Under the pieces are notes generated by a model. It ran no database searches, was not told the origin of the DNA, and saw only the letters and a list, made by a program, of their open reading frames with translations. Shown here in pieces: positions 1 through 64,000 of a DNA stretch of 64,000 nt (position 1 is its first letter; every line of letters begins with the position of its first letter). The position numbers were made by a program, and so were the translations under genes. The stretch comes from Bdellovibrio bacteriovorus (GTDB lineage: Bacteria; Bdellovibrionota; Bdellovibrionia; Bdellovibrionales; Bdellovibrionaceae), in the NCBI RefSeq assembly GCF_001592755.1, contig NZ_LUKF01000016.1, forward strand, positions 62,001 to 126,000, read 5' to 3'.

Positions 1-519
1 TTTTCTTCAGTTCCATTGACGAATCCAAAAATGGCGGATGAGCATGACGAAGGTGGCTGGGCTCATCAGGATTTGACGAAATTTAAAATCAATTTGCCTG
101 AGAATGAAAATAACGATTTTGCCTCTAAATTTGTCATCCCGCAGGATGATGAACTGTCGCAAGCTCATATTGAAGTTGCCGGTGATTTCGAAGAAATCAG
201 CTTTGAAAAGCCCGCAGCACAGACAAAGACGAAGATTCCTTTAGAGTCTGATTCTTTTATCAACAAAGTTGAAAAATCAGTGAAAGAGCAGATGATGGAA
301 ACATTGTCGAAGGGGCCACAAAAAGCGGCACCTTCTAATGCTCAGCCCAATTCTCAATCCAAAGTAGACTTAAACGGCAATATGATGGAAAAGGTTATTC
401 GTGAGGAAGCTCGCGAAGTGATTGAATCCATCTGCTGGAAAGTCCTTCCAGAAATCGCGGAAAGAATCATCCGCGAAGAGATCAATAAAATCCTACGCGA
501 AACCGAGAAATCTATTTAA
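1..519 (+). CDS. C-terminal part of a response-regulator-like protein (5' end outside window)
   Basis: The reading frame is open to the left edge, so the start lies outside the window and 172 codons are visible. The visible part is acidic and low in complexity, then ends in a charged helix containing ICWKVLPEIAERIIREEI. Helices of this kind (VWEVVP.LAE.LI..EI) are found at the C-terminus of CheY-like or zinc-ribbon response regulators in delta-proteobacteria and relatives. No receiver domain is visible here, so the regulator assignment rests on that tail alone. A hairpin directly after the stop separates it from nadC. Confidence 0.6.
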   Translation, partial: FSSVPLTNPKMADEHDEGGWAHQDLTKFKINLPENENNDFASKFVIPQDDELSQAHIEVAGDFEEISFEKPAAQTKTKIPLESDSFINKVEKSVKEQMMETLSKGPQKAAPSNAQPNSQSKVDLNGNMMEKVIREEAREVIESICWKVLPEIAERIIREEINKILRETEKSI

Positions 520-551
520 GCATCAGCCTTTTTCAAAGCCTGGTGCTTTTG
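517..551 (+). terminator. Stem-loop terminator after the partial regulator gene
   Basis: AAGCATCAG (518-526) pairs with CTGGTGCTT (540-548), with one G-U pair, and is followed by a short T run. The stem begins inside the stop codon. The T tract is short, so termination may be partial with some readthrough into nadC. Confidence 0.5.
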
Positions 552-567
552 AAAGAGGTCGACTGCT

Positions 568-1392
568 ATGACACTGTTGGAGCTCATCCGCGCTGCCATC
601 AAAGAAGACATGCCTCAAGGCGATGTCACTACTGAATCTTTAGCACTTAAACCACGCATGGGCCGTGCTCGCTTGAAAGCGAAGGAAGACATTGTTCTTT
701 CGGGCGCTATGGCTTTTGAACAATCCATGCAAGCCTTAGAACCCAGTGCCCGCGTGAAATGGCATTTCGAAGAAGGCGATGAGATTTTAAAAAATCAAAT
801 CATCTGCACGATCGAAGGTGACTTAGTGCAAATCTTGAAAGCCGAACGCGTGGCTTTAAACTTCTTGGGTCACCTTTCTGGAATTGCCACCCACACTCGC
901 CGTTTTGTGAAACAAATTGCCGGAACTAAAACTAAAATCCTGGATACTCGTAAAACGACACCGGCTTTCCGCGAACTGGAAAAGCGCGCGGTAGTTCATG
1001 GCGGTGGCGTGAATCACCGCATGAATTTAAGTACGGCAATTTTAATCAAAGACAATCACATCTCTGTGATGGGTGGAATCACGGCGGCGGTGAATCGCGT
1101 GCGTGAACACTCTCAACTTCCAATCGAAGTGGAAGCCCGTACTTTGGAAGAAGTGAAAGAAGCTGTTGGCCTGAATGTGCAACGTCTTCTTTTAGACAAT
1201 ATGGATAACGAGACTTTGAAAAAAGCTTTAACTATGATTCCCGCTGAAGTTGAAACGGAAGCTAGCGGCAACATGAATTTAGAACGCGTGCGTTCTGTGG
1301 CTGAAATCGGCGTGAACTTCATTTCTGTCGGTGCACTGACTCACTCAGCACCATGCGCGGACGTCAGCCTTATCTTCCATTGGGAGGAATAG
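568..1392 (+). CDS. nadC: Nicotinate-nucleotide pyrophosphorylase (carboxylating)
   Basis: Quinolinate phosphoribosyltransferase makes nicotinate mononucleotide from quinolinate and PRPP in de novo NAD synthesis, in the cytoplasm. The 274-residue length is normal. The family signatures LDTRKTTPAFRELEK and HGGGVNHRMNLS are present, as is IKDNHI and the C-terminal EASGNMNLE / ISVGALTHSAP barrel-end motifs. The start follows GAAAGAGG. The stop overlaps the GTG start of the next gene by one base, so nadC and the biotin ligase gene are probably co-transcribed and translationally coupled. Confidence 0.96.
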   Translation: MTLLELIRAAIKEDMPQGDVTTESLALKPRMGRARLKAKEDIVLSGAMAFEQSMQALEPSARVKWHFEEGDEILKNQIICTIEGDLVQILKAERVALNFLGHLSGIATHTRRFVKQIAGTKTKILDTRKTTPAFRELEKRAVVHGGGVNHRMNLSTAILIKDNHISVMGGITAAVNRVREHSQLPIEVEARTLEEVKEAVGLNVQRLLLDNMDNETLKKALTMIPAEVETEASGNMNLERVRSVAEIGVNFISVGALTHSAPCADVSLIFHWEE

Positions 1393-2141
1393 TGGATACA
1401 CCTTTAGCAGACATCCGTATTGGACAAGTGACATCACAGTGGGCGGAAAGCAATCACTTGTATGTCTCTTACAAAACACAACAAGACAGCACAAACACGC
1501 TAGCTAAAGAAGAAGCCTTTGAAGAAAATCTTCTGGAAGAGTCTTTGTGTCTTTACGTGACAGATCACCAAACGGCCGGTCGTGGCCGCGGAAAAAACAC
1601 TTGGCTTGATGCCCATCACGGAAGTGCTTTGTTAAGTTCATGGTCTTTCCTTTTGGGGATTAAACCTCAACCGACGACATCGTGCTTGGTGGGTCTAGCG
1701 GTCTACCGCGCGTGTTCGACGACGTGGCCGTTTTTACCTTGGAACTTAAAAGCTCCAAATGACATTTACATCGGCGATAAAAAAGTGGCCGGCATTCTTT
1801 TAGAAAGCCTGGTTCAAGGAAGTGACGTGCGTTTGATCATTGGCCTTGGTTTTAATATCACGGCGTCTCCTGAAGAGGTTGAGACGGCGACAAGCCTGAT
1901 TGAATCCTTGCCTCAGGGGGCTCCGCTCTTGGGCCAAGACTATATGGCCTTCTTGGACCGTTTGTTGTTTGAATTAACAGACGCGGTTTCTCACTGTGAC
2001 GAGGCCTTAAGTCCGACAGACCAGCTTTCTTTGCTGACAGCTTTGAATCAGCATCCTTTGCTGAAAGAAAAGTACACGGGTATGGAAGCCGATGGCAGTC
2101 TGCTTATTGGCGATAAAAAAATCAGTTGGACGAATCTTTAG
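1392..2141 (+). CDS. birA: Biotin-[acetyl-CoA-carboxylase] ligase, catalytic domain only
   Basis: Biotin protein ligase activates biotin as biotinyl-AMP and attaches it to carrier lysines of carboxylases. AGRGRGKNTW matches the biotin/ATP loop (GRGRxxxxW) and LKAPNDIYIGDKKVAGIL matches the KWPNDI region, with A replacing the usual W. There is no N-terminal helix-turn-helix, so this is the monofunctional type without repressor activity. The GTG at 1392 is preferred because GGAGG lies four bases upstream and the start overlaps the nadC stop. An ATG 39 bases earlier lies inside nadC. About 249 residues. Confidence 0.88.
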   Translation: MDTPLADIRIGQVTSQWAESNHLYVSYKTQQDSTNTLAKEEAFEENLLEESLCLYVTDHQTAGRGRGKNTWLDAHHGSALLSSWSFLLGIKPQPTTSCLVGLAVYRACSTTWPFLPWNLKAPNDIYIGDKKVAGILLESLVQGSDVRLIIGLGFNITASPEEVETATSLIESLPQGAPLLGQDYMAFLDRLLFELTDAVSHCDEALSPTDQLSLLTALNQHPLLKEKYTGMEADGSLLIGDKKISWTNL

Positions 2142-2150
2142 GAGGAAATC

Positions 2151-2699
2151 ATGGCTTTGACATTCACTCCGTTCCCCGATTTAGGAAATGCGTGTCCTGA
2201 GTTTAAACTTCCGGCAACGGACGGAAAAACTTATGCCTTAAAAGATTTCCCGACGGGACATCCTTTGGTTGTGATGTTCATTTGCAATCATTGTCCGTAT
2301 GTTCAAGCCATTGAAGACCGTCTGATTCAACTAGGTCAGGATTTGAAAAAACAAAACGTGTCGGTTGTCGCCATCTGCTCTAACGACGCGAAATCTCATC
2401 CTGAAGACTCTTTTGAGAATCTTAAAAAACGCGCAGAAGAAAAATCTTACCCGTTCGTTTACCTTTATGATGAAACTCAAGAAGTCGCTCACAAGTTTGG
2501 CGCTGTGTGCACGCCAGATTTTTTTGTATACGACAAAAATCACAAGCTCGCTTACCGTGGTCGCCTGGACGACTCTTGGAAAGACGCTAGCAAAGTGACG
2601 AAGCGCGAGCTTTACGAAGCCGTGCAAACCTTATTACAAGATCAAAAAGTTTCTGAAGAACAAACGGCCTCTATGGGCTGCTCAATCAAATGGATATAA
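2151..2699 (+). CDS. Thioredoxin-fold redoxin (AhpC/TSA-like, PRX-like family)
   Basis: A 182-residue thioredoxin-fold protein. FICNHCPYVQAIEDRL carries a CxxC active site in the form typical of the redoxin subgroup whose members start with a short F.LPATDGK.Y.L.DF segment, as here. The preserved VCTPDFFVYD contains the cis-proline region. No signal peptide is present, so it is probably a cytoplasmic thiol reductase or peroxidase. The substrate cannot be read from sequence. A strong GGAGG lies before the ATG, nine bases after birA, so it belongs to the same operon. Confidence 0.85.
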   Translation: MALTFTPFPDLGNACPEFKLPATDGKTYALKDFPTGHPLVVMFICNHCPYVQAIEDRLIQLGQDLKKQNVSVVAICSNDAKSHPEDSFENLKKRAEEKSYPFVYLYDETQEVAHKFGAVCTPDFFVYDKNHKLAYRGRLDDSWKDASKVTKRELYEAVQTLLQDQKVSEEQTASMGCSIKWI

Positions 2700-2703
2700 C
2701 AGC

Positions 2704-3240
2704 ATGAAGTATATTTTATTTTTCATTCTAGTGGCGATGGTTTCATTCGGTCTTTTCCTCTCGAACTACTTGGGAGCTTGGAAGGGCGTCGACATTTCTG
2801 AATCACAACAGGGTCCTTTTAAAACCGTGTACCTTGAGCACGTAGGTCCTTATCACAAAGTAAATAAAGTGATCGAAAAAGTCGAAAAGTACATGGCTTC
2901 TCAAGGCGCTCCGTGTGGTCGCACTTTCGGTGAATACATGGATGATCCACAAACAACGGAAGAAGCACGTCTGCGCTCGAAAGTGGGCTGCATCGTTGCG
3001 GAAGTTCCGGCAAACCTACCTGAAGACTTTAAATCCGGCGAAATCCCAGCCCGCAAATACGTTGTCGCTGTCTTCACGGGCTCCCCAGGCATCGGCCCCA
3101 TGAAAGTCTACCCACGTGTGAACGACTACATGCTAAAACAAAACCTAAAACAAACTGAAGCCGTCGTCGAAATCTACGAGATCCACTCGATTACTGAGAA
3201 AAATGCGATGACCACGACGTACTTATTCCCAGTCCAATAG
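2704..3240 (+). CDS. Membrane-anchored GyrI-like (AraC effector-binding) domain protein
   Basis: One N-terminal hydrophobic segment (about residues 3-22) is followed by a GyrI-like small-molecule-binding fold: GPFKTVYLEHVGPYHKVNKV near the start, IPARKYVVAVFTG in the middle and VVEIYEI at the end. Stand-alone GyrI-like proteins bind or hydrolyse small ligands, but the ligand here is unknown. It follows the redoxin gene by four bases, so it is the last gene of the nadC run. The anchor suggests a periplasm-facing domain. Confidence 0.75.
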   Translation: MKYILFFILVAMVSFGLFLSNYLGAWKGVDISESQQGPFKTVYLEHVGPYHKVNKVIEKVEKYMASQGAPCGRTFGEYMDDPQTTEEARLRSKVGCIVAEVPANLPEDFKSGEIPARKYVVAVFTGSPGIGPMKVYPRVNDYMLKQNLKQTEAVVEIYEIHSITEKNAMTTTYLFPVQ

Positions 3241-3280
3241 GTACCTGCTTCCCTTCGTGTAAAAAAGGAACCAGGTTAAA

Positions 3281-3311
3281 AAAAAGAGGAGCTTATCGCT
3301 CCTCTTTTTTT
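3281..3311. terminator. Bidirectional rho-independent terminator
   Basis: GAGGAGC (3286-3292), a five-base loop and GCTCCTC (3298-3304), with an A run before and seven T after. It closes the nadC operon and, read in reverse, can also terminate the convergent SIMPL gene. Confidence 0.85.
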
Positions 3312-3315
3312 GAAA

Positions 3316-3372
3316 GTGCCTGCTTCTTTTTTGTACTGCTCTGCACGACAAAAAAGAAGCAGGCACCTTTTA
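3316..3372. repeat. Inverted copy of a dispersed GGTGCCTGCTTC element
   Basis: GTGCCTGCTTCTTTTTTGT (3316-3334) is perfectly repeated in inverse at 3348-3366, with a 13-base loop between. The right arm extends through the stop codon of the SIMPL gene (3370-3372). A 24-base segment of that arm (3349-3372) recurs without mismatch, in the opposite orientation, at 33455-33478. A degenerate relative (GGTACCTGCTTCC with a partner GGAACCAGGTT) lies at 3240-3276. Confidence 0.8.
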
Positions 3373-4074
3373 ATTGATTTCGTATTCGGCGGTGACTTCT
3401 ACGCGGACTTTGATTTGGCCTGAAGCTACGTCTGTGGATGCGGCTTCGGCGATGGCTTTATTGAAAGTGGCATAGAACGGTTGCGGTGGTGATTGAGATT
3501 GATTGCTGGTGATTTTACCAACGGCTTTAATTTTGACCCCGGCAGCCTTGGCGATTTCTTCCGCTTTTACCTTCGCGGCGCGAACGGCGTCACCCAAAGC
3601 GGCTGTTTCGACTTGCATTCTTTTGTCTGAATCCCACGTCAAAGAAGAAACATTCACACCAGAAGTTTGAGTTTTCTTGTCAGAGACTATTGCGTCCAAG
3701 AAATTTCCAGCATCGTCAATTTTACGCAAAGTCACTTGCAGGCTTTGAGTCACTCTGAAGCCGGTCATTTTATTTTGCTGCGTTTTTTGATCGTATTCGT
3801 ATTCCGGGTTCAAACTGTAGTTGTCTGTTTGAATGTCTTCTTTTTTGATTTTGAAATCTTCAAAGACTTTCTTTACGTTTTTAAACTGGCTGGCTGCCAT
3901 TTGCTGAGCTTGCTTCGCAGCCGGAGCTTTGGCCCACACGCTGATCGAGATGTTCACAAGGTTCGGGTCTAAGCCTCGCTCGGCCACACCGTTGACCACA
4001 ATCAAGTTGTCTGCGTGAGCCACAGACGTCACTAAAGTAAGTGCTAAAAGAGCACAGCTTAAAATCTTACTCAT
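3370..4074 (-). CDS. SIMPL (DUF541) domain periplasmic protein
   Basis: A 234-residue protein with a clear signal peptide (MSKILSCALLALTLVTSVAHA) followed by a SIMPL domain: IVVNGVAERGLDPNLVNISI at the start, the middle GFRVTQSLQVTLRKIDDAG, and the end IKVRVEVTAEYEI. Family members are periplasmic or outer-membrane proteins, some linked to oxidative-stress protection, with no agreed biochemical role. The ribosome-binding site AAGGGGA lies six or so bases before the ATG. The stop codon is part of the dispersed repeat. Confidence 0.85.
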   Translation of the reverse strand: MSKILSCALLALTLVTSVAHADNLIVVNGVAERGLDPNLVNISISVWAKAPAAKQAQQMAASQFKNVKKVFEDFKIKKEDIQTDNYSLNPEYEYDQKTQQNKMTGFRVTQSLQVTLRKIDDAGNFLDAIVSDKKTQTSGVNVSSLTWDSDKRMQVETAALGDAVRAAKVKAEEIAKAAGVKIKAVGKITSNQSQSPPQPFYATFNKAIAEAASTDVASGQIKVRVEVTAEYEIN

Positions 4075-4166
4075 AAATTCCCCTTTCCATGGGCTACCTC
4101 AAAATTCTAATCCAGGCCCTAGGTAAGGTAAACTTCTTCGCGAGGTCCAACGCATTGATTCTAATA

Positions 4167-4211
4167 TTGCGCTTCATTCCGCTTTGTTTTGATAATAGAT
4201 CCCTAGAGGAG
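4167..4211 (+). promoter_or_regulatory. Probable sigma-70-type promoter and RBS of the OmpA lipoprotein gene
   Basis: TTGCGC (4167-4172), an 18-base spacer and GATAAT (4191-4196), followed by AGAGGAG (4205-4211) eight bases before the ATG at 4219. The -10 and ribosome-binding site are good. The -35 is an imperfect match. Confidence 0.5.
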
Positions 4212-4218
4212 TTCATTC

Positions 4219-4872
4219 ATGAAAAAGTTAATTTTAATTGGAACAGCAGTGGCGATGATTGCTACAGGCTGTGCAACAGCGAACGAAAACCCGAACACAG
4301 CAAAAGGTGCTGGTATTGGTGCGGGTGTGGGCGCCGTTGTGGGAGCCGTGATTGGTCACCAAACAGGTCGTCGCAATGAAGGTGCGTTGATCGGTGCAGC
4401 CTTGGGGGCAGGTCTTGGTGGAGCTGTTGGTCACCGTTTGGATAAGCAACAAAAAGAACTAGCAAAAATTGCTGAGACTAAAAGAACTGAGCAAGGCCTT
4501 ATCACGAAACTAAAAAGTGATATCTTGTTTGACACAGGTAAAGCAGACCTAAAACCGCAAGCCAAAGAAAACATCAATCAATTGGCGGCGATCATGAAGA
4601 AGTATCCAGAGAATATTTTGACAGTTCGTGGTTACACTGACGATACAGGCAGCCAAATGGTGAATAACCCGTTGTCTCAACAACGTGCGGAAGCTGTTCG
4701 TAATCAACTTGTAGCTTCAGGTGTTCCTGCCAACACAGCGACAGCTGTAGGTATGGGTGCGGCTAATCCGGTTGATCCAGGAAAAACAAAAGAAGCTCGC
4801 GCGAAAAACCGCCGTGTAGAAATCGAAATCACGGTGGATGAATCTAAAGTTCCTAAGAACGCGCAAAAGTAA
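4219..4872 (+). CDS. OmpA/MotB-domain lipoprotein with glycine-zipper region
   Basis: The N-terminus MKKLILIGTAVAMIATGC is a lipoprotein signal with Cys at residue 18. Residues about 30-75 are a glycine-zipper segment (GAGIGAGVGAVVGAVIG and a second similar block) able to insert in or lie along a membrane. Residues about 95-210 are an OmpA-type peptidoglycan-binding domain: SDILFDTGKADLKPQ, VRGYTDDTGS, NPLSQQRAEAV and the end NRRVEIEI. The protein probably tethers the outer membrane to peptidoglycan. A terminator follows. Confidence 0.92.
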   Translation: MKKLILIGTAVAMIATGCATANENPNTAKGAGIGAGVGAVVGAVIGHQTGRRNEGALIGAALGAGLGGAVGHRLDKQQKELAKIAETKRTEQGLITKLKSDILFDTGKADLKPQAKENINQLAAIMKKYPENILTVRGYTDDTGSQMVNNPLSQQRAEAVRNQLVASGVPANTATAVGMGAANPVDPGKTKEARAKNRRVEIEITVDESKVPKNAQK

Positions 4873-4890
4873 TTTGCTTAAGCAAATTAA

Positions 4891-4919
4891 AAAGGCATCC
4901 CGAGGGATGCCTTTTTTTA
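4891..4919. terminator. Terminator shared by convergent OmpA-lipoprotein and HD-hydrolase genes
   Basis: GGCATCC and GGATGCC flank a short loop, with A before and seven T after. It works in both directions. The stop codon of the minus-strand HD gene lies in the T run. Confidence 0.85.
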
Positions 4920-5492
4920 TTTCATAAGATTGCGAGCTATTTCCAAGAAGCGCGCCTCTGTCACTTCCGGCGGCCACGGGATGATGGGGAATTCAAAAGG
5001 CTCATCCTCCCCGATATTCCAAGAAGCTAGATCCTTCGTGATAAGATCGCGAACTTCCGTCGCTAACAAACGGCGATCAATTTGCTTTACCACTTTAGGA
5101 AGTGGAAATTCCAAATTGAATTTCTGCGAAATCGCCCAGTGAATGCGCGACTCGATAATTTCAAAATCAGGAAGAAGGGCTTTTACCGGAGACACCAAAT
5201 CCCCGACATAAGCTTCTGTCGCATCATGAAACAACATGTGCAAGGCGATTTCTTTTGTTGGAGAAACCTCTGCACCTAAGCAAGAGTGCTGACCTACGCT
5301 ATAGAAAAAACGTGTGTGACCGTTAAAACGTGCCTGACGAGCTAAGGCACAAGCGATGTCTTCCATACGAACCGCCGCTGGATCTGGATCCAAGATATTA
5401 AAGCGTGTTCCGGAAAGAGTGATCACCCAAGATTTTTTGATGATTTCAGGTTTATTGAGCTTTTCGGTAAGTTCAGGCATCGCAATATTCAT
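4917..5492 (-). CDS. HD-domain phosphohydrolase (YfbR-like)
   Basis: A 191-residue cytoplasmic protein. ARFNGHTRFFYSVGQHS gives the first metal-binding His, LHMLFHDATEAYVGDLVSPV gives the HD pair and the later part has the helical HD fold ending in ...VKQIDRRLLATEVRDL. This arrangement matches YfbR-type nucleotidases (5'-deoxynucleotidases) and related phage or plasmid HD hydrolases. Nucleotide substrate is inferred from the family. An internal Met five residues in is an alternative start. Confidence 0.8.
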   Translation of the reverse strand: MNIAMPELTEKLNKPEIIKKSWVITLSGTRFNILDPDPAAVRMEDIACALARQARFNGHTRFFYSVGQHSCLGAEVSPTKEIALHMLFHDATEAYVGDLVSPVKALLPDFEIIESRIHWAISQKFNLEFPLPKVVKQIDRRLLATEVRDLITKDLASWNIGEDEPFEFPIIPWPPEVTEARFLEIARNLMK

Positions 5493-5672
5493 GAACGAAG
5501 TCCTTACCCGAAAGGATTCCGTGTTGCATGAGTTTTCTCGTGATTCAAAGCATCATTTTGGCCTCAAATGAAATCTGTTGGATCAGTCATAAAACAAAAA
5601 CCAGTGTTCCAGAGTTGAGAACTTTCAAGCAACAGAAATAAAACCATCATCACAACTTTTAAAGGAGACCGT

Positions 5673-6158
5673 ATGAAAAAAATCATCGCACTATTTTTAG
5701 GAATTCTTTCTACATCTGCGATTGCTCACGCTTACTCGGCTGACATGTCGTGGGACGAAATCAACCGCTCTAAATACCTTCACCCGAAGGCACCGACGGT
5801 GTACATGGGCCGTTCTATTGACTACATGTTCGTCTGCCAAGACGGCGACCGTTTGCGCACCCAAAAGCCTGTGGATATCACAGAAACACGCAGCTACGGT
5901 GGCGACCGCATGGAAGTCGTGGTTGTCGGACGTGAGTACTTGTCGACTCCGATTGACTATGTTCACACGGTGGAGGACTGCTTCTGGAATACAAATCAAC
6001 GTATCTGCAAAGATGTGGACGTTTATGGCTCGTATCCTTTGACAGTGACGATCCCGGTTTACAAGCGCATTTCAAACCGCAACGTTGAACGTGAAGAGCT
6101 TCTATTTAGAAAATCTTACACGGTTCCTTCGTGTAACGACGTGGTACAGCCGCACTAG
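5673..6158 (+). CDS. Secreted protein of unknown function, four cysteines
   Basis: A 161-residue protein with a signal peptide (MKKIIALFLGILSTSAIAHA). The mature part has four Cys (in VCQDGD, EDCFW, RICKD, PSCND), enough for two disulfides after export. I recognise no domain. AAAGGAGA is a strong ribosome-binding site. A 180-base gap upstream gives it its own promoter region, and a perfect hairpin follows the stop, so it is probably transcribed alone. Confidence 0.75.
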   Translation: MKKIIALFLGILSTSAIAHAYSADMSWDEINRSKYLHPKAPTVYMGRSIDYMFVCQDGDRLRTQKPVDITETRSYGGDRMEVVVVGREYLSTPIDYVHTVEDCFWNTNQRICKDVDVYGSYPLTVTIPVYKRISNRNVEREELLFRKSYTVPSCNDVVQPH

Positions 6159-6174
6159 GATTTCAATTACTTCT

Positions 6175-6209
6175 CAACTAGAGAAGCCGCCGCTTCTCTA
6201 GTTGTGATT
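6175..6209 (+). terminator. Perfect 13-bp hairpin downstream of the secreted-protein gene
   Basis: CAACTAGAGAAGC (6175-6187), loop CGCC and its exact complement (6192-6204). The T tract is weak (GATTTTC). It lies over the upstream GTG candidate start of the next gene, which supports the later ATG at 6237. Confidence 0.65.
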
Positions 6210-6236
6210 TTCAGTTGGAAAACTTATTTAGACGCC

Positions 6237-7847
6237 ATGCAAAGACGTGATTTTTTAAAGACGACAGCGACATTAGCGGCCCTTTCTTCCCTTCCTACGA
6301 AAACCTTGGCTCAAGGTTCTTCTTGGGTGTCCAAAAATCTGACTGACGATTGGCCGATTGCACGCCTTTCTGACAACGAATCTTCAAGCATCGACTTTAA
6401 CGGCGATAATATCGATCGTCCGCACGACATTCTTTGGAATATTGATGGCTATATCGAAAAACAAGGTGGCGAACCGAAGGTTTCTGAAGAGCTGGATGTT
6501 GTGGTTGTCGGCGGTGGTATCGGTGGCCTTTCCAGCGCCTATTATCTTCGTCACAAAAAAATCGCACTTCTTGAACAAGACTATCGCTTAGGTGGAAACA
6601 CGAAAGGCGAAATGTACAAAGATGCGATCTACAGCATTGGTGCTGCTTACCTTGCAGAACCCGACGCGGAATCTCAGTTAGGCATTCTTCTTCGTGAACT
6701 TGATATTCACGACAAAGCCCGTCGCGAAACGGGTGATGAAACAACGGTGTTTTATAATAAAAAATTCGCCCGCCCTTTCTGGGAAGGCGCCAGTGCTGAC
6801 GCGCACGCGGATTTCAAAAAATTCCACGCACGTTTAAAGCAAATCTTCAACGAAGCGGATTTTGGTTTTGAAAGTGATTTCGCCAAAGAATACGACCAAA
6901 TGACGGCGGAACAATGGGTCGATAAAGAATTCCCGAATATCCATCCGCATATCAAAGAGTACATGCAGCTTTATGGCTGGAGTTCTTTCTGCGGTTCCAT
7001 CGATGAACTTTCTGCCTTCCAATACTTGGGCTTTATCAGTTCTGAGACCGGAGCTCTTTTAGCATATCCAGGCGGGAACTCTTATGTTGCGCAAAAGATG
7101 GCTATTCAAATCCGTAAAGATGCTGGCAAAGAATCCTTGCGTTCAGGCTGCATGGTTTTACGAGTGAAAGCCGAAGGCGGCGGAGCCACGGTGCTTTATG
7201 TGGATGGCATGGGTGTGCTTAAAAAAATCAAAGCCAACCACGTCGTCATGGCCTGCCCTAAATTTGTCGCGCGTCGCTTGCTTCCGCAAATGCCGAAGCA
7301 ACAGGATACGACCATTGACCTTCTTCCCTACCGCGCTTACTTGGTCGGCAATATCATCACGAAAAAACCGATTCAAAGTCCAAGCTATGAGCTTTACTGC
7401 TTAACGGGAAAGATGCCTCCTTCTCCGACGCCGATGAAGCGTGGCGATCGCAGCTTTACGGACATCTGCTTTGGAACGTGGGCTCAGGAAGAAAAAACAC
7501 AGCACAGTGTTCTGACTTTGTATCAAGGTATCGCTTACGATGGCGCTCGTCAGTTCTTGTTCAATCCCGCTTCGCATGACAAATACAAAGCGAAGTATCT
7601 AACCGATATCGAGCCGGTATTAAATGCGATGGGTTTATCACAAAATGATATTCACGGTATTCGCATGACTCGTTGGGGACATGCTCTTCCGGTTGCGGCA
7701 AAAGGTCTTCTTGCCGCAAGAACGGCGCAGATCGCATCTGCATCTATTCACGACGTGATTCACTTCGCGAACCAAGATAACTGGATGACTCCGTGCTTTG
7801 AAGCCGCCCACCAAGCAGCGATTGAAGTTTCCTCGCTTATTAAATAA
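6237..7847 (+). CDS. Tat-exported FAD-dependent oxidoreductase (amine-oxidase-like)
   Basis: The start at ATG 6237 gives MQRRDFLKTTATLAALSSLP, a twin-arginine signal, and removes 11 residues that an upstream GTG in a hairpin would add. Residues about 88-110 hold the dinucleotide fold VVVVGGGIGGLSSAYYLR with the acidic end of the second strand in ALLEQDYRLGGNTKG, a flavin amine-oxidase pattern. The end, WGHALPVAAKGL and HFANQDNWMTPCFEAAHQA, matches the C-terminal FAD-contacting motif. It is likely folded with FAD in the cytoplasm and then exported. The substrate is unknown. Confidence 0.82.
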   Translation: MQRRDFLKTTATLAALSSLPTKTLAQGSSWVSKNLTDDWPIARLSDNESSSIDFNGDNIDRPHDILWNIDGYIEKQGGEPKVSEELDVVVVGGGIGGLSSAYYLRHKKIALLEQDYRLGGNTKGEMYKDAIYSIGAAYLAEPDAESQLGILLRELDIHDKARRETGDETTVFYNKKFARPFWEGASADAHADFKKFHARLKQIFNEADFGFESDFAKEYDQMTAEQWVDKEFPNIHPHIKEYMQLYGWSSFCGSIDELSAFQYLGFISSETGALLAYPGGNSYVAQKMAIQIRKDAGKESLRSGCMVLRVKAEGGGATVLYVDGMGVLKKIKANHVVMACPKFVARRLLPQMPKQQDTTIDLLPYRAYLVGNIITKKPIQSPSYELYCLTGKMPPSPTPMKRGDRSFTDICFGTWAQEEKTQHSVLTLYQGIAYDGARQFLFNPASHDKYKAKYLTDIEPVLNAMGLSQNDIHGIRMTRWGHALPVAAKGLLAARTAQIASASIHDVIHFANQDNWMTPCFEAAHQAAIEVSSLIK

Positions 7848-7921
7848 AAAACTTCTGTCTTAATTTGAGAATGAAGACAGAAAATCCTTAAGCTCACAGG
7901 CAATAAATCGATAAAGAACTT

Positions 7922-9121
7922 ATGCGGTTTATTGCCTTTTTGTTTTTATTCATCTTTGCGAGCGGCAACCTGTGGGCGAATGGAAAAGCCTTCCTAGACC
8001 TTGAAGACGGTCAGATTGTTTCCGTATTTAATCAACCCGGCATGAACTGGAAAAATTGTGCGGGTGATGCAAAATGTAAATCTGTTGCATGGCCCGATAG
8101 CTCAGCCCAAATCGAAGTCGTTTCTCCCGTTAAAAAAATGAAGGTTGAAGATCCCTACACCGGTAAACTTGAAATGGAAGAATATGTTCAAGTGAAGTAC
8201 CGTTACAAGCGCACAGTGAACGGCAAAGTTTATACCCAAGAAGGCCAAGGCTGGATTGATGCGGCTTACGTGACTAATGCCAAAAAGAGTTCTTTCTATG
8301 GAACCGCCGCGACAGGAAAAGAAGAGTGTCCTCCGGGCACGAAAACTCCGGCGAAAGATATTCAGAAAAGTTTAGAGCCTTTACAAAAGTCATTATCGAA
8401 TCTTTCTGTGACGGATACGGCAAAGGCACTTTCTCCGTATGTCGGCGCTTGTGTGATCAATCCCAAAAATCCTCCGTCGCCGTATGCGGGAGGAAATCCT
8501 TATGATGCTTACGTGCTTCCGGCATTAAAAAAACAAGGCGTGCCTAAAATTAAAAAAGAAGATGGCACTTTGATGACGGAAAAAGATTTGATTGAGGTCG
8601 ATGCTTTAGCGCGCACTCTTTATGCCGAGATGGCTCGCTGTTATAAGCACGGTCTTCACTACCCGATGACTGTCGCTAAGATCTCTATAAATCGTGCCGA
8701 AGCCACTCATCGCAAAGCAGAGTTTATCAAGGGCGATCACGCGGCGATTAAAACTCCTTTGGCAAAGGTTGTAACTTCGCCTTCTCAATTTTCACTATGG
8801 CTTAAAAAAATTGACGGGAAAGACAATCCAAGCCTTCGCCACGGTCTTTGCCCTCCTTCGAATAAAGACAAGGCCTTCTGGACTGGAGCAAAGCCCCCTC
8901 CGTTTGAACAAGATATCTGGGAAAATACGATGAGGATTGCCACCGAAGCCGTTTTATTTCCGAAAAAATTCAATGCACGTACGAAGCAGGTGAAGCAGTT
9001 TCATTACACGTCCGGGATGGATGGGTTTTATGGAATGAAACAAGTCTTTCCTTGGATTGAAGAACGCAAAGTTTCTAAAAATGCTTGTGTACAGGTCTGG
9101 GACGACAAAGTAAAATCCTAA
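7922..9121 (+). CDS. Secreted protein with SH3-like N-terminus and SleB-like cell-wall hydrolase region
   Basis: A 399-residue protein with a signal peptide ending near NLWA. Residues about 25-120 resemble an SH3-type wall-binding fold (a long strand-rich segment with QGWIDAAYV). Residues about 228-375 show DALARTLYAEMARCYKHG, then VAKISINRAEATHRK, then VTSPSQFSLW and QFHYTS. These echo SleB-type cell-wall hydrolases (LARTIYGEA, VAWVILNR, FSCW). The Glu of YAEM would be the catalytic acid. Similarity is by motif order only. A muralytic role in the envelope, self or prey, is an inference. Confidence 0.6.
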   Translation: MRFIAFLFLFIFASGNLWANGKAFLDLEDGQIVSVFNQPGMNWKNCAGDAKCKSVAWPDSSAQIEVVSPVKKMKVEDPYTGKLEMEEYVQVKYRYKRTVNGKVYTQEGQGWIDAAYVTNAKKSSFYGTAATGKEECPPGTKTPAKDIQKSLEPLQKSLSNLSVTDTAKALSPYVGACVINPKNPPSPYAGGNPYDAYVLPALKKQGVPKIKKEDGTLMTEKDLIEVDALARTLYAEMARCYKHGLHYPMTVAKISINRAEATHRKAEFIKGDHAAIKTPLAKVVTSPSQFSLWLKKIDGKDNPSLRHGLCPPSNKDKAFWTGAKPPPFEQDIWENTMRIATEAVLFPKKFNARTKQVKQFHYTSGMDGFYGMKQVFPWIEERKVSKNACVQVWDDKVKS

Positions 9122-9123
9122 AC

Positions 9124-9618
9124 ATGAACAATTCAACATCCAATTTCGTGTTCCTGATGGATTGTGCTGATTTTTCTGAAGCGCAAGTGGTGAAATCGTT
9201 TTTAGAATCTCAAGGATTTCATCCGCGCGTGCGCGATGAGCAGACCCGCAGTGTAGCTCCGCACCTAGGACAGCTTCTGGGAAAACTCACTTTAGAAATC
9301 CCCGAACATGAATATATGGAAGCTTCTTTAGAGCTTGAACGACGGGAACCCCCGCGTATTCAGATCGTCCACGAAAATGATCTTGAAACAACACAAGCCA
9401 TGGCGAAGAAAGCTCTTTGGAATGCGATTCTCGGGTGTATTTTTATCCCTCTGCTTTGCAACTTCTATTCGATGGTGTTGGGTTATAGAGTCCTACGCCA
9501 GGAAGTACCTTTGACTAAGACCAGTCGCAATCGACTGCTCTGGGCCATCGTATTTAATTCGTTTGCCTTCTATGTTTGGCTGACAATTGGTCCAAAATAT
9601 TTCTTTAAAAATTATTAG
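9124..9618 (+). CDS. DUF2007-like small membrane protein
   Basis: The ATG three bases after the previous stop gives a 164-residue protein; a longer frame from 9085 would start inside the preceding gene. Residues about 8-75 fit the DUF2007 fold (FLMDCADFSEAQVVKSFLES, then HLGQLLGKLTLEIPEHEYMEA), thought to be a signalling or PII-related domain. Two membrane helices follow (about 97-118 and 138-158). The spacing suggests co-transcription with the SleB-like gene. Confidence 0.7.
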   Translation: MNNSTSNFVFLMDCADFSEAQVVKSFLESQGFHPRVRDEQTRSVAPHLGQLLGKLTLEIPEHEYMEASLELERREPPRIQIVHENDLETTQAMAKKALWNAILGCIFIPLLCNFYSMVLGYRVLRQEVPLTKTSRNRLLWAIVFNSFAFYVWLTIGPKYFFKNY

Positions 9619-9657
9619 CTCACTTTTTTTGAAGCTGTTTTTCAGCATGAAGTGAGC
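9618..9657. terminator. Two-tier hairpin after the DUF2007 gene
   Basis: GCTCACTT (9618-9625) pairs with AAGTGAGC (9650-9657). Inside it GCTG and CAGC flank five T. No T run follows, so it may be a processing or attenuating structure and not a classical terminator. Confidence 0.35.
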
Positions 9658-9689
9658 AATAGCGATCCCTTTTCAGTTATGCTGAGGGC

Positions 9690-10505
9690 ATGAAAATCAT
9701 TCTGCCAGCCTTTTTAATATCTGTGGTGCTGGCTCTCTCTGCTAAGGGCCAGTCTCATGTCATCGTCGGTCATGATTTTGATCCCTTTTATTATAGCGAT
9801 GCCGGTCCCGGAGTTCAGGGTGCTTGCTATGATATTTTAAAAAAGCTCTGCGATGCCACTGAAGAAAACTGCAAATTTAAAATCGCTCCTTTGCGCAATA
9901 TGCTGCGAATGTTAAAAGAAGGCGAAGCCGATATCGGATGCCCGTTAGGCCCTTCTCCGCAAAGGGGACGCGTTTATTATTATTCAGAAAAAGTCTTCGA
10001 CACGCGCTATTCGTTTTTTGCACGTCCGGCCGTTGCTAAGAAAATCAAAGACTATGATTCTCTTAGCCAGTTGAAAGTGGGAGTTTTTTCTCCTTCAATG
10101 ACCGAGGTGAGTCTTCAACAGGTGCACGAATACATGGATAAGAAATTTAAAATTTATCCTGAAAAAACCGTCGTTAATACTTTAAGAAAAGTAGAAAATA
10201 ACAGCTATGATTTAGCTTACGCCAATGCCGACGTCGCAAAAACGTGGATTAAAAAAAATCGGAGCAAGCTCGTGGAAGTCACGGGACTGGGTGAGCCGAC
10301 CGAATACTCCATCGTTTTTTCCAGAAAGAAGTTTTCTCCAGCAGAATTCCAAAAGTTTCAGACAAAGCTTCGCGAACTGCAACATTCCCATGCATTGGAT
10401 GAGATCGCTGCCAAACACAATCTAAAAATTTCGCTTAATGACGAGCCCGAAGAGGCCAGAAACAGCCGAGGTTCAAGACGAACTCCCGCTACTAAGAATC
10501 CCTAG
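9690..10505 (+). CDS. Periplasmic substrate-binding protein, family 3 (amino-acid type)
   Basis: A 271-residue protein with a signal peptide (ending about AKGQ) and a type-II periplasmic-binding fold: IVGHDFDPFYYSDAGPGVQG, APLRNMLRMLKEGEADIGC, SEKVFDTRYSFFARP, LKVGVFSPS and NSYDLAYANADVAKTWIK. Ligand is unknown. No permease or ATPase gene is nearby, so it may act as a sensor domain or pair with a distant transporter. The C-terminal 25 residues are polar and Arg-rich. The stop overlaps the convergent STAS gene by four bases. Confidence 0.8.
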   Translation: MKIILPAFLISVVLALSAKGQSHVIVGHDFDPFYYSDAGPGVQGACYDILKKLCDATEENCKFKIAPLRNMLRMLKEGEADIGCPLGPSPQRGRVYYYSEKVFDTRYSFFARPAVAKKIKDYDSLSQLKVGVFSPSMTEVSLQQVHEYMDKKFKIYPEKTVVNTLRKVENNSYDLAYANADVAKTWIKKNRSKLVEVTGLGEPTEYSIVFSRKKFSPAEFQKFQTKLRELQHSHALDEIAAKHNLKISLNDEPEEARNSRGSRRTPATKNP

Positions 10506-10987
10506 TAGTACTTATCCAAAAAACGGAAGTATTGATCCCTAAAGACGTCTAAGTCCATGCGGTTTCCCTGGGAATCCTGCATTTCAGGAATACTGAGAAC
10601 AATCTTGTCTTTGACTTTTTTGTATTCAAGAAACTTTGTAAAAAGAACCTGCGCATCTTCACCGCTTTGTTCAGAAAAGTAAGGTACAAAGAAGCTTTCG
10701 ATTTCCGCTTTATCTGGCAGAAAACCCTCAACCATATTTATCTGATTCACAAACACGCGAGGGCAATAGAAAAGCTTCAACCGCTGACAGCGGACACGTT
10801 GAATGAAACTGTGAAAGTTGCGAATACCTAAAGAGTTAATTGCCTGCAGATCTTTAAGATCGATGTTCAAATCAAAGTTGGGATTCACTTCAACCCCATC
10901 AAGGGCGGAAGAGTACTCGTTCAAACTGCCTTTAAGCAGGATGGTCGTACATTTGTCGCTAACACTAAAAGAAAGTTGCAGAGCCAT
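10502..10987 (-). CDS. STAS-like domain protein
   Basis: A 161-residue protein with no signal peptide. The segment LNIDLKDLQAINSLGIRNFH has the hydrophobic strand, Ser and Gly-helix arrangement of anti-sigma-factor-antagonist STAS domains, where that Ser would be the phosphorylated site. The N-terminal strand FSVSDKCTTILLKGSLNE also fits. The rest is not recognised. There is no kinase or phosphatase partner in the window, so its pathway is unknown. Confidence 0.6.
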   Translation of the reverse strand: MALQLSFSVSDKCTTILLKGSLNEYSSALDGVEVNPNFDLNIDLKDLQAINSLGIRNFHSFIQRVRCQRLKLFYCPRVFVNQINMVEGFLPDKAEIESFFVPYFSEQSGEDAQVLFTKFLEYKKVKDKIVLSIPEMQDSQGNRMDLDVFRDQYFRFLDKYY

Positions 10988-11065
10988 TAGGTTCCTTTGA
11001 GATCACCTATTATGCTCTGAACTTTCCTAAAAACAAAGTCCAGGGGTCACCGCTTCACAAAAAAA

Positions 11066-12181
11066 TTAACAGCGCGGACCTTCTCCACATGTCAGGATGG
11101 CGGCCTCTTTGATTTTGAGGAGGTTTTTAATACGCTCTTCGTTGGTAAAATGCGTCGCAGAGTCGCCTTCATGCGCATCCGGAATATGGCATAACCAGTT
11201 CATAGCCAAGGAAATCCTGTCTTGCTTCGTCTTCAGATCTGTTACGGCTTTCAAGTGAGCCATTAGAATACGGCCTGCGGTCATATCTGCCATTGCCTCT
11301 CGTTCGCGAGTTTCAAAGTATTTATTGTCGTGCTCGGGCATTGAATTGCGCAGGCACTTCGATGCCTCGGCATCTTGAACATCGACGCGAGCCTGGAACT
11401 GAAGCTGATGATACATCTCGTGCGCAAGGAGCATCACTAAAGAAGTGATACGATCGTCTTTGTCCTTACCTGCTAGCTTAAGAAACTGTCCCGGGCATAT
11501 GAGGATCACTCCCGCGGAAGCTCCCGGAAGAAGCGACGAATGAGCTCTTAAACCTAGACCATCCCCTTCACAGTTGCTTGTCGCAAGAATGGTCATTGCG
11601 TTTTTGCCTGGATAAGTCGTTTCAATAATTTGGGAGATGGACATCACATCTGTGGAATTGATCACACTTATCTGACGCTTTTTTTCTTCATCCGAAAGTG
11701 TGCTTGCTTGAATGTGTTCAGCGTAAAGCTTTTGAACAAGGGCTTTGGTTTCTTGGATGTCCTTGTCATAGTCGTAGATCATGCGATAGGCCGCGTCTGA
11801 TAAATGTAAAAAGCGCAGTTCTTCCTTATACAGCTTTCCTGCTTGAAATTCTTCACTGGTTCCTTTGAATTCAGCCGACAATTGCGGGAATTCTTTTTTA
11901 AGCTGAGTCAGGGCTTTTTCGCGACCTTCTTTGCGAATCGTTTCCGCGATCGGAGCCTCTTGAACCGCGCAGACAGTTTCTTTCGGCTTTTCGCAAAGAT
12001 TCGTTGCTATTTTCTTTTCGTTCTTAGGAACGCCATCTTTGTGATTCGTCGCCGTTTGACCTACTTGTGCGCCGGCATTTTTTTGACGCATTTTCGCTGC
12101 GTATTCTGAATCCTTTTTCGCACAAGCGGCTAAAGTGAATACGGCTGAAATCACAGTGATTGTTAAGAATGCTTTTTTCAT
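11066..12181 (-). CDS. Lipoprotein with HExxH metallopeptidase-like motif
   Basis: MKKAFLTITVISAVFTLAAC is a lipoprotein signal (Cys20). A charged linker and a helical domain follow. Residues 250-258, MLLAHEMYH, give an HExxH zinc motif, and REREAMADM about 35 residues later supplies a Glu that could be the third ligand as in gluzincins. The protein also has many Cys (63, 71, 204, 229, 276 and the C-terminal end) suited to the periplasm. A surface- or periplasm-facing protease is likely, with no known substrate. 371 residues. Confidence 0.65.
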   Translation of the reverse strand: MKKAFLTITVISAVFTLAACAKKDSEYAAKMRQKNAGAQVGQTATNHKDGVPKNEKKIATNLCEKPKETVCAVQEAPIAETIRKEGREKALTQLKKEFPQLSAEFKGTSEEFQAGKLYKEELRFLHLSDAAYRMIYDYDKDIQETKALVQKLYAEHIQASTLSDEEKKRQISVINSTDVMSISQIIETTYPGKNAMTILATSNCEGDGLGLRAHSSLLPGASAGVILICPGQFLKLAGKDKDDRITSLVMLLAHEMYHQLQFQARVDVQDAEASKCLRNSMPEHDNKYFETREREAMADMTAGRILMAHLKAVTDLKTKQDRISLAMNWLCHIPDAHEGDSATHFTNEERIKNLLKIKEAAILTCGEGPRC

Positions 12182-12323
12182 GGACTGCTCCTAAGTTCGA
12201 CACCTGTTGGGCGAAAAAAGGCGCGCGCCCGTGCGAGCTCCCTTTAGATCGACCTTCAGCTGTCGAAGATCTTAAAAGCAATTTAAAGACCAAATGAGCG
12301 TCTCAGAATGAGACACTCAGAGA

Positions 12324-13430
12324 TTATTCACCATCTACGGCAAAAACAATGAACTCTGTCAGTTCGGCTTTTGAAAAGTTATTATCGACCATCACTAAAA
12401 GGCTGCGACGGCCATCGGGAAGATTTGGTCCCCACGCCATGGCCTCATAGTTTTGAATGACCTTTTCACCGCGCACTTGAACAAGATCGGTTTCAAAGTC
12501 GACGAGCTTCACTTTATCGACCGGCTGAAACGTCCCCGCTTCAAGTTTTGATGACTCATGAACACTTTGCGCTTTTGATAAATCTGCCAAATAGATAGCG
12601 ACTGTTTGTGCCCATTTCTTAGGACCAAGTACGCGCACGCCTCTTTCCATCACCAGCATTTTAGTTTCTGAAAGAGCAAGCATTTCAGAAACTCCTCTCA
12701 TCACTTCTTTACCTGCAGGAAGTACATTGAAGGCGTCGATGTGATAAGCGTATTCCGCGATGGGCGCATATCCCTTTTCTTTTTGATCTTCAAATTTCAG
12801 AATGCGAACGGTGTCCCCATCAGCTTCTTTGCCAGTCACAAGATCTTGAGTCAAAGCGGCTTCCGTCGTCGTGAAAACGTACTGACCGTCATTCCAGGTC
12901 GTCAAACTTTCAAAGGCCAGGTTTCCTTGAATGCCTTTGGTCTCTACACCTGTCGCTTCGGGAAGAAATTTATCTGGCATTGGAAAATCAGATTTCCAAA
13001 GACCTTCAGGTGACGTTCTAAAAATACGTGGCATCGCGCGAGGTTTTGCATCGCTATTGCCTTCTGAAGAAATAACTAAATCACCCGATGACAGACGGAC
13101 AAGTCCTTCTGGATCTAACATGGCTTTACGATCGCCATCCATAGGAAGGCCCGTCACAAAACGAACAGCCTTCGGTGTCAGCGTCACTTTTTTGTCGGAA
13201 GTGATCGCAAGATCAAATTCGTAAAAGCGTGGGTCCCCGGCGCGACCCTTGTCATCTGAAAGAGCCGTCAAAGTTCCGTTATTAAAACTGATCGCAGACA
13301 GTCCCCCGATCGTGGTTTTTTGAAACTTTGTTCCGGTGGGAATAGATGTTTCAGCAAAGTATTCCAAGCTTAATGCCTGAGACTCGACACTGATCAAACT
13401 CAACACGAGTAAAGATAAAAGCAGCTTCAT
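12324..13430 (-). CDS. Esterase-like (phytase-like domain) exported protein
   Basis: Started at the ATG at 13430, which follows GAGAGGA and gives the signal peptide MKLLLSLLVLSLISVESQA. The longer frame would add 59 residues overlapping the upstream gene. The 368-residue protein has phytase-like propeller signatures: TTIGGLSAISFNNG, LSDDKGRAGDPRFYEFDL, LDPEGLVRLSSGDLVISSEG and late VMRGVSEMLALSE. Family members are predicted phosphoesterases or lactonases. The substrate cannot be told. The gene starts 13 bases after the ADP-ribosylglycohydrolase stop, so the two likely share an mRNA. Confidence 0.78.
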   Translation of the reverse strand: MKLLLSLLVLSLISVESQALSLEYFAETSIPTGTKFQKTTIGGLSAISFNNGTLTALSDDKGRAGDPRFYEFDLAITSDKKVTLTPKAVRFVTGLPMDGDRKAMLDPEGLVRLSSGDLVISSEGNSDAKPRAMPRIFRTSPEGLWKSDFPMPDKFLPEATGVETKGIQGNLAFESLTTWNDGQYVFTTTEAALTQDLVTGKEADGDTVRILKFEDQKEKGYAPIAEYAYHIDAFNVLPAGKEVMRGVSEMLALSETKMLVMERGVRVLGPKKWAQTVAIYLADLSKAQSVHESSKLEAGTFQPVDKVKLVDFETDLVQVRGEKVIQNYEAMAWGPNLPDGRRSLLVMVDNNFSKAELTEFIVFAVDGE

Positions 13431-13443
13431 TCTAAAATTCCTC

Positions 13444-14352
13444 TCAATTCTTAAAGAAAGCGGCGCACAGTTTTTCAATCTCTTCTTTGTATTCCAGAAC
13501 TTCAAGCCAACGCGCAGGAATGGCTTTCGGTCCATAATAAGCTCCACATAAGACGCCCGCGACAGCTCCGCAAGAATCCGAATCATCACCGCGATTGACG
13601 ACCGCAACCAAAGCGTCTTCTAACGAATCAAATTTCATAAAAGCCCACAATCCCGCACACAATGTATCTACACAGAATCCAGAAGTGGAAAGATCTTTCC
13701 ACTCGGTTTGCGGGATGGTTTTCAGCTTTTCATAAATAAAAGAACTGACTTTTTCGGCTTCATTCAAAGCTGTAGCAAAAATTTCTGCTTTGTTTTTTCC
13801 AGCAAGGACGGCTTTCACCGTGGGAACAAAAATCAAATCCGTATCGACACAGTGATGATGTCCATGAGTCATCTTGGTTTGTGTGACCATGATTTCGTGC
13901 AGACCTTGAATAGCTTGATCTTGGTAATTCCCATGAGCAGTGTCATGAAGAAGCGCGAGCGGTGCCACACGCATGATGGAACCATTACCCTGGAACTCAT
14001 TATTCACATAACCACAGTCTTTGAGCGGCAGACCGTCTTTAAGGTTTTGCAGTCCTTTGATTGTTGTGGTGCCAATATCCGGTGGATTGCTGGCATACCA
14101 CTTCAACATTTCTGATTTAAGAATATCAAATGAGATTTCTTGGGGGCTCTTTAATGCGCGCAAAAGACAAAGCATCAAATCCGTGTCGTCCGTCGCTTCG
14201 CCGGCTTTCCAGTTGAATTTTCCACCGCCGACGATTTCGGTCTTCGTGTTCCAAGAGGCTTGCGGAGGCAAGAATTCCCACGGGGCTCCTAAAGAATCCC
14301 CTGCGTGCAAACCCCATAACATTCCTAGAACGCGCTCTTGATAAGACAACAT
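13444..14352 (-). CDS. ADP-ribosylglycohydrolase family protein
   Basis: About 302 residues from the ATG at 14352; a TTG seven codons upstream is possible and neither has a strong ribosome-binding site. The N-terminus YQERVLGMLWGLHAGDSLG, then EATDDTDLMLCLLRAL, and the C-terminal NRGDDSDSCGAVAGVLCGAYYG carry the paired Asp motifs that hold two Mg ions in DraG/ARH-type hydrolases. These enzymes remove ADP-ribose from modified proteins or nucleic acids. No ADP-ribosyltransferase partner is in the window. Confidence 0.9.
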   Translation of the reverse strand: MLSYQERVLGMLWGLHAGDSLGAPWEFLPPQASWNTKTEIVGGGKFNWKAGEATDDTDLMLCLLRALKSPQEISFDILKSEMLKWYASNPPDIGTTTIKGLQNLKDGLPLKDCGYVNNEFQGNGSIMRVAPLALLHDTAHGNYQDQAIQGLHEIMVTQTKMTHGHHHCVDTDLIFVPTVKAVLAGKNKAEIFATALNEAEKVSSFIYEKLKTIPQTEWKDLSTSGFCVDTLCAGLWAFMKFDSLEDALVAVVNRGDDSDSCGAVAGVLCGAYYGPKAIPARWLEVLEYKEEIEKLCAAFFKN

Positions 14353-14395
14353 GCCACAAAGTCTTAGCGGCAAAGGGTGGCCTTGTCGACAATAA

Positions 14396-14424
14396 AAAAG
14401 CCCTCGTTTGTGACGAGGGCTTTC
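14396..14424 (-). terminator. Terminator of the aconitase gene
   Basis: AAAGCCCTCG (14397-14406) and CGAGGGCTTT (14414-14423) form a stem. On the minus strand it ends in a T run (from the A tract at 14393-14399). It lies 25 bases past the aconitase stop. Confidence 0.85.
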
Positions 14425-14448
14425 CCAATCAAATCTTAAAGATTTAAA

Positions 14449-16710
14449 TTAAAGTCCGCGAATCAAGTTCAACGCACTTCCCGCGCGGAACCATTTCAAC
14501 TGTTCTGCGTTGTAAGTATGTTTCAACTCGATAGCTTCAGAAGAACCATCCTTGTGTTTAAGGATCATCTTCACGTTTTTACCTGGAGCAAGATCTTTAA
14601 GATCTACTAGGCTTACAAGGTCTTCCTCTTGAATCTTGTCGTAATCTTTTGGATTTACGAAAGTCAAAGCTAACACACCTTGTTTTTTCAAGTTGGTTTC
14701 ATGGATACGAGCGAATGACTTCGTCACAACCGCCGTGGCACCCAAGAATCTTGGAGACATCGCCGCATGTTCACGAGAAGAACCTTCACCGTAGTTTTCG
14801 TCACCGATGATCACCCAGCCTTTGCCGGCTTTTTGGTAAGAACGAGCGACTTGAGCAAACTCAACACCCGCTTGACCTGTCATCAAGTTACGACCTTTAC
14901 CGATTTCACCCGTGAATGCGTTATCCGCACCCAACAACATATTGTTAGAGATGTTGTCCAAGTGACCACGGTAGTTCAACCACTTACCGCCCGGAGAGAT
15001 ATGATCCGTTGTACATTTGCCTTTAGCTTTCGCCAAAACATAGTTATCAACGAAGTCTTTACCATCCCATTTCGTGAATGGAGAAAGAAGTTGCAGACGC
15101 TCTGAAGTTGGGCTGACAGCCACTTGCGCCTGAGCACCCGCTGGTTTTTGGTAACCTTCCGTATCAGGGATGAAACCTTGAGCGGGAAGTTCTGGAGCTA
15201 CCGGAGCTTGCAACTTGATTTTACCTTTTGGTCCTTCAAGTTCGTCTGTCGCTGGGTTGAAATCCAAACGACCCGCAAGACCCAATGCCATCACGATCTC
15301 TGGAGAAGCGATGAAGGCCAAAGTCTCTGGGTTCGCATCGTTACGAGCGCGGAAGTTACGGTTGAAAGAAGTCACAATCGTGTTCTTCTCTCCCGATTTC
15401 ACGTCGTCACGTTTCCATTGACCGATACAAGGACCGCAAGCATTCGCAAGAACCGTCGCACCCACTTCGTTGAAGGTCGTCATTTGACCGTCACGCTCAA
15501 TGGTCTTTTGGATTTGTGTTGAACCTGGAGAAACCAAGAACGGTTGATTCATTTTCACGCCGATATCCATAGCTTGTTTTGCTACGAAAGCGGCGCGACC
15601 GATATCTTCGTAAGAAGAGTTCGTGCAAGAACCGATCAAGGCTGAAGAGATCTTCGCTGTGTAACCTTTTTCTGCCACTTCTTTTTTAAGCGCAGAGATA
15701 GGACGAGCCAAGTCTGGAGTGTGAGGACCCACAAGGTGTGGTTCCAAAGCAGACAAATCGATTTCGTAAACTTCGTCGAAGTATTTACCAGGATTTGCAA
15801 CAACGTCCGCATCCGCAGACAAGATGTCTTTGTGAGCATCAGCAATAGACGCCAATTGATCACGGCCTGTGGATTTCAAATAAGCACCCATGCGCTCGTC
15901 ATACGGGAATACAGAACATGTCGCACCCAACTCGGCACCCATGTTTGTGATCGTCGCTTTACCAGTACAAGAGATGGAACAAGTGCCTTCACCGAAGTAC
16001 TCCACGATTTTATCCGTTCCACCTTTTACGGTCAGCATTCCGCAAAGTTTTAAGATCACGTCTTTTGCAGAAGCCCAGCCGCCCAACTTACCTTTCAAGT
16101 GAACACCGATAAGTTTTGGATTTTTAACTTCCCAAGGAAGTCCGACCATCACATCAGAAGCATCAGAACCACCCACGCCGACCGCACACATACCCAAACC
16201 ACCCGCATTCGGAGTGTGAGAGTCTGTACCGATCATCAAACCACCTGGGAACGCGTAGTTTTCAAGGATCACTTGGTGAATGATACCAGCGCCGGGTCTC
16301 CAGAAGCCGATGTTGTAACGAGAAGATGTTGTCGCCAAGAATTCAAAAACTTCTTTGTTCGACATATTGGAAGCCGCCATGTCAGCGTCTTTCCCTTTGT
16401 AAGCTTGGATTAAGTGATCGCAGTGAACAGTTGAAGGAACGGCTGCTTCATCTTTACCCGCAAGCATAAATTGCAACAATGCCATTTGCGCTGTCGCATC
16501 TTGCATCGCTACACGGTCTGGTCTTAGAAGAAGAAAACTTTCTCCACGAACCAACTCTTGATTTTGTGGATCATCCAAGTGACCAAACAAGATTTTCTCC
16601 GCCAATGTCAAAGGGCGGTTCAAACGATTGCGAACTACAGCCAATCTTTCAGCTGTCTTCTTGTAAACGTTCTGTACCATTTCTGGTGACGTTTCGATTT
16701 TCGAAGCCAT
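14449..16710 (-). CDS. acn: Aconitate hydratase, mitochondrial type
   Basis: A 753-residue TCA-cycle enzyme that interconverts citrate and isocitrate. Length and sequence fit the mitochondrial-like group and not bacterial AcnA or Acn[21 protein letters not shown], the Cys of [14 protein letters not shown] and the pair in [11 protein letters not shown] (the 4Fe-4S ligands), [11 protein letters not shown], and the swivel domain with [24 protein letters not shown] precedes the ATG. It is transcribed alone, with its own terminator and a divergent sirtuin gene upstream. Confidence 0.97.
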
Positions 16711-16796
16711 TGTTATTGCCTTTCTTTGAAGAACGCCCGATCATAATGAAAATCAGTTGAAAGCTCAACGAATCCGCGGCTTTGCGCGAGGCATAA

Positions 16797-17504
16797 ATGG
16801 ACTTAAGACTATTTAAGAACATCGTCATCCTAACCGGGGCTGGAATCTCGGCTGAGAGCGGGATTCGCACGTTTCGCGACCAAGACGGGCTGTGGGAAGA
16901 GCACCGCATTGAAGACGTCGCCACACCTGAAGCTTTTGCTCGAGATCCGAAGCTGGTTCAACGCTTCTACAACCTGAGACGGGCTCAACTGAAAGACCCC
17001 AAAATCCAGCCCAACCCGGCTCATCTCGCATTAGCTGAATTAGAGCGCCAGTGGGAGGGAAACTTTCTGCTCGTCACCCAAAATGTCGACAACCTCCACC
17101 GTCGGGCCGGTTCGCCCAATTTGCTTCACATGCATGGTCGCCTGGACAAAGTTTTCTGCCTTCATTGTGATGAGCACTACGAATGGAACGAAGATTTAGC
17201 CGTCGATCAAAGCTGCGAGGCCTGCGGGCGTAAAGGAGGCGTGCGCCCCGATATCGTATGGTTTGGGGAAATGCCACACCATATGGAAGAAATCTATGCG
17301 GCTTTGGATAAAGCCGACTACTTTATTTCCATCGGCACCAGCGGGAATGTATATCCAGCAGCTGGCTTTGTGCGCTTGGCGTGGAAAGCGAAAAAGATTG
17401 AGATCAACTTGAAAGACACCGAGATCTCTCCCGCATTTGATGCGCATTTCGTGGGTCCGGCCTCGACGGAGGTTCCGCGTTTTATTAAAGAACTGTTAGA
17501 GTAA
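16797..17504 (+). CDS. cobB: NAD-dependent protein deacylase (sirtuin)
   Basis: 235 residues, complete. ILTGAGISAESGIRTFRDQDG is the NAD-binding loop (shown here as its first residues), TQNVDNLHRRAG the ribose site and LLHMHG the catalytic His (H113). Four Cys (121, 124, 140, 143) hold the structural zinc. Tyr58 and Arg61 in RFYNLRR match the pair that lets class III sirtuins such as E. coli CobB and SIRT5 accept succinyl-lysine as well as acetyl-lysine. It sits divergent to aconitase, and acylated central-metabolism enzymes are known CobB targets, though a link here is only positional. Confidence 0.95.
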   Translation: MDLRLFKNIVILTGAGISAESGIRTFRDQDGLWEEHRIEDVATPEAFARDPKLVQRFYNLRRAQLKDPKIQPNPAHLALAELERQWEGNFLLVTQNVDNLHRRAGSPNLLHMHGRLDKVFCLHCDEHYEWNEDLAVDQSCEACGRKGGVRPDIVWFGEMPHHMEEIYAALDKADYFISIGTSGNVYPAAGFVRLAWKAKKIEINLKDTEISPAFDAHFVGPASTEVPRFIKELLE

Positions 17505-17647
17505 AAATCTCCCGTTCCAGCAATTCCTAAGAGTGAAAACTGTCTGAAGTTTTGACTGTTTTTGGTAAAAAACTTCGGGCCCTGAATACGCGTAGCTATT
17601 CTCATGTTTGTGCTTTAACTCTAGTGCCACTTTAAAAAGGTGGTTTT

Positions 17648-18790
17648 ATGCTGCACAAAGCGGTTCTCGCTCTTTCGCTTCTTATGTCTCCGTCGGCCTT
17701 CGCCGAAGAGAATTCATTTTGGCAGCTGCCCTCTTCAAGTCCCGACCATTACTGGCAAGTTCCCTTCGATCAGTCGAAGGCGTACGACGCCAGTATGATC
17801 AAATCCCATCTGTATGTTCAAAAAGAAAGCTTGAACACGATTTTGAAAATTGATTTTGATGACTTTCGTGATGTCCCGGATCTTTTTAAAAGCTACTTGC
17901 CTGGTGAAAATTTTGATCGCCCTCGCAAAGTCAGCATCTATTTAGCTTTAACAAACGACTACAATGTATTGAGTCCCGTGGGTGTCGAGGCCGAGACGGA
18001 CGACAACGGTTACACGCACGGCTCAAAAATCGTGATCGGTGGATTTTTACCACAAGGTCACTACATGAGTTTTGAATACTCGTCGGACCTTTACACTCAG
18101 CCTATCGATGGAACGGCTTACAAACTTCCTGATGGAGGCCGTTACGTCTGCCAGCATTTTACGAATGAAAATGTTCTTAAAATCGTTCTAGATAATATCG
18201 ATAAAAATCGCGGTAAAACTTTTTACTGGAAAGCGGAAGCTGGTTGGCAACAACTTAAATCGGACTCTCCGGGTGGGTATCTTGAAGGCGCCACTCAACA
18301 GGCGAAATTTCATGCGCTGATCAATAAGGCCCAGAATGGCAAAATGAAAACGCCCATCAACGTAGATAACGGCAAAGACACTCGCAATGGTGCAATCTTG
18401 GGATTGTACGTTGGTATCGCTAAAGAGTATCTGATGGCGAAAAATATGTGCCGCGTGCGAGCGTTTGCTGAAAGTGGTGGTCGCGGCTCGACAATCAATG
18501 AAGCCAGCTACGTTGCAGCGAATGTCGGTGGTATTTTATGGTGCCAAAGCTCTCCGTCATCACTGACTTATCGTGCGGAGCTGGGGCATGAGTCGAAGCT
18601 TTATAATACAGGCTACGAAGGCACTGGATATGCTGATATCTCGACAGGAAAAAACAACTGGAGAGTCGGTTTTAGAATCATGCAAAAGCATGGAAAACTT
18701 TTGAACTATGTCGATTACAATCTTAAGAACATCAAAACTAATAAAATCGACATGATCTTTATGCTCTATTTCCGTTACGAATTTAGATAG
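17648..18790 (+). CDS. LpxR-like (DUF2219-type) outer-membrane protein
   Basis: 380 residues with a signal peptide ending near SAFA. After about 75 residues comes a barrel-like region that recalls lipid A deacylase LpxR: SIYLALTNDYN (the Asn-Asp pair), then TDDNGYTHGSKIVIG (LpxR has TDRYYTNG), then SFEYSSDLYTQP, and late LTYRAELGHESKLYNTGY. LpxR removes the 3'-acyloxyacyl chain of lipid A in a calcium-dependent manner. The N-terminal extension and weak overall match make this a candidate only. A terminator follows. Confidence 0.5.
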   Translation: MLHKAVLALSLLMSPSAFAEENSFWQLPSSSPDHYWQVPFDQSKAYDASMIKSHLYVQKESLNTILKIDFDDFRDVPDLFKSYLPGENFDRPRKVSIYLALTNDYNVLSPVGVEAETDDNGYTHGSKIVIGGFLPQGHYMSFEYSSDLYTQPIDGTAYKLPDGGRYVCQHFTNENVLKIVLDNIDKNRGKTFYWKAEAGWQQLKSDSPGGYLEGATQQAKFHALINKAQNGKMKTPINVDNGKDTRNGAILGLYVGIAKEYLMAKNMCRVRAFAESGGRGSTINEASYVAANVGGILWCQSSPSSLTYRAELGHESKLYNTGYEGTGYADISTGKNNWRVGFRIMQKHGKLLNYVDYNLKNIKTNKIDMIFMLYFRYEFR

Positions 18791-18812
18791 TTCTTTAAAA
18801 GCACATCTGAAA

Positions 18813-18846
18813 ATAAAAAAAGGAGTCTTTCGACTCCTTTTTTATT
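18813..18846. terminator. Bidirectional terminator between convergent genes
   Basis: GGAGTC, a short loop and GACTCC, with eight A before and six or more T after. It serves the LpxR-like gene and the minus-strand small secreted gene. Confidence 0.85.
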
Positions 18847-18866
18847 TCTAAATCTGTTTTCAGAAA

Positions 18867-19196
18867 TTAGAAGCCAGAATAGCAACGACTTGATGTGATA
18901 GTTTGTGATTCATCACGAACCATGTACAAGCAGCTATCTTCAGCTCTGTGAAGTTGAACGCGCGTGTGAGGGATTTCTTGGTACTCCCCGTTTACAAGTT
19001 CAATCGTGTGAGTAGGTGTTGCTTCCACGTCCAAGATCATTGGGTGGTTGCACATTTCTTGGTAACCCCATTGAGTGTGCTTAGCTACTGTTTTGATCGC
19101 TGTTGTTAAACGTTCGTTGCGGATGTATTTATCGCAGCCTGCTGCCAATGCAGAAGACGCCGACAACACCATAACAAGTGCAAGTAAGATACGCAT
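18867..19196 (-). CDS. Small secreted protein of unknown function
   Basis: The ATG at 19196 follows GGAGG by seven bases and begins a signal peptide, MRILLALVMVLSASSALAAG; a longer frame would add 33 residues without a better start. The mature protein (about 90 residues) contains four Cys (GCDKY, MCNHP, DSCLY, SRCYS), probably two disulfides. No domain recognised. Its style (small, exported, Cys-paired, strong ribosome-binding site) is shared with the gene at 52425. Confidence 0.72.
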   Translation of the reverse strand: MRILLALVMVLSASSALAAGCDKYIRNERLTTAIKTVAKHTQWGYQEMCNHPMILDVEATPTHTIELVNGEYQEIPHTRVQLHRAEDSCLYMVRDESQTITSSRCYSGF

Positions 19197-19304
19197 AAGA
19201 ATGCCTCCGTTATTTAATTTAGCGAAGGCATGTTTAGGTGTTTTTATCAGGAATGCCAACGACAAAGCCCTGACCTTTTCAAAACGAAAGCGCATTGAGA
19301 ATGC

Positions 19305-19799
19305 TTAATAACCTGGCGCGCCAGCCTCAGTCTCGCGGTCCTTCTGCTTTTTAAATAAAGGCAGATATTCTTCGTAGCCCTCTTTTTCTAAATCACGGAC
19401 CGGAATGAATCTGAGCGCTGCGGAGTTCAAACAGTAACGCTTGCCTGTGGGGGCCGGGCCATCATTAAAGATATGACCTAAGTGACAGTCCGCAAGTTTG
19501 CTGCGCACTTCAATGCGTGGCACAGAAAGACTGCGGTCTACTTTCGTTGTGACATAGGATTCATCCAAAGGTTTGGTGAAACTTGGCCATCCGGTGGAAG
19601 AATCAAATTTATCTAACGAGCTAAAAAGAGGCTCGCCAGAAACGACATCGACGTAAATACCTTCTTCGTGGTTGTCCCAATATTTATTTGAAAACGGTCG
19701 TTCCGTGCCTTCCATCTGCGTGACTTCGTATTGTAAGGGATTGAGTTTGTGTTTCAATTCCGACGACGTGGGTTTATGGTAGTGAGAGAAATCTTTCAT
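19305..19799 (-). CDS. msrB: Peptide-methionine (R)-S-oxide reductase, zinc-less form
   Basis: A 164-residue enzyme that reduces methionine-R-sulfoxide in proteins. The catalytic Cys123 is in [11 protein letters not shown], and [11 protein letters not shown] and [10 protein letters not shown] bind substrate. Cys105 (ADCHLGH) is placed to act as resolving Cys. The two CxxC pairs that hold zinc in E. coli MsrB are absent (SGEPLFSS where CxxCxxPLF is usual). No signal peptide, so cytoplasmic. GGAGGAG precedes the ATG. Confidence 0.93.
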
Positions 19800-19919
19800 A
19801 ACTCCTCCGATATCTTTACATCCTTATTCTACTCTTCTGAATTTGACGAAACACAGTTTTGACCGATGCCATGGGCTTTTTGTCTTGTTATTTTCGGGAT
19901 TCTTAATAAGCTCGATTTC

Positions 19920-20459
19920 ATGAAAACACTTATTATTGTGCTGACCCTTGTTTCAAATGTTGTTCTTGCAAAGACTGTCAACCCACAGGGAAACTTTGTA
20001 CGTTCTTGTTACGAAGACGACACCGACTTTTTGGCATCGGTAATAACTATTGAAAACGCAAATTGGACTTTCACGCATACAGGTTATGAAGATGAAAGCT
20101 GCGCAAAGCCTTACATCATTTATGAAGAAAAATTTTCGGCGGTGATTGATGGCACTCATTTAGATCTTCAAGCCACGGAAGCCTCTTACACGACTTTGAC
20201 TGACACCGTGACAGAGGCCTTGAATATGATTGCCTACTGCGGATTTCAAGACTGGAAAACGGGAGAAAAGAAAACCGTCACCGACATGATCTGTGATGAC
20301 TATGCTCCGCCGCGCGTTGGAGAAACCCGTTTCACGATTTTTCAGGTGTCTGAGGACGGGTCCACGCTGGCTTTAGGGAAAAAGTCTTTCGGCAACGAAG
20401 GAACTTCTTCAGAGCGTCGACACAAGGAAGTTGGCTCAGATCACTACATCAAAAATTAA
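19920..20459 (+). CDS. Secreted protein of unknown function
   Basis: The start at 19920 gives MKTLIIVLTLVSNVVLA, a signal peptide; an ATG 54 bases upstream would put a second hydrophobic stretch before it. The 179-residue product has a strand-rich mature region with Cys in RSCYEDD, ESCAK, IAYCGF and MICDD, suggesting disulfides. No family recognised. The ribosome-binding site is weak. Confidence 0.65.
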   Translation: MKTLIIVLTLVSNVVLAKTVNPQGNFVRSCYEDDTDFLASVITIENANWTFTHTGYEDESCAKPYIIYEEKFSAVIDGTHLDLQATEASYTTLTDTVTEALNMIAYCGFQDWKTGEKKTVTDMICDDYAPPRVGETRFTIFQVSEDGSTLALGKKSFGNEGTSSERRHKEVGSDHYIKN

Positions 20460-20572
20460 ATGGGATCGCTCGCAAAGAGAACGGCCTAAGCAATATACGC
20501 TAGCAGTCCTTTAAGCGATCCAAAAGTAGACAGCTCAGTTAAGAGTTCTTAATAACATACCGAAACGTCAAC

Positions 20573-23245
20573 ATGAGATTTTTAATCCTTCTGAACGTTT
20601 CACTCTGGACACTCATTCCGTCTTTCCTGTTGGCCGCGCCTAATTCTTTGAATTACCAAGGGCGCATCCTGAAAGACGATGGCACTCCTTTATTACACAA
20701 TAATGTCAGTTTCAGCTTTGAAATCACGAACGCGGCAGAGACTTGCATCATGTACCGCGAACAAGTGAACGGCGTGAATCTTTTGGCGACTAAGGGAGTA
20801 TTTGATATCTCTATTGGCAGTGGCACAAAAATCTACCCAACCACAGCTTTTCAACTGAGTGAGGCTTTTCAAAGTGGTGTTTCTATCAATTGTGATGGCA
20901 CAGCTCCTGTCACACCAGCGGCTATTGAAACACGTAAACTGCGGGTACAGTTCTTCGATGGCTTGACGTGGAAGTCGATCACGCCTGCGTTAGAAATTCA
21001 TTCTGTGCCTTTTGCTCTTTCTGCAGCGAAACTAGAAGGTAAATCAGCATCGGATTTTGTCATTAAAACAGGACTTCCTATTTGCGGAGCGGGAACATTT
21101 CTTTCATGGTCCGGGTCGGCTTTGACCTGTGAAGGCGTGACGGGATCTAATGGCGGAACCGTCACCAATGTGACTTCGACGAATTCTTATTTAAGTATTA
21201 CCAATGGAACTTCGACTCCCGCATTGACTTTGAATGTCGGCACGACGGCGAACACGGTCGCTGCGGGGAATGATACTCGCTTTACTGACTCTCGAAATCC
21301 TACGGGCGCCGCCGGTGGCGATCTTGGTGGGAATTATCCAAGTCCTGATGTCGTTAAACTTCGTGGCGTGGCCGTGGCTTCAACAACACCTACAGCAACA
21401 AACAATCTTTTGAAATTTGATGGCACAAGCTGGGCTCCGGGGTTTGTGACAATCTCAGATGTGCGATCGACCGCTGCCGGCAATACGACCTTCTTTCCTA
21501 CAACGTGTACGACAGCGCAGACTTTGAATTGGGAGTCAGCGACAGATAAATACATTTGCGCCGATATTGCGATTCCGGATTCTAAAATCACCTATGCTTC
21601 GCAAACAGCAAAAACATTTTTTGCAGCGCCGACAGCAGGCGGCGCTCCGAGTTTTCGTGCGATCGCTTCTTCCGATTTACCGACAACGGGAGTTGATGGT
21701 GTTTTGATTAATGGAGGAAATACATTTTCTGCGAACTCTTCAATGGGTTTAAAAGATGCTTTCAATCTTAGTCTTCTAACAAATAATTCGGCGCGATTGA
21801 GCATCCTGGGCACAGGGCAAATAGGAGTGCAAACTTCGGCGCCGCCGGCTCCATTTACTGTTCAGAACTCATTGCTTGCTACAGCCTCGTCAACGGCCGC
21901 AGCCCTCACTCCGACGCAGGTTTTAGTGAATGATGCCATCGATTTGCCCACGGGCCGTCAAGCCAGTCTGTTGGTCCTTAACCAACCGACACAAACTGCA
22001 AATGGCACGGGTCAATATAACGCCGCTGTCTTTGATATTAACTCCAACACGGGCGCATTCAATCTGCAGGGGACGCGTGGCCTTATGGTTATCAATACAA
22101 AGAATGGGTCCGGCACCGTCAGCAACCAAGTGGGCGGCATTGTCGGAAGTCTCTTGAAAGAAGGCACAGCAACCAGTCAGGCAGGGTTTCAGGTGACGGC
22201 TTCGGCAAGTGCAAGTACAACTCTTGGAAACCAGTATGGAACAAGCTCCTCTGTGACAAATACATCTTCAGGGACGGTCACCGTTCAAACGGCCTATCAA
22301 GGGATCGCCGTCAATTCAAGTGGCTCGACGGTGACGAACCAATACGGACTTTTTGCTTCCTCAACCAACTCGGGAACGGCGGCGTCCCAATACGGAATTT
22401 TATCAAAGACGACCCATGATGCCGCTAACACTTTGCCTACACAGTATGGGACTTACACTGTGGCCTCCAATAATGGTTTAGGAACCATCACGAATGCTCA
22501 CGGTAATTTCAATCAGGTCTTTAATGCCGGAGCTGGCACCACCACAAATGCTTACGGTACTTTCAGTCAAATTTGGAATGACGGCACGGGAACGATTGAC
22601 AAGGCCTATGGATATTACGCCGATGTCTACAATCCAAATGGAGGAACTGTTACCACTGGCTATGGATTGTATTTGGGTTCTGTCAGCGCCACTGCGAAAT
22701 GGTCCATTTGGGCGAATGATGTCACTGCACCGTCGTATTTTGCAGGCAGGATCGGCATTGGAACCGCAACACCTACACACAATCTTCAAGTGGAAGGCAC
22801 GGCGGGATTAAGCACGGGAACTGCTTGGACGAATACGTCAGACATTCGACTTAAAGATATTCAAGGCGATTACGAATACGGTTTGAATGAAATTTTAAAA
22901 CTTCATACCGTGCGTTTTACCTACAAAAAAGGCAATCCGTTAAAGCTTTCATCGAGCCATAAGATGACAGGCTTTATCGCGCAGGAAGTACAAAAAGTAA
23001 TTCCGGATGCCGTCAAGGTTCGTCCCGACGGGTATTTAGAATTAAACGTCGACCCTATTCACTGGGCCACCGTCAATGCCGTGCAAGAACTCAATGGCAA
23101 ATGTGAGATGTCTCAAGAGCAACTGTCTGCATTGAAACGCGAAGTCGCTTCTTTGAAAGAAGAGAATACTTCACTGAAGATACAACTGGAAAAACAGAAT
23201 CAAGATTTAGAGCTGATTAAAAAGAAATTGGGGCTTGCTGATTAA
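20573..23245 (+). CDS. Trimeric surface-fibre protein with C-terminal S74 intramolecular chaperone
   Basis: 890 residues: a signal peptide, an N-terminal domain starting LNYQGRILKDDGTPL, a Thr/Ser/Gly-rich shaft with SNP-type linker GGDLGGNYPSPDV, then from about residue 540 to 720 repeats around QYG...TN.G (about 20-25 residues each) consistent with a triple beta-helix shaft. The C-terminus from residue 755 is a peptidase S74 chaperone: Ser756 and Lys761 of SDIRLKD form the autocleavage pair, followed by TGFIAQEVQKVIPDAV, and it ends in a trimeric coiled coil. Such chaperones release themselves after trimer folding. Bdellovibrio uses proteins of this plan as mosaic adhesive trimer fibres to bind prey. 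Confidence 0.85.
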   Translation: MRFLILLNVSLWTLIPSFLLAAPNSLNYQGRILKDDGTPLLHNNVSFSFEITNAAETCIMYREQVNGVNLLATKGVFDISIGSGTKIYPTTAFQLSEAFQSGVSINCDGTAPVTPAAIETRKLRVQFFDGLTWKSITPALEIHSVPFALSAAKLEGKSASDFVIKTGLPICGAGTFLSWSGSALTCEGVTGSNGGTVTNVTSTNSYLSITNGTSTPALTLNVGTTANTVAAGNDTRFTDSRNPTGAAGGDLGGNYPSPDVVKLRGVAVASTTPTATNNLLKFDGTSWAPGFVTISDVRSTAAGNTTFFPTTCTTAQTLNWESATDKYICADIAIPDSKITYASQTAKTFFAAPTAGGAPSFRAIASSDLPTTGVDGVLINGGNTFSANSSMGLKDAFNLSLLTNNSARLSILGTGQIGVQTSAPPAPFTVQNSLLATASSTAAALTPTQVLVNDAIDLPTGRQASLLVLNQPTQTANGTGQYNAAVFDINSNTGAFNLQGTRGLMVINTKNGSGTVSNQVGGIVGSLLKEGTATSQAGFQVTASASASTTLGNQYGTSSSVTNTSSGTVTVQTAYQGIAVNSSGSTVTNQYGLFASSTNSGTAASQYGILSKTTHDAANTLPTQYGTYTVASNNGLGTITNAHGNFNQVFNAGAGTTTNAYGTFSQIWNDGTGTIDKAYGYYADVYNPNGGTVTTGYGLYLGSVSATAKWSIWANDVTAPSYFAGRIGIGTATPTHNLQVEGTAGLSTGTAWTNTSDIRLKDIQGDYEYGLNEILKLHTVRFTYKKGNPLKLSSSHKMTGFIAQEVQKVIPDAVKVRPDGYLELNVDPIHWATVNAVQELNGKCEMSQEQLSALKREVASLKEENTSLKIQLEKQNQDLELIKKKLGLAD

Positions 23246-23260
23246 GCAAACCCCTTTTTT
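23230..23260 (+). terminator. Terminator of the fibre gene overlapping its stop codon
   Basis: GGGG and TTGC pair with GCAA and CCCC (one mismatched C/A) around loop TGATTAA, which contains the stop codon. Six T follow. Confidence 0.75.
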
Positions 23261-23267
23261 GAGATTC

Positions 23268-25232
23268 TTATTTTACTTCCACGGCCGAAATCACTGAGCT
23301 GATAACTTTTTTTGCTTTCTCGACATTGGTTTTCATTGTCGATGGATCTTTAAGTGATCCCAGCATTTCTTCCGGTGCAAAGCTCATGGTTTGAAAGATC
23401 TCAAAGTTCTTAGCAATATCATCACCGTGATCGCGGCGCAGACTTGGTGGCATTAAGCCCAAAAGTCTTTCAATTTCCTGAGAGGCGCCACCTTCACCCG
23501 CAACCTCCCCCAAAACCATGTAGAAGATATTGGTCATTTCCACGCCCACTTTGCGGTAGTCATTTTTGCCAAGGGCACTGTCGACTTGTTTGTAGCGTTG
23601 GTGAACAAGTTCTTTCAAGGTACGACGACGGCGTCCCCAGCCGAAATCTCTTTGCGCTTTCACTAACAAACCCAAGCCCATGGCGCCGTAGACAATCGCC
23701 CACAACCAAGGACGATAAAGAACACTGGCCTCTGTAGAAGGTTCCCAATTCATCACCGGATCGGGAAGTTTGTTTTCAACAACCGTCGGTTTCGCCGGCG
23801 TCTTTCCATCAGCTAAACGCGATGAAGAACCTACGGGCGCATTGGGATTATTCACGACTTTTAAAGTGATCGGTTGAGTCGTACGCGTGTAGTACTTCCC
23901 CGACTGCGGATCAAACATACTGACACTCAATGCGGGGATGACCATGTCGCCTTCTTGACGAGGAATGACCAGCACTTCAAATTCTTTGTAACTGCGACCG
24001 TTTTTAAAGAACTTCGATTCTGATTTAGTGTCGTATTGCTCAAGACCCGTCGGCCAGGCAATCGCGGGAAGATCAATGACTTTCGCATTCCCCGCCCCTT
24101 CAAAGCGCACTTTCAGACTGACGGGTTGATTGACCGGTGCCGTCTGATTTTCAACGCTCGAGTGAACTTCAAACTGCCCGACGGCGCCCGTGAAATCTTG
24201 CGGACGTCCTTCCGTCGGAAGAGGTTTTACCTTGATGTCGACGCGAGCCGAACTTTTTGTGTACTCGTAAGGCTTTCCGTAAAAACCACCGAACTGCGCT
24301 AAGGTTCTTACGCGAGATTTGATTTTATATTCATCAATCACCGCGCGACCTGGTTTGATCGGAAACAACGCATGTGATGCGAGCAAAGCTTTCTTCCAAG
24401 CCACTCCATTCACGACTTCTTCAGTGAATTGAATGGAAGGGACTTCTTCAATGATCTCTTTCCAGAAGCCTTTTAAGCTTGGGAACTTCAAACGATCTAA
24501 AGTTTCCATCTGGCCGCGCGTATAAATATACCAGTTTACAGTGACTTGTTCGCCCTCATAAACTTCGGTCTTGTCCACTTCAACAGAAATAAAAAAGGCT
24601 TCGTTGGGATTTGTTGGCAGACTTCGGAATGCTGCTTCGGGAAGTCCTGTGTTCGCCGAAGGCCAATTAATATCATCTGGAACTTGCCCCATCTGTTGTT
24701 GCAAAAGTCTTTGGCGCTGTCTTAAAAGCTGATTGAAGATCTCTTCATCGGCCTGATCCATAGCTTCAAACGGATCGTCGAAACCAGGCTGGGTCGGACG
24801 CTTCTGAGGTCTACCTGCTGAACCTTGCCCGCTCACCGTGACAAGGATAGGTTTTGTGCGATGAACTTTCCCATCTACCACGACTTCAAAGGCATCCACA
24901 CTGAGCTGCCCCGTGCGCTTCGGTCCCATAGTGTAATGGAATTCTTTACGTCTTTGAGTTTGGAACTGCATCCCTTGGGGCGTTCCCACAAGCTTCTGCG
25001 CCACCGCCGTGGACTGAGAACTATTTAATAGATCAAAGCCATCTAAGTCCGGAATGCGCGGCTCTGCGATATCATGATCTTCCGTCGATACGACAGAAAC
25101 AGTCACCGTAAACGTGTCCGTAAGGCCGACCTCATTGCGGTCGACGGTCGCTTGCACTGTCGGTGCGGCATGCGCGAAGAATCCAAAAATAAGGAAACTT
25201 AGAAAGAACAGAAAATTACCAGTCTTTGTCAC
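23268..25232 (-). CDS. batD: BatD oxygen-tolerance protein
   Basis: 654 residues. A signal peptide (ending AHAA) leads to an Ig-like periplasmic region beginning PTVQATVDRNEVGLTDTFTV, the BatD hallmark, then a Gln-rich stretch, more beta domains and a membrane helix near residue 505 (RPWLWAIVYGAMGLGLLV) with a cytoplasmic tail. The GTG start at 25232 lies inside batC, seven bases after AAGGAG, so the two genes overlap by 17 bases. Last gene of the Bat operon. Bat proteins are linked to stress tolerance and envelope integrity, but their biochemistry is unsettled. Confidence 0.88.
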   Translation of the reverse strand: MTKTGNFLFFLSFLIFGFFAHAAPTVQATVDRNEVGLTDTFTVTVSVVSTEDHDIAEPRIPDLDGFDLLNSSQSTAVAQKLVGTPQGMQFQTQRRKEFHYTMGPKRTGQLSVDAFEVVVDGKVHRTKPILVTVSGQGSAGRPQKRPTQPGFDDPFEAMDQADEEIFNQLLRQRQRLLQQQMGQVPDDINWPSANTGLPEAAFRSLPTNPNEAFFISVEVDKTEVYEGEQVTVNWYIYTRGQMETLDRLKFPSLKGFWKEIIEEVPSIQFTEEVVNGVAWKKALLASHALFPIKPGRAVIDEYKIKSRVRTLAQFGGFYGKPYEYTKSSARVDIKVKPLPTEGRPQDFTGAVGQFEVHSSVENQTAPVNQPVSLKVRFEGAGNAKVIDLPAIAWPTGLEQYDTKSESKFFKNGRSYKEFEVLVIPRQEGDMVIPALSVSMFDPQSGKYYTRTTQPITLKVVNNPNAPVGSSSRLADGKTPAKPTVVENKLPDPVMNWEPSTEASVLYRPWLWAIVYGAMGLGLLVKAQRDFGWGRRRRTLKELVHQRYKQVDSALGKNDYRKVGVEMTNIFYMVLGEVAGEGGASQEIERLLGLMPPSLRRDHGDDIAKNFEIFQTMSFAPEEMLGSLKDPSTMKTNVEKAKKVISSVISAVEVK

Positions 25233-25956
25233 GAGGCTGCTCCTTCACTTCTTTGCGATTGTATTCAGCACGGATTTTTTCTTCCTGCTGTTTCAACTCA
25301 CCCAGAATTTTTTTAACATCAGCTTCTGAAAGTTCCTTTCCTTGGAAAGGACGAGGCTTGTATTTCGGCGACTGCTGCACTTGCTTTTTATCATCTTTCG
25401 GCTCTTGATCTTTTGGATCTTTATCCTTTTGATCTTTGCCATCCTGATTTTGCTGTTGCTGCTGGTTTTGATCGCCTTGCTGATTTTGTTGATCTTGTTT
25501 GTTTTCTCCACCCTGTCCTTGTTGGGATTGGGTCAGAAGTTCGATATTGGTTTTTACTTCATTTGAAGACGGAATGATTTCCAAAGCCTTTTGATAAACG
25601 GCCAAGGCTTCATCCACCTTTTTAGCTTTTCCTAAAAGTTGAGCGCGGTTAAAACGCGCCATAAAGACAAGCTCTAACTTTTCTTCTTTTAAAGCTAAGT
25701 TTTCGGCTTCTTGATAAGATTGAAGCGCTTTTTCAGCTTGTTGCAGACCTTCAAAGCTCAACCCTAAATTCAAATGCAGTTGCCCCACGAAGGGATCAAA
25801 GCGCAAAGCTTCAAGATACTTATCCATCGCGGGCCCGTAAGCTTGCGCTTGAACCTGCTTATTGCCTTCGCGGTTTAATTCCAATGTTTTTAGATGCGGC
25901 CTTCCCGGCCCGCAACCCACAAACACTAAAGGGGCAAGAATGAAAAGCTTCTTCAT
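25216..25956 (-). CDS. batC: BatC-like TPR lipoprotein
   Basis: 246 residues. A lipoprotein signal (MKKLFILAPLVFVGC) is followed by about three TPR units (residues 35-130), for example AYGPAMDKYLEALRFDPFVG. Then comes a Gln/Asn/Lys/Asp-rich linker with runs of Q, and a conserved end, RPFQGKELSEADVKKILGEL, found in BatC proteins. It probably scaffolds BatA/BatB. Its start overlaps the batB stop by four bases (ATGA). Confidence 0.82.
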   Translation of the reverse strand: MKKLFILAPLVFVGCGPGRPHLKTLELNREGNKQVQAQAYGPAMDKYLEALRFDPFVGQLHLNLGLSFEGLQQAEKALQSYQEAENLALKEEKLELVFMARFNRAQLLGKAKKVDEALAVYQKALEIIPSSNEVKTNIELLTQSQQGQGGENKQDQQNQQGDQNQQQQQNQDGKDQKDKDPKDQEPKDDKKQVQQSPKYKPRPFQGKELSEADVKKILGELKQQEEKIRAEYNRKEVKEQPRDKDW

Positions 25957-27017
25957 TGCGGTGGTACCTCATAGCGTCCTTTCCAGAAACGGAAAGAATG
26001 TCGGCGTTCGCCTAAGAAGATTTCTAAAAGGGCTAATAAAATACCAATGAATAAAATCATCTGGAAACGCTCTTCGTATTGGACAGCCATCGTCGTATCA
26101 AATTGCGTGCGCTCCAATTTTCCAATGTCTTCAACTAAGAGCTTCGTTTGATCACCACCAAAAGTGGCAAAATAGAAACTTCCTTTACCCGCTTCTGCTA
26201 AAGCTCTTAAAGCATCGCCCTTCACCGTAGTGATAATGGTTTGTCCTTGGCGGTCTTTCTTGTAGCCTTTTAAAAAGCCCATGCCGTCACGGACTGGGAT
26301 GGCCCCGCCTTTTTCAGTTCCGTAAGCAAGAGAGAAAATACGAACACCTTCATCGGCCATTTTCTTAGCTTCATCTAAAGCGCCTTGTTCGTGATCTTCC
26401 CCATCAGAGGCAATCAGAACTACGCGTGTCACCTTAACGGTGCTATCCGTAGAAACCCCACCGCGCTCAAAAGCTTCTTTTGAAATTCGAAGAGCTTCTG
26501 TGAAGTTCGTTCCTTGAGTAGATACTGACGAAGGCTCTAAAGATTCTAAATACATTTTGATCGCGCCAGGATCGTTCGTCAGCGGAGACAGCAACGCCGC
26601 AGAACCGGCAAACGCCACCACGCCCACTTTATTTCCCGGCATCAGATCGATCAAACGACTGAGTTCTGATTTTGCCTGCGCTAAACGCGAAGGTTTTACG
26701 TCTTCTGCTGTCATACTTTCCGAGACGTCCACGGCAAAGATGATTTCTACACCTTCGCTTTTCACCTCTTGCTGACTTTCACCCATTTGCGGGCGAGCTA
26801 AAGCCAAGACGAAGAAAAAGACGACTAAAAGCTGCAGAATATTTTTAATAGCTCTTTTCTTTGACGATACGGAGCTTGAAAGAAATGGATAAAGTCTTTT
26901 ACCAATCGCACTTTGCAAGACCTGGCGCGAGCGACGGTCAAAGAAGAAGCCAATCACGATGATAACTGGAATCAACCAAAGATAGTTAAAGGCGGCGATG
27001 TTTTCAAAGCGAAACAT
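25953..27017 (-). CDS. batB: BatB-like von Willebrand factor A membrane protein
   Basis: 354 residues from the ATG at 27017, which shares a base with the batA stop (TAATG) and has GGAGG upstream. Two N-terminal membrane helices flank a short loop, then a VWA domain with the metal-binding MIDAS motif in FAVDVSESMTAEDVKPSR (DxSxS) and FAGSAALLSPLTND, and a final membrane helix (ILFIGILLALLEIFL). Pairs with BatA. Confidence 0.88.
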   Translation of the reverse strand: MFRFENIAAFNYLWLIPVIIVIGFFFDRRSRQVLQSAIGKRLYPFLSSSVSSKKRAIKNILQLLVVFFFVLALARPQMGESQQEVKSEGVEIIFAVDVSESMTAEDVKPSRLAQAKSELSRLIDLMPGNKVGVVAFAGSAALLSPLTNDPGAIKMYLESLEPSSVSTQGTNFTEALRISKEAFERGGVSTDSTVKVTRVVLIASDGEDHEQGALDEAKKMADEGVRIFSLAYGTEKGGAIPVRDGMGFLKGYKKDRQGQTIITTVKGDALRALAEAGKGSFYFATFGGDQTKLLVEDIGKLERTQFDTTMAVQYEERFQMILFIGILLALLEIFLGERRHSFRFWKGRYEVPPQ

Positions 27018-28027
27018 TATGGCACCCTCCTTAACCAAGATCGACCTAATAAGATAGCCACGAGATAAGTGATTAAAGCGATCACGAGGTAAGGCGGAAA
27101 TTCTTCCGTGTAACTTGTGAACTTATTCACGTCGATTTTTGTTTTTTCTAGATTGTCGATATCGTTAAAGACTTTCTGTAACGCGCCTTCGTTTGTCGCG
27201 CGATAATATTTACCGCCGGTTTCTGAAGCCATGCGACCTAAAAGATCATCATTCACGGCACTTTCAAATGGCTGATAAGTTTTGATCTTTTGGCCGAAGA
27301 TGTCTCGAGTATAAACCGGGATTCTTGTCGGTCCGTCTTTACCGATACCGATAGAGTAAACCTTAATGCCGTAGCCTTTGGCGATCTCTAAGCCCGTTTC
27401 AGGATCAATGGTGCCTGAGTTGTTTTCACCGTCTGTCATAAAGATCATGACACGGCTTTTTGCTTGAGAATCTTTTAAACGTCCCGCCGCGTTTGCCATT
27501 GAAACACCTAATGCGGTTCCGTCTTTGATTTTGGCGCTGGAGGCACTTGTAATTTCACCTACGCGCTGAAGGATTAATTGATAATCTAAAGTTGGTGGAA
27601 CCAACGTGAAAGACTCTCCGGCAAAAACCACCAGACCGATACGGTCGGAAGTTCGGGCTTCGATGAACTTTTTAATCGTCTCTTTAGCCGCTTCCAAACG
27701 ATTCAAAGGCTTCATATCTTCGATTAACATACTGTCAGAAACATCTAGACAGATGACGATATCGATACCTTCGACGTTCTTACGGATCTTTGTGTTCGTG
27801 GTTTGCGGACGAGCTAAGGCGATGATGGCAAAAATGAGGGCGACCCCTTTAAGCAACATCGGAACATTCATTAATCGAGATCGCAAACTAGGACTGACTG
27901 ACTTCAGAAGCTCGACCGAGCCAAATTGCAAAGTCGGTGTCTTCGTTCTTTTTTTCCAAAGAACCCAAGCCAAAATTAAAACCAAAGGAAGGATCAACCA
28001 AAAGGCCGCTATGGAATGAAAAGTCAT
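27017..28027 (-). CDS. batA: BatA-like von Willebrand factor A membrane protein
   Basis: 336 residues. Two membrane helices near the N-terminus, a VWA domain with MIDAS DVSDSMLIEDM, the second metal site at TDGENNSGTIDPETG, and a C-terminal helix (YLVIALITYLVAILLG). Its start overlaps the stop of the preceding gene by four bases, and its stop overlaps the batB start. Confidence 0.9.
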   Translation of the reverse strand: MTFHSIAAFWLILPLVLILAWVLWKKRTKTPTLQFGSVELLKSVSPSLRSRLMNVPMLLKGVALIFAIIALARPQTTNTKIRKNVEGIDIVICLDVSDSMLIEDMKPLNRLEAAKETIKKFIEARTSDRIGLVVFAGESFTLVPPTLDYQLILQRVGEITSASSAKIKDGTALGVSMANAAGRLKDSQAKSRVMIFMTDGENNSGTIDPETGLEIAKGYGIKVYSIGIGKDGPTRIPVYTRDIFGQKIKTYQPFESAVNDDLLGRMASETGGKYYRATNEGALQKVFNDIDNLEKTKIDVNKFTSYTEEFPPYLVIALITYLVAILLGRSWLRRVP

Positions 28028-28914
28028 GGCAATCTCTCCATCTTCTCAACCAAGAGGCGACAATGAGTGGTGATGTTTAAAACATCTTGTTCGTTTAGTT
28101 TCTCTTTGTCCTGAATAGCGCGATTGTATTCTTTAAATAAATTCTTTAAGTCTGGACCGTATTCAACATAAACCGCACGGTGATACTTTTTAAGATCTTT
28201 CAAAATAAGACGATCACTCCACTCCATCGCAGGCATCTGATAGCGACGAGTCAGGAAGAGCTTTAACATATCGTACGTCGAAGTGATCGCTTCTGGAATA
28301 TGATTCGGATCGGCTTTGCCGCCAAAGAACACCGTATTCATTCTTTGCAGACGACGCAGACTTTGGTGGAATTGCGCTAAAGGCGACATCGCAGAGTCAT
28401 GCTCTTTCAGCTTCGCCAGCATGTTACGACGTTGAACCACGCGAAAGACTTTTCCGGCAAGCAAAAGAATGACCAAGCCAATCACACCAGCCAAAAGAGC
28501 CCAATACAACATGGGCACCGGTAAAGACGCAGGCCCTATCGGTCCAAACGGTTCTTGCTTCACTGGTGGCTGACCGGGTTGTTGTTTTTCTAGGACGGAC
28601 TCCACTTGATATTGGACAGGTCCCAGATTCAACGTTGTTGTACCGTCAGTGAGTTGCAAATCTTGGTATTGAAAATTTCCAGCTTTATAAGCCGTGACTT
28701 TGACATCGGCTTGAGTCGTAGATCTAAACTCAAAACCCAAAAGATGGATTTGATATTTCTCTTCTGGTTTTAAATTGAAATGCAATTTTTCCTGAGCAAG
28801 ATCTTTCGGGAATTCCCCGTCACAGACTAAAAGAAACTCGCGACCCACCGTTAGTTGGTTGTCGTTCAGTCCTTCTACGGAAGGTATTTCTGTCTTGCAC
28901 TGAATAGCTGCCAT
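28024..28914 (-). CDS. Membrane protein of the MoxR/Bat operon (DUF4381 position)
   Basis: 296 residues. Residues 1-135 form an Ig-like domain without a recognisable signal peptide, followed by one membrane helix (about 137-160, LYWALLAGVIGLVILLLAG) and a basic helical cytoplasmic region. In the typical order MoxR-DUF58-DUF4381-VWA-VWA-TPR-BatD, this slot is filled by DUF4381, and the helical part after the membrane helix is compatible. If the Ig domain is periplasmic the protein must insert N-out. Confidence 0.65.
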   Translation of the reverse strand: MAAIQCKTEIPSVEGLNDNQLTVGREFLLVCDGEFPKDLAQEKLHFNLKPEEKYQIHLLGFEFRSTTQADVKVTAYKAGNFQYQDLQLTDGTTTLNLGPVQYQVESVLEKQQPGQPPVKQEPFGPIGPASLPVPMLYWALLAGVIGLVILLLAGKVFRVVQRRNMLAKLKEHDSAMSPLAQFHQSLRRLQRMNTVFFGGKADPNHIPEAITSTYDMLKLFLTRRYQMPAMEWSDRLILKDLKKYHRAVYVEYGPDLKNLFKEYNRAIQDKEKLNEQDVLNITTHCRLLVEKMERLP

Positions 28915-29783
28915 TATTTTCTCTTCTTAAAAAACGCCACCAGCGGATTGACGTAGTCTTCGCTGGATCTTACATCGACACGTTCCACCTGCGACAAACG
29001 CAGCAGGCGATCGCGCTGTTCCTTGTTTTTTTGAACAGCTTCTTCATACTGAGTGCGAAACGCCTCAGACGAAGTGTCGACCGTGAGGACTTCCCCGGTT
29101 TCTGCATCCTGAACCTCGATGACTCCCATTTTGGGAAGCGAGTATTCAGCGGCGTCGTTCACCACGCAGGCGACGACGTCATGCTTTCGACCTAGAAGTC
29201 GTAAACTTTGATCAAATCCTTGATCCATAAAATCGCTGAACACAAAAATCGTCGCGCGTTTTTTCAAGACTCCTTGCAGATAGCTGAAGCCTTGAGAAAG
29301 TTTCGTGCGATGACTTTTGGGTTGATAATAAAACAAATCGCGAAGCAGGCGGTGCACATGACCGCGCCCCTTTTTTGGTGGCACAAAGTGCTCGACCTGA
29401 TCACTGAATAACAATAAACCAATTTGGTCGTTATTTTTCACTGCCGAAAAGGCCAAGAGAGCCGCCATATGAGTCATCACTTCGCCTTTAAAGTAAGGAC
29501 CCGTGCCGAAGTCACTCGATCCGCTGACATCAACCGCTATGATCAACGTCAACTCACGCTCTTCTTCAAAAGTTTTGATGTACGGTTTTCCCGTTCGCGC
29601 TGTAAGGGGCCACGAGATACTGCGTACATCATCGCCCGGGACGTACTCACGGAAGTCTGCAAAGGTCATCCCTTGGCCTTTAAAAGCCGTGTGATATTCG
29701 CCCGCAAAAAGATTGTTCACAAGTTTCCTTGTGTTGATCTCTAAGAGCTTAACCTTTTTTAAGACCTCTGGAGGTAAACTCAC
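28914..29783 (-). CDS. DUF58 (VWA-like) protein
   Basis: 289 residues, soluble. It has the DUF58 hallmark FADFREYVPGDDVRSISWPL, a VWA-like fold with DVSGSSDFG and LLLFSDQVEHFVPPKKG, and the end VERVDVRSSEDYVNPLVAFF. DUF58 proteins work with MoxR ATPases. The GTG start overlaps the moxR stop (TAGTG), and its own stop overlaps the next ATG by one base. Confidence 0.9.
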   Translation of the reverse strand: MSLPPEVLKKVKLLEINTRKLVNNLFAGEYHTAFKGQGMTFADFREYVPGDDVRSISWPLTARTGKPYIKTFEEERELTLIIAVDVSGSSDFGTGPYFKGEVMTHMAALLAFSAVKNNDQIGLLLFSDQVEHFVPPKKGRGHVHRLLRDLFYYQPKSHRTKLSQGFSYLQGVLKKRATIFVFSDFMDQGFDQSLRLLGRKHDVVACVVNDAAEYSLPKMGVIEVQDAETGEVLTVDTSSEAFRTQYEEAVQKNKEQRDRLLRLSQVERVDVRSSEDYVNPLVAFFKKRK

Positions 29784-30775
29784 TAGGGAACCTCAACCTG
29801 GCTTAGGATTTCTTTGATGATGTCGTCCGACTTGATATTTTCCGCTTCCGCTTCATAAGTCAGAATCAAACGATGTCTCATCACGTGATAAGCAATCGCC
29901 TTCACGTCTTCCGCCGTCACATAGCCGCGACCGCGAATAAACGCATGTGCCTTCGCTGCACGATACAGACTGATCGTCGCACGCGGCGAACCGCCGACGT
30001 TGACTAAGTTGGCAATACGACTCAAACCGTATTCACCCGGCTTACGTGAAGCCATGATGATTTCTACGATGTAGTTTTTAATTTTTGCGTCGACGTAAAT
30101 TTGGTCAGCACGTGCAGAAGCTCTTAAAAGATCTTCTTTTGAAATCACCGGATTCACGACAGGTTTTTCGTTAGAACCCATGCGGTTTAAGATCTCAAGC
30201 TCTTCGCCCTTACCTGGGTAAACGACGTTGATCTTAAACATGAAACGGTCCATCTGAGCTTCTGGAAGAGGATAAGTTCCCTCTTGCTCTAGCGGATTTT
30301 GGGTCGCAAGAACCAAGAATGGATTAGAAAGTTTGTACGACTCTTCACCGATCGTGACTTGTTTTTCGGCCATGGCTTCAAGAAGCGCTGATTGCACTTT
30401 TGCGGGCGCACGATTGATCTCGTCGGCCAAAACGATGTTTGTGAAGATAGGCCCTTTACGAGGAGCAAATTCTCCCGATTTCGGATTGAAGATCATCGTA
30501 CCGATCAAATCCGTCGGCAATAGATCCGGAGTGAACTGAATTCTTTGGAAATCCAAAGAGATTGATTGAGATACCGTGGCAATCGTCAGAGTTTTCGCCA
30601 AACCAGGGACACCTTCTAACAAGATGTGTCCACCAGTTAACAGACCCATCATGATGCCTTCCACCATTTCCTTTTGTCCGACAACGACCTTGTTGATTTC
30701 GGTCATCATTTTTTCAATAAATTGGCTTTCTTGTTTGATGGCAGCATTCAGAGCCATGATGTCAACTTCGCTCAC
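29783..30775 (-). CDS. moxR: MoxR-family AAA+ ATPase
   Basis: 330 residues. Walker A is GVPGLAKT, Walker B is IVLADEINRAP, sensor 1 is VLATQNPLEQEGTYPLPEAQ, and the C-terminal lid ends in the family form. MoxR ATPases act as chaperones for VWA-domain partners, here BatA and BatB. The GTG start follows GAGGAGG by five bases. First gene of a seven-gene operon to batD in which every junction overlaps by 1-17 bases. Confidence 0.95.
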   Translation of the reverse strand: MSEVDIMALNAAIKQESQFIEKMMTEINKVVVGQKEMVEGIMMGLLTGGHILLEGVPGLAKTLTIATVSQSISLDFQRIQFTPDLLPTDLIGTMIFNPKSGEFAPRKGPIFTNIVLADEINRAPAKVQSALLEAMAEKQVTIGEESYKLSNPFLVLATQNPLEQEGTYPLPEAQMDRFMFKINVVYPGKGEELEILNRMGSNEKPVVNPVISKEDLLRASARADQIYVDAKIKNYIVEIIMASRKPGEYGLSRIANLVNVGGSPRATISLYRAAKAHAFIRGRGYVTAEDVKAIAYHVMRHRLILTYEAEAENIKSDDIIKEILSQVEVP

Positions 30776-30901
30776 CTATTCCTCCTCGGAAGATAACCTC
30801 TATATTTCACAATTTTCCCATTAAGTTCGCAAGCTTGGACTTTCTAGGACAGTGCTTCCTCTACCCTTGCCAAGGACGACAGAAAGTGGGACAAAATTAT
30901 T

Positions 30902-31714
30902 ATGATTAACAACAATACAAAAGTCTGGATCTTCATTCTTACAAGCTGCTTAGCACTTCTTGTCGTCGGTTATCAGTTGGGCGAACGCCTAGGGTTGTTA
31001 ATCGGATTTCTGCTATCGCTGCTTTTAAACTTCTTCGTTTTCTTTTACGGAGAAAGCCGCGTGCTTGCGAAGCTCAATGCAAGACGTCTGAAAGGCCAAG
31101 ACTCTTGGGGTTTGATTTCTAAAGTAGAAAAAATTTCGGCAGAGTTGGGAATGCCGGCACCCGCGATCTACATCACTCCGCACACTTCAGCTAACGCCTT
31201 CTGCGTGGGTCACTCTTGGAAGCGCGGCTCTTTAGGTTTCACTGCGGGACTTTTACAAAAGCTTGATGAAAAAGAATTAGAAGCCGTGGTGGCCCATCAG
31301 ATTTGCCACATCCGTCGCTTAGATACTTTTGCTTTTGGTGTCAGCAGCACACTTGCAAATTCCATCGTGGGCTTGGGGCAATTCTTAGACAATCTTCTGC
31401 CGTACAATTTGCAGTTTTTCATGCCTTTGCTTTCACCGGTGGGTTGGCTGATTATCAAGTTTGTCGTTGGTGAAAAATCTTTTTTTGAGAATGATTTGAT
31501 GGCCTCAGAACTTCTTGAAAATCGCGGAAGACTGGGCGAAGTTTTGTGGCGCATGGAAGGTTTGGCGCAGACCAATCCTTTGGAAATTCCACCCTGCACC
31601 AGTCACCTTTTCATGGTGAATCCCGAAGGTTTTAAACAAAAGAATTTATTTTTAAAATCCCACCCTGCCATTGAAGTGCGTTTGCAAAAATTGATGGGTT
31701 ATTACCCCATCTAA
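30902..31714 (+). CDS. HtpX-like M48 family protein with altered catalytic motif
   Basis: 270 residues with the HtpX architecture: two N-terminal membrane helices, a helical cytosolic part (GMPAPAIYIT, NAFCVGHSWKRGSLGFTAGL), the metal site and two further helices. The motif is HQICH (H132, H136), where HtpX has HELSH, so the general-base Glu is replaced by Gln133. Both His and the downstream Glu196 (FFENDLMASE) remain, so zinc could bind but peptide hydrolysis is not expected. It is intact and full length. A regulatory or adaptor role is inferred. Confidence 0.8.
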   Translation: MINNNTKVWIFILTSCLALLVVGYQLGERLGLLIGFLLSLLLNFFVFFYGESRVLAKLNARRLKGQDSWGLISKVEKISAELGMPAPAIYITPHTSANAFCVGHSWKRGSLGFTAGLLQKLDEKELEAVVAHQICHIRRLDTFAFGVSSTLANSIVGLGQFLDNLLPYNLQFFMPLLSPVGWLIIKFVVGEKSFFENDLMASELLENRGRLGEVLWRMEGLAQTNPLEIPPCTSHLFMVNPEGFKQKNLFLKSHPAIEVRLQKLMGYYPI

Positions 31715-31762
31715 CTTGACAGAGGGATTTCACAACTCAAGTTTTTATAAGGTGGTTTAATT

Positions 31763-32011
31763 ATGGGTGAAAAATTAGAAGCCTCTTTTTCCGTTCTTAT
31801 CATGTCCATTGCCTCTTCAGCCGTGATGGCCATGGGTCTAGCTCCGAACCCGCAAACTGGCGAAACATCCAAAGACAAGAATATGGCTCGCTTTAATATC
31901 GACCTTCTTCTGGTGCTTCAAGAAAAGACCAAAGGAAATCTGACTGGCGATGAAACCAAATTTTTGGAAAACTTAATAAGTGATTTGCAAATGAAGTACG
32001 TGTCCATCTAA
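31763..32011 (+). CDS. DUF1844 small protein
   Basis: 82 residues matching DUF1844 along its whole length: FSVLIMSIASSAVMAMGL, then RFNIDLLLVLQEKTKGNLT and a final DLQMKYV. Function unknown. It lies between the HtpX-like gene and htrA on the same strand, with 12 bases to htrA, so it is probably in the protease operon. Confidence 0.9.
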   Translation: MGEKLEASFSVLIMSIASSAVMAMGLAPNPQTGETSKDKNMARFNIDLLLVLQEKTKGNLTGDETKFLENLISDLQMKYVSI

Positions 32012-32023
32012 AGGAGACTTTGT

Positions 32024-33457
32024 ATGAAGAAGTTCTTAGTGTTGCTTCTTGCGGTGTCCATGGTTGCACCAGTGACTGAAGCACAAACAGTTTTACCAAA
32101 AGACGCACCGAAATTAAAACTCAGCGATCCTCTTCCGGGAAATCTTTTTGTTGAGTTGGCAAAAGCCGTAAATCCTGCGGTCGTAAATATCTCGACCACC
32201 GCTTTACCGAAAAACATGCCAGGCCGTCGCGATCCGATGTTAGATATGTTGGAACAGCTTTATGGCTTCCGCATGCAACAACCTCAACAACAACAGCGTC
32301 CGCAACAAATGGGCTTGGGAACAGGCTTCATCATTCGTGAAGACGGTTTGATCATCACCAACAATCACGTGATCGCAGGTGCTGACGTTATCAACGTTCA
32401 GCTGAGCGAAAAATCAAAAGACGTCTATGAAGCGACTTTGATTGGAAGCGATGAAAGAACAGATATCGCGCTTATCAAAATCACTCCGAAAGCCGGTGAA
32501 AAACTTCCTTACGCTGTGCTTGGCTCTTCGAAAGATGTCGAAGTCGGCGAATGGGTGGCCGCTTTCGGGAATCCATTTGGTCACGGCCACTCGATGACAA
32601 AAGGTATTGTCTCTTCAAAAGGTCGCGACATCACAGAGATCAATAAGATTCCTTTGATTCAAACCGATGCCAGCATCAACCCGGGGAACTCAGGCGGTCC
32701 GCTTGTGAATACAAAAGGGCAAGTGATCGGCGTGAACTCGGCAATTGATGCCCGTGCGCAAGGTATCGGCTTTGCGATTCCTATCGATGAAGTTAAATCC
32801 ATTCTTCCTATTCTTGAAACAAAAGGGAGGATTGCGAGAGGTTACATCGGTGCCGCGTTGGGCGATTTGGATCCTGATGCTGCTGAGTACTTGGGCCTTG
32901 GCGATGTTCGTGGTGCGGTTATCACCAACATGGATCCGAAAGGACCTGCTTTCAAATCAGGAATGAAAACTTACGACATCGTGACAGAGTTCAACGGTAA
33001 AACCATCCGCAACTCTTTAGACTTGATGGATGCCGTGGCTGATTCTCCGATTGGCAAACCCGCTAAAGCTAAAGTCATTCGCAATAACAAAGAAATGTCA
33101 TTGTCCGTGAGCGTGGCAGAGCGTGCCGAAGACAAACGCATCGTCAAAGCACAGGCGAAAACTTACGAAGGTCAAAAAGCTCCATTTAATTTAGGATTCT
33201 CTGTGATGGATCCAACTCCAGAACTAAGAACAGAATGGGGTCTTCCTTCCGACATGAAGCAACCTGTAGTAATTGAAACCGAGCGCTCAAGTGCTGCTTC
33301 CCGCGGCGGCCTGCGCGTCGGCGACGTAGTTCTAGATGTGAACAAAAAGCCTGTGGACAACACCAAAGATGTCCTCAAACACCTCAAAAAAGGCGACAAC
33401 ACCCTCAGAATCGCCCGCAACACCCGCATCCAAATCATCAACATCACCGCCAACTAA
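32024..33457 (+). CDS. degP: Periplasmic HtrA/DegP-type serine protease with two PDZ domains
   Basis: 477 residues with a signal peptide (ends TEA). Catalytic triad H115 (ITNNHVIAG), D147 (RTDIALIKI) and S223 (NPGNSGGPL). A Gln-rich loop (QQPQQQQRPQQ) sits in the LA-loop position. PDZ1 begins about GYIGAALGDLDPD, PDZ2 about NLGFSVMDPTPE. It degrades or refolds misfolded envelope proteins. AAAGGAGA precedes the ATG. Whether it is DegP- or DegQ-like cannot be decided. The stop codon lies in a dispersed repeat. Confidence 0.95.
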   Translation: MKKFLVLLLAVSMVAPVTEAQTVLPKDAPKLKLSDPLPGNLFVELAKAVNPAVVNISTTALPKNMPGRRDPMLDMLEQLYGFRMQQPQQQQRPQQMGLGTGFIIREDGLIITNNHVIAGADVINVQLSEKSKDVYEATLIGSDERTDIALIKITPKAGEKLPYAVLGSSKDVEVGEWVAAFGNPFGHGHSMTKGIVSSKGRDITEINKIPLIQTDASINPGNSGGPLVNTKGQVIGVNSAIDARAQGIGFAIPIDEVKSILPILETKGRIARGYIGAALGDLDPDAAEYLGLGDVRGAVITNMDPKGPAFKSGMKTYDIVTEFNGKTIRNSLDLMDAVADSPIGKPAKAKVIRNNKEMSLSVSVAERAEDKRIVKAQAKTYEGQKAPFNLGFSVMDPTPELRTEWGLPSDMKQPVVIETERSSAASRGGLRVGDVVLDVNKKPVDNTKDVLKHLKKGDNTLRIARNTRIQIINITAN

Positions 33458-33478
33458 AAGGTGCCTGCTTCTTTTTTG
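33455..33478 (+). repeat. Second copy of the dispersed GGTGCCTGCTTC element
   Basis: 24 bases identical, in opposite orientation, to 3349-3372. Both copies begin exactly in the TAA stop codon of the adjoining gene and run into its 3' side. A looser relative (AAAAGGTGCC) is at 34196-34205, and another (revcomp AAAAGGTGCGTGCTTTT) lies in 57647-57672. Confidence 0.8.
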
Positions 33479-33492
33479 AAATCCGGCGCGTT

Positions 33493-33525
33493 AAAAGCCC
33501 ACTTTTTGAAGTGGGCTTTTTTATT
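33493..33525 (+). terminator. Terminator of the htrA operon
   Basis: AAAAGCCCACTT (33493-33504) and AAGTGGGCTTTT (33509-33520) with a four-base loop and a T run. Confidence 0.9.
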
Positions 33526-33750
33526 TTAAGCGCGTCAATACGCATACGTAATATGGGATTTCTTTGTTTACATGCTATACAAATGGGCACTTTGTCTCAC
33601 TCCGGGACAAGGCGGCCGGGGCTTTAAATGTGAACTAAAAAAATCCTCGACCTAGGTCTTTAGTTTTTTTCGGGTCTTCCGAGAAGAATAACGGACCATA
33701 GTATGGCTCCAAAGTTTGCAACAAGAACGACACCGCGAAAGGGACACTAC

Positions 33751-34074
33751 ATGAAAGTCACCGAGGTCAAAGTATTTCCAGTCAATGAGGACCGCCTTAA
33801 GGCCTACGTGTCCATCACTCTCGACAATTGTTTCGTCGTCCGCGACCTGAAAGTGATTCAGGGAACTAGCGGCCTTTTCGTGGCGATGCCCAGTAAAAAA
33901 CGCAAAGATGGTCAGTTCCGCGATATCGCACATCCGTTAAATCAGGAAACGCGAACAATGATCGAAGACCTGATCTTTGAAGCTTATGAAAAAGAATTAA
34001 AATCCATGGGAGAAACCCTAGTAAATCTCAAACGCCAAAAGGCGCCTAACAGCGACTACGGCGACGATTACTAA
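33751..34074 (+). CDS. spoVG: SpoVG-family regulator
   Basis: 107 residues from the ATG at 33751 (after AAGGGAC), the start that aligns with the family's KVTEVKVFPV opening; the upstream ATG would add 16 residues. SpoVG signatures: LKAYVSITLDNCFVVRDLKVI, GLFVAMPSKKRKDGQFRDIAHP. SpoVG is a site-specific RNA/DNA-binding regulator, studied in Firmicutes and spirochaetes. It has its own promoter region and terminator, so it is likely monocistronic. Confidence 0.93.
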   Translation: MKVTEVKVFPVNEDRLKAYVSITLDNCFVVRDLKVIQGTSGLFVAMPSKKRKDGQFRDIAHPLNQETRTMIEDLIFEAYEKELKSMGETLVNLKRQKAPNSDYGDDY

Positions 34075-34160
34075 GGTTGAAGTTCCCTGCTCATCGCCAA
34101 CTTGTTTTCTGGTGTGGAGAAGACAAGGGAGGCGGCTTCAAATAAAACCCATGGAACCTT

Positions 34161-34191
34161 TAAAGCCCGTCGATCCCGACGGGCTTTTTTT
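34161..34191 (+). terminator. Terminator after spoVG
   Basis: AAAGCCCGTCG (34162-34172), loop ATCC and CGACGGGCTTT (34177-34187), followed by T residues. Confidence 0.9.
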
Positions 34192-34263
34192 ATCCAAAAG
34201 GTGCCAGGGGACTTTTGGTTTGCGTCCCCTTCTTAACGATCTGTTGACGCATTGAATCTTTTC

Positions 34264-34292
34264 TTGCTTTTGCAGGGCAAAATCCGTAATTT
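34264..34292 (+). promoter_or_regulatory. Probable promoter of tRNA-Gln
   Basis: TTGCTT (34264-34269), a 17-base spacer and TAATTT (34287-34292), placing a start about 15 bases before the tRNA. Confidence 0.4.
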
Positions 34293-34314
34293 AGCGATTC
34301 GTAAGTCTTCTAAT

Positions 34315-34390
34315 TGGGGTATCGTCAAGTTGGTAAGACAACAGATTTTGATTCTGTCATTCGCAGGTTCGAGTCCTGCTACCCCATCCA
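34315..34390 (+). tRNA. tRNA-Gln (anticodon TTG), CCA encoded
   Basis: A full cloverleaf: acceptor TGGGGTA (34315-34321) with TACCCCA (34380-34386), discriminator T and encoded CCA (34388-34390). The anticodon stem ACAGA/TCTGT holds loop TTTTGAT with anticodon TTG at 34348-34350. The T arm is GCAGGTTCGAGTCCTGC. The acceptor and T arm closely resemble bacterial tRNA-Gln, including the U1-A72 pair used by glutaminyl-tRNA synthetase. Confidence 0.97.
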
Positions 34391-34427
34391 TTTTCATTTT
34401 TCATCAATAAATTCAAATACTTATGAA

Positions 34428-36146
34428 TTAGGAAAATTGCCATATTTCTTCTTTTTCATAGCCATTTTTCTGCACCCATTCCTTTAATTTTTTTTCCATA
34501 TCAGAAAAGCTAGCTGTGAGAATGGCCGTGTCTTCTTTAAGTATTCCTTCTTTAAGTTTTTGCATTTTTAAGTGGCCTTGTTCTTTTTTAAATTCTTCCG
34601 AAGTCATTTTTTTATGTGCGAAAAAAGGTTTATCTTCGGAGATCTCCTCATCGAAATAAGCTCTCTCAAAATCTGGAATACTAGATATTACTTCGGCCAA
34701 AACACCCAGCGTTTTCGCATGTTCAACTATCTCAAATATTTTCTCATTCTCTCTCCACATTGCATTGGCAATTGGTTTCTTTTTTCTAATTGCTTTAGGC
34801 GCGTCAGTATCGTGCATAATTATATATGGAGTTCCAAATTGATTTAAGATTTTCGCGAACAATACTAAATTTGCTTTTCCCATACAGTTGATTATCACGA
34901 GTTCATGTCTATGAAGTTCATCTTGAAATAGGTGACTAAAGACAGTAGCTTCTGTCTCTCCTTCAACAAGAATTACTTTTCTTGCGAAAAAGAATTCGTT
35001 AATCGTTGGATGACAACTTCGAATAATTCTTAAATTTTCTCTTTCGTCATCGGTAAAAGTATTTTCTTTTACTGAAAATGCGCTTGTTTCAGCATTGTTT
35101 TTAATAGCAACAATTGTGGTATGAGGCTTGGATACATCGATAAAAACCGGCGAGTGCGTTGCAGCCATTACTTGCCATCCATCCACCGAAGCAAGGCTAT
35201 AAAGTGCCTCTCTTGCAAGTCTTACTAACGGCGGGTGAAGAAATGACTCTGGTTCGTCGATGAGTAAAATTCTTGACTTATCTGCTTTAACTACGCTCTT
35301 TCCTTTTTTTAATTTTCCCTCTTCGGCCAATGCTGAAATCGCAGACCAAAGAAAAGTACGCTGAACTCCACTTCCCTGATTCGCCAATGCTATTCCTGTA
35401 TTTTTATCAGACGTTATTGTTAAGTAAGATCCCGTTCCAATAACCTTTTCGGCTTCAAACTTACCAGATCCAGGACTTAATTTAATTCTATAACCAGGAA
35501 AGACATTTTCTACTTTGGAAGAAATCAAATTACATACTTTATCAGCCTCTTCTTTTAACTGTTCCCCTAGTTGGTTCGTTAACGTATTTATTTCCTCTAC
35601 GATCTTACCAACATTAGCGGCATCAGACTTTATGGCAGTCTTGATAGCTTCAGTTAATAGACCTACAACAGCTTCCTCTATTTTCTCATGACCATCTGTT
35701 GCTTTAATCCTCAAAGGAACAGGTATTCTACTTACTAAAAGTGAATCCCATCCACCAACGCCTCCATCAATCCAGTCATTTTTTTTGGGGTCCCAGCTTT
35801 GCTTTTTTCCTGAAGAACCAGGGGTCTCCCAGATCCACCGTACTTTAATGCTATCATGTCCATCCTCATCCTTATATTTCCAGTTATCGCCAAGAGTTTT
35901 TAAATCTTCAGTCGTAACGTGCGAGAACTCACCAGCAATTATCACTGGAGAAAGGGGTTCTTTATTAAAAAATTTTTCTTTAGCTATGCCTTGTCCTGAA
36001 GATGCAAAAGCCTCATAAGCATCTAATATCGTAGATTTCCCCACGTTATTCGGTCCGACTAGAACCACAATATTATCGATCTTTATCTTGCATCCAGTAC
36101 TTCCGATTGGACCATAATTAGATATTTCCAACTTACTAAGTCTCAT
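34428..36146 (-). CDS. OLD-family ATP-dependent endonuclease (ATPase plus TOPRIM)
   Basis: 572 residues from the ATG at 36146, which has GGGAG five bases upstream. Walker A is VGPNNVGKST (residue about 35). The ABC-type signature region, Walker B ILLIDEPESFLHP and ATHSPVF follow. The C-terminal TOPRIM domain starts VILVEGETEATVF and contains IMHDTDAP, the acidic metal motifs. Class 1 OLD nucleases such as phage P2 Old act in antiphage defence. The gene is visibly richer in A+T than its neighbours and sits 37 bases from tRNA-Gln, as transferred genes often do. Confidence 0.88.
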   Translation of the reverse strand: MRLSKLEISNYGPIGSTGCKIKIDNIVVLVGPNNVGKSTILDAYEAFASSGQGIAKEKFFNKEPLSPVIIAGEFSHVTTEDLKTLGDNWKYKDEDGHDSIKVRWIWETPGSSGKKQSWDPKKNDWIDGGVGGWDSLLVSRIPVPLRIKATDGHEKIEEAVVGLLTEAIKTAIKSDAANVGKIVEEINTLTNQLGEQLKEEADKVCNLISSKVENVFPGYRIKLSPGSGKFEAEKVIGTGSYLTITSDKNTGIALANQGSGVQRTFLWSAISALAEEGKLKKGKSVVKADKSRILLIDEPESFLHPPLVRLAREALYSLASVDGWQVMAATHSPVFIDVSKPHTTIVAIKNNAETSAFSVKENTFTDDERENLRIIRSCHPTINEFFFARKVILVEGETEATVFSHLFQDELHRHELVIINCMGKANLVLFAKILNQFGTPYIIMHDTDAPKAIRKKKPIANAMWRENEKIFEIVEHAKTLGVLAEVISSIPDFERAYFDEEISEDKPFFAHKKMTSEEFKKEQGHLKMQKLKEGILKEDTAILTASFSDMEKKLKEWVQKNGYEKEEIWQFS

Positions 36147-36280
36147 ACAATCTCCCAAACATATGTGGATAAACAGATTTGTATGTTATTAAAAATAATA
36201 ATTTGTTTGCATCAATTTCAGAAAAGACTGGCCCTTAACTAGACATAGTTTAGTCATTTAATTTTAAAACTTTGCAGGCC

Positions 36281-36333
36281 CCGGCTTCGGGACGAAAAAG
36301 CGTGACGCTTTTTCGTGGGAGGAGCCGAGCCGG
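36281..36333. other. GC-rich nested stem structure downstream of the OLD region
   Basis: An inner perfect 11-bp stem, ACGAAAAAGCG (36292-36302), TGA, CGCTTTTTCGT (36306-36316), is enclosed by an outer stem, CCGGCTTCGG (36281-36290) with CCGAGCCGG (36325-36333), with one bulge. Its GC content contrasts with the AT-rich flanks. It may be a mobile palindromic repeat, a small RNA or a terminator. No second copy is seen in the window. Confidence 0.5.
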
Positions 36334-36407
36334 CGGTGATAATTCAGAGGAGATTAGAATAAGGAGCTTCTGACTCAAAGCCAGAGATCTAAAATCTATT
36401 TTCAGAA

Positions 36408-36770
36408 CTAAAAAGAAGGCTTAAGAACAGCAAGCCCAATAGCCACTGACGAAAGAATCAAAATTACTCCGTAGTGAATCGCGACGAACTTGGGCTTCTT
36501 CTTAATAGCGAACGCAACCAATCCAAGAAGAATCCAACATGCCGTCTTTGCTTGCGCCCAGTTGGGAAAATTCTCGTGCATACCTAGAACTCCAACCAAC
36601 TTGAACGCTGTCACAAAAACTAAGATCCAACTAATGCCGTGGGTGATGAAGCCCCATTTGCGAAGAGCGTTTTTGCCGCCGATCCAGCATCCGCCGATTA
36701 TAAATCCCAGGCTGACAACAAGGGCCGCGATACTGATGATATGAAGTGTTTTATACGTTAAATATTCCAT
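36408..36770 (-). CDS. Four-helix membrane protein of unknown function, SoxR-controlled
   Basis: 120 residues with four hydrophobic segments (about 8-28, 38-58, 72-90, 97-116). I recognise no family. AGAGGTCC precedes the ATG. A consensus SoxR box lies in a promoter with a 19-base spacer 38 bases upstream (36799-36829) and the SoxR gene is next door, so expression is expected to be induced by redox-active compounds. In size and topology it recalls membrane proteins found in SoxR regulons, such as MexG, without clear sequence similarity. Confidence 0.72.
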   Translation of the reverse strand: MEYLTYKTLHIISIAALVVSLGFIIGGCWIGGKNALRKWGFITHGISWILVFVTAFKLVGVLGMHENFPNWAQAKTACWILLGLVAFAIKKKPKFVAIHYGVILILSSVAIGLAVLKPSF

Positions 36771-36798
36771 GAAGGACCTCTCTAGTTAATGAAGGTCC

Positions 36799-36829
36799 AC
36801 TCTAAAACCTCAGGTTAACTTGAGGTCAA
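36799..36829 (-). promoter_or_regulatory. SoxR-dependent promoter with SoxR box
   Basis: The plus strand reads CCTCAGGTTAACTTGAGG (36808-36825), a near-consensus SoxR box. On the minus strand, TTGACC (36824-36829) and TAGAGT (36799-36804) are separated by exactly 19 bases, the overlong spacer that MerR-family activators such as SoxR untwist. It drives the four-helix membrane gene. Confidence 0.88.
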
Positions 36830-36858
36830 GATACAAAAAGCTGCGGTGATACGTTCCT

Positions 36859-37305
36859 TTAGAGAAGAGCGGCACCGGGACCTTTTTTCGCTAATCTGTC
36901 TTTTGGATTTCTTAAGGGGCATTCTTTTAGAGACAAACATCCGCAACCAATGCAACTATTCAGCTGATTTTTCAGCTTCGTCATGTGCGTGATTCTTTCT
37001 TCAAGATCTTTTTTCCATTTCGTTGATATCTTTTGCCAGTCGGCTTGGGAGGGTGACCGATCTTGAGGCAACAGTTTCAAGGTTTCTGCGATTTCCAGAA
37101 GAGAAAATCCAACACTTTGCGCCGCTTTAATTATGGCAACCACGCGCAACATGCCTCGAGGAAAGCGTCTTTGATTGCCTTCCGTGCGCCATGATTTGAT
37201 CAGGCCTTTTTCTTCATAAAAATGAATAGCAGATACAGGAACGCCGGATCTTTTCGATAGCTCTCCAACACTCAGTGTTTGCCCTAATTCATTTGCGCCA
37301 GACAT
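36859..37305 (-). CDS. soxR: Redox-sensitive MerR-family activator SoxR
   Basis: 148 residues. A MerR winged-helix domain (LSVGELSKRSGVPVSAIHFY, then NQRRFPRG) is followed by a dimerisation helix and the 2Fe-2S motif, C118, C121, C123 and C129 (CxxCxCxxxxxC), the exact spacing of E. coli SoxR. It senses redox-active compounds through cluster oxidation. A second SoxR box lies immediately before its start codon, implying autoregulation. The neighbouring membrane gene is the visible target. Confidence 0.96.
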   Translation of the reverse strand: MSGANELGQTLSVGELSKRSGVPVSAIHFYEEKGLIKSWRTEGNQRRFPRGMLRVVAIIKAAQSVGFSLLEIAETLKLLPQDRSPSQADWQKISTKWKKDLEERITHMTKLKNQLNSCIGCGCLSLKECPLRNPKDRLAKKGPGAALL

Positions 37306-37310
37306 GCCAA

Positions 37311-37328
37311 CCTCAACTTTACTTGAGG
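37311..37328 (-). promoter_or_regulatory. soxR: SoxR box at the soxR start
   Basis: CCTCAACTTTACTTGAGG, an imperfect palindrome close to the SoxR consensus, only five bases from the soxR ATG at 37305. Its left half (GAGG on the minus strand) also provides the only plausible ribosome-binding site, so bound SoxR or its box may repress its own synthesis. Confidence 0.8.
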
Positions 37329-37365
37329 TTTAGCATGCTCGCCCTGGTTCCTCCAGCAAAAACGC

Positions 37366-38925
37366 TTAAACAGTTTCCGGCTTAAGACTTATCTCTCTGG
37401 CTTCCTCACCGTGACTCGAGTTCAGGGGCGTCGGTTCAGGGTAAAGATCCTGATAGGTTTTAATGTGATTCTCATCGATGCGCTTGTACAAGTCCGCGCG
37501 GCTGAGATCTTGATGTCTTGAGAATCCCATCGCGCCGATAATATGCGCCACTGTTCCCAGGGTTTCGCCGTGGAAATTCTTAACACGTTCGCGCTTCGTG
37601 GGAACGTGAAGACCTTTTACCAAATTTGGATCTTGTGTTGCTACTCCCGTCGGGCATTTGTTGTTGTTGCAGCGAAGGGCCTGAATACAACCCAAGGCCA
37701 ACAACATCGAGCGAGCCGCATAAGTGGCATCAGCACCAATACAAAGAAGCTTCACGATATCAAACGCCGTCGTGATTTTTCCTGTCGCCAATACTTTTAC
37801 TTTATCGCGCACGCCAAATTTTTTAAGAGTATCTACGACAATCACCAAAGCGTCGATGCCGGGCATACCCATGTAGTTTGAAAATTCCAAAGGCGCAGCA
37901 CCCGTCCCACCTTCAGCTCCGTCAACGGCGATGAAGTCAGGATAAGAATTCTTTTTCGCCATTAGCGACACCAGCTCTTCAAATTCTCTGCGATGCCCTA
38001 AGCATAGTTTAATACCGACGGGTTTTCCGCCGGAAAGTTCGCGCAAGGTTTCAATGAAGGTCAACATCTCTGCGGCATCGTGGAAAGCACTATGTCCCGG
38101 AGGAGAAATCACGTCTTTCCCTAAAGGAACGTTACGAATATTTGCGATCTCTTGCGTGACTTTCTTTCCCGATAAGATCCCGCCATGCCCCGGCTTAGCA
38201 CCCTGAGAGAGCTTAATCTCAATCATCTTCACATGAGGGTGTCGCGAATTCTTTTTGAAAAGCTCGGGATCAAAAACGCCGTCATGAGTGCGGCAACCGA
38301 AATAACCTGTTCCAATTTGCCAAATGAGATCTCCACCCATTTCTAAGTGATACGGAGAAATACCACCTTCCCCCGTGTTATGAGCGAAGTCGCCATCTTT
38401 AGCGCCGCCATTCAAAGATAGAATCGCGTTCGTCGAAAGAGAACCAAAGCTCATTGCAGAGATATTTAGTAAAGATAATGAGTAAGGCTGTTTACATTTT
38501 TCTCCGCCCACCATGATGCGCAGATCTTTTTCACTGACATGTTTGGGATACATGGAGTGAGTCACAAACTCATAACCTTGTTTATAAACATCGTGCTGAG
38601 TTCCAAACGGAACAGTGTCTAAAACTTTTTTGGCGCGCTGATAAACCACCGAACGTTGTTCACGACTGAACGGGCGGCCGTCTGTATTTGACTCGATAAA
38701 GTACTGATTGATCTCGGGGCGAATCGATTCCAAAAGATAACGAAAATGCCCAAAGACCGGAAAGTTTGACTTGATCGCATGACGAGTTTGACGAATATCG
38801 CGAATACCCAAGGCGAAAAAGGGAACGAAAAAGAAGAGAGATAACAACCCGATCGTCCAATAGAAATAAAATAAAACGTTCAACGCACACACGACCACAA
38901 GGGCGATGTAAAACTCTTTTCTCAT
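37366..38925 (-). CDS. FMN-binding glutamate-synthase-like protein, membrane-anchored
   Basis: 519 residues. Two N-terminal hydrophobic segments (residues about 6-45) precede a glutamate synthase alpha-subunit barrel: SLLNISAMSFGSLSTNAI, GEGGISPYHL, IEIKLSQGAKPGHGG, AVDGAEGGTGAAP for FMN binding, and CIQALRCNNNKC for the 3Fe-4S cluster. It lacks the amidotransferase domain, so the true reaction is unknown. Stand-alone proteins of this kind are widespread. Confidence 0.88.
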   Translation of the reverse strand: MRKEFYIALVVVCALNVLFYFYWTIGLLSLFFFVPFFALGIRDIRQTRHAIKSNFPVFGHFRYLLESIRPEINQYFIESNTDGRPFSREQRSVVYQRAKKVLDTVPFGTQHDVYKQGYEFVTHSMYPKHVSEKDLRIMVGGEKCKQPYSLSLLNISAMSFGSLSTNAILSLNGGAKDGDFAHNTGEGGISPYHLEMGGDLIWQIGTGYFGCRTHDGVFDPELFKKNSRHPHVKMIEIKLSQGAKPGHGGILSGKKVTQEIANIRNVPLGKDVISPPGHSAFHDAAEMLTFIETLRELSGGKPVGIKLCLGHRREFEELVSLMAKKNSYPDFIAVDGAEGGTGAAPLEFSNYMGMPGIDALVIVVDTLKKFGVRDKVKVLATGKITTAFDIVKLLCIGADATYAARSMLLALGCIQALRCNNNKCPTGVATQDPNLVKGLHVPTKRERVKNFHGETLGTVAHIIGAMGFSRHQDLSRADLYKRIDENHIKTYQDLYPEPTPLNSSHGEEAREISLKPETV

Positions 38926-39295
38926 TATTGAGCCTCGAAATTATGTATCTCTAAAACAATTGCGAAATCTTCAAAGCCCAGTATATAAAACTTTGGCGGA
39001 TAAAGACAGTCACTTGGACTTAGGCTGTGCGCAGCGCCTTCGGATCCGAACTTCATTCAAGAATTCGCAGTTTACGTCGTGCTGCACCACCACCGCACCA
39101 TATCAGTTCATCAGTTTTCTGTGGTGTTCCAGATCCAGTCTATCGCGGAACGCAAAATATCCTTTCCGCAGCGCTATAAGATTTCAAACGATGACGTCCT
39201 ATTTTGAGACGTAGAAATTACCAAATTAAAATCCCCTTTCCCCACCTATTGCCTAATAAGGCCCCCATAACTACCCGATAAGTAATCATATATTT
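38926..39295. other. 370-base intergenic region without a supported gene
   Basis: Lies between the divergent glutamate-synthase-like and Kelch genes. It holds short open frames without ribosome-binding sites or recognisable products. AT-rich stretches near 39220-39295 may contain the Kelch promoter. I see no repeat or RNA structure. Confidence 0.5.
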
Positions 39296-42200
39296 ATGAG
39301 GAACGTATCCGGTACCGTCCTTGGGACAATCATGTTGGTTCTTTTGCCGCTGTTGAGTGGTTGTACTTTGGAAGTCCAAATCGACTCCGCTGATGAAGTC
39401 GTTTTTCCTAGTCTTGATACAACAATAAACTCGTCTAAGCCTTCCAGAAATCATTATCCTTCGATTAAAAGAGCTTTAAATACCGCAACCACTTTATTGA
39501 ATAAAAAAATTCTTGTAGCTGGTGGCGCCTACGATACCTCTCCCATCCCGGCTACGACTGCACTTACTAGCGTAGAGCTTTATGATCCAGAAACAGGAGT
39601 TTGGTCACAAGCCGAAAATCTTCCGCAGGCAAGATTGAACCACACCGCCACTTTACTTCAAGACGGAAAAGTTCTGCTAATTGGTGGAACTACGGCTAAC
39701 GACGGCTCCGCTTGTCTAAACACCACGGCCATATATGACCCGACTTCAGGCACCTGGAGTACGGCCGCATCTTTAACGACCGGCCGTTGTTATCACACGG
39801 CGACTCTTTTAGAAGATGGCCGTGTTGTCGTTATGGGTGGACGAACGACCAACACCAACGTTCTTACAACTTCGAATTACAGCAGTTCTGTCGAGATTTA
39901 TAATCCTGGAACCAATACGTGGACGTCGGCGGCGGCGATGTCGGCGGCGCGCGCTTATCACAGCGCGGTTTTACTAAAGAACGGAAAAATTCTTGTCGTC
40001 GGAGGACGAAACACTTCTACTCTTCTCACAACGGCACTTTACAATCCGAGCGGCAACTCGTGGGCTGCAGGCCAGTCGCTAACTAAATCCAGAAAAGATC
40101 ACACGGCCACCCGGCTTCCAGATGGAAAGGTTGTTATTATCGGCGGAGTCGATGGCACGACCGCACTCACTGACACTACGATCTTTGATCCGACATTGGG
40201 GGTTAATGGAACTTTTTCAGACGGGGCCCCGTTAAGCGTCGTTCGCAAATCTCACACAGCGACTCTTGTCGGGGATAAAATTTTTGTTGTCGGTGGAGGA
40301 ACAGCTACCACGGCTTACAAAGACACGCTGATGTATAATCCATCGACGAATCAATGGAGCACTTTAGATGATCTGGAAGTTGGCCCCCGCATTTTCCACA
40401 CAGCGAATATTGCTGGAAAATATTTAGTGGTTCTAGGCGGAATTCCCTCACCAAGCACTACCGCATCTGTTCACGCCACACCTGAAAAATTGGATCTTTC
40501 TGCTTATGTGTGGAAATCAGAAGCCTCAATGTCGGTGGATCGCTTCATTCCTGCTGCGGCACTTTTGAAAAATGGAAAAGTATTAGTCGCTGGTGGTTTA
40601 TCAACGGCTCCAACGTTTGTGTATCAAGCCTCCAGTGAAATCTTTGATCCTTCTACCAATACTTGGAGTGCAGCGGCTTCCCTTCCCGCAGCACGTGTGC
40701 GCAGTACAGCCACTGTTCTTTCTAATGGCAAAGTCTTGGTAGTTGGCGGTCAAGACGGCGCAGGTACTTTTAATTCGAGTGTCATTTATGATTCCGATTC
40801 TGATACTTGGAGTTCAGGACCCTCCATGTCTCACTATCGCTCTGCACATACCGCGACACTTTTACCGAATGGAAAAGTTCTGATCATCGGTGGTACTGGC
40901 GATATGGGTGGTACGTCCCTTCCCGCCCCCGCTGAAATTTACGATCCCACGACAAACTCGTGGAGCTTAACTCCGAATATGCCCACTCCTAGTTACTTCC
41001 ACACCGCGACGCTGGTACCTGATGGGACAGGTGGAAAAGTTTTTGTCATTGGCGGATCATCGACCACCTTTTTAGCGTCATTGCAAATTTACGATATCGC
41101 TTCGAACTCTTGGTCCGTGGCAGCCTCTCTGACGGAAGCGCGATCGGGCCATACTGTGACATATTTAAATGGAAAACTTATTGTGGCCGGGGGTTACAGT
41201 CCTTCGGGCGCCTTAAGCTCAGTTGAGATCTATGATATCGCAAGCAACACTTGGAGTGCAGGCGCTTCGCTTTTAGTGGCGCGAAATGCCGCAGGAGCTA
41301 TCGCACTGGCGAGTGGAAAAGTATTAGTGATTGGTGGTCAATCCACAACTGGTGCCGGCCTTGTCAGTTCTGAAATTTATGATCCTGCTACTAACACATG
41401 GACGATGGATCAAAGAACTCTCAATGAAGGCCGAGCGATGTCTCCTATTTTCACGTTGAATGACGGCCGTCTTCTTCTCGTCGGTGGCGCAGATCCAGCA
41501 AATGCCATGGCCACGGTTGAGTCTTACAGTCTTAGCCCGATGACTTCTCCAGAATGGAAAGCTCCATCACTTTTAACAGGCAGATCTTATCACACGGCGA
41601 CCTTGCTGAACGATGGCCGAGTGTTCGTCGCTGGCGGAGTTGAAGGCGCAAATCCTGCAACAAGCACGAGGATATATACGCCTTCTTCGAACACGTGGAC
41701 GACGGGACCGAATCTTTCCACGTTCCGCGGATATCACACGGCGACACTTTTAACTTCGGGAAAAGTATTTATCGCGGGCGGAATGAATGCGAACAACGAT
41801 GCAATCCAGACTGCTGACGTGTATGATCCAAACACGAACTCGATCACAACGATAAACATGGTCGTACCTCGCATGCTCCATTCGGCAATCCCTTTGCCTG
41901 GAGGGAAAGTTCTTGTTTCGGGTGGGACCAACAATATCACATCTATAACTACCAAAAATGAAATTTGTGATCCCGCTCTAGGCTCCTGCACGGCTTCCTC
42001 GGATCGCCCTAATGGTTCTTACGATCTCGCCGTTGCCTTAAAGACAGGGGAATATTTATTTGTAGGCCCTTTTGGAGTTAATCTTTATCAGCCTCTTACT
42101 GATACGTGGACTGCGGCGGCTTCAATGACCTCACCGCGCGCTTACCATACGGCAATCACATTGGCCTCTGGAAAAGTTCTGGCTCTGGGAGGAGTGGATG

Positions 42201-42547
42201 TGAGCACCGGCAACCCCACAACCACGACGGAGATTTATGATCCTACCACAAACTCCTGGAGTGCTGGTCCTTCCTTGGATGCGGCACTGCTCTTTCCGGT
42301 AGCAAATCTTCTGTCTTCCGGCGAAGTCGTGCTTACGGGCGGCTTGGTCGGCATTTCAACGACGTCCGATAAAAATGTTCGCGTGTATGACCCAGTAGCA
42401 AATCGGTGGACGTTAGCGCAGCCATTGAAAGAAGCTCGCAGTCATCACACGGCGACGCTTTTAAAAAACGGACATCTGATGGTCTATGGAGGAGAGAATT
42501 CCACCTTTGGCGCTCTCCCCTTCTGGGAACAAGTTTTTGAACCTTAG
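39296..42547 (+). CDS. Giant Kelch-repeat lipoprotein
   Basis: 1083 residues. The N-terminus ends in the lipobox LLSGC (about residue 22). The remainder is built from 21 Kelch motifs of the form GKVLVIGG, spaced roughly 45-55 residues, each with a YDP.TN.W and an HTATLL element. The 18th is degenerate (EYLFVGP). 21 motifs would fit three seven-bladed beta-propellers. Kelch propellers bind proteins or glycans. The lipoprotein form suggests an envelope or cell-surface location. A shared terminator follows. Confidence 0.9.
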   Translation: MRNVSGTVLGTIMLVLLPLLSGCTLEVQIDSADEVVFPSLDTTINSSKPSRNHYPSIKRALNTATTLLNKKILVAGGAYDTSPIPATTALTSVELYDPETGVWSQAENLPQARLNHTATLLQDGKVLLIGGTTANDGSACLNTTAIYDPTSGTWSTAASLTTGRCYHTATLLEDGRVVVMGGRTTNTNVLTTSNYSSSVEIYNPGTNTWTSAAAMSAARAYHSAVLLKNGKILVVGGRNTSTLLTTALYNPSGNSWAAGQSLTKSRKDHTATRLPDGKVVIIGGVDGTTALTDTTIFDPTLGVNGTFSDGAPLSVVRKSHTATLVGDKIFVVGGGTATTAYKDTLMYNPSTNQWSTLDDLEVGPRIFHTANIAGKYLVVLGGIPSPSTTASVHATPEKLDLSAYVWKSEASMSVDRFIPAAALLKNGKVLVAGGLSTAPTFVYQASSEIFDPSTNTWSAAASLPAARVRSTATVLSNGKVLVVGGQDGAGTFNSSVIYDSDSDTWSSGPSMSHYRSAHTATLLPNGKVLIIGGTGDMGGTSLPAPAEIYDPTTNSWSLTPNMPTPSYFHTATLVPDGTGGKVFVIGGSSTTFLASLQIYDIASNSWSVAASLTEARSGHTVTYLNGKLIVAGGYSPSGALSSVEIYDIASNTWSAGASLLVARNAAGAIALASGKVLVIGGQSTTGAGLVSSEIYDPATNTWTMDQRTLNEGRAMSPIFTLNDGRLLLVGGADPANAMATVESYSLSPMTSPEWKAPSLLTGRSYHTATLLNDGRVFVAGGVEGANPATSTRIYTPSSNTWTTGPNLSTFRGYHTATLLTSGKVFIAGGMNANNDAIQTADVYDPNTNSITTINMVVPRMLHSAIPLPGGKVLVSGGTNNITSITTKNEICDPALGSCTASSDRPNGSYDLAVALKTGEYLFVGPFGVNLYQPLTDTWTAAASMTSPRAYHTAITLASGKVLALGGVDVSTGNPTTTTEIYDPTTNSWSAGPSLDAALLFPVANLLSSGEVVLTGGLVGISTTSDKNVRVYDPVANRWTLAQPLKEARSHHTATLLKNGHLMVYGGENSTFGALPFWEQVFEP

Positions 42548-42565
42548 CCAATGCACAAGACAAAT

Positions 42566-42597
42566 AAAAAGCCGCTTCTTTTTCAAGAGCGGCTTTT
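42566..42597. terminator. Bidirectional terminator between convergent Kelch and binding-protein genes
   Basis: AAAAGCCGCT and AGCGGCTTTT surround a T-rich loop, with A before and T after. Confidence 0.85.
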
Positions 42598-42620
42598 CCA
42601 AGCTAGCAAAAAATGAATAA

Positions 42621-43616
42621 TTATTTGTAACCGACTTTATTCATCAACTCTTTTGCTTTCGGAGCTTTTTCAGCGATCGTTCCAACGTTTGTTGTATCTT
42701 CAACGAATGCGCCGAAGTTGATCAATGTTGGAGCAATTTCAGCTGTGCGGTTCGATGGGTATTGGCTGAAACCGTTAGCTACAACTTCTTGAACTTTTTT
42801 AGAAGCAAGGTACTCAAGTAGCATGTTGGCTTCTTTCAAGTTTTTGGAAGCTTTCGTGATACCGATACCAACGCCGTTGATATGCGCACCAACGTCTTTT
42901 TGGTTTGAGAAGAAAGGTTTCACTGGGAAACTTGGGTTGTCACGAACAAGAGGAGCCAAATAGTAAGTGTTCGCAATACCTACAGAGCAAGTTCCGCTCG
43001 CGATAGCGTGGATAAGATCTGTATCACCTTTGATTGGATCAAGGGCTAAGTTATTCACCCAACCCGCAAAGATCTTTTCAGTTCTGTCTTCACCTAAGTG
43101 GTGAACGAATGAAGCACCCAAGGCTTCGTTGTAAGAGTTGTTAGAAGTTCTTAGGCAAAGGTGCCCTTCCCATTTAGAATCAGCCAAGTCTTCATACGTT
43201 GACAAGTCTGCTGGGTTTACTTTGTTCGTGTTGTACATGATCACGCGGGCGCGATAGAAAATCAAAAACCATCTGTTGTTCGCATCAATCAAGTGAGCAG
43301 GGATGTTTTGCGTAACATACGGAGCATTGAAAGCTTGCAAAAGACCTTTGCTGTCCGCTTGTCCTAGGTAAACGATGTCTTTATCAAGATATAAGTCCGC
43401 TGGTGTGTTCGCGCCTTCAGCGGCAAGACGATTTACAAGATCCGTTGAACCAGCATTTACCACTTCCACTTGGATACCAGTAGCTTGAGTGAAGGGAGCA
43501 AAGATAGGTCCCAAACGAGCACCGTCGTAAGAAGAGTAAACGACCAATTTATCAGTTTTAGCGAAGCTGACACTTGCAATTAGGGACAAAAGAACGCCAA
43601 CAATCAATTTTGACAT
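42621..43616 (-). CDS. Ferric-iron-type ABC transporter substrate-binding protein
   Basis: 331 residues from the ATG at 43616 (AAAGGA upstream), which starts the signal peptide MSKLIVGVLLSLIASVSFA; a longer frame adds 14 polar residues. The mature protein has FbpA/IdiA features: LVVYSSYDGARLGPIFAPF, PADLYLDKDIVYL and the Tyr-Tyr pair in IANTYYLAPL typical of ferric ion ligation. No permease or ATPase gene is near, so it must serve a distant transporter. The match to iron, not another ligand, is by family. Confidence 0.87.
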   Translation of the reverse strand: MSKLIVGVLLSLIASVSFAKTDKLVVYSSYDGARLGPIFAPFTQATGIQVEVVNAGSTDLVNRLAAEGANTPADLYLDKDIVYLGQADSKGLLQAFNAPYVTQNIPAHLIDANNRWFLIFYRARVIMYNTNKVNPADLSTYEDLADSKWEGHLCLRTSNNSYNEALGASFVHHLGEDRTEKIFAGWVNNLALDPIKGDTDLIHAIASGTCSVGIANTYYLAPLVRDNPSFPVKPFFSNQKDVGAHINGVGIGITKASKNLKEANMLLEYLASKKVQEVVANGFSQYPSNRTAEIAPTLINFGAFVEDTTNVGTIAEKAPKAKELMNKVGYK

Positions 43617-43673
43617 GACAGATTTCCTTTCACTTTGTGTTGGCGGGTTGTCGGCCATATAAGCGTGAAAGTC

Positions 43674-43695
43674 AAAGAATGAGAATTTTGTATTC
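43674..43695 (-). promoter_or_regulatory. Possible Fur-type site before the iron-binding-protein gene
   Basis: AAAGAATGAGAATTTTGTATTC contains a good Fur half-site (AATGAGAAT) but the other half is poor. It lies about 60 bases before the ATG. Weak evidence. Confidence 0.3.
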
Positions 43696-43771
43696 AGTAG
43701 GTTTTCAACTACTGGGTGTTTAGGCTGCTAAGTAGATTCTTTTGAATATGATCCCTGTATCAAAAAGGGTT

Positions 43772-44923
43772 CTAGCACGTAAGTCCATTCCCACTATCGT
43801 CACAACTTTGTCCTTCATTGAACTCACTTGGCGGAGTCACCGCAGGCGGAACTTTATGCTTCTTCATGCAAGTCGTATGCGGAATCATATCTAATCCTTG
43901 GCGAAGTTTGGTTTCACTTTGGTATCCCACCGAGTGAGCCAGTTCTTTACCTTCAGGTGATATCAAACTCACAGTGGGCACCGCACGTACGTTGAAGAGA
44001 TCCGCGATTTTCTGATTTTCAGCTTTCCCTACATTCACCCGAACAATTTGTACATTCTTGGAGTTACATTCTGCTTCGACCGCTGGAAGATAGGACTCCA
44101 TTGCGTGACAAACGGGGCACGTATCCGTATGGAAGAACAGCAACTTGTGCGGGGCAAGTTTAGAATCGTTTAAAGTTAGTTTTTCGCCCGTTGAACTCAC
44201 GAACTCAACTTCAGTCACCGCGGTTTCCTTTTCAAAAACAGCAGGAAGATTGCTTTGGGTTAGTATAAAAACACCCAAGATCATTAAGCCGTACCCCGTC
44301 GCTTCTTCAATTTTTGGAAGATATTTGCGGATAGCTTTAAGCTTTTCAGACACAACTTCGCCCCCGAAAGCCAAAGCTACAAAAGGCGCTACGACTCCGG
44401 ATCCAAAAGTTAGCATCATCAAAGCACTCTCCCACAGCGTGCGATCCTTTGTTGCCACATAAGCCAAGACGCCACCAAGGATTGGTCCTACACACGGTGT
44501 CCAAGCTAATCCAAAGGTCGCGCCAAATATGAACCCATGAAGTGACTTTGGAAAATACTTTTTAATATCTGGCAAATAAGCGGATCGTGACATCCAAGAA
44601 AAAGCCTTAGAGTCATCACTATTCTTTAAAACAAGTCCCGACATTTTAAGGCCGTAAAGTAGGATGATAATTCCTGAGATTATCAGAAGATAAACCTTTG
44701 ATTCGCCCAAGAAATCGGTGACGAAAGGAAGGCTCATTCCCATCAAAGTAAAGGTCAAAAGAAAACCTAGAGAGAAAAGCAATGTCGCACGAACTCGTGC
44801 AAACTTCGATGTGCCTTCGGTCATAATATAGTTCGCTGCCACAACAGGAACCATAGGCAATACACACGGTGATATAAAAGTACCTAATCCTGCAGCAAAG
44901 AGACCTAACCATGTGAATGTCAT
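43772..44923 (-). CDS. CcdA-like membrane electron carrier fused to thioredoxin
   Basis: 383 residues. The first about 225 residues are a CcdA/DsbD-type membrane domain with the redox pair C20 (FISPCVLPM) and C144 (AWTPCVGPI). Residues 240-355 are a thioredoxin fold with C269 and C272 (DTCPVCHAM) and the cis-Pro at RAVPTVSL. The tail has four more Cys. Such fusions move electrons from cytoplasmic thioredoxin to periplasmic thiols. Overlaps the ArsR-rhodanese stop (ATGA), so both are coupled. Confidence 0.9.
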   Translation of the reverse strand: MTFTWLGLFAAGLGTFISPCVLPMVPVVAANYIMTEGTSKFARVRATLLFSLGFLLTFTLMGMSLPFVTDFLGESKVYLLIISGIIILLYGLKMSGLVLKNSDDSKAFSWMSRSAYLPDIKKYFPKSLHGFIFGATFGLAWTPCVGPILGGVLAYVATKDRTLWESALMMLTFGSGVVAPFVALAFGGEVVSEKLKAIRKYLPKIEEATGYGLMILGVFILTQSNLPAVFEKETAVTEVEFVSSTGEKLTLNDSKLAPHKLLFFHTDTCPVCHAMESYLPAVEAECNSKNVQIVRVNVGKAENQKIADLFNVRAVPTVSLISPEGKELAHSVGYQSETKLRQGLDMIPHTTCMKKHKVPPAVTPPSEFNEGQSCDDSGNGLTC

Positions 44924-45618
44924 ATTTTATCTCCCTGAATCAATTGAAGTTGGAAGGGGCTATCTCTTAATCGATAGGCTTTATAACCGTGTGCACGTAA
45001 GTGGCGGACAGCTTCAGTCGCATAGGAACAATACCGTCCTCGACAATACACATACACAGGTTTTGTTTTCAGCAAACCCAAAGTTTTTGGATGAGTGGAT
45101 TTAACAAGAATTTCTGCAGGAATCGCTAAAGCTCCAGGGACTTTTGTCATCGCAGATTCTTTAGCTGTGCGAGCGTCCACAAGCAGAGCCTTGCCCTCTG
45201 CTACCAGATCAAATACTTCACCCGGAGTTTCATCTGCAAGCAATGTTGAGTCCGTCAAAAGATCTTCTTTGTGATTTAATTCCTCATCCACTTCGTGAGC
45301 TAGATTCTGAAATCCCTCCCATAGTTGAAGAACCATGGGATTGGTGACTCGATAGATACGACTGAGTTTGCGACGCTCACAACTCACGATTTTCATTCGA
45401 GCAAGTCGTTGTAAATGTTGCGAAACATTTGCGACTGATTCGCCCGTTTCAATGGAGAGTTCTTCAACACTACACTCGGCTTGCGCCAAAATCTGAACGA
45501 TTTTTAAACGCGCTGGAGAAGCAAATGCAGAAACAATTTGACTGATGGTCTCATAGACACCTTTGCGAAGGTCTTTGGGATTTTGCGTATCAGTCGAAGG
45601 GTGAGTTGTTTTCGTCAT
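44920..45618 (-). CDS. ArsR-family repressor fused to a rhodanese domain
   Basis: 232 residues. Residues 20-95 form an ArsR winged helix (FASPARLKIVQIL, SVANVSQHLQRL). C49 and C80 lie in this domain and could act as a thiol switch, as in the sulfide sensors SqrR/BigR. Residues 130-225 are a rhodanese domain with active-site C192 in YCRGRYCSYA (C197 nearby). It probably couples sulfur or redox state to control of the following CcdA-thioredoxin gene. An inverted repeat before its start is a likely operator. Confidence 0.88.
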   Translation of the reverse strand: MTKTTHPSTDTQNPKDLRKGVYETISQIVSAFASPARLKIVQILAQAECSVEELSIETGESVANVSQHLQRLARMKIVSCERRKLSRIYRVTNPMVLQLWEGFQNLAHEVDEELNHKEDLLTDSTLLADETPGEVFDLVAEGKALLVDARTAKESAMTKVPGALAIPAEILVKSTHPKTLGLLKTKPVYVYCRGRYCSYATEAVRHLRAHGYKAYRLRDSPFQLQLIQGDKI

Positions 45619-45619
45619 G

Positions 45620-45649
45620 TATTCAAGTGTTCAATAGATTACTTGAATA
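45620..45649 (-). promoter_or_regulatory. Inverted-repeat operator of the ArsR-rhodanese operon
   Basis: TATTCAAGT (45620-45628) and ACTTGAATA (45641-45649) form perfect 9-base arms 12 bases apart, starting two bases from the ATG. The ATTC/GAAT arms resemble those bound by ArsR-family repressors, suggesting autoregulation. Confidence 0.65.
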
Positions 45650-45663
45650 GTCAATGGGTGAAA

Positions 45664-45699
45664 ATAAACCCCGTAAATACAAGCATTTACGGGGTTTAC
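45664..45699 (-). terminator. Terminator of the arginase-OlsB operon
   Basis: Perfect 13-bp stem, AAACCCCGTAAAT (45666-45678) and its complement (45685-45697), with T-rich sequence after it on the minus strand. Confidence 0.85.
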
Positions 45700-45710
45700 G
45701 AGTGAAGTCG

Positions 45711-46550
45711 CTACTTCGAAATCGAGAATCGAGACGCTAAACTTTGCGCCAAATCCTCTTTACGCAAAACTGTTAATAAATCAATACAATCAAAATTTTC
45801 ATCAAAAGCCGGTTCGCACGCAACCTGCGCCCCCAACTTCAAATAAGATTTTAAAAGAGAAGGAATAAGCTCTTGCGCTTCTGCGGATTGCTCTTCCGTC
45901 AGTCCTTTGTCGAAGTACTCATACCAGTTTCTAAAATCCTGCATCGTGAACTTCTTCGTTGGTTTGCAGGGATACTTATTGGAAACCAAGCCCTGGTCGA
46001 CAAGATACTTCTGAGTCAAAGCAGCTTCGCGAGGTGAATTGATTTTTAAACTAGAACAGCCAAAAAGAACTTTGGCTTCACTTAAATTCATGTATTCCGC
46101 AATCCCTCTCCATAGGAGCGAAATGATCGAGCCTTTGCGATAGTCTTTATGAATGCAAGCACGGCCTAGTTCCAAAAAAGGACCTTCGTTTTCGCTGAAA
46201 AACTTTTGCAGTTCAAATTCTAAGGCCGTGTAGGACTCTTTAGAAAACTTCGAGCAGTTGACACGGTACGTACCGATGATCTTTTTCAATTCCTTATGAA
46301 CGATGATCAAATGATCGAAGTAGTAATCGAATTTATCAAAATCAAGTCCCGCCCCCGTCATTCCGCGGAATTCCTGATTGAACACTTCATGGCGCAGACG
46401 AAAACTTTCGATCAATTCTTCAGGAGTCTCGGCAGTTTTAATCACATAAGAGCCGACTTCAATATTCATATTGATTTTGGCTTTGAATTTATGGACTCGA
46501 TTCCAACGAAGCTGCGTAGTTTGCTTTAATTGATCGACTAATGCCATCAT
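45711..46550 (-). CDS. OlsB-like GNAT acyltransferase (probable ornithine N-acyltransferase)
   Basis: 279 residues. The core fits the OlsB/hemolysin-type acyltransferase family: SFRLRHEVFNQEF, FDYYFDHLIIVH, IIGTYRVN, LELGRACIHKDYRKGSII and VLFGCSSL. OlsB acylates the alpha-amino group of ornithine from 3-hydroxyacyl-ACP, the first step of ornithine-lipid synthesis. GGGGGA precedes the ATG. Its start overlaps the end of the arginase gene by 62 bases. Related acyltransferases act on other amino acids, so substrate is inferred from the arginase next door. Confidence 0.7.
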   Translation of the reverse strand: MMALVDQLKQTTQLRWNRVHKFKAKINMNIEVGSYVIKTAETPEELIESFRLRHEVFNQEFRGMTGAGLDFDKFDYYFDHLIIVHKELKKIIGTYRVNCSKFSKESYTALEFELQKFFSENEGPFLELGRACIHKDYRKGSIISLLWRGIAEYMNLSEAKVLFGCSSLKINSPREAALTQKYLVDQGLVSNKYPCKPTKKFTMQDFRNWYEYFDKGLTEEQSAEAQELIPSLLKSYLKLGAQVACEPAFDENFDCIDLLTVLRKEDLAQSLASRFSISK

Positions 46551-47439
46551 GGATTTCCCCCGGGTGAATCAAGGACATTAAAAATTGAAGAGCTGCAAAA
46601 TAGGTTTTAAAGACATCGTCAGCGCTTCCCAACGAGGGATTCACCTCTACGATATCTACAGAACTCAAAGATGGGTGCTGTGAAAGGCTTCGTCCTAACG
46701 TCGTCACATCATCCAACGTCAATCCTTGAGAAACAGGAACGCCGGTGGAAGGCGCTACTTCAGGACTTAAGCTGTCGATATCAAAACTGACATGCAAGGG
46801 TCTTCCTTGAACTTGAGAAAGAACTTTGCGAGAAATCGTTCTCATTCCTTGAGAGCGAACATCCGACGCGGTGAACGCGGTAATTCCTAGTTCCCGCACG
46901 ATTTCTTTCTCAAAAGGATCTAGATCCCGTACACCCACATAAATAAGACGGTCTGCCCGCACGACATTCTGAATCCAAGAAAAATGAGTGGAAGCAATTC
47001 CCTGCACGTTTAACAAGATCGAAAGAGGCATTCCATGCAAGTTTCCGCTCAAAGAGGATTCGGGAAGATTCACATCCGTATGTGCATCAATCCAGACAAT
47101 ATAGCCCTCAGGATTCTGAGAGGCAAAGGCACCGACCGTCGCTAAAGCCACGCTATGATCGCCACCCCAGTTTAAAAGAACTTCGGGTTGTTTTAAGAGA
47201 TACTGAATTCTTGCGTAGGCTTCTTTATAAGGAAGCCAATTAAAAAGAGAAATGTCGTCAACAGAGCGAATCTTTGTTCCGTAAGGCTCGTTGCTTAAGA
47301 CTTCTCCACAATCAATCAGGCTATATCCCTGCTTCTTCAAGAAAGGAAAGTACTGACGAAAATATTCGTGAGAACTCTTAAGTCCGTTTTGCTCCTGGCC
47401 CACTTCAAAGCCCAGGCCCAGAAAATTGATTTCCTTCAT
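46489..47439 (-). CDS. Arginase-family ureohydrolase
   Basis: 316 residues with the manganese-binding motifs of arginase: NWGGDHSVALAT, WIDAHTDVN, SGNLHGMPLS and SFDIDSLSPEVAPSTG. SGNLHGMP is typical of true arginases, which make ornithine and urea from arginine, more than agmatinases. Overlaps the OlsB-like gene, so product and substrate may be channelled. The 5' side has a poor ribosome-binding site, and a divergent acyltransferase gene lies 109 bases away. Confidence 0.85.
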   Translation of the reverse strand: MKEINFLGLGFEVGQEQNGLKSSHEYFRQYFPFLKKQGYSLIDCGEVLSNEPYGTKIRSVDDISLFNWLPYKEAYARIQYLLKQPEVLLNWGGDHSVALATVGAFASQNPEGYIVWIDAHTDVNLPESSLSGNLHGMPLSILLNVQGIASTHFSWIQNVVRADRLIYVGVRDLDPFEKEIVRELGITAFTASDVRSQGMRTISRKVLSQVQGRPLHVSFDIDSLSPEVAPSTGVPVSQGLTLDDVTTLGRSLSQHPSLSSVDIVEVNPSLGSADDVFKTYFAALQFLMSLIHPGEIHDGISRSIKANYAASLESSP

Positions 47440-47548
47440 TAAGTAAAGGGTGAAAGCAAAAATACATTTTGTCGTGTCATGGTTTTGTCAGGTCGTCTTG
47501 ACTTAATCAAAACATGGATTCTTTCATCAATGCCTCTATGATCAGGGC

Positions 47549-48256
47549 ATGAAAGCCATTACATCATTGACTGATTCTGTGGGACTCTTCGCAAAAACCT
47601 ATCACTACTTGCAAAAATCAAAACATCCCGAAGCCAGCGTGGAGGATCTAAAACTTCAATGGGCGCAAGACATGCTTTCTCGCTTGCGTATTGATCTTGC
47701 AGTATCAGGGAAGGTTTCAGAGCAAAAGTCGCTGCTGTTCTTGGGAAATCACGTAAGCTATCTCGACATTCCCCTTCTTATGAGCACCGTACGAGGTCTT
47801 TCTTTCGTCGCGAAAGAAGAAGTCGGTTCTTGGCCCATCATCGGATCGGCTGCAAAAAAAATTGATACTGTGTTTGTGAGGCGCGAAAGCGGATCTTCTC
47901 GACAGCTCGCAAGGCAATCTGTCCAGGAAGCTTTAAGCAATGGTCAGCGCATAGCCATTTTCCCTTCAGGGACGACTTGCATGCACGAAAAGAAAGTATG
48001 GCGTCGAGGAGCTTTTGAAATCGCTTACGAAAAGAATTTTTTCTTTCAACCTTTTCGTATTACTTATTTACCCTTAAGAGCCGCAGCCTATATCGACGAC
48101 GACTTTTTGCCATCGCATTTGTACAATCTTTTTGGCTTAGAACGAATTCACGCCAAATTGGAATTCCACGAACCGGTGCAAATTAAAGATCCGGTCGTGG
48201 ATTGTGAATACTGGCAGAAATGGACCAAAGACTTCGTCACTGCCAGCCAAAACTAA
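47549..48256 (+). CDS. PlsC/OlsA-like acyltransferase
   Basis: 235 residues. NHVSYLDIP supplies the HX4D motif, FVAKEEVGSWPIIG the second block and FPSGTT the third, where PlsC enzymes have FPEGTR. The Glu-to-Ser change is unusual because that Glu normally helps bind the glycerol phosphate or lyso-lipid. Together with its position beside OlsB-like and arginase genes, this favours OlsA (lyso-ornithine-lipid acyltransferase) over general PlsC. That is an inference. Confidence 0.75.
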   Translation: MKAITSLTDSVGLFAKTYHYLQKSKHPEASVEDLKLQWAQDMLSRLRIDLAVSGKVSEQKSLLFLGNHVSYLDIPLLMSTVRGLSFVAKEEVGSWPIIGSAAKKIDTVFVRRESGSSRQLARQSVQEALSNGQRIAIFPSGTTCMHEKKVWRRGAFEIAYEKNFFFQPFRITYLPLRAAAYIDDDFLPSHLYNLFGLERIHAKLEFHEPVQIKDPVVDCEYWQKWTKDFVTASQN

Positions 48257-48311
48257 AGCCGCACTCTGCTAAAAAGCAGAACCCGGCGCAGACTTGAACG
48301 CGGATGCGTTT

Positions 48312-48812
48312 TTACTTTCGATTTTTCTTAGCAATAGACAAAAGAAAAGCGTTCTCGCCCTTCTTACTTATCTTCGTTTTTTGTGGGGAAGGCTTCTTCG
48401 GCGCTCGCTCGACTTTTTCGGGCTTGGATAACTCGGAAGATTTCACAGGAATTCCGAGCAACATATTACCCCGCGATATTTCACGCATCATCTGCTTCAC
48501 TTCGTCCTCAAAATTTTCAGACTCTGCCGGGATATAAAGCCAATCTTTATTCGCGGGATGGTTTTCTAAAAAAAGATATTTTAGGAAGAACGCATTCTGA
48601 GCTTTCTTTTCAACAGGAAAAATACACCCGTTCCAAAGTTCGAAAGGATAGCTGACACCTTTATGCTCATAAAGTCCGCGGCGCTCGACCAAAATAAGGA
48701 CAAGCTTCATGTCGACATAATAAGCCATGCCCCCATTTTTAGGGACACAGTCGTAGCCAACAGGCAAAAGCTCTTCGATCCAAAGAAGATTGTGAATGGG
48801 TGATTGCTCCAT
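48312..48812 (-). CDS. Protein of unknown function with basic tail
   Basis: 166 residues without signal peptide or membrane segment. The first about 110 residues (PKNGGMAYYVDMKLVLIL, GVSYPFELWNGCIFPVEK) have a faint likeness to TfoX-N-type folds, not enough to name. The last about 40 are Lys/Pro-rich. No context clue. Confidence 0.6.
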   Translation of the reverse strand: MEQSPIHNLLWIEELLPVGYDCVPKNGGMAYYVDMKLVLILVERRGLYEHKGVSYPFELWNGCIFPVEKKAQNAFFLKYLFLENHPANKDWLYIPAESENFEDEVKQMMREISRGNMLLGIPVKSSELSKPEKVERAPKKPSPQKTKISKKGENAFLLSIAKKNRK

Positions 48813-48842
48813 GTTCCAAAGAATACATTAGAAATACCCCCT

Positions 48843-48880
48843 GGACACCTTTATATTTAAAATTAGATTTGGAGGTGTCC
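48843..48880 (+). promoter_or_regulatory. Inverted repeat enclosing the ribosome-binding site
   Basis: GGACACCT (48843-48850) pairs with AGGTGTCC (48873-48880), 22 bases apart. The right arm contains part of the GGAGG ribosome-binding site, so folding of the leader could hide it. Confidence 0.55.
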
Positions 48881-48881
48881 C

Positions 48882-49544
48882 ATCAAATTTATAAAATATA
48901 GAGACCGTAAAGATGCCGGTCACCGCTTGGCCACCTTCCTAAAACAGAAAGGCCATCCTCTTAATCGCGATTCTGTTTTGTTAGCTCTCCCTCGAGGTGG
49001 GGTGCCTATTGCGCACGAACTATCTCATTCTCTGGACATCCCGTATGATGTTCTTATCGTACGAAAAATTGGTCATCCCGAAAATGAGGAATTTGGTATC
49101 GGGGCCCTGACAGAAGGAAACTTTTTTTTGATCAATCCAGACATACCGGCAGAATTTAGACCTTCCGAAACGGCCGTGCAAAAAACAATAGATAAAGAGA
49201 AGAAAGAACTCGAGCGGCGCAGACAGCTATACCGTGGCGGCAGAGACCTGAAAGAGCTTAAAGGTAAGACAGTCTATCTGGTCGATGACGGTCTTGCGAC
49301 GGGAGTCACGGCGCGAATTGCCGCTAAGTATGTGCAAAGCAAGGGAGCTAATGAGGTCTATCTTGCCGTGCCTGCAGGTTCCCTCAGAGCGGCGCAGGAA
49401 ATGCGCGAAGAAATAGATGATGTTCTTTGTCCTTTAGAAACCGACGCCTTTGCCTTCGTGGGGCAATTTTATGAAACCTTCGGGCAGGTCTCTGACGAAG
49501 AAGTGATTCAACTTCTTCGCTTACGACAGAAGACACATTCATAA
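48882..49544 (+). CDS. Phosphoribosyltransferase with an apparent AUC start
   Basis: A type-I phosphoribosyltransferase (LLALPRGGVPIAHELS, and the PRPP loop YLVDDGLATGVTARIAA) of the group often found near hydrolases. The family-type opening (F..RDRKDAGHRLATFL) extends upstream of the first TTG (48927). No ATG, GTG or TTG precedes that in frame. GGAGG (48871-48875) is ideally spaced, six bases, before ATC at 48882, giving 220 residues, so an AUC start is the best reading. An in-frame stop lies at 48864. Confidence 0.75.
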   Translation: MKFIKYRDRKDAGHRLATFLKQKGHPLNRDSVLLALPRGGVPIAHELSHSLDIPYDVLIVRKIGHPENEEFGIGALTEGNFFLINPDIPAEFRPSETAVQKTIDKEKKELERRRQLYRGGRDLKELKGKTVYLVDDGLATGVTARIAAKYVQSKGANEVYLAVPAGSLRAAQEMREEIDDVLCPLETDAFAFVGQFYETFGQVSDEEVIQLLRLRQKTHS

Positions 49545-49689
49545 CCACCTTCATATTCCCTGTTCAAAAGTTTTTCACAAAAAATCGTTTTATCTGGATC
49601 GAACATCTCTATTTAAATCAGCGTATCAAGCTGAAATCATTATATTCTAGGCGGCGTTTCTTCTGTTTAATATTGTCCGAATTTTTATA

Positions 49690-50625
49690 ATGACGTCTAT
49701 GGAACTATTACGACATCTTGTTGTCTTCAATGTATTCCTGCTGGGTTTTTCTTCTTATGCGCATGCAGAGTGGAGTTCAAGAAACAGATTGGAAGTCGGG
49801 ATGACGGACAACGCACTACGAACGGATTCGGAAAAAGAGGGCGATTTTTTCTTTTTGGCGGGAACGTCGAATAAATTTTATTCCGTTTCGGGGCACACAT
49901 TGGGACTTCGTCTTCAATACCAGGACTATAATAAAACGGACACCAACGACATGCTTTCATTTGGTGTTTCCGATGAACTTGATTGCTTGGGTAACAGAAC
50001 TTGCGAGTTTGAATTGAAAGGTCAAGAATACGTGCACGGAGAACCGGCAACAACGGACTCTTCTTTCAATAACTACGCATTTGCTGCGGCGGTAACCCAA
50101 AGCAAAAACCTTCGTCAAAGTCTGACTTTGGATTTAAGCGCGGGATATGAAGCGCGCAGCTTCTCGTCATTAAGCCGTTTTGATAATTCGATCTTCGGCA
50201 GTGCCACTTTGGGCTACGATCTTACATCGCAAGTCTATATAGAGGGTTATGGCGAAGCTGGAGTGATTCTTTCTTCAGCGAGCGAATACAGCGCCTTTTA
50301 TATCGATATGTCCGTCTTAACGGACTATACACTGAATAGATTTTGGAATATCAGTGCCGAACTTGGACTAAAACAAACAAGTTTTTTAAGTCGTGATTTA
50401 ACGACTGAAACTCAAGTCACCCGCAAAAATGGCAAGGTTGTCAGTCAGGTCGACACCTCGAAAGAGACCTACAGCGCGCTCTATCTTTCCGCCGAAGCGA
50501 TGCGACGTTTTACAGCAAACTCGTCCGGCAGCTTCGTATTACGGTCTTACCAACAGCGTTCGCGCAGCGGTTATCAAGATTATAAAGAAAACGAAATATT
50601 GGCAAAGTGGCTTATCACTTTCTAA
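49690..50625 (+). CDS. Outer-membrane beta-barrel protein of unknown function
   Basis: 311 residues with a signal peptide (ending YAHA) and alternating strands throughout, for example SQVYIEGYGEAGVIL, ending in Phe (KWLITF) as outer-membrane barrels do. No family recognised. It may be co-transcribed with the following gene 14 bases downstream. Confidence 0.75.
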   Translation: MTSMELLRHLVVFNVFLLGFSSYAHAEWSSRNRLEVGMTDNALRTDSEKEGDFFFLAGTSNKFYSVSGHTLGLRLQYQDYNKTDTNDMLSFGVSDELDCLGNRTCEFELKGQEYVHGEPATTDSSFNNYAFAAAVTQSKNLRQSLTLDLSAGYEARSFSSLSRFDNSIFGSATLGYDLTSQVYIEGYGEAGVILSSASEYSAFYIDMSVLTDYTLNRFWNISAELGLKQTSFLSRDLTTETQVTRKNGKVVSQVDTSKETYSALYLSAEAMRRFTANSSGSFVLRSYQQRSRSGYQDYKENEILAKWLITF

Positions 50626-50639
50626 CGAAGGAGTGTTAA

Positions 50640-51155
50640 ATGAACAACAAACTAATTCTGTCAGTCCTAGTTCTGGCTTTGACGAATCCGATGCTGGCTA
50701 GAGCCGAAGACGAAATCACTGCCGCTGAAACACAGATCACCGAAGAGGCCACTCAGCCTGACTATGAGGCCCGACTTAAAGAAAAATACAGTCTGACCGA
50801 CGAACAAATTCAGGCCATGAAGGATTCCAAAATATCTGAATCCCAATTTGCCGTTGTTGGAGCTTTAAGCAAAGAATCCGGTAAAACAGTGGATGAAATT
50901 TTGAAAATGAGAACAGAAGACAAAATGGGCTGGGGGAAAATCGCTAAAGAGCTGGGTTTGCATCCGAGCACTATCGGTCAAGCTGTCTCTGGAATGAACC
51001 GCCAAGATGCCAAAGCTCATGAGAAACATGAGTCTCGCGATAGCAAAAAAGAAATGCGTGAAGCCAGAAAGGAAGAGCGTAAGCAAATGCGTGCCGAAAA
51101 AAAGGAGGAACGTAAACAAGCTAAGGCTCAAAGAAAAGATAAGAAAGTTCAGTAA
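50640..51155 (+). CDS. Secreted helical protein with Lys/Arg/Glu-rich tail
   Basis: 171 residues. Signal peptide (ends LARA), then a short helical domain with YSLTDEQIQAMKDS, WGKIAKELGLHP (HTH-like wording that may be only a helix pair) and a tail of alternating E, K and R (residues about 125-171) likely to be a long charged helix. AAGGAG precedes the ATG. Partner of the barrel gene. Confidence 0.7.
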   Translation: MNNKLILSVLVLALTNPMLARAEDEITAAETQITEEATQPDYEARLKEKYSLTDEQIQAMKDSKISESQFAVVGALSKESGKTVDEILKMRTEDKMGWGKIAKELGLHPSTIGQAVSGMNRQDAKAHEKHESRDSKKEMREARKEERKQMRAEKKEERKQAKAQRKDKKVQ

Positions 51156-51171
51156 TCGATGAGACTATTTC

Positions 51172-51197
51172 AGGGGGCCCAGCGCCCCCTTTTCTTT
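51172..51197 (+). terminator. Terminator after the barrel/helical-protein pair
   Basis: AGGGGGC and GCCCCCT stem with a five-base loop and a T run. Confidence 0.85.
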
Positions 51198-52208
51198 TTA
51201 CATTTGTGCCGGCAATAACGCCATTCGCGATTTGACTCTCCCCGCCTCTAGCTCTTCAAGCCAGTGATTCACATCTTTCATCGGTGCCGTTTCGACTTGA
51301 GGTTTGATTTTTCCTTCAGCAATCAATTGGAAAATTTCATGCATCTCTTGGTGAGTTCCCCAGAATGCGCCTTGCACTCGCACCTGATAGCTGATTAGCG
51401 GTGTACTTATTACGGGAACATGCGAAGAGCCTAAGCCCACCAACACAATCGTACCCCCGGGGCGTACCAAAGTTTGCGCTTGAGTGAACGTGGAATCACG
51501 ACCGACAAAATCCACAACCACATCAAACGAAGCGGGCTTGATTTTTTTCTCAATCTCTTTAGAGTTGACCGTTTCAGTAGCGCCAAATTTTTTCGCAAGC
51601 TCTAAGCTTGATTCGCGCAAATCAGTGGCAGTGACTTTGGCACCTAAGGCAACCGCCACTTGCACACCATTAATTCCTAAGCCTCCTAAACCGATCACTA
51701 AAACTTTCGAGTTGGTTTGCACTTCACCTAAAGTTTTAATTGCGTGATAAGGAGTCAATACCGCGTCCGTCGCAACGGCCGCCACTTCGGGAGAAACTCC
51801 TTTCGGAACTTCGACAACGTTTCTAGCTGGCACGACTAAGAAGTCCGCATAAGCGCCATCTTGTCCTAGCCCTACAAAGGTTCTGCCGGGACCGTTACAC
51901 AGGTTATCGTGACCGGTGCGGCAGTAGGAGCAGTCACCACAAGGATTGGGACCGTGAACCGCATAAAGACCACCGATCTTTATATCCGCAGTGACTTCAT
52001 TTCCCTTTTCTACAACTTCGCCACAAGCTTCATGTCCCATGGTGAAGGTATTCGGATAAGGAACTTCTCCCGCAAGAACATGAAGATCGGAGTGACAAAT
52101 TCCAGCGGCGCGAACTTTTAGCAAGACATCTCGTGCGCCAGGTTTAGGTTTAGGAATATCCGTGAGTGAAAGTTTTTTTTCGCCAGGTACGTAGCGAGCT
52201 GCAAACAT
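51198..52208 (-). CDS. Zinc-dependent alcohol dehydrogenase
   Basis: 336 residues of the medium-chain dehydrogenase family. Catalytic zinc region GICHSDLH and GHEACGEVV; structural zinc motif CGDCSYCRTGHDNLC; NAD fold VLVIGLGGLGINGVQVAV. Members oxidise primary or cyclic alcohols. The exact substrate is not visible. It is transcribed alone, opposed to the helical-protein gene. Confidence 0.9.
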   Translation of the reverse strand: MFAARYVPGEKKLSLTDIPKPKPGARDVLLKVRAAGICHSDLHVLAGEVPYPNTFTMGHEACGEVVEKGNEVTADIKIGGLYAVHGPNPCGDCSYCRTGHDNLCNGPGRTFVGLGQDGAYADFLVVPARNVVEVPKGVSPEVAAVATDAVLTPYHAIKTLGEVQTNSKVLVIGLGGLGINGVQVAVALGAKVTATDLRESSLELAKKFGATETVNSKEIEKKIKPASFDVVVDFVGRDSTFTQAQTLVRPGGTIVLVGLGSSHVPVISTPLISYQVRVQGAFWGTHQEMHEIFQLIAEGKIKPQVETAPMKDVNHWLEELEAGRVKSRMALLPAQM

Positions 52209-52369
52209 AGAGTCCTCCTCAGTGAGAACTCCTAATTTAACTTTTAATTTCTAAAACAAAAAGCTGTGTAGAAAGAACTGTTAAAATACTGCAGAACAAT
52301 GTACAGCTCGCTTGTGAACTACATAACGTTGGGTCCAGTAAACCGTCCCCATTTATCGCGATATAGAGT

Positions 52370-52404
52370 AAAAAAAAGCCCAACTTTTATTGTTGGGCTT
52401 TTTT
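52370..52404 (-). terminator. Terminator of the small secreted gene at 52425
   Basis: AAAAAAGCCCAAC (52372-52384) and GTTGGGCTTTTTT (52392-52404) with a seven-base loop. On the minus strand it follows the gene by 20 bases. Confidence 0.85.
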
Positions 52405-52424
52405 CAGAAATAAAGGATCTGCTA

Positions 52425-52736
52425 TTAGCGGTTAGCAACTTCTTTAACAGAAAGAACTTTGCATTTTCCCGCTTTGTCTTGGATTTGTACTTCGTAGTCC
52501 ACTTCCCAAGTTTCGCCATCTTCGTTGTTGTCAGCAATTGTCACAGTGTAAAGATAAGGATTGTTCCAACCTTCTTCTTTAACGGAAGAATATTGAATGC
52601 CTTCAGAACCTTGAACAGTTCCTACAGCAGCTTTGTAAGTGCGAATTGCCGCGGCTTTTGCGTAGTTTTCGCAAGGGTTTGCTGCAAACGATTGAGCAGA
52701 AAAAAGAAGAACAAAAAGAGCTAAAATAGACTTCAT
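52425..52736 (-). CDS. Small secreted protein of unknown function
   Basis: 103 residues. Signal peptide ending SFAA, then a mature domain with Cys in NPCENY and GKCKVL, enough for one disulfide, and a strand-rich middle (YLYTVTIADNNEDGETWEVD). GGAG-like site (AGGAGAT) before the ATG. No family recognised. Confidence 0.7.
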   Translation of the reverse strand: MKSILALFVLLFSAQSFAANPCENYAKAAAIRTYKAAVGTVQGSEGIQYSSVKEEGWNNPYLYTVTIADNNEDGETWEVDYEVQIQDKAGKCKVLSVKEVANR

Positions 52737-53012
52737 GGTTATCTCCTAATAATTTAAATCGATGGGAAGTCTTATAGCGCACTTTACGAAAAAGAATTGT
52801 CAAGATTGGGTGGGCATGAAGAAATTATCCTCTCTGAGCGAGCATCATCAGGCTGGCGTGAACGGTGGTAAAGCCTAGCACGGCACGACCACCCACCCGA
52901 CTTTGATCCGAGAAATTCCACGTCAACAGTCGATTTTCTTGGAAACTATATGTCGAGCCCAATATTCCGATTAAAAGCCTGCCTGCGAGCCGAGTTGTAA
53001 AAATATTCTAAC

Positions 53013-53336
53013 TCAACCAGGAAACGAAAACGTTCGTGCAAAAGAGTTCCAGAAATAACAATTCTGCATGTAATAAGTTTCGGCATCGGTTGAATACCCG
53101 TAGTGCCAACCAGCGATTTCACCATTAACGAAAATCCCTAAGCGCAGTCGATAGCGAGAATCCTGAATTCTTCTTTGCTTGATTTGGGCTTTGGCTTCTT
53201 CGCTAATTTCCGGAGTGACTGCAGCATCCGCTTGATTTTCAAAGGCCTTATTGAAATGACTTTCAAGAATTTGAGTTAGTTCTTCAAGTGAAAGTTCTTT
53301 TACGAGAATGCCAGGTTCAATTTCTTGCGAAAACAT
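53013..53336 (-). CDS. N-terminal part of a GNAT acetyltransferase (probably truncated)
   Basis: Starts at ATG 53336. 107 residues fit only the first half of a GNAT fold: an opening helix, then RLRLGIFVNGEIAGWHYGY, and stop after YMQNCYFWNSFARTFSF, just where the acetyl-CoA loop would follow. A sequence coding beyond the stop in another frame does not resemble the missing half. This looks like a broken or relic gene next to the intact acetyltransferase at 53582. Confidence 0.5.
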   Translation of the reverse strand: MFSQEIEPGILVKELSLEELTQILESHFNKAFENQADAAVTPEISEEAKAQIKQRRIQDSRYRLRLGIFVNGEIAGWHYGYSTDAETYYMQNCYFWNSFARTFSFPG

Positions 53337-53581
53337 TCGAAGTCCTTTCAGAGCAAAAATTCGACAGTCAGAATAATGCCACACGCTGAGTAAATATTCA
53401 TTTGATTTGAGGGCAGAAAGGACAAACCCACTGCCACGGTGGCAGTGGGTTTTAAAAAACTTGGCAGGAAGAAATAGATAATCTGGGTAAACCATCCTCG
53501 GCGGCAAACTGTCGTCGCCTTGATGTTTACGCGTAAAGGAAAATTCTTGTATTAGATACTAAACCTCGATAAACCCTTTGC

Positions 53582-54100
53582 ATGAAGAATCAAAACTTCG
53601 ATTTTCAGCCCACTCTGACTGGAGAGCTTCTCAAGGTAAGACCTTTAAAAAGCAACGAGTTCGACTTGCTTTTTGCCGTCGCTTCGGACCCTTTGATTTG
53701 GGAACTTCATCCTCAGCGTGAACGCTACAAGAAAGAAGTCTTTGAAAAATTCTTTGAGCTGGCGATCAAATCTGGCGGGGCCTTCGTCATCGAAGAAAGT
53801 GGGAAGGCCGTGGGTAGTTCACGCTACTACGATTATCGTCCCGAGCTTTCTCAGGTCGCTATCGGATATACCTTTTTGGCAAGAGCTTATTGGGGCGGAC
53901 TCTACAATTGCGACCTAAAAAGGATCATGCTTCTTCATGCATTTAAGTTTGTCGACAATGTGATCTTTGAAATCGGCGTAAACAACCTTCGATCGCGCAG
54001 GGCCATTGAAAAATTGGGCGGCCGCCTAACAGGTCACGTGGATCTTGATGGTACTCCGCACGTCGTGTACACAATCACGAAGAGCAGTTTTAATTTTTAA
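53582..54100 (+). CDS. GNAT-family N-acetyltransferase (RimJ/RimL-like)
   Basis: 172 residues. TLTGELLKVRPLKSNEFDLLF and the later YTFLARAYWGGLYNCDLKR match the RimJ/L type, with the CoA site around AYWGGLYN and the end NNLRSRRAIEKLGG. Substrate unknown. Very weak ribosome-binding site. Confidence 0.82.
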   Translation: MKNQNFDFQPTLTGELLKVRPLKSNEFDLLFAVASDPLIWELHPQRERYKKEVFEKFFELAIKSGGAFVIEESGKAVGSSRYYDYRPELSQVAIGYTFLARAYWGGLYNCDLKRIMLLHAFKFVDNVIFEIGVNNLRSRRAIEKLGGRLTGHVDLDGTPHVVYTITKSSFNF

Positions 54101-54101
54101 A

Positions 54102-54767
54102 TTAAGAACCAGAGCGACCAAAAACCTGTGTCATCATAGCTTTGCCACCCGTTTCCACGATTTCACCGTGGGCCAGGATGACGCGATCAAAATCAAAAGA
54201 TAAAACTTTATCCAAGGATCTGTAAAAGGCGGTCTTATCTTTAATGAAAAGACGTTTTTCTGTTTTCGTCCAGCCAAAGTGTCGATAGCTTCCCAAAAGA
54301 GTCAAAAAGAACTTCGTCATTGCGGAATCGGAATGTTGAAAATTTGTCGCAAGATCCGAAACGATAAGACTTTTTGTTTTAGGATGATAAAAGACCACTT
54401 CATTATAAAATGGTGCGCCTTCGATAAATACGTGATGCAGGTGCGGGTTCCACGGAAAACTTTGTTCGTTGCTAATGACACCGTCAAATTTAAAGTCGCT
54501 TCTTTTCTTATCTAATTCAGGCGCACAGAATACAGCGGCTTCGGGAAAACGCTTCTTGAAATCCGCAATATAAAGATGATGCATTTTATTGGGGGCTACG
54601 GCCCATCGCACCCTTCCCGTAGCCTGTAGGTCACTGGCAAGATCATCCGTTAATTTGATCGGAGAATGAACGAACACATTTTCGTCCAGACGAACCGCCG
54701 TCATGCGAGCGCCGATTTTAACACCATAAAATTTAAGGTCTTGATCTTTAGTCCAAACGTCTGCCAT
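54102..54767 (-). CDS. DUF4336 domain protein
   Basis: 221 residues matching DUF4336, a metallo-beta-lactamase-like fold that has lost most metal ligands: VHSPIKLTDDL, WAVAPNKMHHLYI and the end VILAHGEIV. No signal peptide. Function unknown. Follows the metallopeptidase-propeller gene by 20 bases with GGAGG, hence likely the same operon. Confidence 0.82.
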   Translation of the reverse strand: MADVWTKDQDLKFYGVKIGARMTAVRLDENVFVHSPIKLTDDLASDLQATGRVRWAVAPNKMHHLYIADFKKRFPEAAVFCAPELDKKRSDFKFDGVISNEQSFPWNPHLHHVFIEGAPFYNEVVFYHPKTKSLIVSDLATNFQHSDSAMTKFFLTLLGSYRHFGWTKTEKRLFIKDKTAFYRSLDKVLSFDFDRVILAHGEIVETGGKAMMTQVFGRSGS

Positions 54768-54787
54768 TGACGGTCCTCCATAAAAAT

Positions 54788-57607
54788 TTAGAATCCAAGT
54801 GCGGAGGCCAAGAAGAATTGGCCCATCGTTTTGTCATCTTCAAGTCTTTGCAGAACGCGCACTCCGAAAGTCATCGGTAAGAAGCGCAGAATCTTTGATT
54901 CAAAATACATCTCGGCGCCATAGCTGTTCAAGGTGGCATTAACATCTTCATCTTTCACAAAAGTCGAATCAAAGAAAGCCGTAGAATAAAGGCGGCGTAG
55001 GTAATACCAGCCGCCAAAATTCCAATCAGGATAAGCTAGCGGCACAACGTAGTTCCCCGAGACCTTTTGATAAAACGGGACGTTTTCATAGTCATATCCA
55101 CGGGAAAACACATAACCCACTACTGTTTCATCGGGAAGAAAACGATACGAGGTCAAGGAAGCATCCTGCTTCTGCTCATCATACGTCACCATAAAGCCGT
55201 CGTTATCAGCAAAGGCCGGGGTATTTAAAACGGCCTTCTGGAGCACACGATAAGAAGACATCATCGAGTTGTCGGGTTGATCGGCATCATCATAGCGAAT
55301 TGTGTAATTTAAAAGCCAAGGAGCAATGATAGAACGCGCTTTAAGACTTTTATTCCAAGTTAAACTTACTACCGAAGAAGTTTTATAGAAGAACGAAGTT
55401 TCATCTTCGTTCACGACATCGTTAAACTCATACGACGAAGTGTCCGTGTAGGCGGCACTTCCACTCAAAACCCCCGTGAAATTATAAAGTCCCCACTTTT
55501 TAATATAAGGAAGAAGAACCCCCAGTCCGGCCGTATTCTCTGTCCACTCTACTTTGTCATCCGTGTTGAAGTCTTCAACAGAGCGGCCGCGGTTTTCCAC
55601 TTGCAATCGGAAAATCGGATAGTACTTTTTAATATCAAAGTTCAAATCAGCGAAAGCTTTTCCCTCTTCCGCACTGGATCCCAGAGTCGCTGAAAGACTT
55701 AAAGTGCGAAGATAGTTATCGGTTTGTAAGCCGAGCCCGCCGCCGCGACCAACATTAAGGCCCCAGGTATGAGGAATGAATAACTTCTTATCAAAGTCAG
55801 GATAGGGCTGCGCCTGATATTGATCTGCATTCTTCGTATAAAGATCGGCTTGATCCGGGAATGCCTGGGGTGCAAATCCATTGTAGTTATCCGAAGGGGA
55901 TGCCCCTAAGTACTTAAAATCAACCAACTGCGCTGCTTCGAACGCCCCACAAGATGAAAGAGGTGCTGTTGAAACCACCGAACCATAGGTATCTTGATTG
56001 CTATAATAGAAATTTTCGCCATCAGATGAAGGCGTGTAGGCCCCTAGCTTCGTCGATGTACAACGAGCAAAACTTTGTCCATCATACTTAAACACTTCCG
56101 TGTGACCTTGATATTGCCCCTCGAAAAGCAACTGCCCCTTGGCATCGACAAAAAGAGAATGCAGCATATTGCGGGACGGAGGCAGAATTTCTTTCGTTAT
56201 CTTTTGCGTTTTTAAGTCCACGATGACCAAGGACTTTAAGCCGGTCTTACCGCCAAGGATCACGACGGCGTTGGCATCATCAAGGTATCTCACTTCGGCC
56301 ACTTTCGATTCAGGAAGCGCAAAGGATTGCAGAACTTTTCCATTCAAATCAAATTCGGTGATATGCCAGGTTTGATCCGTTTTAAAACGAGTTGTGATAA
56401 TTTTCGAACCCGCCTTATTAAAGCTCGGATTGTAAATGCGTTCTCCATCAGTGACCTGTTGCTTCTTTCCCGATTTTAGGTTCAGCACCACGAGGTCTGA
56501 ACTGCCTTTGTGTCCGTAACGTTCGTCGGGAAGAAATTGCGTGTACACCGCATGATCAGCCGTCAGATCAAACCCCATGATTTCGCGATTGTACGGAAAT
56601 TCCGCCACAACATGTTCTTCACCACCCGCTTGACGAATCAACTGCGGGTGCGTGTCCAAGGTCTGACGGATGAAGTATAAAGAGTCGCCGACTTTATAAG
56701 GAGCAGAATGTTCGCGAAAATCCTCTTTCGCCTCCGCACCTGGCATGTCGTCCTTCCACTTCGTGCGAAGATCGTTCATAGCCTCGTTGTAAAAATCCTG
56801 GAAGCTTTGGCCTGTTACGTTTTTAAATGCGACATACAAACGCAAAGGAATCGGAAGTCTTGAAACTTCGCGAATCACGTTTTCCCAAATGTCTTCTCCA
56901 TACTTTTGCGTTCCGTAAGAAATCAAGGCATAGCCGTACACATATTGATTCGGCAGATCCGTCCGATAAGAACCACTTAGGAATTGATCATAGGTGGGAA
57001 TTTTATCACTAAGGACCAAAGCTTTTAATCGCGCCATAAAACGAGGGGAGCGCCCCCGTCCTCCGTCAGTGTACTTCGTTTCCGTCCATACGGCGTCCCC
57101 TTCAAAATACCAAGATGGCAAACTCATCGCCATGGCCAATTGCTCGCCGAATTCACCCATCAAGAAATAAAGAACGCGCGTCCCATGTTGATTGAAAAAA
57201 TCAAATTGATTGACGTGGCGGTATTCATGAATTGACAGCGTTTGATACCATTCTGTCGAACCGACATAAGGAAAAAACATGGAAGACGTAAACCACTCAC
57301 TTCTTCTAGGCGCCAAGGCCACATAGCCATTCGGCTCCGCAACTTCAGAACGAATCACAAGATCAAACTTCTTCGGCGTTTCGATGCCGTAGGTGTTTCC
57401 TACGACGCGCGAATAATGCTCTACTAGATTTGCGATATAAACGGATTCGACTTGCAGATAATCAGGATAAATAACTCGGACAGATTCGTTCTCAATAGAG
57501 TGCCACTGAAGATGTGGCGAGCTCTGCGCCAAATCAGGAATCACATCCACCGCGAAGGCTGTGGATGTCAACAATACAAGGGATGCCAAAGACAAAACAA
57601 ATCTCAT
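54788..57607 (-). CDS. Metallopeptidase-like / beta-propeller / outer-membrane barrel protein
   Basis: 939 residues from the ATG at 57607, start of signal peptide MRFVLSLASLVLLTSTAFA. Residues 127-131, HEYRH, give HExxH in a gluzincin-like domain, with Glu169 of WYFEGDAVWTE as possible third ligand. Residues about 290-600 are TolB-like propeller repeats (NPSFNKAGSKIITTRFK). From about 640 the chain has repeated strands and ends in Phe (SALGF), like an Omp85-type barrel. A surface-exposed or exported protease held in the outer membrane is suggested. Confidence 0.75.
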   Translation of the reverse strand: MRFVLSLASLVLLTSTAFAVDVIPDLAQSSPHLQWHSIENESVRVIYPDYLQVESVYIANLVEHYSRVVGNTYGIETPKKFDLVIRSEVAEPNGYVALAPRRSEWFTSSMFFPYVGSTEWYQTLSIHEYRHVNQFDFFNQHGTRVLYFLMGEFGEQLAMAMSLPSWYFEGDAVWTETKYTDGGRGRSPRFMARLKALVLSDKIPTYDQFLSGSYRTDLPNQYVYGYALISYGTQKYGEDIWENVIREVSRLPIPLRLYVAFKNVTGQSFQDFYNEAMNDLRTKWKDDMPGAEAKEDFREHSAPYKVGDSLYFIRQTLDTHPQLIRQAGGEEHVVAEFPYNREIMGFDLTADHAVYTQFLPDERYGHKGSSDLVVLNLKSGKKQQVTDGERIYNPSFNKAGSKIITTRFKTDQTWHITEFDLNGKVLQSFALPESKVAEVRYLDDANAVVILGGKTGLKSLVIVDLKTQKITKEILPPSRNMLHSLFVDAKGQLLFEGQYQGHTEVFKYDGQSFARCTSTKLGAYTPSSDGENFYYSNQDTYGSVVSTAPLSSCGAFEAAQLVDFKYLGASPSDNYNGFAPQAFPDQADLYTKNADQYQAQPYPDFDKKLFIPHTWGLNVGRGGGLGLQTDNYLRTLSLSATLGSSAEEGKAFADLNFDIKKYYPIFRLQVENRGRSVEDFNTDDKVEWTENTAGLGVLLPYIKKWGLYNFTGVLSGSAAYTDTSSYEFNDVVNEDETSFFYKTSSVVSLTWNKSLKARSIIAPWLLNYTIRYDDADQPDNSMMSSYRVLQKAVLNTPAFADNDGFMVTYDEQKQDASLTSYRFLPDETVVGYVFSRGYDYENVPFYQKVSGNYVVPLAYPDWNFGGWYYLRRLYSTAFFDSTFVKDEDVNATLNSYGAEMYFESKILRFLPMTFGVRVLQRLEDDKTMGQFFLASALGF

Positions 57608-57761
57608 GAAACGTCCTTCCAATTATCAAAAACGCTAGTGTCTTTTTTGTTTAAAAGCACGCACCTTTTATAAGGAAAGCGTTGGTGTCATGGCGGTTTT
57701 CATTGAACTCACGGCATCACTGCGTCAGGATAAAAGCATTGTGTTTATAGCTGGAGGCCCC

Positions 57762-59228
57762 ATGAAACTTCCTCACGTCAAAGTTGTTCCCGCCGTCATT
57801 GCCTTTATTGTGACATGCATCTTCTGGTTTGTGATTGCGCCGCCAGAAGGGGTCGACATCAATGCTTGGAGGTTGTTAGGTATTTTTGTAGGCACGATTG
57901 TCGCCATTATTGGAAAAGCCCTGCCTATCGGAGGCGCGGCGATGATCGGCATCCTGCTAGTCGCCATCACTCAAGTCACGAACCCTGGCAATCCAGGAAA
58001 AGCCATGGCCGATGCCTTAAGCGGTTATTCAAATACCTTGATCTGGCTGATCGGGATTTCATTTTTTATTTCTCGCGGATTTATCAAAACGGGCCTGGGC
58101 GCTCGTTTGGCCTATCACTTTGTTAAAATGTTCGGAAAAAAAACTTTAGGCATTAGTTACGGTCTTTCTTTCGCCGAACTGGTTTTGTCGCCGGTCATGC
58201 CAAGCAACACCGCTCGTGGAGGTGGTGTGATGTACCCGATCAATCGCTCGATCTCTGAATCCATGGGCTCTTATCCTGACGAAACTTCTCGCCGTAAACT
58301 GGGAGCTTTTCTAACTTTGGTGGCCTATCAAATCAACGTCATCACTTCCGCGATGTTTATCACCGCCACAGCGCCAAATCCGCTGGTCACTGCGGGCATT
58401 CGTGACGTCGCAAAGATCGACGTTTCCTGGAGTGACTGGGCCATTGCCGCTATCGTGCCGGGGATTTTAGCGATCTTGATCATCCCGTTTGTTCTTTACA
58501 AACTTTATCCACCCGAAATTAAAGAAACTCCCAATGCAGCTGAATACGCGAAAAAGAAACTGCAAGAAATGGGACCGATTAAACTTGAAGAGTGGATCAT
58601 GATCGGCGTGTTCTTTTTACTTCTTTTTATTTGGGCGGGCGTCCCGAAGCTGATTTCATCAAGTCCTCTTTTTGATATCGATCCCACGGCAGGGGCCTTT
58701 GTAGGTTTAAGCGTTTTGCTATTTTCAGGTGTTCTGACATGGGACGATCTTCTTAAAGAAAAAGGCGCGTGGGATACAGTCACTTGGTTTGCGTCGTTAG
58801 TTATGATGGCCACGTTCTTAAACAAGCTCGGCATTATCGCGTGGTTTTCAAATACTGTTCAGACCGATATTGCGAAAATGGGCTTGGGTTGGGTTGAAGC
58901 CTCGGCCATTCTGATCGTGTTGTATGTTTACATCCACTATCTTTTTGCAAGTAACACGGCTCATATCTCGGCTCTCTTCGCGTCTTTCTTTGGAGTGGGT
59001 GTGGCGCTGGGGGCTCCTCCGTTAATGTTTGGTTTGTTCCTGGGTTTTGCTTCCTCACTTTGTGCTTCCATCACTCACTATGGAACGGGATCGGCGCCCG
59101 TTCTCTTCGGAGCTGGTTACGTCAGCATGGGAGAATGGTGGAAATGGGGCCTTGTCGTGAGTATCCTCAATCTGATCGTGTGGGTGATCGGATGTGCGGG
59201 TTGGTGGAAAGTTTTAGGTTATTGGTAA
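57762..59228 (+). CDS. DASS-family sodium/anion symporter
   Basis: 488 residues with 11-13 hydrophobic segments, starting at ATG 57762 after GGAGG (a longer frame adds 24 residues). The two DASS signature segments with SNT are present: VMPSNTARGGG and FASNTAHISAL. Family members carry di- or tricarboxylates such as succinate or citrate with sodium. The exact substrate is not clear. A terminator follows. Confidence 0.9.
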   Translation: MKLPHVKVVPAVIAFIVTCIFWFVIAPPEGVDINAWRLLGIFVGTIVAIIGKALPIGGAAMIGILLVAITQVTNPGNPGKAMADALSGYSNTLIWLIGISFFISRGFIKTGLGARLAYHFVKMFGKKTLGISYGLSFAELVLSPVMPSNTARGGGVMYPINRSISESMGSYPDETSRRKLGAFLTLVAYQINVITSAMFITATAPNPLVTAGIRDVAKIDVSWSDWAIAAIVPGILAILIIPFVLYKLYPPEIKETPNAAEYAKKKLQEMGPIKLEEWIMIGVFFLLLFIWAGVPKLISSSPLFDIDPTAGAFVGLSVLLFSGVLTWDDLLKEKGAWDTVTWFASLVMMATFLNKLGIIAWFSNTVQTDIAKMGLGWVEASAILIVLYVYIHYLFASNTAHISALFASFFGVGVALGAPPLMFGLFLGFASSLCASITHYGTGSAPVLFGAGYVSMGEWWKWGLVVSILNLIVWVIGCAGWWKVLGYW

Positions 59229-59233
59229 AACTC

Positions 59234-59265
59234 AAAAAGGCGCAGCGCACACTGTGCCTTTTTTA
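59234..59265 (+). terminator. Terminator of the DASS transporter gene
   Basis: AAAAAGGCGCAG (59234-59245) and CTGTGCCTTTTT (59252-59263), one G-U pair, six-base loop and a T run. Confidence 0.8.
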
Positions 59266-59378
59266 TTCTTGTTGAAATGCAAGTTGAGAACTTCCTCTCG
59301 TCACGTCGCCCTTGTCAAAATACTCAGCCTCGCTGAGGCCAAATCCTTGTTAGCATGAAGTTCTTAAAAGGAACGTGA

Positions 59379-61529
59379 ATGAGAGGCGATCTAGTTAAAT
59401 CGTCAGAGAGAACTATTTTTCGTCCGGGCCATAACTGTTGGCGCGTGGATCTTTTTCGCCATGCCACTGTTTTAATTGATTGCGCGGATTTTTACCGGGC
59501 TTTGCACTACGCCTTCAGCAAGGCCCAGAAATCCGTTTTCATCATAGGTTGGGAAGTGGACAGCAGCATTCGCCTGCTTCGCAAAGAAGACGAAATGAAA
59601 GCCTCGCGGCCGTCGATTCTTGTCGATCTTCTGGCTCAAAAAGCTCAAGAAAATCCGCATTTGCAAATCTATATTCTTCCCTGGGATTCTTCGATCGTTT
59701 TTTTAGGCGAGCGAGAATTCATGGGCGAATACACTTGGGCGAATAAGGGGCTTGAAAATATTCACTTCTGTTTGGATCAGACGATCCCCTTGGGTGGAAG
59801 CCATCATCAAAAGGTCATTCTTGTTGACGACGAAATTGTTTTTTCCGGTGGTATGGATATCGCCCGTCAGCGCTGGGACGAACGCTCGCACCACATTTAC
59901 GAGCCCGAACGCTCGGATGCCAATGGTCCCTACGGCCCCTATCACGATGTGCAAATCATGATGGACGGACCGATTGTAAAGCACTTTGCCGAACTGGCGC
60001 GACATCGCTGGTTGCAAGCGGCAGGCTATGAAGCCCTTCCTTACGAGGGAAAGTCTGGCAACTCTTCACATCTTTCCCAAGTCTGGCCCATTCAGTTTGA
60101 TTTTTCTTTTACGGATATGGGAGCGGCGGTCGCACGCCCTCTTCCCGCCACTGAAGAGGATGCAGGTTCGCGCGAGGTCTTTAACATGTACATCGACCTC
60201 ATCAATCAGGCGAAAGATTTTATTTATATCGAAAATCAGTTTTTAACATCGCAAGAAATTGCTGTTGCTCTTAACGACCGTCTTCGTCGCGAAAAAAATC
60301 TGCGCGTGCTTTTGGTAAGCTCTTATGATCCTCAAGGAGTTTTTGAAACAGAAGGGATGTGGGCCAGCCGCATCGACTTTAAAAGAAGTGTGGAAGACGG
60401 CATTGCCAAGGGCCGAGTGCAGTTTGCCTGCTCGGGCGTTATGAATGAAAAACGCAAAATCATTCACAAACGCATTCACTCTAAAGTCCTGGTGATTGAT
60501 GACCAATTCATGGTCGTAGGATCTTCTAATTTAACCAATCGTTCGATGACCTTTGATAGCGAATGCGATCTGATTATTCAAGCCCACGACACCGAAGAAC
60601 GTCGACGCATATTGCACTTTCGCAACGACCTGATTGCCGAGCATGCCGGACGAAAAATTGAAGACATCGAAACCATTTTAAAAGAACCGTACTCATTCAA
60701 AAAGCTCATGCTTCCCTGCCAACCCGGAACTTATTGCCTTTTTGAAATGGACGATGAACAGTTCACCACTCAGAATTTTAAAAAGATTGCCAACAGTGTC
60801 GCCGATCCTCAGGTGAGTGAGGGAAAAGCTCTTTTTATATTTCGCAATCCCAGTAAATACATTGTACCGCTGGCTTTATTTTTAATCGTGATTGTCAGTG
60901 GCCTGGTCTGGTTCATCAATGAACATATGTCATGGTTCAGTCCTGAATCCGTCGAGCGATTCTTAAGGACCGCGCGCAAGTCGCCATGGGCTTTGTTTTT
61001 AGTGTGGGGAATCTACATTGTCGGCGGATTTATTTTATTCCCGGTAACACTCATGTCTTTAATTACAGCAGCGGTATTTGGATCCATTTTAGGTCCTCTT
61101 TATGGAATGTCCGGAGCTCTGATCAGTGCTACGATTATGTTCTATTTAGGGCGCTGGATGGGACATCGGGGACTGAAGGGTTTTCTGGGAAACCGCTTAC
61201 GCAAAATGGACCATCAATTTCGAGAAGCCGGTGTCATCGGTGTGACAGTTCTAAGAATGATTCCCGTGGCTCCGTTCAGTATCGTCAATATTGCGGCAGG
61301 AATTTCTTCCTTACGTTTTTCAGATTTTCTTATTGGAAGTTTTTTTGGCTTTCTTCCCGCATTTATCGTCAAAGGCCTGGTCGGAGATTCGATCACGCAA
61401 ATATTCCTGCACCCCACCCCGCACACGGTGGCCATGTTGGCCTTAGGTATTCTGCTTTGGATGTTGCTTGTTGTGGCTTCTTATTTTCTGACCCGATGGT
61501 GGCGCAAAAGGAAGCAATATGATTCTTAG
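59379..61529 (+). CDS. Phospholipase D fused to a VTT/DedA-type membrane domain
   Basis: 716 residues. Two HKD motifs, H143-K145-D150 (SHHQKVILVD) and H367-K369-D374 (IHSKVLVID), define a phospholipase D-superfamily enzyme, probably acting on phospholipids at the membrane. From about residue 485 come five hydrophobic segments with a VTT domain: FPVTLMSLITAAVFG, GRWMGHRGLKGFLG and LRMIPVAPFSIVNIAAG. VTT proteins include lipid scramblases. Overlaps the EEP gene by 11 bases. Confidence 0.9.
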   Translation: MRGDLVKSSERTIFRPGHNCWRVDLFRHATVLIDCADFYRALHYAFSKAQKSVFIIGWEVDSSIRLLRKEDEMKASRPSILVDLLAQKAQENPHLQIYILPWDSSIVFLGEREFMGEYTWANKGLENIHFCLDQTIPLGGSHHQKVILVDDEIVFSGGMDIARQRWDERSHHIYEPERSDANGPYGPYHDVQIMMDGPIVKHFAELARHRWLQAAGYEALPYEGKSGNSSHLSQVWPIQFDFSFTDMGAAVARPLPATEEDAGSREVFNMYIDLINQAKDFIYIENQFLTSQEIAVALNDRLRREKNLRVLLVSSYDPQGVFETEGMWASRIDFKRSVEDGIAKGRVQFACSGVMNEKRKIIHKRIHSKVLVIDDQFMVVGSSNLTNRSMTFDSECDLIIQAHDTEERRRILHFRNDLIAEHAGRKIEDIETILKEPYSFKKLMLPCQPGTYCLFEMDDEQFTTQNFKKIANSVADPQVSEGKALFIFRNPSKYIVPLALFLIVIVSGLVWFINEHMSWFSPESVERFLRTARKSPWALFLVWGIYIVGGFILFPVTLMSLITAAVFGSILGPLYGMSGALISATIMFYLGRWMGHRGLKGFLGNRLRKMDHQFREAGVIGVTVLRMIPVAPFSIVNIAAGISSLRFSDFLIGSFFGFLPAFIVKGLVGDSITQIFLHPTPHTVAMLALGILLWMLLVVASYFLTRWWRKRKQYDS

Positions 61530-62214
61530 AATCGTCACCTATAATATCCATGGTGCACGAGGTATTGACGGTAAAAGAGATTACCTGCGTATCGGACTCT
61601 TTTTAAAACATCAGAATATAGATGTCGCTTTGATTCAGGAAATGGACACTCGTTTTCAAGATCGGGATTCTGTGACCGATGTTGAAGAATTAAAAACAGA
61701 CCATTTTAAAACTTTTATCGCCGCACCCACGATGGAAAATTCGTTGGGCTGGTATGGTAATGCTATTTTATCACGCTTTCCTATTAAGAATCACAACGTC
61801 ATCGACATCAGTGCTCCGGGACGCGAGCCACGCAATATTTTGGAAGTTTTTTTAGACACTCCGAAAGGCCCTTTGCACGTGGTAAATACGCACAAGGGTC
61901 TGAAACCCTCCGAACGCAATCAGCAAATGAAGAAACTAAATGACCTTCTTGCTAGAAAAAGCGAGGTCCCTTTGATCGTTGGTGGAGACATAAATGAATG
62001 GCAGACCTATTCTGGCGCGCTTAAAAAACTAAATACGGCTCTTCATCCGATTCCTTCGGGGCCGACATTTCCCACCCGTGCGCCTTTTTTACGACTGGAT
62101 CGAATGTGGTGTCGTCCATCAAATTTAGTTCAAAGCTCTGAAGTCTTAAAAACAAAAGAATCCAAGTTCTTTTCCGATCACTATCCCTTGATGGCAGAAA
62201 TTCAAATCTACTAG
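61519..62214 (+). CDS. Endonuclease/exonuclease/phosphatase-family hydrolase
   Basis: 231 residues with the EEP motifs: VTYNIHGARG, ALIQEMDT (catalytic Glu), VVNTHKGL, VGGDINEW and SDHYPLMAE. It has no nuclease-specific element, and the PLD-VTT-EEP order, found in other bacteria, suggests a lipid or phosphate-ester substrate. Translationally coupled to the PLD-VTT gene. The stop overlaps the convergent methyltransferase by four bases. Confidence 0.88.
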   Translation: MILRIVTYNIHGARGIDGKRDYLRIGLFLKHQNIDVALIQEMDTRFQDRDSVTDVEELKTDHFKTFIAAPTMENSLGWYGNAILSRFPIKNHNVIDISAPGREPRNILEVFLDTPKGPLHVVNTHKGLKPSERNQQMKKLNDLLARKSEVPLIVGGDINEWQTYSGALKKLNTALHPIPSGPTFPTRAPFLRLDRMWCRPSNLVQSSEVLKTKESKFFSDHYPLMAEIQIY

Positions 62215-62231
62215 CGCGCGAACGCGCTAGT
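62210..62231. terminator. Shared stop-codon hairpin of convergent EEP and methyltransferase genes
   Basis: ACTAGCGCG, loop CGAA and CGCGCTAGT, a 9-bp GC-rich stem holding both stop codons. No T run, so it may block readthrough or stabilise ends instead of terminating. Confidence 0.5.
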
Positions 62232-62966
62232 CAGGACGAGTTTCAATCTTGCAGGTCCATGGCCCGCAGGGATTTCAAGTTTGTTCATCAGGATTTTGAA
62301 GCCTCTGGACATCACTTCTAAACGGATCTCTTCGGGAGGAGCGATTCTTTTTTGAGCTGTCCAGAATTTGCCTTCCATGGCCATAACTCCCGGAATGTCA
62401 CACTCAGGTGTTTGTCTCCACAACACATAGTTATTATCTAAGCGCACAGACTCGAAACTGTCTTCAGGATCGTAGTTTTCTGTCCAAACCTCCGTCGTCA
62501 GAACAAACTTCCCGCCCGGCGCTAAAGAATTGCGCACCGAATTTAAAAACTGCGCCCTCTCTTGGCGGTTCACGATGTTCGCAAGACACTCACGATCGTG
62601 AATAAGATCGAACTTTTCGCGAAGCTCTTCAAGACGAGTCACTCCATTCACACCGAAAGCGATGTCCAACTCTTGCGCCAAAGCCAATTTTTGAACTACC
62701 GAAATCGAAGAACGGTACACATCATAAGCCGCGACACGAAATCCCATTTCCGCAAGCGCCATGGCCGCAACTCCACGGCCCGATGAAAGATCCAAAGCCT
62801 TGCAACCAAAGGCCTGTGGATAGAACTCCGTCACTACTTTTTGCAGATGAGTGACCGCGTCTCTTTCTGACAAACCACCCAGCATCAGGATATTGTCTAA
62901 AGATGTGCTTCCAGGAAGAACAGGAACTGCGTTTGTGTTAATGTAACCTTGATATAGTGCTTTCAT
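62211..62966 (-). CDS. SAM-dependent class I methyltransferase
   Basis: 251 residues from the ATG at 62966 with GGAGG upstream; a longer frame adds 17 residues. The SAM site is ALDLSSGRGVAAMALAE, with acidic end of strand 2 in VAAYDVYRSS and motif FDLIHDRECLANIV. Substrate unknown. Confidence 0.85.
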   Translation of the reverse strand: MKALYQGYINTNAVPVLPGSTSLDNILMLGGLSERDAVTHLQKVVTEFYPQAFGCKALDLSSGRGVAAMALAEMGFRVAAYDVYRSSISVVQKLALAQELDIAFGVNGVTRLEELREKFDLIHDRECLANIVNRQERAQFLNSVRNSLAPGGKFVLTTEVWTENYDPEDSFESVRLDNNYVLWRQTPECDIPGVMAMEGKFWTAQKRIAPPEEIRLEVMSRGFKILMNKLEIPAGHGPARLKLVLTSAFAR

Positions 62967-63062
62967 ATTTGCCTCCAAGTCAGTTGATACCAGACTTAAA
63001 AGCACAGGCAGTGCCACGAGGGTTTCGGTCTATAAACGAATAGGATGAACTTGAGTCCTCAC

Positions 63063-63122
63063 CTGTCGAAAGCCCGACAGCGTCTCATGCCGAGACCTCG
63101 GTACCTGCCGAAGACTCGGCAG
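63063..63122 (-). terminator. Three consecutive stem-loops after the nucleosidase gene
   Basis: CTGTCG/CGACAG (63063-63080), GTCTC/GAGAC (63082-63096) and CTGCCGA/TCGGCAG (63105-63122). The last, directly past the nucleosidase stop, has a four-base loop. None has a T run. Alternative pairing CCGAG/CTCGG is possible. They fill the gap to the methyltransferase gene. Confidence 0.55.
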
Positions 63123-63123
63123 A

Positions 63124-63849
63124 TTAAAACTCTTCAAGATAGGAAACCAACTCAGCACACTTCAAGGCGCTTGATTTAAGAAAGTCCATATATTGATCTG
63201 TGGCTTGAGCTTGAACTGTATCCGCCACCGTTTTGACGATCGCAAAAGGAAGGCCTTGTTTCTGACAGATGTACGCGATGGAGCAGGCCTCCATATCGAC
63301 CAGCTTCGCGGAAGGAACTCGCGACTTCAATAAATTCTTTCGTTCTAACGATCCCACAAATTCACTTCCGGATAACAAGTCACCGCGGAAAACACGGAAA
63401 GATTTTTGCCTAAGATGTGTTTCAAATTTTTTATTCAACTCCGAATTTGTCGGCATGAAGATGCTTTTTCTATTTTCTGCGGATACCGAGAGATGCAATT
63501 CTCCGCAAGCCATGATTTCCGTACGATCCTCGAAGGTGCAAATAGCATCGTGTTGCACCACCCTTTCTGCAATGACGATGTCACCGATTGAGAGCTCGAT
63601 ATCTAGGCCTCCGCCAAGACCCAACATCAGAATATCGTCATAGGCGGAGTCCGCTAAGATTTGCGTCAGAGTGATAGCTGCATTAATAGGCCCAACGCCG
63701 GTCTTCGCCAAAGCAATCGAATTTTGACGGTTGGATTTTTCCCACAGAGTTATTGAGGAGTTTTTAAGTTCACGCGATGTAAAACCCTCTTTGGCGACGA
63801 GTTCTGCAAATTCGCTTTCCATGGCTGCTAATACAAGATGCTTTTTCAT
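63124..63849 (-). CDS. mtnN: MTA/SAH nucleosidase-like phosphorylase-family hydrolase
   Basis: 241 residues of the PNP/MTAN family: TGVGPINAAITLT, MLGLGGGLDIELSIGDIVIAE, VVQHD, VDMEACSIAYICQ (Met-Glu ribose binding) and VKTVADTV near the catalytic Asp. MTAN cleaves methylthioadenosine and S-adenosylhomocysteine. Futalosine hydrolase is an alternative. A methyltransferase lies next to it on the same strand, though hairpins intervene. Confidence 0.82.
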   Translation of the reverse strand: MKKHLVLAAMESEFAELVAKEGFTSRELKNSSITLWEKSNRQNSIALAKTGVGPINAAITLTQILADSAYDDILMLGLGGGLDIELSIGDIVIAERVVQHDAICTFEDRTEIMACGELHLSVSAENRKSIFMPTNSELNKKFETHLRQKSFRVFRGDLLSGSEFVGSLERKNLLKSRVPSAKLVDMEACSIAYICQKQGLPFAIVKTVADTVQAQATDQYMDFLKSSALKCAELVSYLEEF

Positions 63850-63936
63850 AGGGGGAATTTTATCAAAAAATTGCGAAGCTTTATTGAGACAATGTCGCGC
63901 GTCATTTTGCCATCTATGTCAAAAGTCATTACATAA

Positions 63937-64000
63937 ATGAAACAACTGAAAGGAACCCTTCCCTTCACCGGACTTCACTGGCAAACATTTTCAACAAGTA
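63937..64000 (+). CDS. Start of a gene running off the right edge
   Basis: An ATG opens a frame that stays open to the end: MKQLKGTLPFTGLHWQTFST. Divergent from the nucleosidase gene. There is no strong ribosome-binding site. Too short to identify. Confidence 0.4.
   Translation, partial: MKQLKGTLPFTGLHWQTFSTS

What the first reader, a model, noticed from the sequence alone, without database searches (positions are those of the whole stretch)
36408..37328. Small SoxR regulon controlling an unknown membrane protein
SoxR, a box at its own start, and a second box in a 19-base-spacer promoter before a four-helix membrane protein form a complete unit. The target is not a known SoxR gene to me. In pseudomonads and streptomycetes SoxR controls export or reduction of redox-active small molecules, so this protein may handle such compounds.
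Basis: partly seen in the sequence, partly recalled or inferred. Interest (0 to 1): 0.65.

Follow-up and report, generated by a model that had tools for sequence, protein, structure and literature searches.

The report
SoxR switch for orphan membrane protein
In this Bdellovibrio-type predator, the redox sensor SoxR almost certainly controls one small membrane protein of unknown function, and the pair with the same control site recurs in 11 related genomes, so a protein family without a known job now has a testable link to redox-active chemicals.

Summary
The window holds a clear SoxR (206 bits to TIGR01950; four-cysteine motif intact), a SoxR box 5 nt before soxR, and a second box, one mismatch from the E. 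coli soxS operator, inside a TTGACC-19-TAGAGT promoter before a 120-aa four-helix membrane protein. These are the only two sites within three mismatches of the operator in the 3.66 Mb genome. A distinct clade of this protein (support 100/99) occurs in 11 of 369 Bdellovibrionota genomes searched; all 11 have soxR, and all 11 genes carry the same box and 19-bp-spacer promoter, two of them far from soxR. Other relatives (110 loci checked) have no box. Within the genus, 8 of 8 soxR genomes have the extra copy and 0 of 16 others do. Related SoxRs sit over Fe-superoxide dismutase, dehydrogenase, N-acetyltransferase and TPMT genes with the same promoter. The protein is a SirB-like (PF04247, just under cut-off) four-helix bundle with invariant His10 and Lys75, faintly reminiscent of HemJ. 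Regulation by SoxR is near certain; the protein's action, probably redox handling at the inner membrane, is not shown.

The parts
36859..37305 (-). soxR, 148 aa [2Fe-2S] MerR-family redox sensor
   Evidence: TIGR01950 206.2 bits vs cut-off 116.9; E. coli SoxR 2zhg E=1e-45; CIGCGCLSLKEC motif
37311..37328 (-). SoxR box 1, 5 nt before the soxR start; probable autorepression site
   Evidence: CCTCAACTTTACTTGAGG; no TAnnnT 19 nt from a -35 on the soxR side; same position as the S. maltophilia soxR box (PMC4411124)
36808..36825 (-). SoxR box 2, in the promoter of the membrane gene
   Evidence: CCTCAGGTTAACTTGAGG, 1 mismatch to the E. coli soxS operator
36824..36829 (-). -35 hexamer TTGACC
   Evidence: TTGACC or TTGATC at the same place in all 11 homologous promoters
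36799..36804 (-). -10 hexamer TAGAGT, 19-nt spacer
   Evidence: TAnnnT at exactly 19 nt in all 11 homologues and in 11 other SoxR-box promoters of the phylum
36408..36770 (-). SirB-like four-helix inner-membrane protein, 120 aa, the SoxR target
   Evidence: PF04247 E=1.3e-6, 28.9 bits vs cut-off 30.9; AlphaFold2 four helices, pLDDT 95; SoxR-linked clade support 100/99

Best explanation
This is a two-gene SoxR circuit with, as far as the box search shows, a single target. SoxR sits on the overlong 19-bp spacer of the membrane gene's promoter. When redox-cycling compounds oxidise its [2Fe-2S] cluster, SoxR distorts the DNA so that RNA polymerase can use the promoter, and the SirB-like membrane protein is made. 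A second box over the soxR start lets SoxR limit its own synthesis. The protein is a four-helix inner-membrane bundle whose most conserved residues (Tyr3, Lys7, His10 in helix 1; Trp71 and Lys75 at the start of helix 3; Lys117-Pro118 at the end of helix 4) lie at one face, by charge rule the periplasmic one. I think it most likely binds a redox-active small molecule or cofactor (quinone, haem or a redox cycler) there and so limits redox cycling at the respiratory membrane. Shown by sequence: the sensor, the sites, the promoter geometry, their conservation and the co-inheritance. Inferred from SoxR biology: activation by oxidants and self-repression. Inferred weakly, about 0.3: what the membrane protein does. 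The confidence below is for the regulatory circuit.
For: SoxR identity. Only two operator-like sites in the genome, both here. TTGACC/TTGATC-19-TAnnnT with a central box in 11/11 SoxR-associated homologues, down to 34-46% protein identity. In G091 and G105 the homologue lies 42 and 66 kb from soxR yet keeps the box, so the box serves the membrane gene itself. 0 boxes in 80 housekeeping loci (398 kb) and 30 Myxococcota loci (98 kb). Genus co-occurrence is 8/8 vs 0/16. The clade is single with 100/99 support. SoxRs paired with it separate cleanly from those paired with the dehydrogenase. The same promoter stands before Fe-SOD in three genomes, so SoxRs of this phylum do serve redox stress.
Against: No expression or binding data exist for this locus. 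Co-occurrence counts are not independent, because the genes are usually adjacent and inherited together. Nothing shows the protein binds any cofactor; the PDB fold search gave only generic helical bundles with no significant match. HemJ similarity is within reach of shuffled controls. Periplasmic placement rests on positive loops alone. The box search misses degenerate sites, so further targets are possible.
Confidence: 0.85

Rival explanations
1. The membrane protein is an accessory of small-molecule export, like MexG of the SoxR-controlled MexGHI-OpmD pump: it binds or passes redox-active compounds to an exporter encoded elsewhere.
For: In P. aeruginosa and S. maltophilia SoxR controls transporters (PMC4146615, PMC4411124). 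MexG is itself a small four-helix protein (own knowledge). The gene stands alone, as an accessory could.
Against: No transporter gene is adjacent or carries a box in this genome. No Pfam link to DoxX, the MexG family, was seen. Invariant His and Lys inside the bundle suit a cofactor or enzyme site better.
Confidence: 0.25
2. It is a haem-pathway protein of the HemJ type, induced to sustain porphyrin oxidation or haem supply when superoxide damages metabolism.
For: Profile comparison aligns K..H of helix 1 and W...K of helix 3 with invariant HemJ residues, E about 2e-4, 117 columns. The genome has no HemJ hit.
Against: Block-shuffled HemJ profiles reach the same score once in 40. HemJ's other invariant motifs (W-AG, R-LF-Y, N-E) are absent. 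The window protein does not hit PF03653. Most genomes keep a second, housekeeping copy of the family.
Confidence: 0.12
3. It is a feedback part that passes electrons to oxidised SoxR and resets it, replacing the Rsx complex.
For: No RnfC/RsxC above cut-off in any of 14 genomes tested. Dedicated pairing with soxR across 11 genomes.
Against: SoxRs in related genomes work without it, next to SOD or dehydrogenase genes. Many SoxR bacteria lack Rsx (own knowledge). A membrane protein with no cytoplasmic domain is an unlikely direct reductase.
Confidence: 0.08
4. The box near the membrane gene is only a soxR autoregulatory site that happens to lie close by.
For: In seven genomes the two genes are divergent and share one box.
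Against: In the window each gene has its own box. In G091 and G105 the membrane gene is tens of kb from soxR and still has the box and 19-bp promoter.
Confidence: 0.02

Closest known systems
SoxR-mfsA of Stenotrophomonas maltophilia (PMC4411124)
   Same: soxR next to one membrane-protein target; box between -35 and -10 with a 19-bp spacer; box 7 bp before the soxR ATG with autorepression (5 nt here)
   Different: The target there is a 14-helix MFS exporter giving paraquat resistance; here a 4-helix SirB-like protein. In the window the genes are in tandem with two boxes instead of one shared box.
SoxR-mexGHI-opmD of Pseudomonas aeruginosa
   Same: Small SoxR regulon (PMC4146615) that includes a small four-helix membrane protein, MexG (own knowledge)
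   Different: MexG is DoxX-like and sits in an efflux operon; this gene is alone and not DoxX-like by Pfam.
SoxRS of Escherichia coli
   Same: Sensor and operator sequence; 73/138 identity
   Different: Here SoxR acts directly on the effector; the only operator-like sites in the genome are the two at this locus, and none stands before a regulator gene like soxS.
SirB family, PF04247
   Same: Full-length weak profile match; 54 of 66 relatives match it
   Different: The window protein is under Pfam's cut-off and belongs to a separate SoxR-linked clade.
HemJ / UPF0093, PF03653
   Same: Helical membrane protein; His in helix 1 and W...K in helix 3 align
   Different: Other HemJ motifs missing; similarity not beyond controls.

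Membership tests
SoxR (TIGR01950) | Score above the NCBIfam equivalog cut-off | tested here: met
   206.2 vs 116.9 bits
SoxR (TIGR01950) | CxxCxC-x5-C cluster-binding motif | tested here: met
   CIGCGCLSLKEC
SoxR (TIGR01950) | Redox-active [2Fe-2S] cluster and response to redox cyclers | not testable with these tools
   Needs purified protein or a reporter assay
SoxR-activated promoter | 18-bp dyad CCTCAAGTTAACTTGAGG or close, centred in the spacer | tested here: met
   1 mismatch at 36808-36825
SoxR-activated promoter | Overlong 19-bp spacer between sigma-70-like hexamers | tested here: met
   TTGACC-19-TAGAGT, conserved in 11/11 homologues
SoxR-activated promoter | SoxR binding and oxidant-induced transcription | not testable with these tools
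   No expression data for this genome
SirB (PF04247) | Score above Pfam gathering cut-off | tested here: not met
   28.9 vs 30.9 bits, full-length E=1.3e-6; so called SirB-like, not filed as a member
HemJ / UPF0093 (PF03653) | Match to the family profile | tested here: not met
   No PF03653 hit for the window protein at E<=1; no HemJ in this genome
HemJ / UPF0093 (PF03653) | Bound b-type haem | not testable with these tools
   Needs purified protein
DoxX / MexG | Match to the DoxX profile | tested here: not met
   Only SirB and a weak NDUF_C2 hit at E<=1

The most novel reading that the evidence does not exclude
A previously unrecognised class of SoxR effector: a dedicated SirB-family membrane redox protein (haem- or quinone-binding through His10 and Lys75) that defuses redox cyclers at the inner membrane, carried as a portable soxR-effector module among predatory Bdellovibrionota, perhaps to survive phenazines and quinones released by prey.
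Probability: 0.2. Interest if true: 0.7.

Novelty: new variant of a known kind. Interest (0 to 1): 0.45.

Why it matters
SoxR regulation is well known, but its targets define what each bacterium does about redox-active chemicals. Here the target belongs to a family with no established biochemical function, found across many phyla as a housekeeping gene, and a SoxR-dedicated clade of it gives a clear hint of when it is needed. It also outlines SoxR regulons in Bdellovibrionota, where in related genomes SoxR boxes stand before superoxide dismutase and detoxifying enzymes, unlike the transporter-centred regulons of pseudomonads and streptomycetes.

Tried and rejected
A genome-contig scan with the SoxR-linked profile found no relatives, and an alignment of all 11 was too diverse to use. 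Plasmid and viral searches found none. Myxococcota relatives (30 loci) carry no box. Foldseek and VIA-align against PDB gave only generic four-helix bundles, de novo designs, chemoreceptor and talin bundles, with cytochrome b561 at E=1.0; no inference drawn. HemJ kinship looked attractive, but one of 40 block-shuffled profiles scored higher for each query, so it is kept as a weak lead. Other genome sites with 1 mismatch in the palindrome arms (such as C1:7910, C8:34517, C12:284119) lack the GTTAAC centre, and the three that were read (L002-L004) lie inside coding regions, so they were not taken as targets. Literature searches for SoxR with SirB and for SoxR with Bdellovibrio gave nothing on this pair beyond a table entry naming Bd1002 as soxR. 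Pseudomonadota were not searched for the pair.

Full report
WHAT IS THERE. The window is part of a 3.66 Mb genome whose housekeeping SirB-like copy is closest to Bdellovibrio sp. records. On the minus strand, soxR (36859-37305) is followed by a 120-aa membrane protein gene (36408-36770). SoxR scores 206.2 bits to TIGR01950, against a cut-off of 116.9, aligns with E. coli SoxR 2zhg at E=1e-45 and keeps CIGCGCLSLKEC. It is the only SoxR in the genome; the next hit is E=0.0043.

THE BOXES. Box 1, CCTCAACTTTACTTGAGG at 37311-37328, ends 5 nt before the soxR ATG. Box 2, CCTCAGGTTAACTTGAGG at 36808-36825, differs from the E. coli soxS operator in one base. A scan of the whole genome for the 18-mer with up to three mismatches returned just these two; with uniform bases about 1.2 chance sites are expected at three mismatches and 0.003 at one. 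Box 2 lies in TTGACC-19-TAGAGT, 37 nt from the start codon. Box 1 has no such promoter on the soxR side. In S. maltophilia a box 7 bp before the soxR ATG, covering the transcription start, mediates autorepression, while the same box activates divergent mfsA through a 19-bp spacer (PMC4411124). I read box 1 the same way (inference).

COMPARATIVE TEST. I searched 369 genomes of the phylum for the membrane protein and for SoxR. SoxR is in 21. In the genus, 8 of 24 genomes have SoxR, and exactly those 8 have a second, closer copy of the membrane protein (Fisher p about 1e-6; the genomes are not independent, so this is only descriptive). Three more genomes in another family have it (G086, G091, G105), again with SoxR. 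All 11 genes have a box in TTGACC/TTGATC-19-TAnnnT, although the proteins share as little as 34% with the window's. In six genus genomes and G086 the gene and soxR are divergent and share one box; in the window and G135 they are in tandem and each has its own; in G091 and G105 the gene is 42 and 66 kb from soxR and still has the box. So the site belongs to the membrane gene. In the window the soxR box still has TAGCAT on its far side, where a divergent promoter's -10 would be, but its -35 is CCAACC: probably a relic of the shared promoter (inference).

CONTROLS. 80 housekeeping relatives in many phyla (398 kb) and 30 Myxococcota relatives (98 kb) have no box; this genome's own housekeeping copy, next to lpxD, has none either. 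A tree of 77 proteins puts the 11 SoxR-linked ones in one clade, 100/99. SoxRs paired with this protein separate from those paired with a short-chain dehydrogenase (100/99), although three of the former come from the same family of bacteria as the latter. That fits a soxR-effector module that is inherited or moved together.

OTHER SoxR TARGETS IN THE PHYLUM. The same TTGACC-19-TAnnnT promoter with box stands before Fe-superoxide dismutase (G168, G003, G189), a short-chain dehydrogenase (seven genomes of one family carry it next to soxR; six promoters read), a TPMT-type methyltransferase (G030) and, with TTGCCC, a small ORF followed by an arylamine N-acetyltransferase (G091). So these SoxRs appear to serve redox stress and small-molecule modification. 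[quoted passage not shown] here superoxide dismutase appears to be one.

THE PROTEIN. Pfam gives SirB (PF04247) over the full length, 28.9 bits, under the 30.9 cut-off; 54 of 66 relatives match SirB. AlphaFold2 gives four helices, 3-30, 35-61, 70-91 and 93-116, at mean pLDDT 95. Tyr6, His10 and Lys75 are reported invariant in the 66-sequence alignment; within the SoxR-linked clade Tyr3, Lys7, His10, Trp71, Lys75 and Lys117-Pro118 are invariant. Solved structures gave no informative match. HemJ aligns with matching His and Lys, but shuffled controls reach the same score. RnfC/RsxC is absent above cut-off, so how SoxR is re-reduced here is open.

MECHANISM. Shown by sequence: sensor, operators, promoter geometry, conservation, co-inheritance. 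Inferred from SoxR biology: oxidised SoxR activates the promoter; SoxR limits its own synthesis. Inferred weakly: the protein binds a quinone, haem or redox cycler at the periplasmic side of the inner membrane and limits redox cycling. Export accessory, HemJ-type function and SoxR resetting are the rivals.

NOVELTY. I found no report of a SoxR-SirB link in the open literature held here; subscription papers were not searched. The control logic is classical; the effector is new. Hence new variant of a known kind, moderate interest.

Noticed in passing
34428-36158 (-): OLD-family AAA + TOPRIM nuclease (PADLOC Old, E=2.7e-87; GC 0.374 against 0.454 for the window) directly downstream of the membrane gene. 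In the close relative G135 (L008) other genes stand there, so it looks like a recently inserted defence gene.
   Followed up: partly
36292-36316: Perfect inverted repeat ACGAAAAAGCG-TGA-CGCTTTTTCGT inside a GC-rich block between the membrane gene and the OLD gene; REP-like or terminator-like.
   Followed up: no
G000:C12:43039-43398 (L080 2034-2399): Housekeeping SirB-like paralogue 12 bp after an lpxD-like gene on the same strand; relatives of it occur in Bdellovibrionota, Myxococcota, Verrucomicrobia, Acidobacteria and others. Function unknown.
   Followed up: partly
37366-38925 (-): Stand-alone glutamate-synthase-domain protein (PF01645) with a hydrophobic N-terminus, ending 60 bp before soxR on the same strand, so read-through into soxR is possible; the same neighbour is found in G135.
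   Followed up: no
L060 1501-1518 (G030): SoxR-type box lies between a TPMT-type methyltransferase gene and a second, non-SoxR MerR-family gene; a possible relay of SoxR to another MerR regulator.
   Followed up: no
L079 1542-1559 (G091): Perfect SoxR box before a small ORF and an arylamine N-acetyltransferase gene, unlinked to soxR.
   Followed up: partly
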